Assembly (NCBI GenBank): GCA_013399875.1
Contig: VXAZ01008283.1
Coordinates: 434,001-498,000 of the forward strand
From: Gymnorhina tibicen
Lineage: Eukaryota > Chordata > Aves > Passeriformes > Artamidae
Reading direction: 5' to 3'
DNA: 64,000 bases
Shown here: one piece after another, positions 1-64,000 of the stretch
Numbering within the stretch: the first letter of the stretch is position 1
Layout: every line of letters starts with the position of its first letter
Position numbers and translations under genes: made by a program
The notes under the pieces: model-generated
The model's database searches: none
The model's input: only the letters and a program-made list of their open reading frames with translations
Told to the model about the DNA's origin: nothing

Positions 1-3000
1 CTAGGACTTTATCCTTTAGAAATGGTCTTGTGGGGGTGTAGTTTTTGTAGATGGAGATGTAGTTTTTGTACTGTTACTTCTGTAATTTTGGTCAAACTCG
101 AGCAAATGACTGTGCAAGTGAGTAAAGACTGCCACTGTTCTACAGGTTAAAGGTGTAATGAGTCAGGGCGCAATAAGCACAACAGAGTCAGAATATATTC
201 AGGCAAAAAAAATTTAGTGTGCCTGATGTCTGGTACAGAGACCAGCTGGCCTGACATTGCCCATGGCATCATTATAATCTCTCTCTGTACAGCAGGGTGG
301 CCTCATTGCCGCTGCCTGCTGGGAAAGCTCCCTAGCTGTGCTAGTTTCCGAATGGTGCCAGTGAACTGTTTGTCAGAGTGCTTGTTGGTCCAGATCAAAA
401 CTGTGCCATCACTTAAGAGTGCAGACAGGTGGGTGCCAGTACCCCAAGACTGTTTAATTTACTAGTACAGATTTGACCTCCAAGCTCCTATGTGTCATCC
501 TCACATACAAAAATGCTTCTTACTCCCTGTTCTGTAACAAGCTTGAGTTGCATGAGCAACAGAGAGAATCTATGCTTGCCCGGAATTACCTGTAGCAAGC
601 CAAACCTTCCTTGAAACTGCTTTTTTTGCCTAACCTTAGGACACTCTTCTTCTTACTTTGTGGTTCTGGTATTGTGCTAGAAGCAGCCTGACTCAATACC
701 TGCTAGGTTTGATGTGCTGACCAAGGTGGTACTGGACCAGACAGGGCAAAGGGGGACATTGGAGAGCTACCAGTTAGAGCTACTGGAGAGACCAGGAATG
801 CCTGGGCAGGGGAAACAGCATCAGACACAACCGGTTGAAGCTCTGTGAGTAACATTTCCTGTTAAATAGTGCCAACCCATTCCCAGAGTAGGTCCACAGT
901 GCTACTTTGCATACTACTTAGCATATGCTCACTGAGACAACATCTTGGTGGAGAAAACAGTCTTTGCTTATTTTGTCCAAAATTACTATAATCCATGCAT
1001 TAAAAAAGGAAATTAAGGTTTAGTAGAAAAGTTTCATTTTAGTGCTTTGTAACTTTTTAGTGTTTGTCTTTCCCACTTCAATAACGTGGTTTTAAAGCAG
1101 ATTTTCTGACTTGTCATGTAAGGTAAAATGCATGAATATGTATTTATCCTTTCTCTACAGAGATGCCATGAACATCCTGGTACTATGGCTAAGTCAAAAC
1201 ACTGTAGGAAATGCAATTTAGAAATTGAAAGTTTAGGTAACAATATTTTCATTTAAATAGTTTAAGCATTTTTACTGGTTTATTTCAGACAAAATTGCCA
1301 TAGGCAATTCAGGCTGAACTCAAGAAGAATGGCACGTATACTGTTGCAGTGCTATGTTTGCCCCTGCAAACATTACCAACTTACAGCTGTTGTAATGAGC
1401 TGCTGAAGAGCATGGTGCTTTAATATTGGAAAAATGAGTTTAGAACAAAGACAGGCTGTAGTTAATTACAAACACTCAATGTTCACATCTGAGAGCTCTT
1501 CAGTAGTAATGAGAGCAGATATTCTATATTTGGTACAAGACATAGTAGAAGAATTTGACAAACTGTCTGATGGTAAAATTAAGGACTCATTGATTCTATG
1601 GGATGCTTAGAGTTGCAATGAATTGCTTTCAGATAGATTACTTGAACTCTTGTGTTTTGTACCAGCATCTATGCAAAATCAAACCTGAGGAATTCAGTGT
1701 TCGTTTTATCCACAAAGGAGATCATCCTTCAGAAGCATTTCCTGTTTTTCTGGTAGGAAGTTGTGTCATGTTAGCTCAAAACTTCACCAAGCTTTAGACA
1801 TGGAAATAAAAATGATGACATAAGGAAATACAAATGAGATTTGGATCTCTTTTAAATATTACATCAGATGGACTATAAACTAGTGGATATAATCAAGCTT
1901 TTGCCTTGCAGTGGCAACATATGAGACAATTGAGATAATAGGTCAGAGAAGGAGACTTAAAAGCAGGCAACCTTTTAATACAGAGCTTACATTAAATTTT
2001 ATTTATTCATCAGATCCCTTATTGAAATTATGAGATTTGGAGGCACAATATGTACTCATTCTGTCACGATGACATAAAACCTCCTTATTGTTTGGGCTCA
2101 GTTGTAAGTGTGCATATTAAATAAAAAGCTGACACAAGATTAAAAATGGGGTCAAAACCAGGGTGATTACATTTTTTGTCACATCTGGCATTTGGGGATT
2201 ATTTCAGTGTCTTAAAATGCAAGACCAATTCCATAAGAAATGGGTTATCCGTGCACATATCGTGAGGCAAACCCAGACGCCCTCTTCCTATTAAAAAATG
2301 TTCCCTTCTCTCCCAAGAATACACTCTAGATTCTCCAAGATTCCACACACCTGTTGGTGTATTTTGGAGTCAGGTGCGATGATGAAATTGCAGCGCCCCT
2401 GTGAGGACACAGGTTTACATCACCAGCAGACATCACTACCCTCTCCTGACCATTACTTTCCTTGACCCTTTTGGACATGTTGGTCAGTATGTGATTGGAA
2501 TAGTCAGTGGGTTAATGAGGATTTGGCTGGCACTCAAACAGCCTGTGTTCCCAGGGTTCATACAGTGCAAGTACAGGGCTTGAGGAAGTATGCTTGATTC
2601 AAGGATGGAAAAAATGGCAACAGTTAAGATTAAAATTCAAACGAACTGTGACCACATGCTCATGAAGGGAGCAATTAGGCAAACTGCATGGTTTTGCATG
2701 ACAGCATTTGTGAGAAATGCTCCAAATAAACACCAGAGGTTAGCAATACAACTGATAACCATTCAAACAATTTTTTTCAAAATGTCTGTCCCACATTAAA
2801 ACCAGAGATTTCCTTTCTCTCATATGTTTGCCCTTTTTACAGGAGATGATTCATTTTTCAGCTCCACGAGACCCTTATCCAAGTGCTTTTCACCAACTTC
2901 CTGTTCCAACTTCTCGTCATCTTCTGTGCAGCCTTGACCCCCACACAGCTATTTATGTGCATCACTAAGGACTTCTGTGCCTCTTAAAATCTGGGCCTTA

Positions 3001-6000
3001 AACACTTAAGTGTCTATTCTTTTTATCAAAATGAATGTGGAAAGTGCCACATTCCACAGGTGCCAGTGGGAGGTCAGAGGGTTAATACTCGCTGTGTGTT
3101 CAGGGCTGTATGACATGGGGAGAAACTGCATCTTTGATTTCAGGTTGCTTACAAGGACAAGCTGAGTGTGCACAGGAGCATCTTGGAGACAGTCCAGATT
3201 CCAGGTTCTCTTCAGGGTCTGGATAGCTCAGCTAAACATAGAAGGGATGCTGGGGTCATGGTGAATTGAAACTTTTGTGAAAGGGAGCAGATATTCTCAG
3301 CAACAGGCCCTTTTTCTCACCATCTGCGCCATTGTACAGTACTGCAAAATCTTTAAGCCCAAAAAAGGGAATAATTTTAGGCTCTACTTTTCTTTGTTTC
3401 TGCACAAAGAGACAACAACAAAGCATCTTCTGGAAGTGCAGTGGTTCTAAACATTCTACTTAGTTGCTTCTGAGGTTGTGTAGGAAGTCAGTAGCTGTCA
3501 TGTATTCATGAACAACTCTGCAGGTCAGTAAAGGGAATGCAAAACTGGCTCAAAGACAGGTCAGAAATGGTGTCTCTACAGAGAGCTGAATCCCATGTAA
3601 TTTGGGAACTGATGAGTGTTTCTCCAGTTTTAATTATGAAGGAAGCCTTCTGTTAGAATAATATTTTGTCCAGCATTACACATTCCCTTTATCTACGGAG
3701 CTGGCAGGGGGAGAGGACAGGAGCTCTTCAGGCAGTAGAAGCTGAATTTAATGGGATTCACAGAAGAGATTTAAGGAGCTAATCATCCTTGTAGCTGCTC
3801 AAGTTCAATTTTTATCCCCCAAAGCTACTAATTTTTTAAGCATGTATTTTTGGCAGTGCTTTGCAGCAAATATCTCCCCTTGGGGCACATTGAAATGTGC
3901 TGGCTGTATTATATAAATGAGCTTTTTTGCCATCTCAGTAACGCATAAATGCCAGTGACATAAAACTAGGTATTCCCTTCTCTCAGCAGGCTGATCTAGT
4001 CCTAGCCTTACACTTAATATAAGCCAGAGGAGGACATAGTGGCAAGCAGAGTTACAGTGCTTAGATGCCAGGATCCAGAGTCAGAACTGACAGTATTGGA
4101 TGCCCACAAAATACTATCCAAACATGAGGAAGGCTCTACGCCAGGATTCAAAAAAATTGGCACTTTCACCCTCTGTCAGCCAAAGTAAATGGCCATAGGT
4201 GGCCGTATGTTTGATATTCCATACATATATAGATATACATATGTATTCCATTTAGAGGAAAGAGGGTTAGAAAATGCAAACCAAGCGAATTATTTCTTTG
4301 CACACATTTATGCCTCCCTCAGTTACCTCTATTGTGAGTTCAGTGTCATTTAAACTAATGGAGTAAGAGGAACGTTGTCCACAATTTGGAAGGAGATATT
4401 TGGCACTACTTGGGCACCCCTTATGTCTCACAGACACCTTGTTCTCATTGACACAATGCTTGTCAAGGAGCTGCAAAGTGCTTTTAACAGGGAGTAAATA
4501 GGTAGAAAAGTGAAATAAAACAGTGAGTTTTGTGGTTTTTATCAACTCACATAGCCCCGCTTTCCTTGAGTTCCCAAAATTCCTGGCTTATTTGAACCCA
4601 TCTTGTACAAGTCTACTATCTCCATAACACACATCTTCCTTAAAACACAAGGGCATTATTTTAGCATACTGAATGGAAGGACAGCTGAACAACTCACCTC
4701 ACAGCAGTTTCCTTCAAAAGGAATGCGTGTCCTGTGCCTATATGGCAGAACAGGGTCATTCATTGGTGTCTGGGCTCACAGCCCTGCACTGGGAGACAGC
4801 CAAGATTGATCTGAAGCTGGCATTCTTGCTGCCAGGGGAGGCAGGCTCTGGAGGGTTTCTCATCATTTGATATTTACTGCAGCACACAGAAAGAAGAGCA
4901 GGGCTGAAATCGGCCAGATGTGGAAGGGTTGAGATGCCACCACCGTTTTCAGCAAGTCTTCCAAAGCTGAAGACAGCCCACATGCAGATGTCAGAGTCTT
5001 TCCATCGGCTCTGTCCCTCCAGGAGTCCCAGAGGCAGAACTCCCAAATGGCTCCCGGGCACAGGAGCTCTGTGCTCTGTCCTGGCCACAACACGCTCTGA
5101 AAACACTCAAGATAAAAGTAAGTCCCTGTGCTGACCTCAAGTTCCCTCTTAGGGAGCTACATAAAAAAATAAGTATTGGGGTTTGACTACTTCAGTTTTC
5201 AGAACTAGACCACAACCCATGCAATGATCCTCCCAAAAGGTGTCATGTTCCTCAAGCTCTCCTATGAGTCCTTTGAGTTTTTCAGCTACCAAGTGCTTGG
5301 CAACACTGTCGAACATTTTCTGTATTTGTTTGGACAGAAGCAGTTTGAATCTTGTAGGTTAAGTACTGGGACAAGGCTGTGAAGTTTAGTAAGGACTGTG
5401 AAGACAGTGAAAAACACTTGGAAGGTATTGGGATGTTACACAAAATTTTTAGTGATTGTGGAAAGGCCAATAATAGAGAGACATCTCAAAGAAGAAAAAA
5501 GTCAATGAAGATGAGGAGCCAAGGCTATATGGGTCTTCCACCTGGTTGGTATCTTGTGTGTAGCAACTGTGGCCATGTTGAGTCAGGCAGAAAGAGCCAT
5601 AAATCTCTTTATGAGATTTATGAATAAAGTGAATGGGTAATTAGATGAATAAAGATGGGTAATTAAATTCCAGAGAGAGTACCTGGATCTTTCCAAATAT
5701 ATTTTAAATGTATTTATCATCTAGTCACAACACTGAAAAGTCCAAAACTGTACTTTATTTATTATATCTTTTCTACCTAGGTAGAGAGACCACTCCTTAA
5801 CTTCAAGAAAGGCAGGTCAGCATCAGTGTACATTGCTCATGCTACCTGAAAATAAAATATATCCTGTGTCAGGAGTATCCCTCTTTCTGAAATCTTTATC
5901 CTTACACTTAAAGAGAAAGATATGTAAATTGAGATTGCCAAGACTGTCTGTGGATTTGGATGATAAATTTGTATTTATTCCTGTAGAATTCGGGAAATGG

Positions 6001-9000
6001 GATGTTTCATAGCAATTTTGAATTATATTATTTTAAAGGTTTTTGACTTGTTTTCTTTGTGCTGCCATGCTGATAACCTGAAAGATATGCAATATCACAT
6101 ACAATAACAACAGAAGCAGTTATTACACTGGTGGCCTACTAAAGGCTTATTTTATCACATTTTTATAGCATTAACAGGCTCATTAGAATATATGATCATG
6201 TATATCAGCTGAATCCCAAAACCCAGTTACTAGGAGCTACTCCTGCACTCCCACAAAAGCTGCACTCATTTACTTTCAAACTTGTGGCTATGAGCCAGTG
6301 TACATGGGCAGCCTAAAATTATTAAACAAGGAGCTGCTTCTTCAGTTGTGAGAATCTCTCTGGCTTAGACATTCGGTAACTTCTGGTGCCACTAAATCAA
6401 AAGCCTGACACAATTCCTGACTCTGTGTGGGAACTTGCTTAGACTTGCTTAATTTCTCACTTGACCAGGACTGGATTTTCAAACCTGCACAATTTCTGTG
6501 ATATTTGTAAACTGCTGATAATACAGAACTGGACTCATCAAACATTGTTTTGCATGCTGGTGAGAAAAATAATTAGTATAAGCATATTTCTATAATTACA
6601 GTAAAAAGCTCTGCTTTTCATGCTGCTAAAACTTATTTTTAATTGGATTTACAAACTGAATTAATTTTATATAATTGCCTTGGATTCTGTAGTTCAGCTG
6701 TTAAAAATCATTATCCCAGCTGGCCCCTAGCAGTCTTTCCCCGTGTCTGACCAACCAGTCCTGAATACAGACACGTGTGAAGTGCTGCCTCCTGCTCCAG
6801 GGGGTGATGGAAATGCAGGAAGCTATCAATAGCCAGCTCAGGCTAATGAAAGCACATCTCTGCAGGGCCTGAGCAAGCTGATGATTGGTTGTTAATTAAA
6901 TGGGGCAAGTTCAGTGGCATTTCCCTGCAATAGGTTATGTGTTCTTGACCATGATATCTACTCAGTTTATACACCCATTTAATTACATTGCAGTCTTCAT
7001 ACTGACAAAATGCAGAAACTCCTATTAAGTGAATAATCCATAAATAAATGGGGTTTTAGCCTTATAATATAAATTTAGAAAGAATTTTCATTGTGTATGT
7101 ATGCAATGGAAATACCAAGGTCTACTTACTGTTTTGGTGTCTAATGTCTCTGTTCCAAAAGACAGTTCTCAGCCTGTTCCATGTAGCTCCCCTTTTCAGC
7201 CTCACCTCTGCATTTCTACCAAGTGAGCTGTCTGTGACTGCTTCTAAAAACCCCTCTACCCACATTTTTCCTTGCTTTGTGAAACTTCTCTGCACAGAGA
7301 TTTTACAACATTTATGGAAGAAGAAATATTGTGTCATCCAACTCAGTTTCTCTTCTGCTTTCAGCACATCAACCATTATATTTTTTTCTTGGTATCCCAT
7401 GCAATGAGAGTTTTTGGCTGACCCTTCTTTAAGGTCTCCTTCTTCTTTGTGACTCATCTGCCTTTCTCCTACATTTCAACTCCGTTTTCTTTCTCTGCCT
7501 ACTAGTTAGTTGGAATCAGTCTGAGCTTCCTGGCTCACACCTTCCAGATCTAACATTTTGCTTGTTGCCTCTCTCTGTTCAGATTTGGGTCTCATCTTGT
7601 GTCTCCCTTGTCTGAATCAGAGTAACAGCTACAGACTGTAGCTGCACTCCTCTGCCTCCTTCATATTTTTTTCTCTCTCCAAATATTAGTAGTTCTGTCA
7701 AATCTCTGTCTGTCTCTTTGTCTCTTGGAAAAGGAAAGTTGTCTTTGTTACAGTAGAAATGAAGTTCTTTTGAGGTGTTGTGCCCATACATCTTCTGCAC
7801 TTGGTACTGTACAGCTCATGAAATTGGAAAAGGAATATTTTGGACCAGTAAGAGCATTTAAGGGCTCCTATGATACTGCAGAGTACAGATTTGTTTCGTT
7901 TCCAATTCAGAAAAAGAGTGCCAATCATGGAGTAAAGGATGTCTACTCTGATATGGACATTTAAGGTAGAGCCACAGGAAGCACCTTTGCTCCTGAGACA
8001 CAGTCTGAACCCAGCCAGCCCATAAACAATGATAAATGGCTCAGCTGCAAGTCTGTCTTCCTAGAAATCATTTTATATATAGCTATGAAAACATTCCAGT
8101 TAAGCAGTCAGACGTGTTGTCATAGCACCAAACTCTGACCCCTGGGGTTACATAGGTTCTGCTCAGAACTGCAGTCTCAATAATGGTTTTTTCCTACTCT
8201 TTACAGACCTTTATACAGCTTCCAAATCTGAATCACAGTAGCTGTATTCACTGCCTGGAAAAACAGTTCCTATTCATTATCATACCCCCCCAGTATTCCT
8301 TAGACTGCCAAATTGCCATCAGTGCTTTTACTCTTGGTTTGTATTTATCTTCCTGTCTCACTGGCTTATCTTCTTCTTGTGTTCTGTGTTCTTTTAGGAA
8401 TGATAAATAAAAAAGATACCATGCATTTGTTCGAAATAATACCTTTTCTCAGTGGCATGTCCAGCTGCAGGCTAGGGTGCTGACTTGCACATATCCTACA
8501 GCCATTCATTGCTGTACAAGACTGTGAAATCACATCACTGATAGCTATGGACCCACCACAGGAGAGGGCTGTGGGACCTCACCTCTTTGCCATGTCAATT
8601 CAAAACAGAACCAGGCTTCAAGGGTGCCAAAGAGTCAGGGTTCAGATTTTCTTTCTGCAACTGTGTGAACAAAACTAGAAGTTTCATGAAGTATTATTTT
8701 TTGTCCAATTTTGGATTTTGGATGGTATGTAGAGATTCAGACTTGATAACTAAAATTCTGGGTGATGGATTATTGCCATCTATATAATCTCTAAAATTTT
8801 TGTATTATACCCATGTGTGTTTGTAGCCATTTTATCTTCTTGGGCATACTGTCAGACTATTTTTCAGGTACATACCATGATTTATGCCCTTTGTCTTAGA
8901 GTGAAACTTATGTCACTGGAGTAATCACAGTTTCCAGTCTACCTTTTATCAATGACATCAACTCACTCACCAGCCTAATGCTGCATTATCCCAGGAAAAT

Positions 9001-12000
9001 CACATTGTTGTGGTATTACCTTTCCCCAGAGGAGGCTGAATTGCTTTTATTACTTCCTGCTTGAACAACTGCTAATCTCATTTCTGGAGTTCTTCCAGCA
9101 GGATGAGTATACTTCTGACACGATGGATTCAAATCACCCTTGCCAGGATTTAACAGACTGAAATATCTTTCTTCAAAGGCAGAGATTTCCTATGGAATCT
9201 GTGATTTAAGGACAAGTGGGGTTTTTGCGCGGTTCCCCATTTATCCTCCTGTTTTAATGAACTTGCCCATATTTTGAGTTTTCTGATTCCAAATTGATAA
9301 TTAATTGCACCTACAGCCAGACTCCATAAAGATTTACAACCTGTAAGTCTCATGCTTTCTGTCCCTATTCAAAATGTAAACTACCCAGAATTTGTTGTTT
9401 GGTTCCTGTTTTCCCGCATTAATTTTCCAGACTGTAACTTTTTAGTTTGCTAACCTATACTGCTAAATCATCTGCTTAGTTTTAAATCTAATATTCCTGA
9501 ACTTTGTTGATGTACAAAGAAGTAAGGTCTAGGGCCAAGAGCAGTCACAGGACAAATGCATATCATACCCAGCCTTCACCAAGGTAATACTGTGGCTGTA
9601 TCCTCAAAATACACTAAAGGGACACTCCCATTCCTAAACTAACAAATTAAATTCCCCTGAGATGAGGCAGTAAAGTTGCAGCAATGAACTCCTATTCAAA
9701 AAGCTTTCAGCTTTCACATTGAATACAATGCCTACAGCAGGGCTCTCCTGGGTCTGGGGAAGGAGAAGAGGTCTGAGGATGGTGGCAGAAGAAGAAAGCG
9801 GAAGCCTTTCCCTTGAGCACCAAAAACTCCTCCCCACCCCCATAATTCCCTTTCTCCACCAGCTCTCACACAGTTCCTGCAGTGACAACTACATTGTATG
9901 TCAGATTGCTCAGGGATCTCTAAACAGTTTTACTGAAGAAATTTGTGTACCTTAATTTCTGCTTTTAGCTGGAGGTGAGTATTTCTTTTATAAAAGTCTG
10001 TCCGCTGAGCAACACCCTTTCAGTTCTTGGGGAAGAAAAAAGTTAAGCTAGTTCCTTCTGCTATGAGGGACTGAGCCAAGTAAACATCTTAGAGAAGTAA
10101 GTGGATAGTGGCAAGTCCCATGGCTCCTGCTGTGTCTCCATTTCCTCTCCTGGTCCATAATGTGCATTTGTCCTCTTAGCAGAAGACACGGGCCTGAGAC
10201 TTACGTTTTGCTACTATTTAAGAGAATTTGCAAAATAGGGGAACATCTTATCAGTGTGTCTTGTGAGAGGATAAAGATGAATTTAAAGTCAAAAGCTAAG
10301 TTGTTTTTTCAAGCAACTTAAATTGGATACAATGGGCCCAATCACATTTTTGGTATCACTTAACACATTGGGATCTCTAAAAACATCACTGTGCTGTTGT
10401 AACATAAATAATAGCAACCATAACTGATTCCTTCTCATGATGGATCTGATCTCATGGAGGAAAATCACAGACATAAGAGTAGTAAAAAGAGACTTATTTA
10501 ATTATGTTGAGATAGCAAGTTGCCTGAATTCTGACAGTCCAGGTTTCTCATTTTAATAAAGGCTTTGGACCTGTCTGTTTCCAGCCTGTTCAGTCCTACT
10601 CAAGGGGAGCAGTTTGATATGTTCTCTTTCACTAGGGCACACAGTGGTCAGGGCACCACAACAGCAAGCTGAACCTACTGGAAAAATGATTAGCAAAGTA
10701 TACGGTATGAATGGTGAAAATCTGATCTTCTTTCCATTAACTTCACTGCCATATACATTTCAATTTACTTTTAAGGTTATTACCCACAGGAAGTTACTTA
10801 TTTTGAAACTGATAACATACATGTCTGTAATCTACTACTTGTGGTTTGACTATCCAAAACATAAGCAGAATTTTCTCAGCTCAGAGGTTTTAGATCAGTG
10901 TGAGTCTTCAAAAGGGGCTGGATTCTGAGACAAAAGTGTGCACCCAGATATTAGGTCCATCAACAATGAACTGCATTTCTAAATGGAGAGTGTGACTTAT
11001 TTGATTATCCATTTAGTGAGAACATGATTGCTGAATACCCTTTAGAATACAGTATTTAAATCAACTCAATTCTCCATGGATGTCTTATTAACTACTATTT
11101 GGTAGAAGAGTGGCAATTACTTGGCTCTAAAATTGTTCTTTTCCCTCCAACAAAAAACATTTTAAGGCATCACACAAGTGTACATGTGGCAGTGGGCAGA
11201 CAGTTTCCTTTTTGGCTTGGGCAGTCAGGCATTCATCTCCTGCTTTTTTTGTCAATGTTAATGCTTCCTTCATCATGTCTTAGTGGCAATAAAGTTTCTC
11301 TAGGTGGATTTATTCTTGCCTATTCATAGAAAACAAATGTGAAGATCTTATAGATTCATTTCTTTCAAAGCTGCAGAAGTAAATACGTCTGTGGCAGAAA
11401 AGTCTTGTTTGGGTCACTTATACTTTTCCTCTCTCTGCCTTTTTTCTCTGATCTGTTGCTTACCTGTTTCCTCTCCATCCTCACCCCTCCTATTCTCTCT
11501 TCTTTGGCATTTACCCCTGAATTCTGTTGGGGTGTTAATGCTCAAATCAGTGTATCCATGAATGTATCCATCAGGTACACCTACATCATATATACTGGCC
11601 ACCCTATATATACGATACGTGCATGTTCTCTGACCTGTGCACTTTGTCCTGTTCATTTTTGCTGTTAGTTCATGTCCTTAAAAATGAAAATGTTTTGAAA
11701 AACACACTTTAAATAGATATCTTTAATAGTGATGATTTCTTGTGTCTCAAGCAAACAGTGGAATTTAATTGCATATTATCTTAAGAAATAGATCATGCCA
11801 TATGAGAGAGAAAAGAAAGCAGCCTTGGAAAACTAACCCGTCATAAAACTCAGCTGTGATCACACAGCAAAAGCTGAGCACTGCAATAAAATATGCCAGC
11901 CACACAAGATGAGTTAGGACCTCCGTTTATACTGTCATTAGTTGGGGAGAGTCTTGAACCTCACAGAAGAGCGGAACGCTGTGGGATCTTGCTTTTTGGT

Positions 12001-15000
12001 AAGCATGGTCACTGTTCTGCTTGCAGAAGTACACATGCAGGGATGGGGTTTCTAAACCAACTATTTTCTCAGAAAATATGATTGGGTAATTTTGGGGTGT
12101 TTTATTTAAAGTAATTATTGTTGAAGGGTCCCTTCCCTCTCTCCCTCATCTCCCTTTTCAGGGTGGCACAGTTGTCACAGGACTAGGGAAGTGCATCTAT
12201 GTGCATGTCCTCAAGTGTGTAGGATGAGTTGGTGGCCACAAGACCAAGGAGCACAGACCTGCTTTTGAAAACCCTGTGTAGACCCCACTCTGAAGGGGAT
12301 GAGCTGCCCCCACTGAAGCTCAGCCTGACCCTCCTTCCCCCTCCCCTAGTCTAAAGCTGTGGTAGCAGTACAGGATCGCGTTCTTCCTGCAGCGTGACTG
12401 TAGTGCATCCTAACTGTTTGGCATATGGAACATGCACTGCACTGAACGGAGCCACAGCTCACACAGTCCTGTCCCTATTACCAGCTGGGAGCAGGTACCT
12501 CTGAGACCCTACAGAGTCCTTGCAGAGCCCTTCAAGACAGCCTGGTAATGAGCTGGCAGCAGTGCTGTGGGGCTGGTTGGGGCTCCAGAACTGAGCCTGG
12601 ACCAGGGATGCTTCTAATTAACAGTGAAGACAAATCCACTGAGGCCAGTGCAGCATCAACAACACTCCAAATGCATGTTTGCATTAGGGTTTAGCTTCAG
12701 TTTTTTGCTCTAATGCAGAATGATGCAAACTAACATGTTCCAAAGCTACTGGTTTTTCATTTTTCTTGAACTAGAGCAATCCATGTGTTTCATATGTTAG
12801 CTTTTATTTTGTCACTTGAAGTAACTGAACATTTAAAATTCAGTATCTGTGGTTTTTTATACCAATTCTAGCCTGACATAGAAAGCTTCTTTGACATTAA
12901 AATCTAAGTTACAGGGAAAGATGTTTGCTAAATGCAGGACTAGGTTGCACTGATTGTCACATCAGATTTTTGAGGAAGTCTTATGGTATACAACAATCTT
13001 TCTCTGAACATCTTACTGAAAACCTCATCATCCAGTGATGAATAGATGGAAATCCCTCTTTAAACCTATCCTACTAGATGTATTAAAAAAAAAATGCTTG
13101 ACACACAACCAAAACCAGAACTAAACTTGCAGAAAAGCTTATGAGTGATAGTGAAATTTATCTTGTTTCTTCTCTTATCTTTTACATGGAACATCAAGTT
13201 CCAGCTATTAAAATAGAAACTTTTATCTACAAGTAACAAGGATATTGTAGTGATTCTCTCCAAGCTTTTATGTGTAGAATTAAAATGTACACCCCGAGAG
13301 CAAGTGTCATAAAAACACGGACTATGCTTCTGCAATGGGCCTGTTACATTATTTTTATTATGACAAATTCTTAGTGAACAATTGATAAACAATAATCTCA
13401 CCAAAATTAGCTACATAGTTAAAGTGGTTTGCTTTTTCAATATTTTTAGTAGAATTTTTTTCAGTTGCAGGCTGAAATACATGATTAGAAAAGAAAGATC
13501 ACAGTTCTGATATATGACTGTCCAACACGTAAACTGGCTGTGGCTGGAGGCTGAGGCTGCTGTCATTAGTGGAGAGACCCTGACACTCTGTTAGACAGTT
13601 ACTCACTAAAAATATTCATTATATTCAAAGCTCTGCCTGAAGACCTGCCTAAAATGCCACAAGCAGTAGTCTCAGCTGGTGTAAATGAATGCAGCTTCAG
13701 TGGCTTTGGCAGGGTGGGGACTGCCCACTCCATCTGAAACATCTGTCCTGGGTTACAGTTTTCAGCATCTCTGCTCTCACCACCAGCAAAAAGAGAAAAA
13801 ACTTGCTAAATTTTCCTCATTGTAAATCATTAACCTGTGGCTGCATTCCCATTTCTAAAACAGCATGTGCCTGTTTGTTTGGTATGATGCTAATATACGA
13901 TGATTTTTCTGTAGTAGTGTTTTGAAAGCTTCTGTTATTTTCTTAGCAGCTCAGGCTTTCTTATTTTATTCTACTGCCTTGATCCATGCAACAAGTCTCC
14001 TACTACAAAGCCATAAACACCCTGCAGCTGCCTCCCCCTTCCACTCCTCACTGCCACCACAAGGATGGTGTGATGTCAATCCCAAAGGGCGCAGCCTCTG
14101 TCCTCCTCACATGAATGGGCCTGACGTGCTGATCTGGTTCCCGCAGGCAGAGTCCCTCTGAAGATGATGCTGTCTGACAATGTGAATCAATTCAGCATTT
14201 CTTTATCTCATTTCAGAGCAGCAGGACTCCTGGGGCTGCGACACTGAAAATGTGCTGTGTGTTACCCATCCCGATCAAAACACTTAATGGTGGTCACCGT
14301 CCTGGACACGCTTTAACAGGAGTGGCCTAAAGAGTGTCAGAGCCGGGGGCGTGGAGCAGGGGCTGTGCCGAGCCCTGCTCCCGCCACAGAGCATCTGCTT
14401 TCTGATGAGATGTTCCCATCTTCATGCGTCAAGACCTTAAGCCTTTCTTCTTTGACACAGAGATTAAGGGCAATCCCGACAAATTCAGAGACAGATCAAG
14501 TATGGTACTTCAGTGAGATGAACCGCTGCCCTACAAATTGCCCAGCCAGGCTGGACTCCTGGACTCCTCATGGGAACCTGTCCCCTCCAGTTCCACAGGT
14601 TCAGCAGCACCGGGCAGCACATCTCCCTTTTCTGAACCCATTGTGGCAGTGTAGGCTTCACATGAATTGCAAAAAACTGAGCTAGTTGGCTGCAACCAAC
14701 CCGGTCAACACCATTTTTTAAATCTTTATTACTGTACAGCTGCCAGGCAGACATACCTACAGACACATATCTGGGAACTGACAGCCTAGGAAGACATTCA
14801 CGTGGCTTCTGATTCTGCCTCCAAAAAGCTTTTGGGACAGGGCTATCTGTGAATTTCAGACCAAGCATCCCTGTCCCATAGTTCTTGCCAGTTTACTTTT
14901 CAAAACAGCAATTCTGCCCCAAATGTCCCTGCCATTTACAATCATGATGACAAATGGTTGAATTAGAATAAGGTCATTATTGCATAGACAAACAGAATTA

Positions 15001-15073
15001 ATGTATTACGCAAAACAAGTGAATTATTGTGAACTTGTGTCTCTTTCTTTTTAACTACTATTTTATATTGCCT

Positions 15074-15130
15074 TTATATATATAGATATACACACACACA
15101 CATTTTTATACACACACACACACACACACA
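15074..15130. repeat. TA/CA dinucleotide microsatellite
   Basis: TATATATAGATATA followed by two (CA)n runs separated by TTTTTATA. A typical polymorphic simple repeat in intergenic DNA. Confidence 0.9.
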
Positions 15131-15197
15131 TTTATATCCGTTAACATGGGATGTGAACTTAAGATGCTTCAGGCTTCTGCTAACCAACAATTGCGAC

Positions 15198-15213
15198 TTC
15201 CCTCTAGTGGCCA
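15198..15213 (-). promoter_or_regulatory. CTCF-like site
   Basis: Minus strand GGCCACTAGAGGGAAG matches the CTCF core CCASYAGRKGGC except for one position. It sits between two CAATTG hexamers (15188-15193 and 15212-15217) in the intergenic region downstream of NRCAM. A single motif match; binding is unproven. Confidence 0.3.
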
Positions 15214-18200
15214 ATTGTTATTTAAATGCTAATGATTGAAATCTCATCTGCCTCTCATTTTAAAAAAGGTAAATCAGTTTGTTTTAGAAAAATATATATG
15301 AGTTTCCCTTTTGATAAAGTTTATGGTCACTGCCTAATTGTAGTAGAACAGCACAGGCTGTTTTCTTATTAAAGCAAAACTTTGGAACCAAGCACCTGTA
15401 CTGAAAAGGACAGGAAGGAAAAAGCAATCTCAGCTAAATAGAAGGTCTTGCTGGCTAATTGGTCAAGTTATATAATTAAACCAAAAAATTGTGGTTATGT
15501 ACTGCTAGACAATTAAAGCTATAGTATTCACTTATAGGCAGGGTAGCCAGTTTTCTTGTGCTTCCTCATGTGGTATTTGTGCCTACAGGCCATCACATAG
15601 CCTAGCAAAGGCCGTTTTCTCTATCCTTACTGGAAATCAAACTATTCCGGTCCATGTCAGCATTCTTTTACATTCATCTGTCCTCTGACTTGTCCAGAAA
15701 CTGTTGCAATTAGCTGCCTTTTTATTTTTTCCTCTCCAGTTTTACTCTTGAAGAATCTCTTCAAAAACATTAATTCTGGTATTCCATGTTTGGAATCCTC
15801 ATTGTGTAGTTTTTTCATCTACCAAACAGTTTGTATTGCTCCTTTGTATCTTCCTTATCTCAACAGCTAGGAAAATGCCCGCTTTCCTCATATTGCTGGA
15901 ATACCACTAGTCAAATTCCTAAGCAAAGGGAAAAGGGTTTCTTCTGCTTGCCTTGTCCTATACCTGCATAAAGCAGGTGCTTTCCAGGAGATAGTTTCAG
16001 CTTGCTTCAAATAGTAAGGAAATTAAAGCAACTGCTTTGAGTGTTTGATTGTCCAGCTGGTTAGTACTTCCCTTATGCCAAACCTACAAACTTCCTGGCA
16101 ATTTTCAATTGTTTGACAGACTTTTAAGATTGGTAAGTCTTTCAAAGTCTCTTGGAACAATAACCAGGCAAATAATAATTTTTTAAAAAATCTGGAAGGA
16201 GAATGATGTCCTGTTGATCTATTTTACGCTGTTTGTCACCTCAGATAGGCTGGTCTGCACCCAGCAGGCTGTGCTGCTCCACCCTAGCAAGGGCTCCTGC
16301 TGCCTCTGCCATTTGGCTGTTTTTCTCTTTTCGCCCTTCAGGCCAGCTATCCTACTGGCTGTTTCTCAAGTCTTTCCAAGAAACCTCAAATATGATACCT
16401 TAGTTCTTGCTTTTTCTCTGTCCCAACAGTTTCATGTTCACTACACTTTCTTACCATGCCTGACAGGCAAACTCTTCATGCCAGCATGACCATAAGGCTC
16501 CTTCACTATAGTACATATATTGCAGAACATCTACTTGGAATATATCCTGAACACTGTCATTTAGAAAACTTAATTTGTCCCCTTAGTCCTGTGAAGTCTT
16601 GAAGCCCTTTAGATCTTTGCAAACACAAGGCAGAGGAGTGGGCTGCTATCCTCTCTGAGGTAAGATGTTGGCTTTCAAAGCCAAAGCATCCCTCTTCCAA
16701 GGTCTTTGGACATGGGAAATAGGGCAGCACCCTCTGGAAGGTACATATCAAGTACAGTTTATTGTCAAAGGTAAATGTAGTTCATTCCTTAGTGCAGCAC
16801 AATTATTAACCGGTAATTAGAAATGGTAATTTTTAGAAAGTTTGGCACCAGAATTGGACTGTCTAAACTTTCCCTCTTTGAAAGCTCAGGTCTGAAACCC
16901 ATATTTGTATAGCATGGTAGGTTGGGGATCAGGACCTCCTCATCACTTCTATCCAAAATGCAATAGAAAGCCAGGCAGAATCTAAGCAGTGGCTTAGATG
17001 TTTGACATGATGCCATGGGGTTTTTTTCAGCTGACAGGGAAACCACACTACCTTCTAAACTTCTTTATTTCAGTTGAGCACCTTAGGGCAAGGCAAAACA
17101 GCTCAAAAGGCTGGCTGGGTCCTGGTGACAGGAACTGTCTCCTGCCCTGCCTCTCTCCAATTTAAACATATGCAAACCCATTATTTGCCAGCTGGCTTCA
17201 AATTTATCCTGTGCAGCTTTCCCAGAGGGACAAAGCCAGTGCTGCCAAATTCACAGTAGGGCAAACTTCTCCAATCCCAAATGAAGAATCCATCCTTCAG
17301 ATATTGAACACGATCACAATTTCTTTACCAGCTCATTTACATCTGAGCACAGTAAGGAACTTTGTGTACATTTTTGCTGCCAAAATTCATGAGAACGTAG
17401 GGATCACCATTTTCTGTTTGCTTACAGTCACAATGGATCACATCTACTGTCTGTCATAGTCCTGCTGACATGTATTTATCCTGACAGTTTGGTCTAAAGT
17501 TTCCACTTGTCGTGTACATAGAGCAGCCAGAGATCCCTTCAGAGATTAAAACATGATGGCCAGTTGGATTTATTTTCACCCTAGGGTATCATTTGGGGGT
17601 AGATTCCTACAAGTAGCACATTCAGTTATTTCCATCTTCCCACAAAACCAGTTGCTGCTTCTGCCAACTCTCTGAAATGTTCTTTCCTAAGGAAAATGAA
17701 GGGGGAAAACAGAGAGAGGGAGTGGGACAGAAACAGCAAAGGACAATTGCTTTTCAGAAATTATTAGAATCTCATCCTCTTTCTGATATTCTCCCCAATT
17801 ATTTTTTCAGAAAAGAAGACACTTCCATATTGTAGATAATATTTCTTAATATATAATTCCTAGGACTTCTGATTTAAAATGGACCAGACACCATGAAAAG
17901 AGAATTTGGTTCCCAAATCTTTTGCCACTTTGCCTCTGCTACATGGAGCCATGAGGAAACTGTATTTTCCTAGGAACAATGTGAGAATAGATTACAAGAA
18001 AAGTTACCATTGGGGTATCCTCTTTAATTCCCTCAGAATTTATACAATCACTTCAGTGAGAATAAAACCAAAAGCAAAGGTATATCAGTTAAATGAAAAT
18101 GTAGCAATTATACGTATTAGTACACTTCAGGGAACATGCACAAATAACGTATGTGTGTCTCCAAAAATTGTTACTGTATGAAATCTTTCTTCCCAACTAA

Positions 18201-19166
18201 GCCTAGGGAACTCAGGCCCTTCTTTTCAGGAAATATTTTTTAATTGAAACAGAAACAGCTGTATTTCATATCTCCCAGACAATTTACATTGCTGCAAAAA
18301 TCAACAGATACCTGTACAAAAACCAAGGCAGCCAATATCTGAAGATAGTGTGAAGATATTTGAAGATGGAAGTGCCAGAACTGAGTCTGTGCAGATGACA
18401 GGAGCTGAAATATCCAGGAGTTTCCAATTACACATGGAAAGGATGACAGAATGGCTCCTGATTCAGAGATAAGATCTTTCTTTTAAGCATCATGCCCACA
18501 CATCAACTTTTGGATGCATCTCCTGAAGCACCTGCACCTCTTGGAATCCATGGCTCTCCTGCAGTCTTCTGTGCAGAACAGCTGTGCTCCTGCCCAGTGT
18601 GTTTCCATTCATATACAGAATAGACAAGATATGAAAAGAGCATTGCAATGGATTTTGTGTACTGTAAAAGATGATATCTAAAAATTTCTCACTTCATATA
18701 CTATTTAAAAACAGATACCCATAAATTTGTATGTCAGACAATTCCTTTAGGACACAAAATCCTTATTTGGGATCCTATCTGAGGGCTCTTAATTTCAAAT
18801 CAACATTCTCACTTTCTCTTATTCACTCTTACAAGTATGGAACATGACCGTTTCAGGTTTTTTTCTTTGCAGTAATATGACTAAATAAATAATAAAAACA
18901 TCCATGGAAGTAAAATGCAAATAGTAGATTTCAATAGGAAACAGTCAGACAAATTTACATTTTTTCAAATGGTAGCAAGTGAGGGTATTCAACTTCCTGT
19001 AAATAATTTGGTGGCAGTAATGGAAGTTCTGTAACATCATGGGAACAACTTCTACCAGAGTTGTTTCATGCTGATTTTTCACTTTGAATCCTTAGTTACA
19101 GGACGAATCTGATGTGATTTTTACTGCTAGTGTAAACAGAACAAACAGAGAAATTTTAAAACCACA

Positions 19167-19172
19167 TTTATT
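19167..19172 (-). terminator. NRCAM: Probable distal NRCAM polyadenylation signal
   Basis: Minus-strand AATAAATGTGG, followed within about 10-35 bases by TTTCTCTGTTTGTTCTGTTT, a good downstream U/GU element. Shorter 3'UTR forms could use the AATAAA at 20104-20109 or 19807-19812. Confidence 0.5.
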
Positions 19173-19465
19173 TTCAATACAAAATTTGTTGCACTATTAC
19201 AGAAGTGAGCCTGTATGTTTACCCCCACATGCACAGATAATTCAGCATCTACAATTAAATAAGAGTAAAATGGTATTTCTTTTTTACCAAAACCATTGGC
19301 AAATCCTATTAAGTAATGTTCTCTTTGTGCTTTGTAATCAATGTTCATGTAATTCATTTCGGTTCCTATTAAAAAAAACTGATCAATGGAAAGCTCAAAG
19401 GTGCGAAAGAAGCTTATTACAGCTGGCTTACATCTGAGATTACTTCAGTTGTGCTTTACCTACAA

Positions 19466-19756
19466 TATGTACATGAAAGCTGCAAGGTGTTCTGTGGGCT
19501 AATGTAGTGCACTGGCAAAAGCTCTGAATGGTTCAGCTGGAATCTGCAGTAAATGAGCAGAACTGTTCACTATTTTGTTTTCACAGCAAAAAAAAAAAAA
19601 ATTAAAGTAGATGCTTTAAAATACCATGCACACCATTGGCTATAGTACTTCTTACACAGTACAACATAAGCTTTCTTGGTTTGTTTGTCTCTAACACCTA
19701 GAAGCATATAGCATCTACGCTTTAAGTGTATTTACAAATTCAACAAAATATCTACA
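19466..19756 (-). promoter_or_regulatory. Cluster of three Pumilio response elements in the 3'UTR
   Basis: On the transcript strand UGUANAUA occurs three times: UGUAGAUA (19749-19756), UGUAAAUA (19729-19736) and UGUACAUA (19466-19473). Two lie 12 bases apart. PUM1/2 recognise this octamer in 3'UTRs and repress or localise neuronal mRNAs. The matches are exact; function is inferred. Confidence 0.4.
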
Positions 19757-21280
19757 TATAAAAAGCTTACTTAAAATTAAACTTGATGCAAGTTATGAAA
19801 AACCAATTTATTGGCAAATGAAACTGAGCATTCCTTCAACCATAGGTTGTTATAAAAATTTATATTTGGAGGTAAACATTTGATTGATATAGTATGTGAG
19901 AAAATAATTTTTTAACCGATAAGGGTAATCCTTTACCAATAAACCGTATTAGCACTTGTCAGATGGAATGCTGTGGTTCCGAGCGGTAACCCCCACACTG
20001 CTTCAGGCTGGAGATAATTACAAAGCTGCCACACTGATCAGGCTGGGACACAGAAGGAAATGCGATCTCACCGATGGAGTCAGCTGGTTTGGGTTTTTAA
20101 TGATTTATTTTACAAGAGCTTATACCTTGCTGTGTTAGTAAATAATTTAACTCTGGTTGTGTTTTGGGGTTTTTGTTTGTTGGTTTTCATTTTTGTTTTA
20201 AGTATTCTAAGGCCATGAAAACATGTCGTGCTGTAACTGTGTAGAAAGCTTTGTTTTTAAAGGGAAAAGAATCACACTCTTCTTTATGTAATTGAAAATA
20301 TTTTAAACTTTCCATTTTTAGCACAACAGTTTCATAACACTTCTTTTTCTTCACATTTTTCCTTTATTTGGCAATGACAGTAGTCTGCTAATCACAGTTT
20401 ACTGCACCAACTGATTTGGTAGTACAGCGCATTACGGAATGCATGTTGTATAAAGGCACTGAATGTACTTTGCCCTGTGTTTTCTGGAATATTTTCTCTC
20501 ATTTTTAAAGTTTTTCTTTCAGTGACTGTACAAATTCCAAAATGCATTGCAATGCGTACTTTTTATGCCCTAAAATCAATTCAATGTGTTTTGATGTAAA
20601 AATAGAACACTGTACTGCTGTAATAGTTGATAGATTAAAAAGGCTATAAAGTAATAGGAGCAAAGAGCAGATAATAGGGTCTCATTAAGCATCAGCAAAT
20701 GCAAGTGTCATACTTAAATCATTTAGCAATTATATACTGTACATACTGTTCCTAACTGTCTTGCAAAAAGACATATGATAGCTAGACATTAAGTCACCAA
20801 TTTCACAACAATGTCCACAAAGACATTGAAGTTCTATATAATACTACTATAACACTCTGACAATGAGAACGGAATTCATATCCAGGGATTCAGCTGAGGA
20901 CTGCATAACAAATTGTCAAGCCATGTTTTATAGTGTACACAGGATTATCTGTGAATTGTGTAGGGTCTTTTTTTCCATGCATTATACTGTATTTTCAACA
21001 GGAAACAAAATTACAAGTTGACGTTATTGTTTGTGTCAGTTCCTTTTTAAAAAAAGTAAAAATACCCAAGTTTTGAACAAAATTTGAATTTTCCATTTTG
21101 ATTCATAGTAACATACCACTTACTGTGTCATTATGCTGTGTAATGGTATTGACCTGCATATTCTCATAGCATTAACATCTGGTGGTGAGGAGCTCCGTTA
21201 CCTGTGGGTTCATAGTATGAGAAGGAGGATGTACAAGTGCTTTAAACAAACTGAAGATATAAGGGGATCGAGTTCTGTGG

Positions 21281-21518
21281 TTACACAAATGAATTCATGG
21301 CATTTACAGGAGAAGGAGCCTCAGAGCTTTCATTTCCTTCTGCAGGTTCTTTCTCTTTTTTACCACTGTATTGTCCAATAAAGGAGCCATCCTCATTGAA
21401 CTGACCATTTACACCTTCTCCATAGTCAACTAAACTATCATCACTGTCTTCTTTTTTCACAGTTCTGTCTGAAGGTGTCCGGCTTCCTTTTTTTAGAGGT
21501 TTATGGTCCTCCGCATCA
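21281..21518 (-). CDS. NRCAM: NRCAM last coding exon: cytoplasmic tail with FIGQY and NSFV
   Basis: Acceptor TGTCTCCAG at 21519 and onward; T completes the Ser codon of the upstream exon. The 79 codons (including stop TAA at 21281-21283) run [12 protein letters not shown] to AMNSFV. They contain GSFIGQYSG, the tyrosine-regulated ankyrin-binding motif of the L1 family, an acidic [15 protein letters not shown] run, and the C-terminal S-F-V type PDZ ligand. This is the most diagnostic exon for NrCAM. Confidence 0.98.
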
Positions 21519-24500
21519 CTGGAGACACAAACAAACAAACATGGAATTAACTGATGCATTATTTATTAAGACAAAATCAGCCATGCATGCAGAGTTTATG
21601 AAAAGCAAGTGTGCAACCCTATAATCCTTTAGTAAACCCACATCACATTGTAGAGACAAATCAATATGATGCAGTTCACATGAAAACATGGTGTAAGAAT
21701 GGTTTAAACAGAGAATGTCTTCAGTGGAGGGAGGAGGAATTGTGATTTCTTTTATTTTTTTTTCCCCATCGTGCATGACTTTTCAGTGGTAATACCTGGG
21801 CCCTTGGCTTGGAAGCCATTTAGATGCAACTGCAAGCATTAAGAAGTGGGTTGTAAAGTTATAAAAAAAATTTTGTTTGTTCTCCAAAGTAACGAGCTTA
21901 TGATGTGCCGTGAAGTTAGTCTGTTAAACTTCTTAATTTTTTTGACTCCTTGAAAATGAATGAAGAATGAATTTGGTTAAATGAAATATACTGATTTTCT
22001 TTACTAGTATAAAGAAAATAAAAGTGCTGCATTTCAAATAATTTGTTACATAATGCAGGCCAGACTTGCAATTTTCAACCTTACCTTTCAAGAGACCTAC
22101 ATATTCCATTAAAAGGGTGCAGAAGAAACAAATGAAAATAGCCTAAGAAGAAAAGCAAAGTCCATATCCTGATAGTGATCAGTATTTTATCAATAATAAG
22201 TTGCTCTTAAAATTGCTACAATATTTACTGTATGACAGGTAAAGCAACAATTTAGCTTACAGTAGGTAGAATTGAGGAGTTGAGCACATGCTTATTCTTT
22301 TTCATTTCTTATCAGATCCATCTCCCTACCCTACTCCATGACAATGTTCTGACAATGATGACGATGATTTGGAGGACAAGAGAAGAAGGAAAGGAAAGGA
22401 AAGAAAGGCGGGTAGAAATCTCTGTAGCAAAGTACTGTGGTCTTTCCTTTGTCAGTGGAAAAGCTGCAGCACCATCAGCATCCTCAAATAAATTTGCAGC
22501 TGTGGTAGGCTTGTATTTCATGAAATAGATATAGCTGGGCTCTTTTCAGAATCCTTTACACTGCAATTCAGTTTCAAGATGAAGATTTCAGCAGCAGCTC
22601 CAAAGCATTTTGAACTGAAACCCACTATTGCCAGCTGCACTTTTGGGTGCAATTATTTACCTTGTCTTAAACAGAACATGTGACCTTATTTGCATATAGG
22701 GTACAAAAAAAGGAACTGGTTTGAAGTTTTTATTTAGATTAGCAGCTTATGGGAAATATAAAGAAACACATATGAAATATCAAAGACACAAAATTACGTT
22801 TTACGATTTCCAGAACACTAGGCTGAATATATACTCAGCAAATTATTTTAACTCTTTAATTCCTAAACCCAAATATCTTAGTTCTTCAAATAATGCATTT
22901 TTTTTCCTAATTAATACCTTTGAACTCCCAGAGAAACCATATATATACATACATATATATATACACATATAACATAGGATGTACAAAGCCACACAGATCA
23001 TATAGGTAACCAACAAAAGCCCTGTTGAGAATCTTTTGCTAGAAAGCCATTACATCCATTTTCCATCAATCTGTTTCTCCTCATCTCATCACCATTTTTT
23101 TGTTTTGGAAGACACTAAGTTGTCACATTCTAAAAGAAGCACACCTCTAATATGCATATACTTACAGAAAAAGCATACCAGAGATTTTATCATTCTGCAT
23201 ATACACCAGAAAAAAAAGTGGTAGGAATATCTTTCTTATTTGCATGTAAGAAAAATCTTCATGCTCAAAGGACACAAAAGCAAAACCTCCGCATGTGACT
23301 GTATCAGGCTTGACATTTTAGTTATTGCTGTGTACAAGGCACGAGGATAAATGTCTGTCATTGATCTGTGCTTACTGGTGCTGCAAACATACAGGCCAGT
23401 AACATTCAAAAGACTGTACTCCAAAATTTCAAGAATCCAGCAGCAAAGTGAAAATGTTTATAACACCATGAACACAAGCAGATTACAGAGACATTACTGA
23501 AGGGAGTTCATTTTAGAAGGACTCTATATTTAAAAGGTTGAAGATGGAATTGAGTAGTTAATACTCATACACAACGTAGTTTCTCCAATGCCCTCATCAG
23601 AAGGTATTAAGGGTCATTAAAACAGGTTGTACGAGTCAAATGAAGACCAGGCCCTCCCTTTGAAATTGTAACCACTCCCAGAGAAGACCTGCTTTCTGGG
23701 TAAGACTGTTAAGGAAAGAACATTGGCATATGGTTTGTTGTTTAATTTTACGTGAATAACTTCATAATTCCTTATACCATAATACACAGATATGAAAATA
23801 AATTAAAATTGCAATTGTATCGTATTCCTATTATTCATGAATCCCTGTGCAAATATTCTAAAATATGACCCTAGCCACTGTAATTCACTAGGTTGGAATA
23901 TACATAAATAAATAATACGCGATTACTGTTTTAAAAATATCAACATTTTTGTGTTTAATCCAATGAAAAGCTAGATTTTCCTTTACAATTTAAAAAAATC
24001 TGAGTATGGGAACTTCTGCTTTGTATTGCTCTTATGGTTTTCTTATTTATATTTTTGCAAACAAGTTTATGTATAAGACAAACAATGAAGCAATACTTAC
24101 ATGGTTGGTTGCATTGTGTATATGATTTTTCTATATTTTAGTCAGGGTGTGAATTCTACTATCTCTATAATTAAAACCAAACAAAACTGCAGATTTACCC
24201 AGGAGTGTATCTGCACTGAGGTGGGCACTGGTGTGATCTGCTGGAGTCACAGCAGATGCAAACATCAAATCTGAACCCAGGGATTCCTTCATTTGTTGCA
24301 CTATATAAGTCTAGAGAGAGGTTCTGCCAGGACTCTGGCAGTGGAAAAACAAGTGGGATTATCCAGGGTGTTTTACACTCCTGGTTCAGAAAATGGAAAC
24401 ATATGCCATGGTACCATTTTTTCTGTATCAAACTGGATTTTGACTCTTAGATGAATACAGTGTTTTGTGTGAAAGAGAAATAAATTGAGGAAGAAAGAGG

Positions 24501-27500
24501 AAAAAACCAAACAAATAGGAGAAGGAGAAAAAAGCGAACACATCAACATTTTGGACAGCACTTTTGCTACCCTGGGGGTTTGAAACAGAGAAGGGGCTCT
24601 GGTGCTCTGGGGAAATGAATGTATTATCTGTTTGTTGCCAAGAAGCAAACTGTAAAAGCTGCTGAATTGCATTAGGATGAGCTATGATTCTACTTCAGGC
24701 TGTAGAATATATATTATATTGACAAAACATGGTGAAGCCATAAATTTAGATACCGTACCCACAAGGTTTGCCAACCTTGCTTACAATTGTTCATAAAGCT
24801 ATTCTAAAATGCAATCAGGATAAATCATAGTTTCTTTCAGTTTCTGTTTGTGGTTTTGCTTGCTGACTTTTATACTTACCTAGTGTAATACTGTGATGTA
24901 AAAAATAAAGTGCAAATTGGGTTGACTAAAATTACAGTGGGAAATTGAAGAAGTTTTTGAAAAGTGTAGTTTATACAGGGCATATAATTAATAGTCAGAA
25001 AACAATACTGGAAGAGAACCAAACATGAGGTGACAATGGGTATGAATTCTTTATTTAGAGCCATGGAAGTTAAGTGTAGTCAAACTTTTACTATTTTTGC
25101 TGTATAAATAAATTCCATACTAGTATCTTTTTAAGGATGAAAATTTCTCAATGAAGACTCATATGTACCAATCATTTTGATAACTACTTATATGTACCAC
25201 ATACACTTCTTTTCAGTAAAAAAATTATTTAATATTAAAGCATATTCTAAAGGCATGATTTAAATATTATACATTAATGATTGCTATTATATGAATATAT
25301 GTTTCTTTTTCTTCTTAATGAAACACATATCAAACTTGAAGCTAATTATTAAGAGATAAGAAGTAGGAAGGTAACAATAACATAAGTGCAAAGTACAAAT
25401 TTATTTGTTTTAAAAAAGTAATTCCATTTCACAAACTTATCAGTTATTGAAAGAAATATGTACCTTGAAATCTTTCTTCTTTCAACTTTTCAATTTTTCT
25501 TCCTTAGATATGGGTACATGCAGCAACCAGTCAGAATGGGGAAGACACTTTTACGATGCCTCTGCAGTCCAGCAGGCAACTAGTTCCCAACTAAACCTTG
25601 CCACATTCATAGACATGCAAAAAGACTCAATATATGGTTAGCAATATACTACTTTTCCTTATAGCATGACTGTCAGATGAAAGGCAACATGAAACAAAGT
25701 GGGTAAAGCATTCTGGGCTATGAGACACAGAAAGTGGATGCAGAAGATGAAAACTGTTGGCAGTAAATTCCTTTTTCTGTGGCCTCACATCAATAGCCCA
25801 GAAATGTTGAAGTAAAAGCAATCGGGTAAAGCCACGGAAGTACATTCCGCTATGCCTTCCCTGCACACTCCAGGAGAATCTCTGTCCCTGTACCTAACAG
25901 GTTTCTGCTCACACACCTAAATTATTAGGACTGTGCAGGTGACAAATATTTTCCCTACAAACTTATGAACTTGTATCAATCCAGACTTCAAACTATTTTA
26001 CTATTTATTTAGCTAAGACATAAGCACACCTATATTAGTTTTCTGAGTAGTTTTTCTTTAACATCTCTGTAATACTCAATCTTCAATCCTGACAGAAGAT
26101 GGAAAAACTGGGTGATTAAGATCTGGCTTTAAAAAGTAATGTGTTGAAAAAGTTGTTGTTAATCACAGAAGTATTCAAGAATTAAAACAAGAATTGTCAA
26201 AGAAATTACATGTGTGTAAATTAGAATACAATAAGATCACTGCCAAATCCAATTGGACTATTCAGTTCTTCAGGCAGTCCACTGAGATAATCTCTTGTGC
26301 TGGAAGCAACAAAGCTTAGAATTACAGTGCTGAGGCACAAATCATGGCTAGGTTCCTGTGGAAATACACCTAAGCTGCAAGTTAAGTAACTACAAGAGAA
26401 AGAAACTACTGTTGTAGTTACAAACTATATTCTCATTGTTAATCAACCCAGAACAAGAAGGAAGAGTAATATATTATCTAGCAATCCCAGAACTCTCTGC
26501 CACAAAGTCTCTCATAGCCCAGAATTTTAGGAAAAATACTCTGTGTGTCAAAATATTGAAGAAAAGAGGCAAAATAATTCACCAAAATGTGCAAATATCC
26601 TGTGTTACCAAACTAGCAATCCTACTACTGTAGTTGCCTTGTCCTGTTTATCTTCCTAAGAACATTCTGCAGACCGCTGGACTTTTGTCCTTCCCTTGTA
26701 CTTGCCTGCTTCCAGTCTTCCTACCCATGAACCCACGGGTCTGTAGCTGTCGTAACTTCTTAATTTCTCTCAATTTAGGGACCAGGAGGAAAATTTAGGC
26801 TGATTTATACACCCACACTGACCTGAACATACATCTGTGGTACTTATTCTGTTTCTTGCAGATTCTTGGTGTAGAGAATGACGGTCCGCAGTTTACTGTC
26901 TCGGTCTTCTACAACTCACAAAACCACTGAGAATGCAGTGCAGATTCCTACAGAGGCACTGTTTTCCCTTATTATGTAAAAATGAAGGAATCCATCCAGT
27001 CACGGGAACATAATGTCTGCAATCATTCCATGGTTCCTGAAACACCTGCATTTCCTCAAGCATTTCCTCAAGCATTATTTCCTTCACTAGATCAATATGG
27101 CAGAAAAATCTGATGTTGTCTGGTTCCACAGACCAGCCAACTTTCCTGCAAAAAGTATTCTCTTGGTTGTCTTGGTTGAAGTTGAGGAGTGCAAAACTTG
27201 AAACAAATCCAAGCCATCCCAAGACCACTAGGAAGCCTAGAAATGAAATGTGAAAAAACTCTCCCCCAAAACTGAGAGCTATGATTTCTCTAGAATATCT
27301 TAATTAGTCATTAAGATTTAAGTAACTTCATAATTTAAATCTTACTTTGAAACAACTAATTTTCTAAGCACTGGGTTTATTTGTCCAGAAATATTGAAAC
27401 ATTTTCATGTCTTTTACTCTTCTCAGTTCCTGAGAAACTAGGAAGCAAGTCTATGTTCTTAAAAAGTTCCTCTTGATGATCTGGTATCTCTCTGAAAGTG

Positions 27501-30500
27501 AGATGTCTTTTCGTACTTGGCATGAAATGATTGTGAGACCTTATACTTTCCCTTCCCTCCTTTGAACTTTGGAGGAGAACGCAAGGAGCTCAGACACTTG
27601 TGAGGAGAACAGGAAGAGCTTCCAACAGAGCTTCTTTTTTTCATCTGACGTAAGGAGTGTTTGTGTTCTGAGAAATCCTTCATGATCTGGACTAAGGATT
27701 CACCAAACAGCTTGCCCCCTGTGTATGGTAAAGACAGCAGTTTACATTTTAGATCTAGCAATGAGCTCCAAGGACGCAGCCATAGAGCTCTCCAGGCGAC
27801 AGTGAGGCATGCCACATTTTTAACAGTGAGTCTAAGAGAATCTTCAGCTGCATCATGGATAAAATTAGCTGCAATTTTACACAGCCTGCGTTTCCTCTGC
27901 ATGGCACCAGATGGGATCCATTTCTTTTTGAATCTGGCTCGTTCTTCCTCTAACCATATTAATAAAGCTTTAGAAGCGTAAGTGCAGTAGATAGATACTC
28001 CAAGCTGGGCTGCAACTAGCTTGAAAGATCTTTTAATTGCTTCCTCAATCTTTCTGTCAGTAGGATCTTTAGGGAGAGCATCCGTATTATCAGGCACTGA
28101 CAGTACAGAATCACCAGTAACCAATGCTCTGTCTACCTCAGGCAAGGTCCCCCACAAAGCAGCTTTATCCACTGGAAAAGGATAGAGCTTATGTAGGACT
28201 GCTGGGGCTTCATGCTTGGCTTCAGGATTACCCCAAATCCTGCAGACAAGATCTTCCACAGCTGAATGGATCGGAAGTGCATTATCTACCTTGCCTTCTT
28301 CAGAGGGGATAAGCAGTTCTACTGAAGCACATTCAGATTTGGAAGATTTTAGCATTAACACCCTCTTTATGTGTTCAAACAGGTAATTCTGATTCTCCAT
28401 GTCAAATTTACGCAGAGGATCTGGTCCTTCTGGATCTTCTGTAGGGGACTCAGATGCTGCCTCCTCATCTTCAGGGGCTGATTCAACCTCCAAAGCCTTG
28501 TCAGCCTCAGGTTTCTTCTTCACAGAAGCTGTTTGCTCTTTTAAGATGTCCATATGATCAGACTCAGAAGTCTGGGAGCTTCTCCCAGATGCTTCTAAAG
28601 GAACCAGTGGAACTTCTGCAATTGGTACCCTGGGATGCTTTACTGAATGGGATCTAGCCTGTGCCACAGACGTTATGCTTTGTCTGGCTGCTGTCAAAGC
28701 ATCCTTTAGGACAGTAGCCAGCTCAGGCAAGATTACAGCTTTCATTAGTGAATTCTTTTCAGATTCAGAGAAGTGAGTAGTAGTAGAAGGTCTTACCTTC
28801 CTGTGGCAGGAGCTCTGAGTGTCTTCTGAATCTGAGCTGCAGTCTGGGGTCTGGCTGCACCAGTGCTGGAGAGAAGAATGCTGCCTTGCCAGTGAGCCAC
28901 CAACTGAGTTGCAGCTGAGGGGTTGCTGGAAAGGGGATGGCTGTCCTGCCTGAGAATCTGAGCCCTCCTCCGACCCCATTATCTGTTGCTCAGAAGCATG
29001 ATGTCTAGAGCCATGCCTGTACTTCCATTCGTCTGATCTCTTTTCCTCTCGGCAGAGGGAAGCAGAGACAGAACTAACCCTTGTAAGCTCTGAAGACTGC
29101 CTAGCCCTCCTCCTGGTGTAGGAGGCCTCTGATCTGGTGCTGGAGTATTGATCCCCTGACCTTCTGAAGAAGTTGGATCTGTCAGATCTCACAGACTTTG
29201 CTTTGGTAAAGACAGGGTCTGCTTCAGGAGAATTGGCACAGCTACCTTTTCTTTTCTTTTCCTTGTCCAGTTTCTTTCCTGTCCAAGCAGACATGGACCT
29301 GAAGTGATGAAAAAAGTTCAAAATACTCGAATTCCTAGATCTTTCAAAAGTTACATTTTTTTTTCAAGGGAAACCCTATACCCTTTTTCCTCAAAGAAGC
29401 ACCGCATCATGTGAGGCAGACAAACTGGGAACTGAGTGACTGCAGTGATGCTGGGCTGCAGAGAGGATGGCAAGATATCTTCTGTAATCTGACTGGTTGC
29501 TGCTGCTGCCCTGTCTCTAAGAAAAAAAGAGGAAAGCCCAATATAGACTAATTACACAGAAATACATTTTAGAAAGGAGTTTTTGCAGGGTACATAGAAT
29601 TAACTCTTTCATGTGAACAAGTCTGAAAACTTGGCATGCATCTGCCCATATTCACCAGACATAAGTGAATAACTGCATTATAAAATAATTTAATAAAGCT
29701 CTTGATCATTCTTTAGATTAACTCAAGCCACTTAAATATGGAGACATTAAATCAAATCTTGCTACAGGTCACACATGAAAGCAGACTTGAATACTTAGTC
29801 CAGGCCTGAGAAAACATCTATTGTGGTCATATAATTTGTACAATTCTGTACAAAGGTCAGTTTCTGCTGCTGAATGTTCCAGCAAGAACTGTATCAAGAA
29901 TGAGTGGAGCAATAAAGGAGTATGCAAACTAGACTTCCCAGGAAAACTTATAGAGTACTTTTTTAACTCTGCTCCCAAAGGTTCCTTCACAGCTCCCCTT
30001 TTATCAGTCAAATTTAGGTAATTCATATGCACTTACAGCTGTAATAAAATAATATTCTGAACTCATTAACCTAAGAACAGAGTTAAAAGAATTATTAAGA
30101 ATTATTACGAATAAACAGAAACTACTCTTTAGCATTCAGAACTGTACATCTAGTCCTGTCAGATCAAGATCAACACTTCCCTTCCATGAAGAAGCTATGG
30201 CAACAAAGTAGATCTTTCTTGAAAAAACCTGCTTTTTCTATGTATATTTGTAAATGTCAAATCTTCGAAATAATTAAGGACTTCTACACTGCTTTTGACA
30301 CAGGAATGCACTATAAAGTCTATTAGAACACCCATGTAAAATATAATCATACTGATCTATTTAGAAAATAATAACATTATTTCTTGTACTAATCAAAAAC
30401 CAAATAAACTGCTTATTTAATAAGCTATATTCATAGTTGTTGTATGAATAGACTTGCCAAGGCATGCTTTTGATAATGCCAGATTTGGCTAGACTGCATT

Positions 30501-33500
30501 TACTATAAAGGAAGAGAGTCAGGAATAAGAGATGTGTTGCATGCTTTGAAGCTGCTTGCTATATATCTTGTACTGAAATACATGAAAGGGAGATTTGCTT
30601 TCTTGTAGGACACTCCGTCACCTCTATGTATAACATCACTTCTTTGTTATTGGATTAGATGTTAGTACTGGCAGCCATTTTAAATGCATTTGTTTTCCCG
30701 TCAACTTAACACCGGTTTGTCTTTATCAGGCTTCAGTTAAGAAATTTATTTTCAAAAATCATAATGCTCAACATAGTGCCCTAACTGAAAGGACACTGTA
30801 TCTGGCATTTGAACTATCTGAAAATGGCTTTGTAAATAAAGATTCCACACTTTGACTTTCAAACAGAAACAATTGTGTTTGAATCTGGTTTTCACCTTGA
30901 ATTACCAAACAGCTTATACCTAGCTTGGATATTTTTTTTTTTAATGGTGTGGTTGAAATGCTATTTTTAGTTCTATATAACACTGGATACAGAATCTTTG
31001 ACACAGAAAAAAAAGTTAGTCTTGAATTAATAAGTGTGATACTATATACAGTACATGTGTGACATGAACAGTGAACATGACAAACCACATCAGCTGCTCA
31101 CCTGTATTCACCAAACGTTCCATCATCTTCCTTCATAGGTTGTATTTCTGGATCAGCATGTGCATCCTCCTTTTCCTTCACTAAAATATTTAAAATAGTA
31201 ATTTTTATCATGAAACTGCAAGATGAGAAAGTCTAAGACCTTAATTTCTCAAACTGATCACATTTGGCAGGAACACGGTTTGAATAAAAACTTTTTTTTT
31301 AAATGGTGCCTTAGGCTATTACATTTTTTTTAAGAAAAAGATCTGTTAATTAGCCATAGAATTTTATTTTCATTCAAGTATAAATGACTGTATGTCATTT
31401 TGTATTAGCAGAACTTTTTCTTTCTTTCATTTCTAGCACTAAAGAAATTAGTTTAAAATTTGTTAAAAATCTACTAAAATAACTTATATTATTAATAGAG
31501 CTATTTTTTACCCAAATTTGAATAATTTAGTTCTACTTTACCATGCTCTCTATTTCTTCTTGATATTCTTCTTATACTGATTGATAAAACTGAATCAGAT
31601 TCACTTTTTTCATTGTCAGTTTGTACATTTTCTGCCTTAATTTCATGTAGTAAGACTCCAGAGAATTTAGGCATTTTGTCCAGTATTAATAATTTTCAAA
31701 ATACTAGGCATGGTTTGTTAATTTCTTCTTTTCTACAACATGATCAAGCCCAACAGAAAGTCACATACACTGGAACCTAAATTTAACACAGTTGTATTTC
31801 TTGCACATTCTGGTTTTAGGTTTAATCCTTGTTCACTGGTGGGAATAAATCCAGGCATATAACTTGCCCCTATAAAATAATAAATGTAGCACATTGATAC
31901 AGAAACCTGCTAGCACCTGAGGGGTCAGATACTTACAGATGACGTATATTCCTGTAAGCTAAGATTGTTGACAGAATAAAATAATATACTGACTTTAAGA
32001 ATTATATTTATGGTTCTTCCCTTTGCCTTTTCATTTCTGTTTTTCTGGCATCTATTCAAATCTTTCCCTTGTCTAGCAGATACAGTTATACAATCCAATA
32101 CACAATCTCTTGTCTTTTACTCTGGTAATTTCCACACTTAATTTGTGCATCATTAATTTATATGCTGTTATTTAAGAGGATATGACTCATTCCTGACAGT
32201 ACTTACTAAGTCCATAATTGCAATAACGCATAACACCTTGAGATATGTCAGGCTGCTGTAATTTCATATTGAATTAATTGATTACTTTCTACAAACCACA
32301 GGCAACCTCATGATTGCATACAAAAATAATGATGAAAAAGAGTTCATAACTTCAATTTTCATAGATTTCATAACTTCATACTTTCCATTTGTCACTACCT
32401 GTGGAACAGTACACTTGCAATGACACAAGAAATATGAAGTCACTGCTATAAACACCAGTACATACTGTTCTGGAAATCTTATAAACAGTCCAAGTCCACC
32501 TTTATATATGTGTTTGTATATGCATATGCATCTGTGCATAAAAAAATGTATACCTCACACTAATAATTCTGCAGAAGCAGAGAAAAGGACAGAATATCAG
32601 GGATCCACAAAGTAATGACAACCTTAGCATCCAACTGCCCTCTACACTTTCACTCAAAAACTCTTGTTTTACCTTCTTCTAGATGGTGGTTCACTCCAAG
32701 TGAACGTTGTGTAGTTCCAATTTTCAATGAAAAATTAGAAAACATACTTGGCCATTCCTAAATACAAAACCCCCCTTATTCTACACCTCCTCTTAGAAAA
32801 AATTATAGAAAGAACTCCCAGCCTACATGAAGGATGGTAACTTCAAATTTAGCTGCAAAAATGCAGAAGCTGAAGATGACACAGATTCTGGGAAGGAACT
32901 CAAGGTATTGGAAAAAATATAACCTATGAAGAGATTTGTCCTATGACATGCATTCTCCATACTTTAAAATAACCAGTGGCGATGATTTGGACTTTCTGAC
33001 CAAATAAATTCTAACTCAACTCATGTTAGTGGATTAAACCCATATGCACTGGATTTCAGAAAGTGGAATGTGCACTAGTGGTGATGTTTCCAACAAAGCT
33101 CAAACCTTTCTAGAGAGCTCATGCAGAGATATGACCCTCCAGGAATGAAGAAGGTCCTTCTGTTATGCTGAAATAGATGGAGGTTTTCTACCAATAGGCA
33201 GATTACTCCTGTCAAGTCCACCAAATGATAAGACTGATTTGCCATATACACAGTGTAAATGTAAACCAGCAGCAAATAAAATTTTCCAGTAAACCTGGGA
33301 TCTGTCTTAATGGGTTACCAACAGATGAGTTTTACTATCCTTGTTAAACAGCATACCTGGATACTTGCCACCCTTATTCCTCCTTATGAAGCAAACAATC
33401 AGTAAAATCAAGATCAGAAGAGCAACAGCACACATAAGACCAATGAACCATCCTTGAGTAGCGATGTCTACCTGCCGGCTCGCCATTGCTAGAGATAAAA

Positions 33501-36500
33501 GAATAAAAATTATGTTTTGCTGCATTTAAATGCTATGCTAATACAAATAAATAATAGCCAATATACTGTTCATTAAAGAATAACATTCACTGTGAAAAAG
33601 AGATAGCATTAAGAAAAACAGTGATTCTGTATTTTGTGAATATTTTCATTATTCAAAATGTTTCCAAGTACATATGCATAGAACTTCCTTTTCAGTATAT
33701 AAGAAGTCTGCTAACATTTAAGCTTAGCAACTACTTTGCAAAATCTACACACATACTACATTGCTTTCCACAAACCTCAAAACTGTTCTCAACCATTTTG
33801 CATTAATTGAACAACTGAAATGAAGTTGCAAATTATAATTCACACAAACATGTCAATTGCATTCTCAAAATGAATAAAAAGCCAATACTCATTAGCTAAT
33901 GCATTCCCATCAGTCTGAAATGGGGAAACAGATGGGTCATTCAAGGCACCTAACACTCAGTTTCAACTAAAAATCAACAATGAAGCATCCTTTAAAACCT
34001 TATTAAGCATCATGTTTTCTTTCTTTCCTCAAACCCATACCTCATCCTACAATTTATCATGATTGCCATGATTTAGCATTAGTGAGGGCTTAACACGATG
34101 CAATCGGGAAGCCTTTCCTTGGCACTGTTCCTCTCCAAATGCTGACTCTAGCTGGAAGATAATGTAAATAATAAGCAAATTACAAAGAAAACACTACATG
34201 CACTAATAAGGACAGAAATTATCTATGTGGTCTAGGGTCTGGATCTACTGGGCTCCAACACAGTAGGAGGATTATTCTTGTGAAGCTTATTTTCTACTCC
34301 ACTGTTGGAAACACGCTACAGGCAACTGGACTTAGGATTTGATGTTGGGAGAAAGTGGGAAGGGTGAGAGGAGTTAGGGATGGGTGCTCCAGACAGAAGA
34401 AAATGTGAAGTGGAGGAAGATGAACATCCATCCAAACCTATCTTATTCATTCTTCAGCTTCTTCTCCAGACCCAAAACCCAAGAGTATGAAACTCTGTGA
34501 AGAGCTGCCCAATAGACAGAATTCAAGCCCATGTCTCAGTGCTATTTTCTAGGTAAGGAGTCTGAAACAGGTACTTGGAAAAGCAGCTGTCAATGGTCCC
34601 ACATTCCTGAGGGATTCTTACGAAAACACAAAGTACTTCCGATGTCTGGATACAGTATCTCCATACAAAAGACCAATGTGTCTTCCACTTTAGAAGTACT
34701 AGGCTAAAATTAACTCTTTCTTTAAATGCATACAAAACTATGACTTGATTTTCATTTAAATAATTCAATGAATTAATGTGCCTGGTTATCGTGGAGATAC
34801 AATCAAATTTCTCAGCCCTTGTTTATGTTTTCTGATTTTTAGAAACTGACTCTTTTATGCACAATAATATAAACTATTTTTGCATAAAAGCCTCTACATG
34901 CTATACAAATATATACTTTCTATACCTAGATATTTATACTATTTATGCCATATATAAATNTACAAATCAGAATAAAAGAAAACTTTTTTCACATTAAGGT
35001 TAAAATTATTCTGAGTTTTACGCATCTGCATTCATAACAAGGCATTAAATGTTGTATATTACATCCTGTGACAAAATGCAAAAGCACAATTCACATTCAA
35101 ATGTAGTAAGAAATAGCATCAAGCCAAACAACTCATGCATAAAAATATGCAAGATGGATGGAAAAGAGAAAAGATGAAAACTTACTTATGCAGTTTCCTG
35201 TATTAACTTACTGCATTTCCAGTAGGAAAGAGTTTCTAGATCTCTGTGCATCTTTAAAAATGCCACATTTCCTGCCTATGCTATGCAAATTATTTGCTTC
35301 AGGCAGAAAAACCTTGCATCTTGTTGAACCACTAATGCAGGAGTCAATGCAGAACACTGTACCGGGAATGCTCAAAAAGATAAACCCACACACTGTGAAG
35401 ATGTTCTATAGGAATGCTTGTCAAAGAAAAATTGTGGGAAAAGCCTCATATATGAAATATCAAAGTTTCATTCCTAATTAAGGACATATTCCAGTGTTTG
35501 CGTCTTTGTCCACTCCATCTTTTTGCAGTGTTTAAAAACTTTGACCTAGGCTGAAGACAGTGTGACACAAGATTTTTCTGTAAGAAATAGGTTATGTTTA
35601 TAATTTCATGCTGAACATTGAAACTTTCCATTATCAAGAAGCAGAAAGGAGTGTCTTTAAATTAAGTCCCTTCTCCCTTAACTACCCAAGGGCATGAGTC
35701 AACATGACTGGGTAAGTACAGGAATCCTTATCTACTGGTTCAGTACTTTTTATGCAAAAAAATGCTTTTGGGAAAGTCTCCATTCAGCTTGTTTTGAATT
35801 CTATTACAGTCTTGATCCTTGTTTACTGCTCCTTTAGGCTTTGGATGTGTATTTACGTAAAATTTTACAGGTAGGCTTTAGTACCACTAGCTGTTTCTGG
35901 CTCTGTGTTTACCCTGTACATATTTGCCTGGCATTGTTATTCAGCACCATGTTTTCAAACCTTCCTGCAACATGATAAACTGTGAACAGAAATGGAACAA
36001 AACCAAGCAAAAAAATGATGATTTTAGAAAGTGCTCACTTTCAAACTGGCATACCCATTATCTACTTTGTTGCCTGATAATTATTACATAATGTTCAAGT
36101 ATATTTTCATATTTAAATTACTTTCTTACAACATTCTGGAGTTGGTGGGGCCACTGCTATATAACTATGCACTGACCAAAATGCTTGAAATGAGCAGAAT
36201 GGCTAACAAAGACAAAAACCATAACAGCTGACCAACAACATGCTGATGGCATGGCATGTGATGGCAACAACATATTCAGCATAACATCAAAACAACTTCC
36301 AATAGAACCTTTTCTCTGAGTGAAATTGGCAGGCATTGCTGATTTGCTTATGAAGAAATAGGACTGCAATATGAACATAAGGAACTTAAACAGCCTTACT
36401 GATTCCCAGGATATGTGTGTGACATCAAAATCCGTATAAAACCAGTATACAGCAGGAAAAGAAATTTACATGTAGGAATGTTTTAACACTGGTATAAATA

Positions 36501-39500
36501 GACTGCATGAGACATCAAATTGAATCTGCACTTTCTGATTATGCAAATATTTTAGCTCTATAAAAAGAGACGTTATTTAAATACAGCCGTCTAATTATAT
36601 TAATTGGAAACATAAGAAATAGGTCATCTTCAGTGCACAGCACACAGATGGAGTGTGAGCAGGGCATATCTTGCCCCTAGTACAAACATCAGTCAAGTAG
36701 AGTGAACTGAAAGGATGGAAACATTCATAATCTACATATAAATATACTGGCATTATTTAGGAGTTTATAAAATAATTTAACATTGCTCTATAAAAGGAAC
36801 ATGCAAAGATTCCAGCTGCAAATCTCTTGGCTAGAAGCAGGTCAGCATTTCAGCACTTGGTCTACCACGATTCTGACTACGATACAGAATTGGTACAGCG
36901 TGCCTCACCTGGACCTGTCTCAAACACATCCTCTGAACTCCTAAAACCAGACAGGCCCTCAGCACCAACCCGGACTTTATATGCTGTTCCTGGTGTTAAA
37001 CCCTTTAAGACAAAGAAGCTTCGAGAACCATTTACAATTTCTTTTTTCCAATCTTCTTTGCCTATAAAAATTTTAGGAAAACAACATATTGGAATTTTAA
37101 TTTTCTCTGTATTACTGAAAGTTTCTAGACAGAATACTACGGACAGTTACTTGACTAAACTTTGGATCATCTGAGAAAAAAAGCTGTTCTCTCAAAAATA
37201 ATGAAGTTATATAAAATTATGACTAATAAATTGCATGCAATATACTGAAGAAGACGTTGTACAGTAATTATGAAACTATTGTAAACATTTGTTCCATTGC
37301 ACTGAAGAAACACAAATTCAAATTATTTTTAAATCCTTATGGAACTTGTAATTATAAGATACATTAAAATAGATTTTAGTCATTTAATTAAATGACACTT
37401 CTGCAGTTTCAGTCACTATTTACTTTGGTCAAGAAGTTCTACTTCAAAATCTGAATCTCTTATCATATCTTTTTTCTAGGACAGTATCAGCTATTTCTTT
37501 GACCAATATTCAGAAAAATGCATTTCTATTCCAATTTTCAGATTAGTCACCTTTAGTGATAGCTTTAGAAGGATGGGGTATTTGAAAAGAAGCATCTTGC
37601 TTTTATTAGCTAACTTTGTTTTAATTACCAGTATTATCAAAGTTTTAAACCTGGTTTTAGGCAATAAAAAACATTAATTGATTTATGTCTTATTTTAAGG
37701 TTTAATTTAACAAAGAATATCTTATTTAATCTTTTTTCTTTCCTGAATTGGGCATAATTTAGGAAAACTCTTATATCCCATTTTAATGCAAGTAATCATA
37801 TTTTTGCCCATGTAATCATTTAATGATAAACAGCTTCATGCAAACTGCATTTTTAGAAGTTCACATTCAAAAGAATTCGTAAAATAATACAAAGGAACAA
37901 AGGTTCATATTCTATCTAAGCATCAAATACCTGCTAAACATTGACGTTTATTAAAATGAAAATTATTTAATCTTCCTGATAAAATTAAAAAAATAATTCT
38001 AGACATTTAAGAGGTATCATTAACACTGGGCCAATTTAAGACCCCATTTACTATAAAAATCTTCAAAAATACATCTCAAAACTTTAGCAGAATTTAAAGA
38101 AATGACTTCTTACTGCCTGCTACACCATATTCAATATAAAAGTTCGCATGATCTGGTCCCTCATACTCCCAACTGATATTGGCATAGGTCTCAGCAGCAG
38201 CTGTTGTAACATTTCTGATCCTTGGATAAAGTGGTTGAACTAAATACACAATAGAAAAACAAAGCAGAATATGCAGTTGTGACTTCATACATTTAAAAAA
38301 AGTATTAAAAGAAGTTACTATGTTAATTTAGACCATATAGAGGGAAAGTATAGCACATTTGTCATTGGTTCCATTACTGGAAATTAGTGACTAAAGTACT
38401 GTATTTTGAAATTGAATCCCAGGCAGTTCTACACTATGAAATTAAAAACTAAAGTCTATGTACTCTACTGAGCATGCTCATGTACCACAAAAACTGCCAA
38501 ATACTTAAAAAGTACCTAGCTGCCAAAATTCTGAAAAACATTATTTCTATTCATCTGGAAGTAAAATGCAGACAGCTGGAAAGTGAGGATATTGTCAGGG
38601 TAATGGGAAATGGTAGGACAGAAAGGAGGTATGAAGGTGATACGCTCCTCCCTTTATGGCACGTGGCACTGAATGGACTGCAAATGCCCCAAGTGCAAGC
38701 CCTTATAGGATTTTGGCTCTATTGCATTGATAATGATAAAAAAGGAAGACAATACCCTTATAGAATGTTGGACGGACAGTGTGCATAACTGGGGAGGTTG
38801 CAAAAAGGATTTCTGAATATCCTTCACCATCAGAGATAGTAGGAAAGAAAAAATAAAGAGTAAAAAACACTTTGCATCAAAAAGTAGCCATTAAATAATA
38901 CAGTAAAACCTTACCTGTTAAATAAATAACACATGCACATTCTAAGATCATGCAGGATTCAATTACTTGTTAAAATATGAAACAGCTAAGTGATACACGT
39001 GTCTTCGAAAACAAACTGAAGTATGTATGTACCGACAGCCTTACTTTCACAGGACATTCCCAAAATCAGCTTTGTTAATATTATGGATTCATGGCCCCTT
39101 TAGAAACTGGAACACTAGACATCAGATATTGCAAAGCCAATATCAAAATACTCTGGTGTGAAGGACACAAATCACTGGAATGCAAGGAGCTGCCCATTGT
39201 AAGGTACCGTGCCTTACTGCTGCCATCCTGGTCAGACAACAGTACTTGTCACAGATATGCAAAATGCCTCTCTTCAGCATTCTGCAATTAGCCACTTCTG
39301 TGCTCATACCTTAGCTCTTTGCTCATACCTTAGCTGCAGTTATGCTTGTTACAAATGGACATATATCTCAGCATCTCTGCTTGCCTAATACTAATGAGAA
39401 AATAGATTTTAACAGTTGTAATGCTCTAATAGGGCAGAGACTAAGAGGATGCTCCTCAAAGGTATGAAATTAGTTTTAACTGAAAATGCCCCACTTTGCC

Positions 39501-42500
39501 ACTGACTTTTGTATCCTGCTAAAAATATATTTTCTGTTAGAAACATTAAAAATCCTTCCCAAAGGACCGTGAAACATCAGAGGTAAAAGCCTTCTCTCAG
39601 TAAAGACAAATGACAGAAACCCAATGGCTTCATCTATGCAAGAAAATAAAATGAGCAAAATATTGTTATATTTTATATATTGTTATATTTATAAATATTT
39701 ATATATTTATTTTATATACTGTTATATATATTTTATATCTTTTATTTATATTGTTATATAAGGCAAGAGGGGCTGCACAGAATTTATCTATCCCCTTAAA
39801 TTATTTTCTTCTTCTAACAGGCTGGCTTTTTCCATATGGACAACTGGAAGAAGTTCAGTTACATGCAAAGAGAAAATGGCTTACTTGGGCCCCTAGAAAA
39901 GATGAAATAATATGAGTACCATGACTAGAAAACTATAGTTTCTGTGTATTTTTTTAAATAACTAAATTATGCAAATTCCATCAGCTCTCCTGATAATGTA
40001 TTCTGATTATTACAATGTTTTACAAAATAAACTTTTTTATCCCCATATTTGCATCAAATTTTTCTTCTTAACCCTGTTCCAGTAGTATTCATTCAACAAT
40101 TCAATCTGTACTACTCCCCCATCTGATGTCTTTGTAGCTAAGTTGTGTTTATATATAATTTCTTTCACCAACCAATATAATAAGGAATATATTATTTAAA
40201 TAATAAAGAATAGATTTATTTCTTGTTAAAACCACCTGAACAAAATAATATAGAAAGCACTAGACTAAAGAAAAAAAAAAGCCATCTAGGTCTGTAAGTC
40301 ACAACAACCACCCTAAGGAATACCAAAGCCAGAGCTGTCTATGGGAAATGTAGCATGTAACCACATACACTATGGTAGTGCAAGGGATTAGATTCTGTTC
40401 CCCTGTGCCACTTGGAGGTAGCAAGAGGGAAGAATAGCGGTCTCTAAATTTAGGAGGGTGCAGACTCTGAGATTGCAGAGAGGATGTATAAACTTCCTTC
40501 CCGATTTGCACATAGGAACAGGTGTTTGTTTCAATAACAATCTCAGCATTTTTGCTGTGCCAAGGAAACAAATGGCTTGTATCTGCAATATGACTTTGTT
40601 TCATTAAATTGCATTTTCTCAAAGCCATATTGTCCTGGATTTTGGTCTTCCACGGAAGATGTCTAATTAGCAGCACAACCGTAAGACTGATATTTGTCAC
40701 AATATTAAAGACTGTCATGGGTTAGCACAGTTTGGAGTTTTAGTTAAGAAAAAAAATTTCCACCAGCCACGGAAGTGATGTTTTTACAAGGGGCTGTTGT
40801 AACTTCCTCCAGACCTGATAGAACTAATCACCTGGCTAATTTGAATATTGACAACTCTGTTAAGCCACTTAAGAAGCTGGACACGCCTCTGTAAAAAACA
40901 CATTTAAATACGAACACGCCTGGGAATCGCTCTCTTGCTTCTGGCCCTTGGACAGGTAACTGGGCCTGGCCGCTGTGCCCGGCGGGGGCTGGGCTATGGT
41001 CCGCAGCTCTCTGCAGGCCGGGATGGCCCCCCCACCTCCTCCCGTGTGGCCGCCGAAATGAACTTTACAGCGAGACCAGCTCCGGCCGCAGTTTAGCAGA
41101 GATCATGTGGCCAACAGAGACAGATAAATTCCAGCTGCAAGGCCCGGGGAAGATTAACCCCTNNNNNNNNNNNNNNNNNNNNNNNNNNNNNNNNNNNNNN
41201 NNNNNNNNNNNNNNNNNNNNNNNNNNNNNNNNNNNNNNNNNNNNNNNNNNNNNNNNNNNNNNNNNNNNNNNNNNNNNNNNNNNNNNNNNNNNNNNNNNNN
41301 NNNNNNNNNNNNNNNNNNNNNNNNNNNNNNNNNNNNNNNNNNNNNNNNNNNNNNNNNNNNNNNNNNNNNNNNNNNNNNNNNNNNNNNNNNNNNNNNNGAT
41401 AGATGAAGAAAACCTTTGCTCTTGAACAGCTCATCCTTAAAATAATACCCCATTAACTAAGATTGAACCCTTGAAAACAGTTGTGGGGAAAGCTGTAAGT
41501 CGAGGGAAGGGACTTTTCACATACCAGCAGAAAACCACCCCGGGCAGCTGTTGTGCTGTGACATTGAAGCCATGAGGAGACTGTTTCTTGTGGAGAAGCC
41601 CCAAAGCATGGGCAAAAGAGACTCCTCTCCCTAAGTGAACTGATGAAAGACTATTATAGAGGTGGTAAACTGACTACAGTAATCCCAAGTTTGTATCTTT
41701 ATATGTTGTAAGTGGGAGGAGGATGGGGGGAAGAGAAGTGTTCTGAAGGTTTATTCTGACCCTTATTATTCCTTTTTCTTTTAGTTCTGTTAATGAACTT
41801 CTTTATATTCTTTAAGTTTGGAGCCTGCTTTGCATCCCTCCTAATTCTTATCTCACAGAAGGTAAGAAATGCGAACAAAACCACTACATTTAATTGGTGT
41901 TTCTGCCTGGTTACAAACTAAACCTGCTACAAAAGACAGAAAAAACTGTCAGCAATAATCTGTTTCGTACTCCTGCAAACAGGTGCCACAGCATTACCCC
42001 TAACTTCTCCCTTCTCATGCCTGAGCACTTGGGGATGAAGGAAACTGTCTCATCTTCTGTGAAAGACTCCAGATGATAGGGAGCTTCTGTAATACTAAGC
42101 AAAATCAGTAATCAATCTTATCTTGTGGGGTATTTTTTCATCTCCAAATTCCAGTTTCTGCTCTCATTAAAGAGTTCCCTGCTAGACTAAAGTATCCAGT
42201 AAAAGTCCTTCTGTTCATATGATTGCATATAACAATCAAGTTGGCTCTGAAAGCTACCTTAATTTCCTTGGTGTCTTAGTTTACAAATCCTCTCAAGTCA
42301 CTGATTTATGCTTTTATTTATCAGGTGTACTCATATCTGATTCTTACCAATAGCTGTTTGTACAGATTTACCCACATGCAGTATTTGGTCAGATTTAAAT
42401 TCTGTGGGTTTTTACCATTGAATACGGCGCACCAGGTAATTTGTTCAGTAGCACATTTCTTTACAAAATTATTATTTTTGCAATTCCCCTCTTTTGCACT

Positions 42501-45500
42501 GTTGCTTGATCTCATTTGCCATCAGGCCTGCAAAGCTTTATTAAAGTCTGTTAAATGTGCCATATTTGGAACATGAAGAAGATAAAAGACAGCTGATGGA
42601 TCCTGAGGTGATGAAAGCTTGGAGGTGAATTGGTCACAACATTTAAAGCTTGTCTTCAACCCACCTAGACTCTTGTCTTCTCAATCACCACACCTCTAAT
42701 TATAATTAACCTCTCAGTTCTTCAGTACGTTTCACAGCACTGTTCACAAATGGAAGATGTGTAATTGTCAGCTGGCAGAAGCTCCCAGCGTGTGCAAGCG
42801 CCAGTTGGGAAAAGTGGGGGCAGAGGGGCGGGCAGAAATCTTTGTCTTGGGGAGCAGAGCACTGTGCTTGCTCGTCTGTAACCATGCACCACACTGTGCA
42901 GCAGGGCTGGCAAAAGCATCACTCTAAAAACCACAGGCATGGACTGTCAGTAAGCTACAGCTTTTATACAGACCCACTCTTACTCGGCTACCTCTGGCTA
43001 ATAAAGCTTTTTAGTCCTGCCTCAATACAATGCAAAATTTAGCTGGCACTTTGGAGTATGGTTTCATTCCTGTAGTATCGTATAAAAGCACTTGCCAATT
43101 GCTGAGAAAGAGGCCTAGGCTCAAAGTAAAATTTTCCTTTCTTTTCAAATTAATTCCAGTGCTTTTTTACTGGAGTTTTTTGCAGAGTTTTAATTTTTCA
43201 GCCTTTCAGGAACACAGTTCCTACAAATAACAGTTATACGTGGACTGCAGAATCAACAGAATATAATAAGATAAGACATGAGAAGGTATTTTAACAATGA
43301 AATAGGTACTCTTTCTCAAGATTTAGTCCAGAAGAACTGAAGAAATGAAATAATCCCCAAAGTGACTAAACTTTAGGAATTTTCATGGAATTCACACAGT
43401 ATTCAGGAAAAAATGTTGGGAGAGTGACAAGAAAAAATTTGAAGACTAGTGTAAAATGGAAAAAAGTCTCGCACAAAACAATATATCATAGACAATTAGT
43501 TAAAACGCATATATAAAGAGAAGAGTTAATTTAAAGGAAAAAACCCACACCCACACAAGAAAAAATGAAGGATGAAGGTAATAGATTTTGCCAGAGCCTG
43601 TCAGACACAGAAAAGGGGTTTATTTTTCTTTGACTTTTTAACATTCATAGTATGAAATTCAAGCTTTAGTATAACAGTAGGAGTGAATTCCATTTCTGGC
43701 AGTGAGAAATGGGCATTAGTCACTTCTGAGATTATTTAGGCCGATTGCAAGAGCATTTCTGTAGTGTAAGAAATACAGAAGCCAAAGAACAAACGCAAAA
43801 AATCATGTCACTGATGAGCATTTGGCATGACATCTACAAAGCAAAAGGTATTTGCAGGAATTTTTGCACAGTGATAATAATAATTTTCTCTAGTCTAGCA
43901 TGCAAAGCATCAGCACTGTTCCCAGTAAACTTAAAAGAGGACAAAACAGTGGTTCTGCATAGCAAGCTGTACTGAAGGAATCCCACATACATAATGGAGA
44001 AGTCCACAGGGGGAGAGTGGCTGAAGGAGCAATACAAAAATACTACACTTAACTTGACTGAAAAAGCAGCTTGAAATTGTTAGCGAAAGACATGGAGACA
44101 TTATGTGAAATGATTCAAGTGGCAGGGAAAACAGATGGTGGGCAGAGAAAATTATTTGAAGAACTGCATTTTGTACAGAACAAAGAAAACTGAGATGATC
44201 TTCTACAAAGAGATCAGAGATACGAGCTCAGTTTTGACTGACTTCTAGCCTACAGTGAAGAGTTACATATTGGTGATTCAGCCAAAAACCCCAAAAGAAT
44301 AGTTTCAAACCCAGAGGACAGACTACTAGTTTTTTTTCCCTTGTAAAAAAAAGATTACTATTTGTCAGTAGTACTTGAGATTTGAAGTTCACGTGAAGAA
44401 GACAGGCCAGACTGAGTACCAGTGACAGGAGGCACTAGCTATAATTAAAGGTTACAGTGATCTCACAAACTTATTTTAATTGCATTTCAAGCCTACCAGT
44501 TACCAGTGTCTGCATGCATGCAGATTACAAGATCTTGCTTGTAAGTATAAATTTTGACTAAATCAAAAAGAAACTAAAAAGTGAAATGAGAAGGCTTGTG
44601 AAATGAGGCTGACATGCCATGCCATGACTCCCTACACTTCAGCTTACAACAAACATGCACCCCTATGGCTCTTTATTTTAACCAGCAACTTTCATTTCTA
44701 CCACTGGACAAACTGGCAGTCTCTTCCTTCCTCTATAGGGCAGTTATTTAAAACTTCTAATGGAAAAAGACAGAAAAGACTTGACTCTCGTGATCTCCTG
44801 AGTCACTTTCCAGCTGCTACTATAATTATTTTATATGTAATTGGGCTACTCCCCCATTTTTCTCACAACTTTGTTACCTCATGCCTGTTGTTAGATACCA
44901 ATACATCTAACATTACATATAATAAATTCTGTTTTACATATGAAGTTTTCAAACACATTTATAATATAGGTTGCTAAGAAAAAAAAGTCTGTTTTCTTTG
45001 TAGTACCATTAATTTGATCAACTTTAAGTCATTTATAACATCACAGTATTAAAAAGGAAAAATGATAGTGTAAGTCAAACAGGAGTATCAACTATAATAG
45101 GAGAGCTTTTCCATCTAGTAAATAACATGTCTCATGATGTACTCATGTGGGCTTGCAATAGTAAAAATATTGAGTCTATTAAGATCCTTAGATTTACCAC
45201 AGCCAATATATCCCTCTGCACTTTAATTTATAGTTTTACTCTGAGAAGTGAAATATGTCCCAAGTGGCACAGCTCACTAAGGTTTAAATTATTTGAATTC
45301 TTCCAGGACCATGTGTCTAATGTATGTGGCTGGCCAAGCTGTAGGTCTTCAGGAGGAGCTATCCAATAGAAAACACCAAATGCAGAAATTTCAGTTCAGC
45401 AATTTAGGCTGGCTGAATGTGGGACCTATTGTCTGCTTGACTTCCAGGATCAGTGTGTTTAAATTCAAAGAAAAAGGATAATTACATTTTCCTGGTAAGT

Positions 45501-48500
45501 TCTGCCCTTCAAAATTAAAAACCTGATCTATTTTTGATAGACCTCAAAAAGGTTGGGAATATCTAAATTTGTTTTGAGTTTGGGTCCAAATTAATAAGAA
45601 CTGTATAGAGATAGAGGCCCTCCTGCACTTACTAGAGGAAGGAAAGTTCACTGCTGGGTACAGCTTCTTTTTGAGTGGGCTGAGCCCTTCTATCTTCCAA
45701 ATCCACCCACTCATGAGACCAATTTGGCATGAGACTAATTTGGCACCCAAACAAAATACTATGATCCTCCTTTTCCTTACTCGTGGTCCTTGATCAGTAG
45801 CGAAGCAGTTTACACGGTAATGTCAGTAACCACTGAGAACATTCGTCTCAGACCTGCAGCAACTCAGATGTCCTAACAGATGTCATGGCTTTACTTCCGT
45901 CCTGTTTGCAGGTCCAAAGTCTTCTTTGCAATTGCAAGAGCTATATGCTACAGGAATATGTGAAAACTTTGAAACCATAAACAACATGGAACCAAACAAA
46001 GACATCTGCTTAGTTTTCAGAGAATCTGACATGACAGCTCTGAAATGTGAGCTGCTCCAGCTGATCTTATAAATAAGATGCTTTCTGATAGCCACAGACT
46101 GTGATAAAGCTATAATTAGACTTCAGTTTCACACAGAGAATCCATTTTTCCTTGCATGAGTTTTTAGAGTCAGCTATAAATAATGAGAACTTAATTTACA
46201 TTTCTGCTGTGCATGTCCAGGACTAAAGCCAGTTTGATTGTTCCAATCTGTGCTGATTTCCCAGCTACGACTAGACTAAAACAGTAAGAAAGACTTGTCA
46301 TTAAAATAATTCCAAAACTTCACACACTTACCATAAACCCATCTGATATTAGAATAAACTTATATATACATATAAAAATATATACCATATACGCCCAAAT
46401 GCAGGCATACATATATTTATATATTGTCTGATTTATACTAGACTGAATGAATTTCTTTCTTATGGCTGCTATCATTCACAACACACGATAATCAAGTGAA
46501 AAGAAATTATATGTAAAACAATTTATGCTGTCTCTTCCAAGTTTATAAAAAATGTTGGGTATTTCCTGCACAGATTTTGATTTGTGCTGTATATGGTCTG
46601 AGAATCTGAAGCACAGGTGTTCATTAGTGTTAATGACACCTCTGTGATTGAATGACGTCTCTATATAGAGACACATTTCTGAGTTGGAGCTACCTCAGGA
46701 CAACTTTTGCTTCTGATCATGAAGGTACCAAAATTCATAAAAACTGTGTGCAAAACTGCATCATAAAGAACTAAATATTACCAAATTCGCGAATAAGGAT
46801 CATACTAGGTTCCACTCACTGAAATATCCTCAAGTACTCCCTCACAAGATCTGTGAACCTAAAACAGTGGGAAGACATTTGCCTGTATATTCAATCTGAT
46901 ACTCAAACTGAGAAGTAGACAGAGGGTACTGTCAGTCATCTGTCTCCCATGCACAGTTGGCTTGCAAATGAAGTAAATGTGTTCAAATGGGTAGCGTTAA
47001 TCCGCCGTGAGAACAGGAATGCAGATAGTTTTTTAAAACAAAAAATGCACATGGCACAAGCAGTAAATGAATCTCCTTTGCAAAACTGCTGTTTTTTCTA
47101 CTCCAGTTAATCAGTGCTAGTGCACCTGGATCCTGAATATTTATGACAGTGACATACATCTGTTAAATGTTCAGAAATAATTAGACTTTGCTGAAGCAAA
47201 GCTAATGAATTCCCCTGTAACTCTGTAGCAAAATAAACAGATGAAAGGTATTAATAAGCATTCTGGATTCCTTAAAAAAAACCCCCAACAAACCCAAACA
47301 AAAAAACCCCACAACTATTTTCTTCCATCACTGATTATACTTTGTACAAAAATGTGTAGTCCAAGATTTTCTGTCCTTACCACTGCAATTTCCCCATTTG
47401 CAACACTGCAAAATCCACACATTAACAAATCATGCAGTTTCATTTTACCTTTGCCTGCACCTACAGCAGGACGGAGAATACCAGCTTTAATGGAGGAAAA
47501 CAAGAATAGGAACACTATATAATTAGATACAACACCAAAGGAAACATACATACATAATTTCATTACAAAAAGCATGCATACTAGATAAAATATATTAATT
47601 CAAATAAATTAGAAACAATACACTTATGCTGAACACTGACAGACTACTACAAGACAAAAATTAATGTACATGCATTTACAAAGTTTTATTGCTCATGCTT
47701 GTTAGGAATCACAATTTAAAATAAATGCAGTTCATATGCAGACATAATACTCTGTCAGAGAAATTGCACTGAATACCAACTCATGTATGGCAATTCTAAT
47801 ACACCATAATTTTACTGAGTATAAAAATATGAAAACATGGTACCAAAATAGACTTAATATTAAGATGATCAAAATGATTTAAAAAGTTCCAAATTTCCTG
47901 TTGGCTTTAAATAATTCTTATTTTATTAAGCATCCATATTTAATTACAAAACAACTTTAGCAAAGCTCTAGAATGGCTATAAATATAAAAATCAATGGTG
48001 ACAGGATATAACTATACTTGGTAGTATTTAAATACTATACAGTTACTTGGGGTCATAGATGACGCATTTATTTCCACAGTTTTACAGTTTTTTGCCAGCT
48101 CTGTGAAAGCAATTTAGATCTCACAGAAGCTGTTGCATACTTCAAAAAAGAAATAACTTCCTCTAGTCACAAATCTGCATTAATTCAAGTATTTTTCTCT
48201 GTGACCAAAGCTGGTCAATGATGCAGAACGGGTGAAAAGACAAAGAACACTAATAATGTAAAGTTACACGAAACATGAAGACCAGAAGGGCCAATGTCTG
48301 TCAATATCTGAGTCGATATTAAAAGAAGAGGCTTTACACCTCTTTGGGGATTCCCACTACAGTAGAAGACCTTTGCATGTATTTTCTTTAAAATTATTTA
48401 AAATACTGTATTAGTGTATAATACAGTTCAGAAAGCTCTAAAAAAACCCACTAAGCCCTATTTCCTTAGTGGAAGGAAGCAATAGCAATATTTAGACACA

Positions 48501-51500
48501 GATGTTTAAAACAATCTGTAGTGGTTTCTAAACTCCATGGACTTTTCCATATACATACCCATCTTACCTTCATCCATAATTGTTACTGCTTCCTCAGTTA
48601 TCTGACTTCCTGATCCAACTGAAGTTTGTGCGTTAAAGTAAAACTTGTACCGGGTGCTGTAATTTAAATTTTTTAATATCAAGCTGCTCTCGTTGGCAGG
48701 AATTCTTATCTCTACCAAGGGACCCAATTCATGTGTGTTGTTGACTGTTGTTACAAAAACAAGAAAAAGAAAAAATTAGGAAAATCGCTTACACTTTCAT
48801 TGTGTTAAAAAAGGCTTTTTCTGGCTTGTATGTATTTGTTTTGCTTATCTGCTGCATCTACACTTTCAAAAGAAAGCCACCTTTGTGCAAAGGTGCCAAA
48901 ATCCAACTGGGAGATAGGAAACACCAGCAAGTTTTTTAAGATCAAGTTCCGTTCTCATAAATATCTGAATCCAAGGCAAATGAGTTCACATCAAATCATC
49001 TGAACTTACGCAGAGTTGAAGCCCTGATCATTGAAAAACTCTGACACTCTAAGTTCAGTATGCTTAGGAAAAGAAAACAGTGAAGCTACTTGTGTCTAAT
49101 GCCAAAGAACAGTGGAATTTGGTAAGTGGAAGAAAGTAAACTTCCTTTACTTGTTCCATGCATGTGAAACTCTTTCATTTCCAGTGTCACTGCTGACAAA
49201 TTTCTGAGCTAAGTAAGCAGTTGGGATCCTAAAGAAGTGATTTAGTAGCTCTGATATGAGTAAATGGCACATTTATGAATTTTTCTTTTTAGGTTTATAA
49301 TATCATGGAAGTTGGAAAAGCAGACAACAATATATTGGACATTCTTTGATTTACTTCTAATGACCTTTTCTCTGCAGTTAGAATATAGAATTCATAAGTA
49401 GTATTATCTTGCATCTAACTTGGATGCCACTTGCATGTAGGACTTCATCTCTATTTTTCTGTGAATTATGGTTTGAAGTAATAAAAGTAATAAAAATGCT
49501 AACCTTTTACTTCAGCAAAGGAAAGTTTTCCAAATACAGTTATCTGTATTATCAAAATACACTGGTCTTTTTCAAACTTGACATTTACAATGCAATCATA
49601 TCTTTTGTACATTATAAATTTAACATAACTTTTTCTTCATAAATGGCTTATTATTTGGTAGATATATTGCCTAAGTTAGAGTTGTATCACAGAATCATAG
49701 AATGGTTTGTATTGGAAAGGACTTTAAAGATCAAAAATCTAACTCCCAAAATATATTCATATTTAACTTACTTGGCTGAAACTTCAGTGTATATGATGTC
49801 AAAACACCATTTGGATGGGTGGGTGAACCCCACTCCAGAGTCAGAGAGTCCAACGTTGGGTTAGTAATCTTCAGAAAGGAGGGTGAGCTAGGAACTTTTA
49901 AAAAGAACATAGAGTAAATACAGAGTAGATTAACTTAAAACAGGTCATGAATTATTAATTCTTAAGAATATTACTGTATGGAAGGAAGATTATTATTTTA
50001 TGAAGTCCAAGTAAACCCCATTTAAGTTTAATATCTAGGTTTCTCATTTCATACCTCCTTCAGGGGTCTTAAATACTTTGTCTGGGCTTGCTGGTCCTTC
50101 TCCTTTACCGTTAACAACTCTAACATTCAGCTTATAAGAACTAAAGGGCTCCAGCCCGGGTAACATTCCAAAAGTCTTGTTTCCCCTGAAAGTCAAGATC
50201 TTTTTTTCTACATGTCGTCTACTCCTTCTGGATAGACTCTGCACTTTCCAGTAATAAACCTAGAAACAAACAAACAAAAAAAAATCTACAGTGAGTGCTT
50301 AGCTGTTCTGATTTTCTGAACGCTGAGCTTTTCCATGAGTGACCACTCATTATAGGTAGGAATAACTGCAATTTTAATAAGCTCAGGTGAGATGCAGCAT
50401 AGAGCTTTCCTGCTCCAGAAGCAGACCTTGTCCAGAAACAGTCAACACATCTGGGTGCAGAATACCATTTGCCAGTTCTGCTAATGCTCAAAGCCAGTTT
50501 GATACAAGTTCTGGTTGGGAACTGCATTGGTATGTGATCATTCTCCTATTACCCAGTCTATCTGAGAGGCAGAAGTTATCCATTCTTTCAGTAAGACGTC
50601 TACAGGCCTTCCAAAGCAGATTTGTACTTTGCCTCCTTGTTAGATCACATCCCTGACCATGCTATTCCTTGGTGTGGGATTACCTTTAAATGGGGAAGAA
50701 ACCAAAAGATTTGACTGGGCTGGAAAAACACAGGAGTTCTGAAATGACTCTAAGGTTACAGTATTGGAATGATTTTCACCCAGGCACAGGAAGACTGTTC
50801 CTCCAATTATGTGACAATTTGATCAGATGAGAAAGCTGATTCTGATGTCCATTGAGCTGACTGAGTTTCTAAGAAACTCCATATGAGCCTCAGGGGTACT
50901 TTGACTGCACTCTCTTTACTACACAGTCTCTCTACCATGATAGCTTGAAAGATATTAATAGTTGCCCCTCCAAAGACTTGTGTTACTCCTAGGATTGTCA
51001 CCTTCTAATACATAATTGTTTATTTTTCACAGCATCATTTTCATGCACATATGATCACAAGCTAAAGACAATTAAGAAATGTAAATGAATAAAAATCTGT
51101 TTCTATTCAGGCCAACTGCAAAACACCTCTTTAATTAAGGAAGCGGGGATGTCACATAGGAATTCAAAAAAAGGAGCTGTTAAGACTTGCAAAGCCCAGC
51201 TAGATAGCTATAAAGCAATGGTACACTAACACCAGCTTTCAACATACCATTTCACTCCAATCACTTTTAAATGCCACTGTGTTTTACACAGTTTGAGTTA
51301 ATGTTTTTCAATTAACCAGCTGTTAATGTTAACAGTTAATGTTTTCAATCACCAGCTGTCATCCTATAGCTTTCATCCTATCAACTAGTGTAGAAAACCA
51401 TTTACAAGCTAACAAAACTTGAAGTGTTGGTACTCTTGGTACTGAAACTCATAAGCAGTAATAAATAAGAGTGCCTCACATTTTTCATAATTTCTTCTCA

Positions 51501-54500
51501 GGGTTGAAAAGCTTTATAGTATCATAGTGTATTGAGTAATAGCTAGATTAATATAAGAGCAAAATATGAATGATGTGCTGTAGACTGCTGCTTAGTTACC
51601 TGTCTTCCTGCTTTGTTCAAACATTTGCCTTGAAGACCTGACTCTTTAGAGAAGTACCCCTCTCTTTACTAAGAAATCTGTCCCCAGCACTACACTGCAT
51701 ATTGGGCTACTGACAGAAATTATTTTATTAATTAGGAAAGCTTGAGTGTGCTAGTAGGATTTTGCTGCTGTGTTTACAAAGAGCTAGTCGTGCTTTGTAA
51801 GCTATGTCAATGATGAAGATACTTAAAAGATACTTCTCATCCATGAAAAGTTTTCAGTTTGTATTGAGAGAAAGCTTTATAATAATAGTTATCCACCAGG
51901 TCTTGTGATTTCTCATGCCTTGTCTAGTTTTCAACCTACTTTAGCTTGATTTAGCTATATTTGCAAAAATTATTTAAGATATTTTTGCTGCATCTGCAAC
52001 TTATTCAAGGATATATCATTGTCACATTTGTACTAGCCAGAACAGCAAAACTACTCAGTGGTCAGGTCTGTTGTCAATTCTGTGGTTGTGAGCTTGTTTT
52101 ATTGATTATTATCAAGTAACTTACTTGAGCTTCAGTTTTGCTTAGCATTGTGTAATTGTGTGGCTCTCCTCCCCACAGAAAAAAAAATTATACTGTATAT
52201 AGAGAAAGCATAACAAATTAAATAGAAGTAATCATGGCATGACTAACCCCCAGATCACCTTGAAAGGAAAGTGATCCCATTAGTGATTCCAGGACAGAAG
52301 ATAACCCTCAGATACTGAAAGTTGGAGGGAAAAATAAATGTCCATCTAAACTCTGGATGATGACAATTCACTGTAACCATGCTGTTGAACTTAACACCTG
52401 ATGTACAGGCAGATGTGTCTGTGGAGTTTGGTTTTGGTATTGTTATATATCTTTAGAAGAAATTTGGTCATTTGGATTATGAGCTTTAGCATTGCTGTAA
52501 CTTGATTAATGATTACCACTAATTTCACTAGGTTCTAATTCTTTAATCCTCACATAATAGACATTTTTTTGGTTGCCATTTGTGCATGAAATACCAGGTT
52601 GATGTAAAGCTGTCATCTAATAGATAAACATTTGAGAGACTAGTAAAATCCTGTTTCTCAGCTGAGTTTATTGAGTTGGTGTGGCAAAGCACTACAATAA
52701 CTACATTCATGTTATGTCATACAGAACTAGTTTAAGTCTCTCTGGATGGTGGTATTTTCTGCCAGGAAAGAGATATCTATGTACCAGGAACTCACATTCA
52801 CGTGGCAATCAGCTATAGAGCACTGAAGTTCCGTTTCAGTGTTTCTGACTGCTCCATTTTATAAGTATGGTGTGTATTTATTCTCCTCCAAATACTTTCT
52901 ACTGTTTAAATTTTTCAAATACTTCTTTTACTTCCTTTCATTTAAACAGAAGTAATTCAAATTAGTCTGTCTTACAAAGTAACCTAGTTTGGGCTAAGCA
53001 GTCTGTTCTGTCTGTACTTATGAGAATACTTGCAGAGGAGCAAAGAAGGAATTATTTTTTCTTCTTTTGCTGCATAGGATGTCAGTATATCCTCACTGAA
53101 GCAACTTTTCCCTCTCCCCCAGGCATGCCAGTTTCTGGTCTTGAAGTCCTTCTGTCTCCCCTTCTCTATTAATTGCAGTCTTTTTTCTCCAGCACAGCCT
53201 TTTCAGTTATGATCAAAGGCAGCACACTACCTTACAATCAGCTTCCTTCAATTATATGGGCACTCCAAATCTTCTGCCATTTCGTATGTCCTTAAGTTGA
53301 GCTTTTACACTGAGCTTTTTCCTGGCCTCCAAAAAGACACGGAACCCACCAGATGCTAGCAAGTGTCCAGTTACTCTGAATTAAAGACGTGATTAATCAT
53401 ATTGAGGCAGAAGATGAGTAACCTTAGCATTAGACCTGGAAGAGACTCCCACAAAAACTAGTTCTTCACATCCTCTAAATTACTTTGGAATAAGATCTGT
53501 AAAATTGTTACCATTCTTTTATCTGTTTAATGTGTACAAGCTTAATTGCAACCACATGCCAATTTTCTTCAAGGACAATGTCACAGGAAGCTAGTGCCAC
53601 AAGGCTGGAACACTGCTGAACTCTGTATGAATTGCATCAATGCTGCTGCTCTTGTCAGCAGAACTTGGGAGCTCACTGAAAAGCAAGAGTTCTCTAACAT
53701 GTCAGTTGCTTCAATTTGGATACAACCTCATATAGGAAGAGTGATCTATTTTAATAAACAAGGAAGAGAATGCTTATTACCATACTTACTTTGTACCCTT
53801 GAAGGTGTCCTCGGACAGTTTTTAGTGGAACTGGGTCCCAATGCACCTTTGCTAATGTGCTGTTAATAACATGAACCTGCACATTGCCTGGAGCAACCAT
53901 TGGCACTGTGTGGAAAGGATGCAACAAGCACCTAGTTAGAATTAGAAACCACACAAACAGTTTTTTAGAATGAGTCTTTGCATTGTGCTCATGGAATAGG
54001 TTAAAATTATCCTATGTTTTCAGGATTAATACTACAGAGTATTATGAAGACCTGTTACCTCTGAATTGCTTCCTTTTAATAAAAAAAATAACTACTAATC
54101 CCCTTATCAGTATTTCGGTATTTTAAATACCCATTTAGGTTACACATTTAGTTCCTTTTAATTAGGATAACTGAGTCAAACTACAAAACTTACAGTCTTC
54201 CCCTGAATGTCCAATGACCTCTGATGGCTCTGGTGCATACCCCAAGTCATTTAAAGCTTGCACTTTTATTTCATATGGAACAAAAGTTGGTGTACCAGAC
54301 ACAATATATTTAGATACATTTGCAACTATAACAGATGTCCATTCATCATCAACATCTTTCTGGCGCCAGCTGACTTTGTACTGAAGCCCTGGTCCATTAG
54401 ACTGAAAACCTTTTAAAGGCTGAAATGAAAAGAAATATTTTTTAAATATCCTGAAGCATCTGAAAAATCTGAACTTACAAGGAAATACACTGATTCTTTT

Positions 54501-57500
54501 ATAGAATGTCACTGAAAATTTACCACTGTGTTCTGCAACAGAGAAGCATTGCTGAAAGTTATGCAATTTAGCTTTTACAGGAGGTCAGTTCAGTTGCTTT
54601 TCACTTTTTGGTAAAAATCATATTGAATGATGTTGGTGGCTAATTTTTACACGATCAATACATTGTGATTTCTGTATATATATATCTTTTGTTTTCAAAT
54701 ATTTCTTAAGAAGTGGAAGAGAGGAAACCAGATTCACACCAACTCCCTGTAAAGAGTGTTCCCTAGACAATATTTCTTTCCTGGGAGGGGAAATTGGTTT
54801 TACATTGCTCTCCTTGAGCTCCTTTCATGATGGTAAAGGCATGATAGAGAAAACTTCAAGAGATTTTTTTTTTTAGTGGAAAGTGCACAATGATTAGTGT
54901 ATCACAAAAGATGACAGTTGAAGTAGCATTCACATTAGAATTCACTCTAAAAATTAGACTCTACTTGAAATAAATCTCAATTTATATATTGAAGTTTTCC
55001 TAAACTGGCAGCAAAACACCCTGTATTACCTAATTACTGGCTTATGCTGAGAAATCACTCAAGGAAAATATGCCCCCTCCTTAACTTATTTTCATATTTT
55101 TCAAAAAACATTCAGTTTTTTCATGAAAATGAAGATGGGAAAATGTCTGAATTTAGCTCTTTTTCAAGAATATTTTAAGCAAGCAATGCATTTGGTATTC
55201 TCATCATTGTTTCTCAAAAAAAAATGCTACTCCCAAACCTGAAAACAAATGAAACCTTGAAAAAAGACCCATCTTACCTCCCATGTTATTACCAAATTAT
55301 CAGGTTCTGAGCCTATCCCTTGCACATTAGCAGGATTTTCATCAGGGCCTAAAAATCAAATATTTACACGTGAACAAGAATGACTTCTGTGTGATTCCAA
55401 GCAAATTCAATGCTATTCATAGCAGAAATCAATCACTGGTAAGTGGGAATAATTATTTACTTGCAGATTTTGTCAGGTACTGCTCAGATGGTTCACTCGG
55501 CTGACTTCTGCCAATCTTATTGACAGCTATCACACGGAACGAGTAGTTGACATACGGAGACAACTTCAACTGCACTGTTGTCTGAGTTCCAGGAACCTCC
55601 GTCTGGTAATGCCATACTCCTGGTTCATGCAGCGCATCTTCATATTCGATTACAAAGTCTGCAAGCACAGATTGAATCCAACTTTATGTCAAAACTTGCA
55701 ACAGCTTCCCAGACAAGTATAGGCATATCTAAATGAGCTAGTCAGAAGGGATTGCTCCAGCCAATGCTTTTAAAAATCATGGAACTTAACATGTAAATAC
55801 ATAAACCATAACACAAACCTGTAATGTGGATATCAAAAGTAAAAATATAGGTAGAAATACAGTAGATAAACCCTTACTTGTATCCTTTGCTATTGTCACT
55901 AATGCAGCCATCTCTCAGGTAACACATTATTACAAGAGCTCTCTCTCAGGTACCGGATTTTAATTTAATGGGAACCCTTGAACTATCACAGCAAGGACGC
56001 GGAATTTGACTGCCAAATATATTGTTCTTAGTTGTATCAAGCAGACAGCATGCAATACCTGTACATATTTAAAACTCCCTGAATATTCCATTTTCCCCAA
56101 TGAAACTGGCATAATGAAAAACTATTTAAAGTCAAGAACCTATACTTGAGGAAGGTTTTTGAGAGCACTTTTCATTATCTTCAAATTAAGTCAGGGAATG
56201 TATGTTCAGAAACTAAATTTCTCGAGAGTTCTCTGTGTGAACATTATGATGATTACCGTTAAGACCCTACAAAGTATATAACCTCAGAGATAAATAGGTT
56301 TGTAGAATACCAAAAAGAAAATCACATTCATTATGAAAGACAAAAGGACATTTTTTCCAGATGTGAAACAGCCAAAAAATCTTGCTGTAATATATGAGAT
56401 GTGATTTCTGAAAGACTTAGGAGGAATTTTTAGGACACAGTAAAGAATGTACAGTCTGAGTACATTGCATAGAACCTTGAGCATCAAATATTTGTGTGTT
56501 GTGTAACAAGAATTTTCCTCTATCCCATGTATAGGTGCGGACAAGGAGACAGAATATGACTCAGGATACATCCTGTTCACACTACTAAAAAAATTCTGAG
56601 TGGCATCTAGAAATTCCTTTTAGAAGAATACTTACAGCACCACATAGGAAAAATGCACAACAGTTTGAGGAGCGAGATGTAAAACAGGTAAGTAGTACTA
56701 ATCTTAGCCTTCTGGACTTAAGGCTGGCAGATTTCATTCTGACCTAAGCAGTAAGAGGGAGAACTGACTCCAAATTACTGTCTGAGGTACTGCTGCTGTT
56801 GTGTGCTCAGAGATACAGGTCTTGGGATGGGATGTCTTCTGGACCAAAGCTTTGCTGGAAAGGCAAGGAATATCACATGCCAAAAAGGTTTTCACTACTG
56901 CTTTTTGCTTCCCTGGTCACTAGCCTTCTGCCTGCTACTCTAGTAGAATAATTTATAAGCAACTTCAAGGAAAAAAAAACTGTCTGAGCTTTCAGAGAAA
57001 TTCTAGCGTGTCAGTCGCATTGTGCAAACAGATCATTCATAATGAAGTGCAATCCTTGAGTCTTCATCTGCACTTTGAAGGGATAGCAGCAGCAAAAGAA
57101 ATAGGCTTAGTTAGGAAGCAAATGCCTTATATTGCAGGCTCTAAGAGGACCATGCAGCAATATAAATTGCATTATAATTAAACCCAGCATTATTTAGTTA
57201 GAAGAGTTCAGTTTCCAATATCAGAGTGCATGCAGTATCTCATTCTAGAAAAACCTACATGAGACAACACTGCCTGGTATTAACTTTTTTGGAACAGTGT
57301 GATCTCATTCCTACAGAAAGACAACACTTGTGTCTTCTGGTGTGGAAAAAAATGAAAATACTAATAGAAGTATAAATATTTGAATAAACCACTATTCAAC
57401 TATTTACATTCATCTTCTATATATTATATTTTTAAGGTATATTACTAGTTGATATACATTAGAGATGCCTGAGAGTGTAAAATTACAGAAAAATCACTTG

Positions 57501-60500
57501 GTGTTTCATTAAAATGCAGTCAAAATCTTTCATGTATCCTGAAACTTGTGAAATTCTGTTTTTTACAAATCTTCCTTTCCAGATACCTGATCCTTATGGT
57601 TTGATTTCCATGTTGATACTGACCAGCATCTGACCCCGGAGAGCAGCACCCGGTAAGTCAGCCTAACTAATTCATAACAAACATAACATGTACACTCGTC
57701 TTGGTAACTCGTGGCAGTTATTATCTAAAAACATGCTGCAGAAATAATGAAATAATTGAATTAAGTTGCTCATAGGGAAAAAGTTATGCCAACAAATCTT
57801 TCTGATCCCATGATTTTTTGGAAAACAAACATTAATATCTTTGTTCCTTGCTGTTAAATTCCCCCTCTATCCTGTCTGCTCAATATAAGCAAGAGCGTCT
57901 TTCATTATGTTTTACTGGGAAGAATAACAGCATTTAAGATAAATTTACTGTGTCAAAAGTTTATAGATATTTAATTTATTAGTTTTATGGACACGGTTTA
58001 CTCTTTTAGTTGTTTGGACTAGGAAAAAAACCCGGAAAAACTATCTACCTTAAAATTTCGTGAAGAATAAACCTCTGCACCAGTAGCGATGGATAACCAC
58101 TGATGATAGTGGTACTGATGCTATTTCAAATTCACAGAATTACAAAAGAGTTAATGCAAGATGTTAGTAGCTCTCTCCTTCAGGAGCATACAACCAATGA
58201 ACAAGTCTGCTCTCTACCTATTCAGAAGATTGGACCTTGTCACACAGACCTCATATCAGTATATACAACTTCTATATTATTTAGCACAGGTTTTACAATA
58301 AAAAAGCCCAGCTCTTCTGGGCAATAAATAGGTCTTCCTGCTTGGCTGTACAGTAGAGGACATTAAGGGACGTTATGTAAACAAATGGCAGATGTAGAGA
58401 ATTAATTTACCATTTTTCCATGATGTACACAAAATTTATTCCAGAAATCTTTGGAATTTGAGAACAGTTAAAACAATGCCATCAGTGTAGTGTAGCAGAT
58501 ACAAACAAACGTACTTGTAATGGGACTGTTGTTTTCATCTCCTGGTATCCATGAGAGTTCAATGCTTCTTTCTAGCTGACCTGTCAATTCCAAGTCAAAG
58601 GGTGGATTTGGCCGAGCTGCAAATCAAATGAACACAAAATAAGTAACCACACCAGAATACGTAGTTCTATATTTGAAAAAAATCCTTACATTCCAATCAA
58701 AAGAATTCCACAAATACAGAAGGGCAGATCTACTCACTTATGTAAGCCTGACTTAATGACCATTAGCATGCAATTGTTAAAAAACAGACAAAAATGGAGA
58801 ACTGATGTAACCTGGAAACTTCTATACATTAACAAGAATCGGTATTTATTTTTATCTATGTCTGAGTGCACTGTGATATAAAAATGTGATGAAATGCAAG
58901 GAATTATGAAATGCATGTTTAGTTTACCTTTGAATGATTATGAGTGGTTATCTATTGTAAGACATATCTCATAGAACATGGAAAATAAAGAAGCATTCGC
59001 ATCAAAGAAGCTTTTCTAGAACCACTACAAATATTTTTATGTGAATTCAAAACAAGCATACTTCAAATAGAAAATAATCGCAAGTTGCTAAGTTATTTAT
59101 TTTTTGCTGTTCTTTTACAAAGGCTCAGAAATACCACACAAGCTGTTATTATACATCCTTATAATGCATAAAGATATAACTGTCCGTTCCAAATTCACAA
59201 AGGTAATTTATTAAGTGATTTGTTACACAAAAACCAAGACTAATGAGTAGGTTCATGTAAGAATACACAAGCATTTTCACTAAATCTTTTTCACTGATAG
59301 GATTTACATAAAAGTGCTTATGACCCTTATACTTAAAAGTGTTTTAATTTATTATATTGCACTTGAACCCCCAAATTCAGAAAACATGCTACCAAATTAA
59401 AGGCTCTATACCATCAAATTTAAGACTATGCCTGACTAACAGATTTTTTTTTTGTTTTTTAGTTTTAACTTTAATTTTAAAATCTTGGTGATTTCATCAA
59501 TTTTTAGTCAAACTGGTTAATATGGTCATATTCATATTTTGAGTGGAGTAAAATGAAGATAAACTATGAAATAAAATACAGCAAGTCTACAAAGCTGTAA
59601 AAACCAATGTTAACATACAACATAATTTGGTTGGTGCAAGGTCTTTAATAGTGAATTACCTTTCACCAAAGAGTTGGATTTACCTTTTAGGTATTTCATT
59701 TATTATATAACTAACTTGTATTACAGTGTACTCCATGAGAAAAACATTGCCATACTATAACCAATCTTAATTAAAAATAATTTATTTCTGAAAATCACTT
59801 ATTCCCTAAATATAAAGCAGCCTGCACCATAACATTCCAGAGTTCCGTACTCCAGTAATGAAGCAGTTAATAAAATGGGATGAAACCACACAGACACAGA
59901 CACATACACACAGAGGAAAAGGGGAAAAAAAATAGGCAAAATATTGCAATAGGCAAATGAGAAATATATCTGCCTGATGATGTAGAAAGAGAACTTTGTA
60001 TTAGTTTACCGTAAATGATAGCTGGTGTTGGGGGAGCAGCTGAAAAGAACATTAATATAAAGGATTTAATCAGTTAGTAGCCATAGAAACAGAATACTGT
60101 AGGTAGTTAAATACTATAGTTATTAGAGACAAAGAGAAGGTAATTTATTTAGATTAAATGGTTAATTTAAAAAAATGCATGATAATTTTTCACTGAAGAG
60201 CTAAAAAAGTATTCTTAACTATTTTATTCATTTTTTTAAATAAGGATAGATCAAGAAAATAAATAAAGTAAGCAACCTTATAAAAACGTCTAAATAGGCA
60301 TTAGTTATTTGGGTTAGATCATTCCTGGATAGGCATAAAATCAGCAGAATTTTAAAACACAAATATACTTGACTTTGAGTGTCAGCTTGAACTCACGTAA
60401 GAGTAATTCAGGAGATCTACTTAAAACATTTTTACAAATTGGAGAGGGGGAAAAGTAATATATTTGGCAAGAATTTGCAATATAAAAACTTAACAGAGAG

Positions 60501-63500
60501 CTAAACTAAAAATATAATCCACGAGGAGTCATACAACCCAGTATGCTCAGTCTTTCTGAAGCGTAATTTACTTGTCAAAGAGATTCCCGAGATAACATCC
60601 TCCCAATACAAAAAAGACATGGACCTTTCGGAATGAGTCCAGAGGAGGGCCACTGAGGTGAGCACAGAGCTGGAGGACCTCTCCTATGAAGACAGGCTGA
60701 GACAGTTGGGGCTGTTCAGCCTGGAGAAGAGGAGGCTCTGGGGAGACCTTAGAGCAACCTCCCAGCACCTAAACAGGCTACAAGAGAGCAGGAGAGGAAC
60801 TTTTCACCAGGGGATGTAGTGCTAGGACTAGGGGGAATGGCCTTAGCTGAAGCAGAGTGGGTTTATGTCACACATTAGTAAGACAATTTTTACTGTGAGC
60901 ATGGTGAGGCACGGGAACAGGTTGCCCAGTGAGATTGCGTGGAAGATGTCCCTGCCCAAGGCAGGGGAGTTAGAACTAGATGACCTTTAAGGCACCTTCC
61001 AACCCTAGCCATTGTATGATTCTAATATGTTTATGTTCAAATACCCTGCAAAATTTAATTTACTGTAGTAGCTCAGATGTGGTCAAAATAAAAAACTACA
61101 CAGCACAAAACTGAATCTGTCCTGTAACTACTCAGTTGTTTCATAAGTAGCTGATTCAAATGCAAACTGTAGGGTGAGACTACATTTTTTAAAAACTGAA
61201 ACACCTTTACTGATAGGTGGCATTTCTTTTATCCTGTCCTAAAAACCAAAACTATGTTTATGCTTTTCACTTTAAATCTAATGCTGTTTTCATACTTAAC
61301 AGTAGAAGTTTGAGAGTATTCTTACCAACAACAGTAAGCACAGCACTTGCTGAAACACTGTCCAGAGTAGTATTAACTATGCAAGTGTATGTTCCATCAT
61401 CTTTATCAGTTACATTCATAATGGTCAAGTTGTCTTTACCAACTAGAAACCTGTAAATACAATAGATTCAGCCACTGATTTTTCAATAACTGGCACTGTT
61501 ATAAGAAGCTTGCATAAAACATTATTAAATCCCAAGTATATATACTTGTGTATTTCAGCACATACCTAAACAGCTATGTTTACCCAAGTTAAGCTATGGG
61601 ACAATGTCAGCTTTCTTTTTCTTCGTTGCTCTTGACCTTCTTCCCACAGTAACTGTTTATTCTAATGTGCTTTTCTTTCCAGATATATTCAAACAAATTT
61701 TAAATATATGTGATCTAGAGCAAAATAGTTTTCTGTTAAGTGTTTGGCTTCTTATGTCAATTATCTTTACTTTACACTTAATATATAAGGTTAGTGTGCA
61801 CAATTTGCATAAATGTTTACATCTCATTTTATTTTTAATTCTATCTTAATATTTTCATCACACTAGGAAAGTCCTTTAGTCATCAAATATGGGACAGCCA
61901 TGATGTTTACCAGTCTTCTTTGGAAAATGTCAATAGGTCAATATATTCCTTTCAAAGATCAGGAAAATGAGCAGACAAAAGGACCTAGAAAAATAAAAAT
62001 AAAGGAAAACTATTTGGTCCTTACCTTTCATCATCTGGCAGTTCATCATTGTCCTTTAACCATATAACTGTTGGTAGTAAGGTAGAATCATGTTTTATTA
62101 TACACTCAAAAGAAACTTGGCCATATCTCTGAATCACTTTGTATTCTGGCTGTTTAATTATCATTGTTGGATCTGAAATTTAAAATCGAAGTTAGATATT
62201 TAGAAAGTCTGAAATTCTGCACTAATCAGTGATGAAAGAACGATTAATTTCTCACCTTTAATTTCCAACTGCACCTCATTTTGTATCTTTCCTAATTCAT
62301 TCCTTGCTACACATGTGTATGTACCAGCACTATCCTTCTGAGCTACCGGAATTTCCAAGGTTCCATTATCATGGAAAACGTATTCATTTCCACGCAAGAT
62401 GCTGCCTTTCACTCCCTTAAACCTTTATAATAAAAGTAATATCATTATCCAGCTTCATAATTAAATTCTGTATGGTTTTATTATCAATAAAATACAAACT
62501 TAGGACTGCCACATTAGAAAATATAGACAAAAGCACTCAAAGAAATTTAAACTTGACTCTGTAGGCGTAACTTTACTGCTGTTACATTATGTATATGCAG
62601 TATTGTATTAATGATTGTAAACAGCATACATTATAAAATACACTATTTTAAAATTGTAAATAGAGTTAAAACCATTTTAAAACTTTAAGTGTTCATTTCC
62701 ATAGATATAACCGGTTCATCTTCTATAACATAAGCACAGCTAGAGCTTACCATTCAATTTCAGGCTTAGGTGACCCAAAATAAGCACAGTCTAGCAATGC
62801 AGGACTGTCCGCGATGACTTGATACAGTTTATTAGCAGGAGTTAGAATTCTTGGTGGCTCAGCTGAAAAGACAAAGATATCTGCATATAGATACAAACAT
62901 ACAAATACAAAATACAAAGACATCAAGAATGGCCTAAAGAATTACATGTAAACATTCTTCTCTGAGATGATGATTGCAGGTCTCAGTCTAGGTTCAAATA
63001 CATTCTGCTGGTAATAGCCTGAGGAAAAGTTCATGCAGGGAAATTATCTTGTGAAAAACAACTGTTTCTTGCCTGTTTACAAGTAATAGTGATGGGCACC
63101 AAAGGCAATGATTTCAACTGGAAAATTTAAATCAGTATATACTTCAAGAGGATAATCTCCTGGGTACACACTGAACTATATAATTCCAAACAAACCTGCA
63201 GGCAGAAAGAAGCTATGATGTATTTTTGGTGCAACACCTACATTTTCTTTCTTTTAAAAGACAGTGTCAATCAACACATCTGCCAGTTCCTGCAGGAGAG
63301 CCTCTAGAGGCCATTCTGCCTAGGATTTTGCTACTAGCTTTGTTAAATTCAGTGAGAAGAATTAGAGGGGACACAACATTTTGTAATCAGAAACACATGC
63401 TAGGGAGGCCTTTGAGACAAATGCATAATCATGTCCCCTTGCAACAGCAACCTAGATATCATCTATTCCACTAATCCAGAACATCTCGACTCGATGAAAC

Positions 63501-63949
63501 TGTATTGAAACATACTAATTTAAGTGATACTAATTCCTGCCTTCTTTGTGGGACTTCTGTTTGACTGACTTACATAAACAAAAAAAAAGAGAGATAAAAT
63601 TTCTTCCAGGTTTTCCCAGCTTTCACATCTATCCTTCTCACTTAGGAACAGTGAAAGTGAAATTCAGGAATATCCTAGAAGAAACAAGGTATGTATACCC
63701 TTGCTCTTTACAGGGGCTAAGAAAGGCTTGAGCAGAGAATCTGTGTGTTAGCAGGAGACAACTGAATACCCAAGAAAGCAGAAAAATATCAAGTCTGTTT
63801 CTTACCCAGAACATTCACAAATGCATTTGCTAGCAGGTATCCATATTCATTAGAAGCATTGCACTGATAGACAGCACTTGACCTTTCTTGCACGTGTGAG
63901 AAAATAATGGTGTCACCATCTACCTTTCTGCTAGGATCTTCTGGGGCAA
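21281..63949 (-). CDS. NRCAM: NRCAM, 3' two thirds of the gene (20 coding exons)
   Basis: Neuronal cell adhesion molecule: a single-pass axonal and glial surface protein of the L1 family that binds contactins, neurofascin and itself, and links to ankyrin-spectrin at nodes and initial segments. Seen here: exon-by-exon translation gives half of Ig4, Ig5, Ig6, a 10-residue linker exon, FnIII 1-5, a 12-residue mini-exon between FnIII 4 and 5, the transmembrane helix, and a cytoplasmic tail with FIGQY ending in NSFV, the NrCAM signature that separates it from neurofascin, L1 and CHL1. All 19 junctions are GT-AG and phase-compatible. The signal peptide and Ig1-3 exons lie outside the window to the right. 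Individual exons are listed separately. Confidence 0.97.
21519..27375 (-). other. NRCAM: NRCAM last intron, distal part
   Basis: AT-rich intronic sequence with one simple repeat (22938-22972). The only exon-like stretch is 26890-27232: minus-strand CATTTCATTTCTAG followed by an open frame of about 110 codons that contains a 12-base tandem duplication (GCATTTCCTCAA twice on the plus strand near 27050). No family recognised. Confidence 0.6.
22938..22972. repeat. ATAC/TA simple repeat
   Basis: Alternating CATATATATACATACATATA-type sequence in the last NRCAM intron. Confidence 0.85.
27376..27381 (-). terminator. Polyadenylation signal AATAAA after the Gag-like frame
   Basis: AATAAA on the minus strand, 77 bases after the TAA stop of the Gag-like frame. 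It is followed by a U/GU-rich stretch (TTAGTTGTTTC) within about 30 bases. This is the arrangement expected of a short terminal-exon 3'UTR, though AATAAA is common by chance in AT-rich DNA. Confidence 0.45.
27459..29298 (-). CDS. DIRS1-Gag / LAP2-alpha-like open frame, candidate alternative last exon of NRCAM
   Basis: An uninterrupted frame encodes 612 full residues plus a split Arg. Order from the start: a basic cluster ([10 protein letters not shown]) like a nuclear localisation signal; an Arg/Ser-rich region; an acidic linker; a central part with HKLYPFPVD and LPEVDRA; then a core with [17 protein letters not shown] and [13 protein letters not shown]; and a basic, Gly/Ser-rich tail. These core motifs and their order are those of DIRS1-type Gag proteins, the family from which the LAP2-alpha-specific exon of TMPO derives. 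The frame follows a pyrimidine-rich acceptor (CTTTTTTCATCACTTCAG, 29299-29316) in exactly the phase of the NRCAM exon at 31102-31180. The first in-frame ATG is 29292-29294, in a weak Kozak context (T at -3). It may be a co-opted exon, a free-standing domesticated gene, or a young Gag relic. I see no partner reverse transcriptase. Splicing into NRCAM is inference. Confidence 0.8.
29351..29516 (-). other. Candidate alternative exon segment upstream of the Gag-like frame
   Basis: The minus strand has a long pyrimidine run ending TTTTTTTCTTAG, a strong-looking 3' splice site with the exon starting at 29516. Joined to the NRCAM donor at 31102 (phase 2) it stays open for 55 codons (starting R-D-R-A-A-A-A, later [14 protein letters not shown]) and stops at TAA 29351-29353. 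A GTATAG within it (intron start 29382) would splice to the acceptor at 29299 in frame with the Gag-like ORF, removing an intron of about 84 bases, but that donor is weak. No family recognised. Confidence 0.35.
29517..31101 (-). other. NRCAM: NRCAM intron between first cytoplasmic exon and the Gag-like frame
   Basis: About 1.6 kb of AT-rich intron with no recognisable coding or repeat content. It would be the intron removed in the predicted alternative transcript. Confidence 0.6.
31102..31180 (-). CDS. NRCAM: NRCAM first cytoplasmic exon
   Basis: Acceptor ATATTTTAG, donor GTGAGC; 79 bases, phase 1 to 2. It encodes [20 protein letters not shown], then GTFGEY, and ends with AG, the first two bases of a split codon. 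In the standard transcript T from the last exon makes this Ser. The phase matters because the Gag-like frame downstream can also complete it (AG plus G, Arg). Confidence 0.97.
31181..33356 (-). other. NRCAM: NRCAM intron, transmembrane to cytoplasmic exon
   Basis: About 2.2 kb, AT-rich, nothing recognised. Confidence 0.7.
33357..33488 (-). CDS. NRCAM: NRCAM transmembrane exon
   Basis: Acceptor ATCTCTAG, donor GTATGC; 132 bases, phase 1 to 1. It starts [12 protein letters not shown], then a hydrophobic stretch [18 protein letters not shown] and the basic stop-transfer [10 protein letters not shown]. This is the near-invariant juxtamembrane and transmembrane segment of the L1 family. Confidence 0.98.
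33489..36908 (-). other. NRCAM: NRCAM intron, FnIII 5 to transmembrane exon
   Basis: About 3.4 kb, AT-rich, one undetermined base at 34960. Nothing recognised. Confidence 0.7.
36909..37061 (-). CDS. NRCAM: NRCAM exon: second half of FnIII 5
   Basis: Acceptor TTTTATAG, donor GTGAGG; 153 bases, phase 1 to 1. It reads [20 protein letters not shown] through [13 protein letters not shown] to [10 protein letters not shown], giving the last FnIII strands before the membrane. Confidence 0.95.
37062..38113 (-). other. NRCAM: NRCAM intron inside FnIII 5
   Basis: About 1 kb, strongly AT-rich, nothing recognised. Confidence 0.7.
38114..38239 (-). CDS. NRCAM: NRCAM exon: first half of FnIII 5
   Basis: Acceptor GTATTTAG, donor GTAAGA; 126 bases, phase 1 to 1. 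It encodes [20 protein letters not shown], then [20 protein letters not shown], with sequons NVT and NIS. FnIII 5 is known to be optional in NrCAM isoforms; the symmetric phases of this exon and the next allow joint skipping. Confidence 0.95.
39659..39760. repeat. AT-rich TTATATA-type tandem repeat
   Basis: About 100 bases made almost entirely of TATTGTTATAT, TTTATATAT and TTATTTTATAT variants, partly self-complementary, so hairpin formation is possible. Intronic, between the solo LTR and the FnIII 5 exon. Confidence 0.85.
40707..40712. repeat. Target-site duplication, left copy
   Basis: AAAGAC directly before the TG end of the LTR; identical to 41932-41937. Confidence 0.75.
40713..41931. 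mobile_element. Solo LTR of an avian endogenous retrovirus (contains assembly gap)
   Basis: Starts TGTCATGGGTTAG and ends AACCTGCTACA (TG...CA termini), flanked on both sides by the same six bases AAAGAC (40707-40712 and 41932-41937), a target-site duplication. The inside has a GC-rich segment (40960-41100) and TATA-like ATTTAAATA near 40900, but also AATAAA on the minus strand, so orientation is left open. Six-base duplications suggest a beta-retrovirus-like (ERVK) integrase, though 5 bases cannot be excluded. No coding remnant is seen. It sits in the intron between the 36-base mini-exon and FnIII 5. Confidence 0.8.
41163..41397. other. Assembly gap (Ns)
   Basis: 235 undetermined bases inside the LTR, right after a GC-rich stretch. 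The true length is unknown. Any translation across it is meaningless. A single further N is at 34960. Confidence 1.
41932..41937. repeat. Target-site duplication, right copy
   Basis: AAAGAC directly after the CA end of the LTR; identical to 40707-40712. Confidence 0.75.
46358..46425. repeat. TA-rich simple repeat, imperfect
   Basis: Two blocks of TATATA/CATATA sequence around a short non-repetitive core (CGCCCAAATGCAGGC). Intronic. Confidence 0.65.
47449..47484 (-). CDS. NRCAM: NRCAM 36-base mini-exon between FnIII 4 and FnIII 5
   Basis: Acceptor ATTAAAG, donor GTAAAA; 36 bases, phase 1 to 1. It encodes [12 protein letters not shown], the twelve-residue alternatively spliced segment known from NrCAM. 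Both splice sites are weak (acceptor with few pyrimidines, GTAAAA donor), which fits regulated inclusion. Confidence 0.93.
48568..48744 (-). CDS. NRCAM: NRCAM exon: second half of FnIII 4
   Basis: Acceptor AACAACAG with a poor pyrimidine tract, donor GTAAGA; 177 bases, phase 1 to 1. It encodes [20 protein letters not shown] to TIMDE, with the F strand YKFYFNAQT and sequons NNT, NES and NYS. Confidence 0.95.
49685..49750 (-). mobile_element. CR1 3'-end scrap beside an NRCAM splice donor
   Basis: CACAGAATCATAGAATGG then TTGGAAAGGACTTTAAAGATC is the reverse complement of the CR1 terminus (GATCTTTAAGG...CCATTCTATGATTCTGTG). Only about 65 bases remain. Its edge is about 22 bases from the donor of the FnIII 4 exon at 49772. 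Confidence 0.75.
49772..49894 (-). CDS. NRCAM: NRCAM exon: first half of FnIII 4
   Basis: Acceptor TTAAAAG, donor GTAAGT; 123 bases, phase 1 to 1. It reads [20 protein letters not shown], then [14 protein letters not shown], and ends KFQP. A CR1 repeat scrap begins about 22 bases past its splice donor. Confidence 0.95.
50055..50259 (-). CDS. NRCAM: NRCAM exon: second half of FnIII 3, with furin site
   Basis: Acceptor TTTCTAG, donor GTATGA; 205 bases, phase 0 to 1. It begins VYYWKVQ and ends KTPEG. Near its start is SRRSRRH (cleavage after the Arg codon at 50215-50217), matching the furin motif R-x-K/R-R. Chick NrCAM is known to occur as two chains through cleavage in this domain, so the site is likely functional. 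FnIII strands F and G are seen as [14 protein letters not shown]. Confidence 0.95.
50260..53789 (-). other. NRCAM: NRCAM intron inside FnIII 3
   Basis: 3.5 kb, nothing recognised beyond a small imperfect repeat of TTAATGTTAACAG-type units near 51300-51350. Confidence 0.7.
53790..53905 (-). CDS. NRCAM: NRCAM exon: first half of FnIII 3
   Basis: Acceptor CACACAG, donor GTAAGT; 116 bases, phase 1 to 0. It encodes [20 protein letters not shown] and onward to HLQGYK, including the B-strand tryptophan in VHWDPVPL and sequon NST. Confidence 0.95.
54194..54419 (-). CDS. NRCAM: NRCAM exon: second part of FnIII 2
   Basis: Acceptor CATTTCAG, donor GTAAGT; 226 bases, phase 0 to 1. It encodes [20 protein letters not shown] to VIGHSGED, including [14 protein letters not shown] of the F and G strands and sequon NVS. 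It is strongly conserved across NrCAM proteins. Confidence 0.96.
55278..55348 (-). CDS. NRCAM: NRCAM exon: first part of FnIII 2
   Basis: Acceptor TTTTTAG, donor GTAAGA; 71 bases, phase 1 to 0. It reads [20 protein letters not shown] and ends TWE, giving the first strands of FnIII 2. Confidence 0.94.
55461..55658 (-). CDS. NRCAM: NRCAM exon: second half of FnIII 1
   Basis: Acceptor TTGCAG, donor GTAAAT; 198 bases, phase 1 to 1. The translation [20 protein letters not shown] to EQYLTKSA contains the F-strand Tyr-x-Phe-Arg-Val (YSFRVIAVN) and sequon NYS of FnIII 1. Confidence 0.96.
55659..58514 (-). other. NRCAM: NRCAM intron inside FnIII 1
   Basis: 2.9 kb, nothing recognised. The neighbouring shorter introns (47485-48567, 54420-55277, 58617-60009, 61451-62024, 62863-63805) likewise show no features beyond splice sites. 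Confidence 0.7.
58515..58616 (-). CDS. NRCAM: NRCAM exon: first half of FnIII 1
   Basis: Acceptor TTTGCAG, donor GTACGT; 102 bases, phase 1 to 1. It starts [11 protein letters not shown] and includes [16 protein letters not shown], the B-strand tryptophan and the turn of the first fibronectin type III domain. Confidence 0.95.
60010..60039 (-). CDS. NRCAM: NRCAM 30-base mini-exon: Ig6-FnIII linker
   Basis: Thirty bases between TTTTCAG and GTAAAC, phase 1 to 1, encoding about ten residues (APPTPAIIY). It is the proline-rich hinge between Ig6 and FnIII 1. The length is a multiple of three and symmetric, so it can be skipped without frame change; family knowledge says linker mini-exons of this gene are alternatively spliced. 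Confidence 0.9.
60606..61022 (+). mobile_element. CR1 LINE, 3' end, 5'-truncated
   Basis: Reads as the well-known avian CR1 3' portion: AAAGACATGGACC, GTCCAGAGGAGGGCCAC, CTCTCCTATGAAGACAGGCT, GTTCAGCCTGGAGAAGAG, GAACAGGTTGCCCAG, and a tail of CCTTCCAACCCTAGCC then TGTATGATTCT. An internal segment before the GATGTCCCTGCC part is missing, so it is old and deleted. It lies antisense to NRCAM, in the intron between the Ig6 exon and the linker mini-exon. Confidence 0.92.
61326..61450 (-). CDS. NRCAM: NRCAM exon: second half of Ig6
   Basis: Acceptor ATTTACAG, donor GTAAGA; 125 bases, phase 2 to 1. It contains [17 protein letters not shown], with sequons NLT, NVT and (further on) NTT, and ends VLTVV, the end of the Ig6 domain and of the Ig block. 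Confidence 0.95.
62025..62172 (-). CDS. NRCAM: NRCAM exon: first half of Ig6
   Basis: Acceptor AATTTCAG, donor GTAAGG; 148 bases, phase 1 to 2. It runs from [13 protein letters not shown] to LPDDER and carries the B-strand cysteine (SFECIIKHD) and C-strand tryptophan (VIWLKDN) of the sixth Ig domain. Confidence 0.95.
62256..62422 (-). CDS. NRCAM: NRCAM exon: second half of Ig5
   Basis: Acceptor TATAAAG, donor GTGAGA; 167 bases, phase 2 to 1. It encodes FKGVKGS through VQLEIK and has the Asp-x-Ala-Gly-Thr-Tyr-x-Cys pattern (DSAGTYTC) that closes the Ig5 disulfide. The acceptor has a short, purine-interrupted pyrimidine tract. Confidence 0.95.
62751..62862 (-). CDS. NRCAM: NRCAM exon: first half of Ig5
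   Basis: Acceptor TTTTCAG, donor GTAAGC; 112 bases, phase 1 to 2. It starts AEPPRILTP and contains the B-strand cysteine (LLDCAYFG) and the first bases of the C-strand tryptophan codon (EIEW), which is split over the junction with the next exon. Confidence 0.95.
63806..63949 (-). CDS. NRCAM: NRCAM exon: second half of Ig4
   Basis: Begins after CAACAG with TT completing a Val codon, ends CTG G before GTAAG (phase 1 to 1). The translation contains [12 protein letters not shown], the F-strand Tyr-x-Cys of an Ig domain with an N-glycosylation sequon (NAS), and ends at NAFVNVL, the known end of NrCAM Ig4. It is the most 5' NRCAM exon in the window. Confidence 0.93.
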
Positions 63950-64000
63950 CTGTTGGTGCAGAGAAAAAGAGTTATTGCTTTTCCTAAACTGCTATTGGAT

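Follow-up and report, generated by a model that had tools for sequence, protein, structure and literature searches.

A DIRS1-like Gag frame as a probable alternative terminal exon of NRCAM in birds and lizards

Why does an intron of a neural adhesion receptor gene contain a long, intact frame resembling a retrotransposon Gag, on the strand of the gene itself? An earlier note on this DNA had proposed that the frame is an alternative last exon captured by NRCAM. The window (the whole stretch of DNA analysed) comprises 64,000 nt of Gymnorhina tibicen (GCA_013399875.1, contig VXAZ01008283.1, 434,001-498,000 of the forward strand). The host gene was identified as NRCAM by its shared exons, its RSLE mini-exon and its FIGQY/NSFV last exon. 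Judged from the anatomy of the Gag exon and from its conservation, it is very probably a captured exon of an NRCAM isoform. The relevant features were read from the sequence as follows.

33358..33486, minus strand: NRCAM membrane-span stretch (43 residues), kept in the Gag isoform
31102..31180, minus strand: shared NRCAM cytoplasmic exon, its donor reading GAATACAG before GTGAGC at 31102/31101
29299..29320, minus strand: 3′ splice site of the Gag exon, a pyrimidine-rich stretch plus AG, the acceptor TTTTTTCATCACTTCAG being followed by GTCC
27459..29298, minus strand: alternative last exon of NRCAM derived from Gag, coding portion and TAA, 612 residues after a split Arg
27376..27381, minus strand: poly(A) signal AATAAA, 3′ of the Gag-exon TAA
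22085..22096, minus strand: canonical RSLE mini-exon of 12 nt (GTCTCTTGAAAG between AG and GTA), which gives YRSL and is skipped in the Gag isoform
21281..21518, minus strand: coding part of the canonical last exon (...FIGQYSGKK...NSFV), absent from the Gag isoform

The stop-to-stop frame spans 27459-29363 on the minus strand (634 aa). Within it the Gag exon begins at base 29298 and runs for 612 codons to a TAA at 27461-27459, in agreement with the earlier claim of an intact frame exceeding 600 codons on the NRCAM strand. The pyrimidine-rich 3′ splice site claimed for the start of the frame is indeed present. The exon lies within an NRCAM intron, as had been stated, but that intron precedes the 12-nt RSLE mini-exon and not directly the last exon. 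The exon before the host intron ends ...DDGTFGEY, and its donor AG combines with the first G of the Gag exon to encode Arg, followed by Ser-Met-Ser. Position 27376, previously given as the end of the feature, is the end of the AATAAA; coding stops at 27459. A chance open frame of 612 codons was rejected, as the longest stop-free run on the opposite strand of the 64-kb window was 176 codons, and shuffling the bases of the Gag exon 500 times gave open runs of at most 235 codons. No known RNA family was detected at gathering score in 21000-31200.

The identity of the frame was examined by profile searches, which located one domain.

27675..28283, minus strand: LAP2alpha (DIRS1 Gag) domain, residues 339-541 (Pfam PF11560, E 2.1e-11; PDB 2v0x)

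LAP2alpha has been equated with DIRS1 ORF1, and DIRS ORF1 is without clear homology to retroviral Gag (PMC4495291). The Gag exon matched PF11560 at 44.2 bits against a cut-off of 25, a genome search placed the domain at the same site (27675..28283), and a 93-sequence profile matched PDB 2v0x more strongly than the Pfam match (E 5e-19); the LAP2-alpha-like, DIRS1 Gag identity originally claimed is thus borne out. The domain also exceeded the Pfam cut-off in lizard-like and galliform sequences. No second LAP2alpha-type sequence was found in this genome beyond the NRCAM exon. A recent insertion or a large family was rejected, with one copy found and that copy present across birds.

Remains of the source element were sought around the exon, and an inverted repeat was found on either side of it.

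29426..29636, minus strand: 5′ arm of the inverted repeat, a probable fossil DIRS terminal repeat (inverted tile pairs)
25387..25589, minus strand: 3′ arm of the inverted repeat, a probable fossil DIRS terminal repeat (inverted tile pairs)

This repeat ranked first among 15,523 inverted tile pairs, and its arms probably correspond to the terminal repeats of a DIRS element. A Pfam search of 10 flanking frames detected no pol remnant (reverse transcriptase, RNase H or tyrosine recombinase), the best match having an E of 0.059, below cut-off. The lack of downstream pol genes is expected of an old and decayed copy, and the exon is therefore described as derived from a DIRS1-like element, not as a member. 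DIRS elements were abundant in lizards (PMC4495291). The Gag exon would be a fossil of such an element within birds, a group in which DIRS elements have reportedly not been detected (PMC5753468).

In 48 bird and 3 lizard species (counted by hand), public gene models of NRCAM splice to the Gag exon. Among the joined proteins, all of them automatic gene predictions, 138 of 140 attach GEY directly to R-S-(M/I), including 3 from lizards; the count covers every joined protein (140/140), with none dropped. The predicted Arg-Ser-Met junction is the one used in the public bird and lizard models. The remaining two (P0139 and P0140) pass through an additional exon.

29382..29516, minus strand: in-frame cassette exon of 135 nt, lying between GEY and the Gag exon, used in P0139 and P0140, open in the window and conserved in P0014

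The cassette exon overlaps the 5′ inverted-repeat arm. Reading the GEYRDRAG of the two models as an alternative acceptor was rejected, since both hold the cassette. No GEY-Gag joined chain appears among the contig-derived (lgn, jgi) sequences listed; two of these, P0012 and P0014, read through the acceptor (translation NFFHHFRSM) and are therefore genomic or unspliced. No paper on a Gag-tailed NRCAM isoform was found in the open literature searched, consistent with the earlier statement that no description of it was known, but the isoform is already present in automatic annotation.

Could the gag instead be an independent nested gene that uses a promoter and start codon of its own (MSAWTGKK...), its joining to NRCAM being secondary or rare? 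A gull model (P0009) is annotated by itself, as an uncharacterised protein, 77 partial bird sequences are labelled LAP2A, and nearly all birds, as well as the lizards, retain a Met at two codons into the exon. However, acceptor, phase and junction are identical in birds and lizards, the 5′ portion consists of an in-frame cassette that is conserved, and a cuckoo model replaces Gag's own Met with Ile while the frame remains intact. We regard a nested gene as quite improbable.

The Gag frame reaches the C-terminus in the 90 bird-like sequences examined. Absence or random decay in related birds, which the earlier note had named as counter-evidence, was not observed: palaeognaths, Galloanserae and Neoaves all have an open frame, as do lizards. 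A simulation of neutral decay predicted 12-14 stops at 0.25-0.3 changes per site and none is present, and amino-acid blocks of the tail show a mean pairwise identity of 0.75-0.96 within birds. The main role of the exon could be to polyadenylate transcripts early and thereby reduce canonical NRCAM, with the encoded tail being of little use; the exon does contain an AATAAA, and the canonical tail would be excluded. An early poly(A) site has no need of a 612-codon frame, however, and neither the conserved amino-acid blocks nor the missing stops would be expected of it, making this explanation very improbable.

A Gag tree of 38 sequences, hand-chosen from 232 relatives and midpoint rooted, broadly matched the bird tree, with squamates placed outside; one supported group each was recovered for palaeognaths, Galloanserae and squamates. 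On this comparison of sequences, the capture therefore seems to predate the bird-lizard split. P0092 and P0093 were rejected as crocodile or turtle sequences, as the tree groups both with lizards, and no crocodile or turtle sequence was present among the matches listed. A related-locus search in viral contigs and genome contigs gave no relative. Birds and lizards might each have captured a related DIRS element, independently and at one and the same site, given the abundance of these elements in lizards, a bird-lizard tail identity of only ~44% and a tree with midpoint rooting only; yet donor, phase and first residues (R-S-M) are all shared and the similarity spans nearly the whole tail, N-terminal part included, so that independent captures appear highly improbable. 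That software simply joined a transposon frame of no biological use to NRCAM is scarcely credible: all joined records are automatic predictions and a lizard model (P0216) carries both the Gag and the canonical tail, probably through a wrong merge of models, but the frame is intact across the sampled bird groups and lizards and one junction recurs in 138/140 models.

Retention as an NRCAM isoform is favoured because of the gene models, the identity of the junction, the tree and the intact frames. In the model that we propose, a DIRS1-type retrotransposon would have inserted into the NRCAM intron, in the gene's orientation, in the bird-lizard ancestor; its gag, equipped with a separate acceptor and poly(A) signal, would have turned into an alternative terminal exon and would then have been kept within the isoform.

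As read from its sequence, the Gag isoform retains the ectodomain, the membrane span and a YxxPhi signal, which after the junction is YRSM in 137/140 models and YRSI in 1/140. The canonical 79-residue C-terminal stretch is replaced by ~612 Gag-derived residues, with loss of the ankyrin motif FIGQY and of the C-terminal NSFV (PDZ ligand). By analogy, YRSM may bind AP-2. The Gag-tailed receptor would be uncoupled from ankyrin and spectrin but still internalised, and ankyrin uncoupling is somewhat more likely than not the main effect of the tail. An AlphaFold model had a mean pLDDT of 44.8, only helices ~412-458 and ~464-512 reaching about 70-87; Foldseek returned 0 PDB matches at E <=0.001 among 554 at E <=10. 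The helical LAP2alpha-like domain may cluster the receptor. Alternatively, the tail may reach the nucleus by way of a basic signal.

29247..29258, minus strand: cluster of basic residues, KKRK, close to where the Gag tail starts (sequence)

We take KKRK to be an NLS-like pattern; it is kept in 100/137 bird models and altered in 37/137, most of these with other basic forms. Gamma-secretase cleavage is known for mammalian NrCAM and could release the tail, although a nuclear role is rather unlikely. A joint reading can be offered tentatively, in which sauropsid NRCAM has been two-tailed since before the bird-lizard split, with an ankyrin-anchored form and an ankyrin-free, YRSM-internalised Gag form; Gag would oligomerise or, once released by gamma-secretase, go to the nucleus and act as a contact-dependent messenger, and the inverted repeats would pair in the pre-mRNA, helping tail choice. 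If this were true, the signalling end of a neural adhesion receptor would incorporate a retrotransposon Gag. Mouse NrCAM has a role in retinotectal mapping (PMC3759449). More generally, the exon implies that NRCAM of birds and lizards has a second, Gag-derived tail, which lacks the ankyrin and PDZ contacts that underlie models of NrCAM function, and chick and lizard tissue would permit direct testing of Gag-tailed NRCAM.

PEG10 and the RTL genes are domesticated retroelement Gags kept by selection, several of them active in brain. The NRCAM exon resembles them as a retained retroelement Gag, but those are genes of their own derived from LTR elements, whereas the NRCAM Gag is a receptor tail. 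In the L1 family the RSLE mini-exon gives YRSL, which binds AP-2 (PMC4810158); the Gag exon likewise places Y-R-S-(M/I) right after GEY, but the canonical FIGQY tail follows RSLE and not the Gag exon. In the TMPO isoform LAP2alpha, found in mammals only, a captured DIRS1-like gag serves as a large alternative terminal exon that brings its own poly(A) signal, and the fusion is under purifying selection; the LAP2alpha isoform of ZNF451, a zinc-finger nuclear protein, is found in eutherians (PMC4495291). The capture in NRCAM had been likened to both, and the comparison holds for the LAP2alpha domain over cut-off and the terminal exon with a poly(A) signal; in-frame splicing to host exons is predicted by the automatic gene models. 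Like that of TMPO, the NRCAM exon is single, large, terminal and uninterrupted, lies in a host gene and brings a poly(A) signal of its own, but TMPO is a nuclear protein and its capture mammalian, whereas NRCAM is a cell-surface adhesion receptor and its capture is in birds and lizards. With ZNF451 it shares the same kind of terminal exon, the domain and the skipping of downstream exons, which removes zinc fingers there and ankyrin and PDZ contacts in NRCAM. NRCAM would be the third DIRS Gag capture, after two known from mammals; going by the literature searched, none had been described before in a cell-surface receptor or outside mammals.

The alternative terminal exon lies within a frame that is open on the minus strand from 29363 to 27459. 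From the acceptor at 29299 it encodes 612 residues followed by TAA, bearing out the earlier note's proposal of an intact frame of more than 600 codons. On the opposite strand, stop-free runs in the 64-kb window extend to 176 codons at most; after base shuffling of the exon (n = 500), the maximum was 235 codons. The upstream NRCAM exon terminates in ...GAATACAG, directly followed by GTGAGC. The phase proposed for this donor was also correct, with AG from NRCAM and G from the Gag exon forming Arg and the frame continuing. The locus contains the following features:

29426-29636 and 25387-25589: arms of an inverted repeat flanking the Gag exon
29382-29516, minus strand: cassette exon of 135 nt, in frame in the window between GEY (end of the shared NRCAM cytoplasmic exon) and the Gag exon, used in Acridotheres models
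27459-29298, minus strand: Gag exon
78 nt beyond the TAA of the Gag exon, minus strand: AATAAA
22085-22096: 12-nt RSLE mini-exon of the canonical route, which runs from the same donor through this exon to a last exon with FIGQY and C-terminal NSFV

Just 3′ of the Gag exon, a 136-codon open frame (26896-27303, minus strand) matched PF02485 below the cut-off (E 0.059), probably by chance.

The anticipated relationship to LAP2alpha was recovered with Pfam, whose LAP2alpha model matched residues 339-541 of the Gag tail (44.2 bits; cut-off 25). The LAP2alpha crystal structure 2v0x was matched with the single sequence (E 2e-11) and with a profile of 93 sequences (E 5e-19). Searches of the 1.02-Gb genome with the protein (7 candidates scored) and with the Pfam model (2 candidates) each returned one match, both counts being lower bounds.

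A protein search identified 92 relatives. Most (77) are fragments labelled 'LAP2A protein, partial'; the named birds they come from range from passerines to tinamous and cassowary, and all 77 fragments (P0015-P0091) start at residue 157, leaving the first quarter unseen. The label is misleading, as these records are fragments of the NRCAM Gag exon. The others comprise a stand-alone gull protein, 12 further rows at 79-94% identity, and two rows (P0092 and P0093) that show 45-47% identity over the alignment and group with lizards. Random decay in related birds, raised earlier as a possible objection, was not seen: all 90 bird-like rows are in frame to the C-terminus. When the search was restricted to long proteins (212 matches), all 120 listed were NRCAM gene models with PF11560. 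A third search (226 matches) added, among 120 listed, further birds and three lizards (Sceloporus, Anolis, Phrynosoma). By hand count among the matches listed in both searches, joined models occur in at least 48 bird and at least 3 lizard species; contig-derived rows included no joined chain. The joined proteins are automatic gene models; alternative models of this type would normally rest on RNA evidence.

The junction was examined in all 140 joined proteins (P0094-P0233). It reads GEYRSMS in 134 bird models, GEYRSMSP or GEYRSMFP in the three lizards, GEYRSIS in one cuckoo (P0220, Cuculus canorus) and GEYRDRAG in two Acridotheres models (P0139, P0140), whose chains pass through the cassette and rejoin the common sequence at SMSAW. 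The Gag tail ends 139 of the 140 models; the exception, lizard P0216, finishes with the canonical tail and is probably a wrong merge. In the cuckoo, Met2 of the Gag exon is replaced by Ile (YRSM to YRSI) and the frame remains whole, which in this one species is consistent with use as a fusion. The substitution keeps the YxxPhi pattern and removes Gag's own start codon. A galliform-like row (P0014), placed by the tree with Penelope and Alectura, reads through the cassette stretch in a frame unused by the cassette, with 39 of 45 residues identical to the window and a four-residue insertion that keeps the phase.

In a tree of 38 Gag rows (midpoint root, for drawing only), palaeognaths, Galloanserae and squamates each form one supported group, and the capture therefore seems to predate the divergence of birds and lizards, some 280 million years ago. 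Passerines, parrots, hawks and two owls were also grouped with high support; deeper Neoaves forks are unsettled, and Catharus falls weakly beside Corvus. Bird-lizard identity is approximately 44% in the Gag part versus 82% in the part before it, and 30-residue blocks of the tail have mean pairwise identities of 0.75-0.96 within birds. Under simulated neutral decay, 12-14 stops accumulated in the frame at 0.25-0.3 changes per site; at each rate of 0.15 or more none of 300 runs was stop-free. Compared with this expectation, the intact frames favour selection acting on the frame. The serine- and arginine-rich start of the Gag tail (N-terminal 60 residues) has no Pfam match, although it is among the parts best conserved between birds and lizards (0.66 in residues 31-60 of the window's tail). 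These 60 residues may constitute a binding site.

The inverted repeat encloses approximately 4.25 kb, and the cassette exon falls largely within its 5′ arm. Its score (40.2) tops those of all 15,523 pairs of inverted tiles lying no more than 6 kb apart in the whole window, compared with 27.8 for the next unrelated pair and at most 20.9 in block shuffles (n = 200). Such a repeat would be the expected remnant of a DIRS element's terminal repeats; Pfam recognised no pol or recombinase remnant in 10 flanking frames. That the arms are still alike after so long suggests either constraint on them or a younger age. As RNA, their predicted pairing is -134 kcal/mol versus -63 ± 7 in 200 shuffles, and could steer the choice of terminal exon.

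Judged by sequence, the Gag isoform retains the ectodomain, membrane span and juxtamembrane part and lacks 79 canonical residues, including FIGQY and NSFV. Its tail opens with a basic stretch, the first 60 residues carrying net +7 and including KKRK (residues 14-17), turns acidic midway (-11 across residues 241-300) and is basic again at its end; the LAP2alpha part is helical in a low-confidence predicted model. KKRK is changed in 37 of 137 bird models, which counts against a strict nuclear role. The Gag exon puts Y-R-S-M (or I) where the RSLE exon puts YRSL, in agreement with the YxxPhi pattern. With FIGQY lost and this motif at the RSLE position, Gag-tailed NRCAM would be a receptor freed from ankyrin and still internalisable.

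In L1, the RSLE exon creates YRSL, which binds AP-2 (PMC4810158), while NrCAM recruits ankyrin through FIGQY (PMC3759449, PMC12681835) and carries a PDZ-binding stretch at its C-terminus (PMC3759449). Gamma-secretase cleavage is known for mammalian NrCAM; according to one published account, fragments of this kind are mostly broken down quickly. Among the matches listed from the open literature, we recognised no description of an NRCAM isoform with a LAP2alpha domain; one paper, a heart-disease review (PMC12326461), contains both NrCAM and LAP2alpha. The portions of Kojima 2018 (PMC5753468) consulted state that DIRS was not detected in birds, and name only TMPO and ZNF451 for capture of this domain. 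Abascal et al. 2015 (PMC4495291) showed that the LAP2alpha domain originates from the gag of DIRS1-like retrotransposons, captured in mammalian TMPO and ZNF451.
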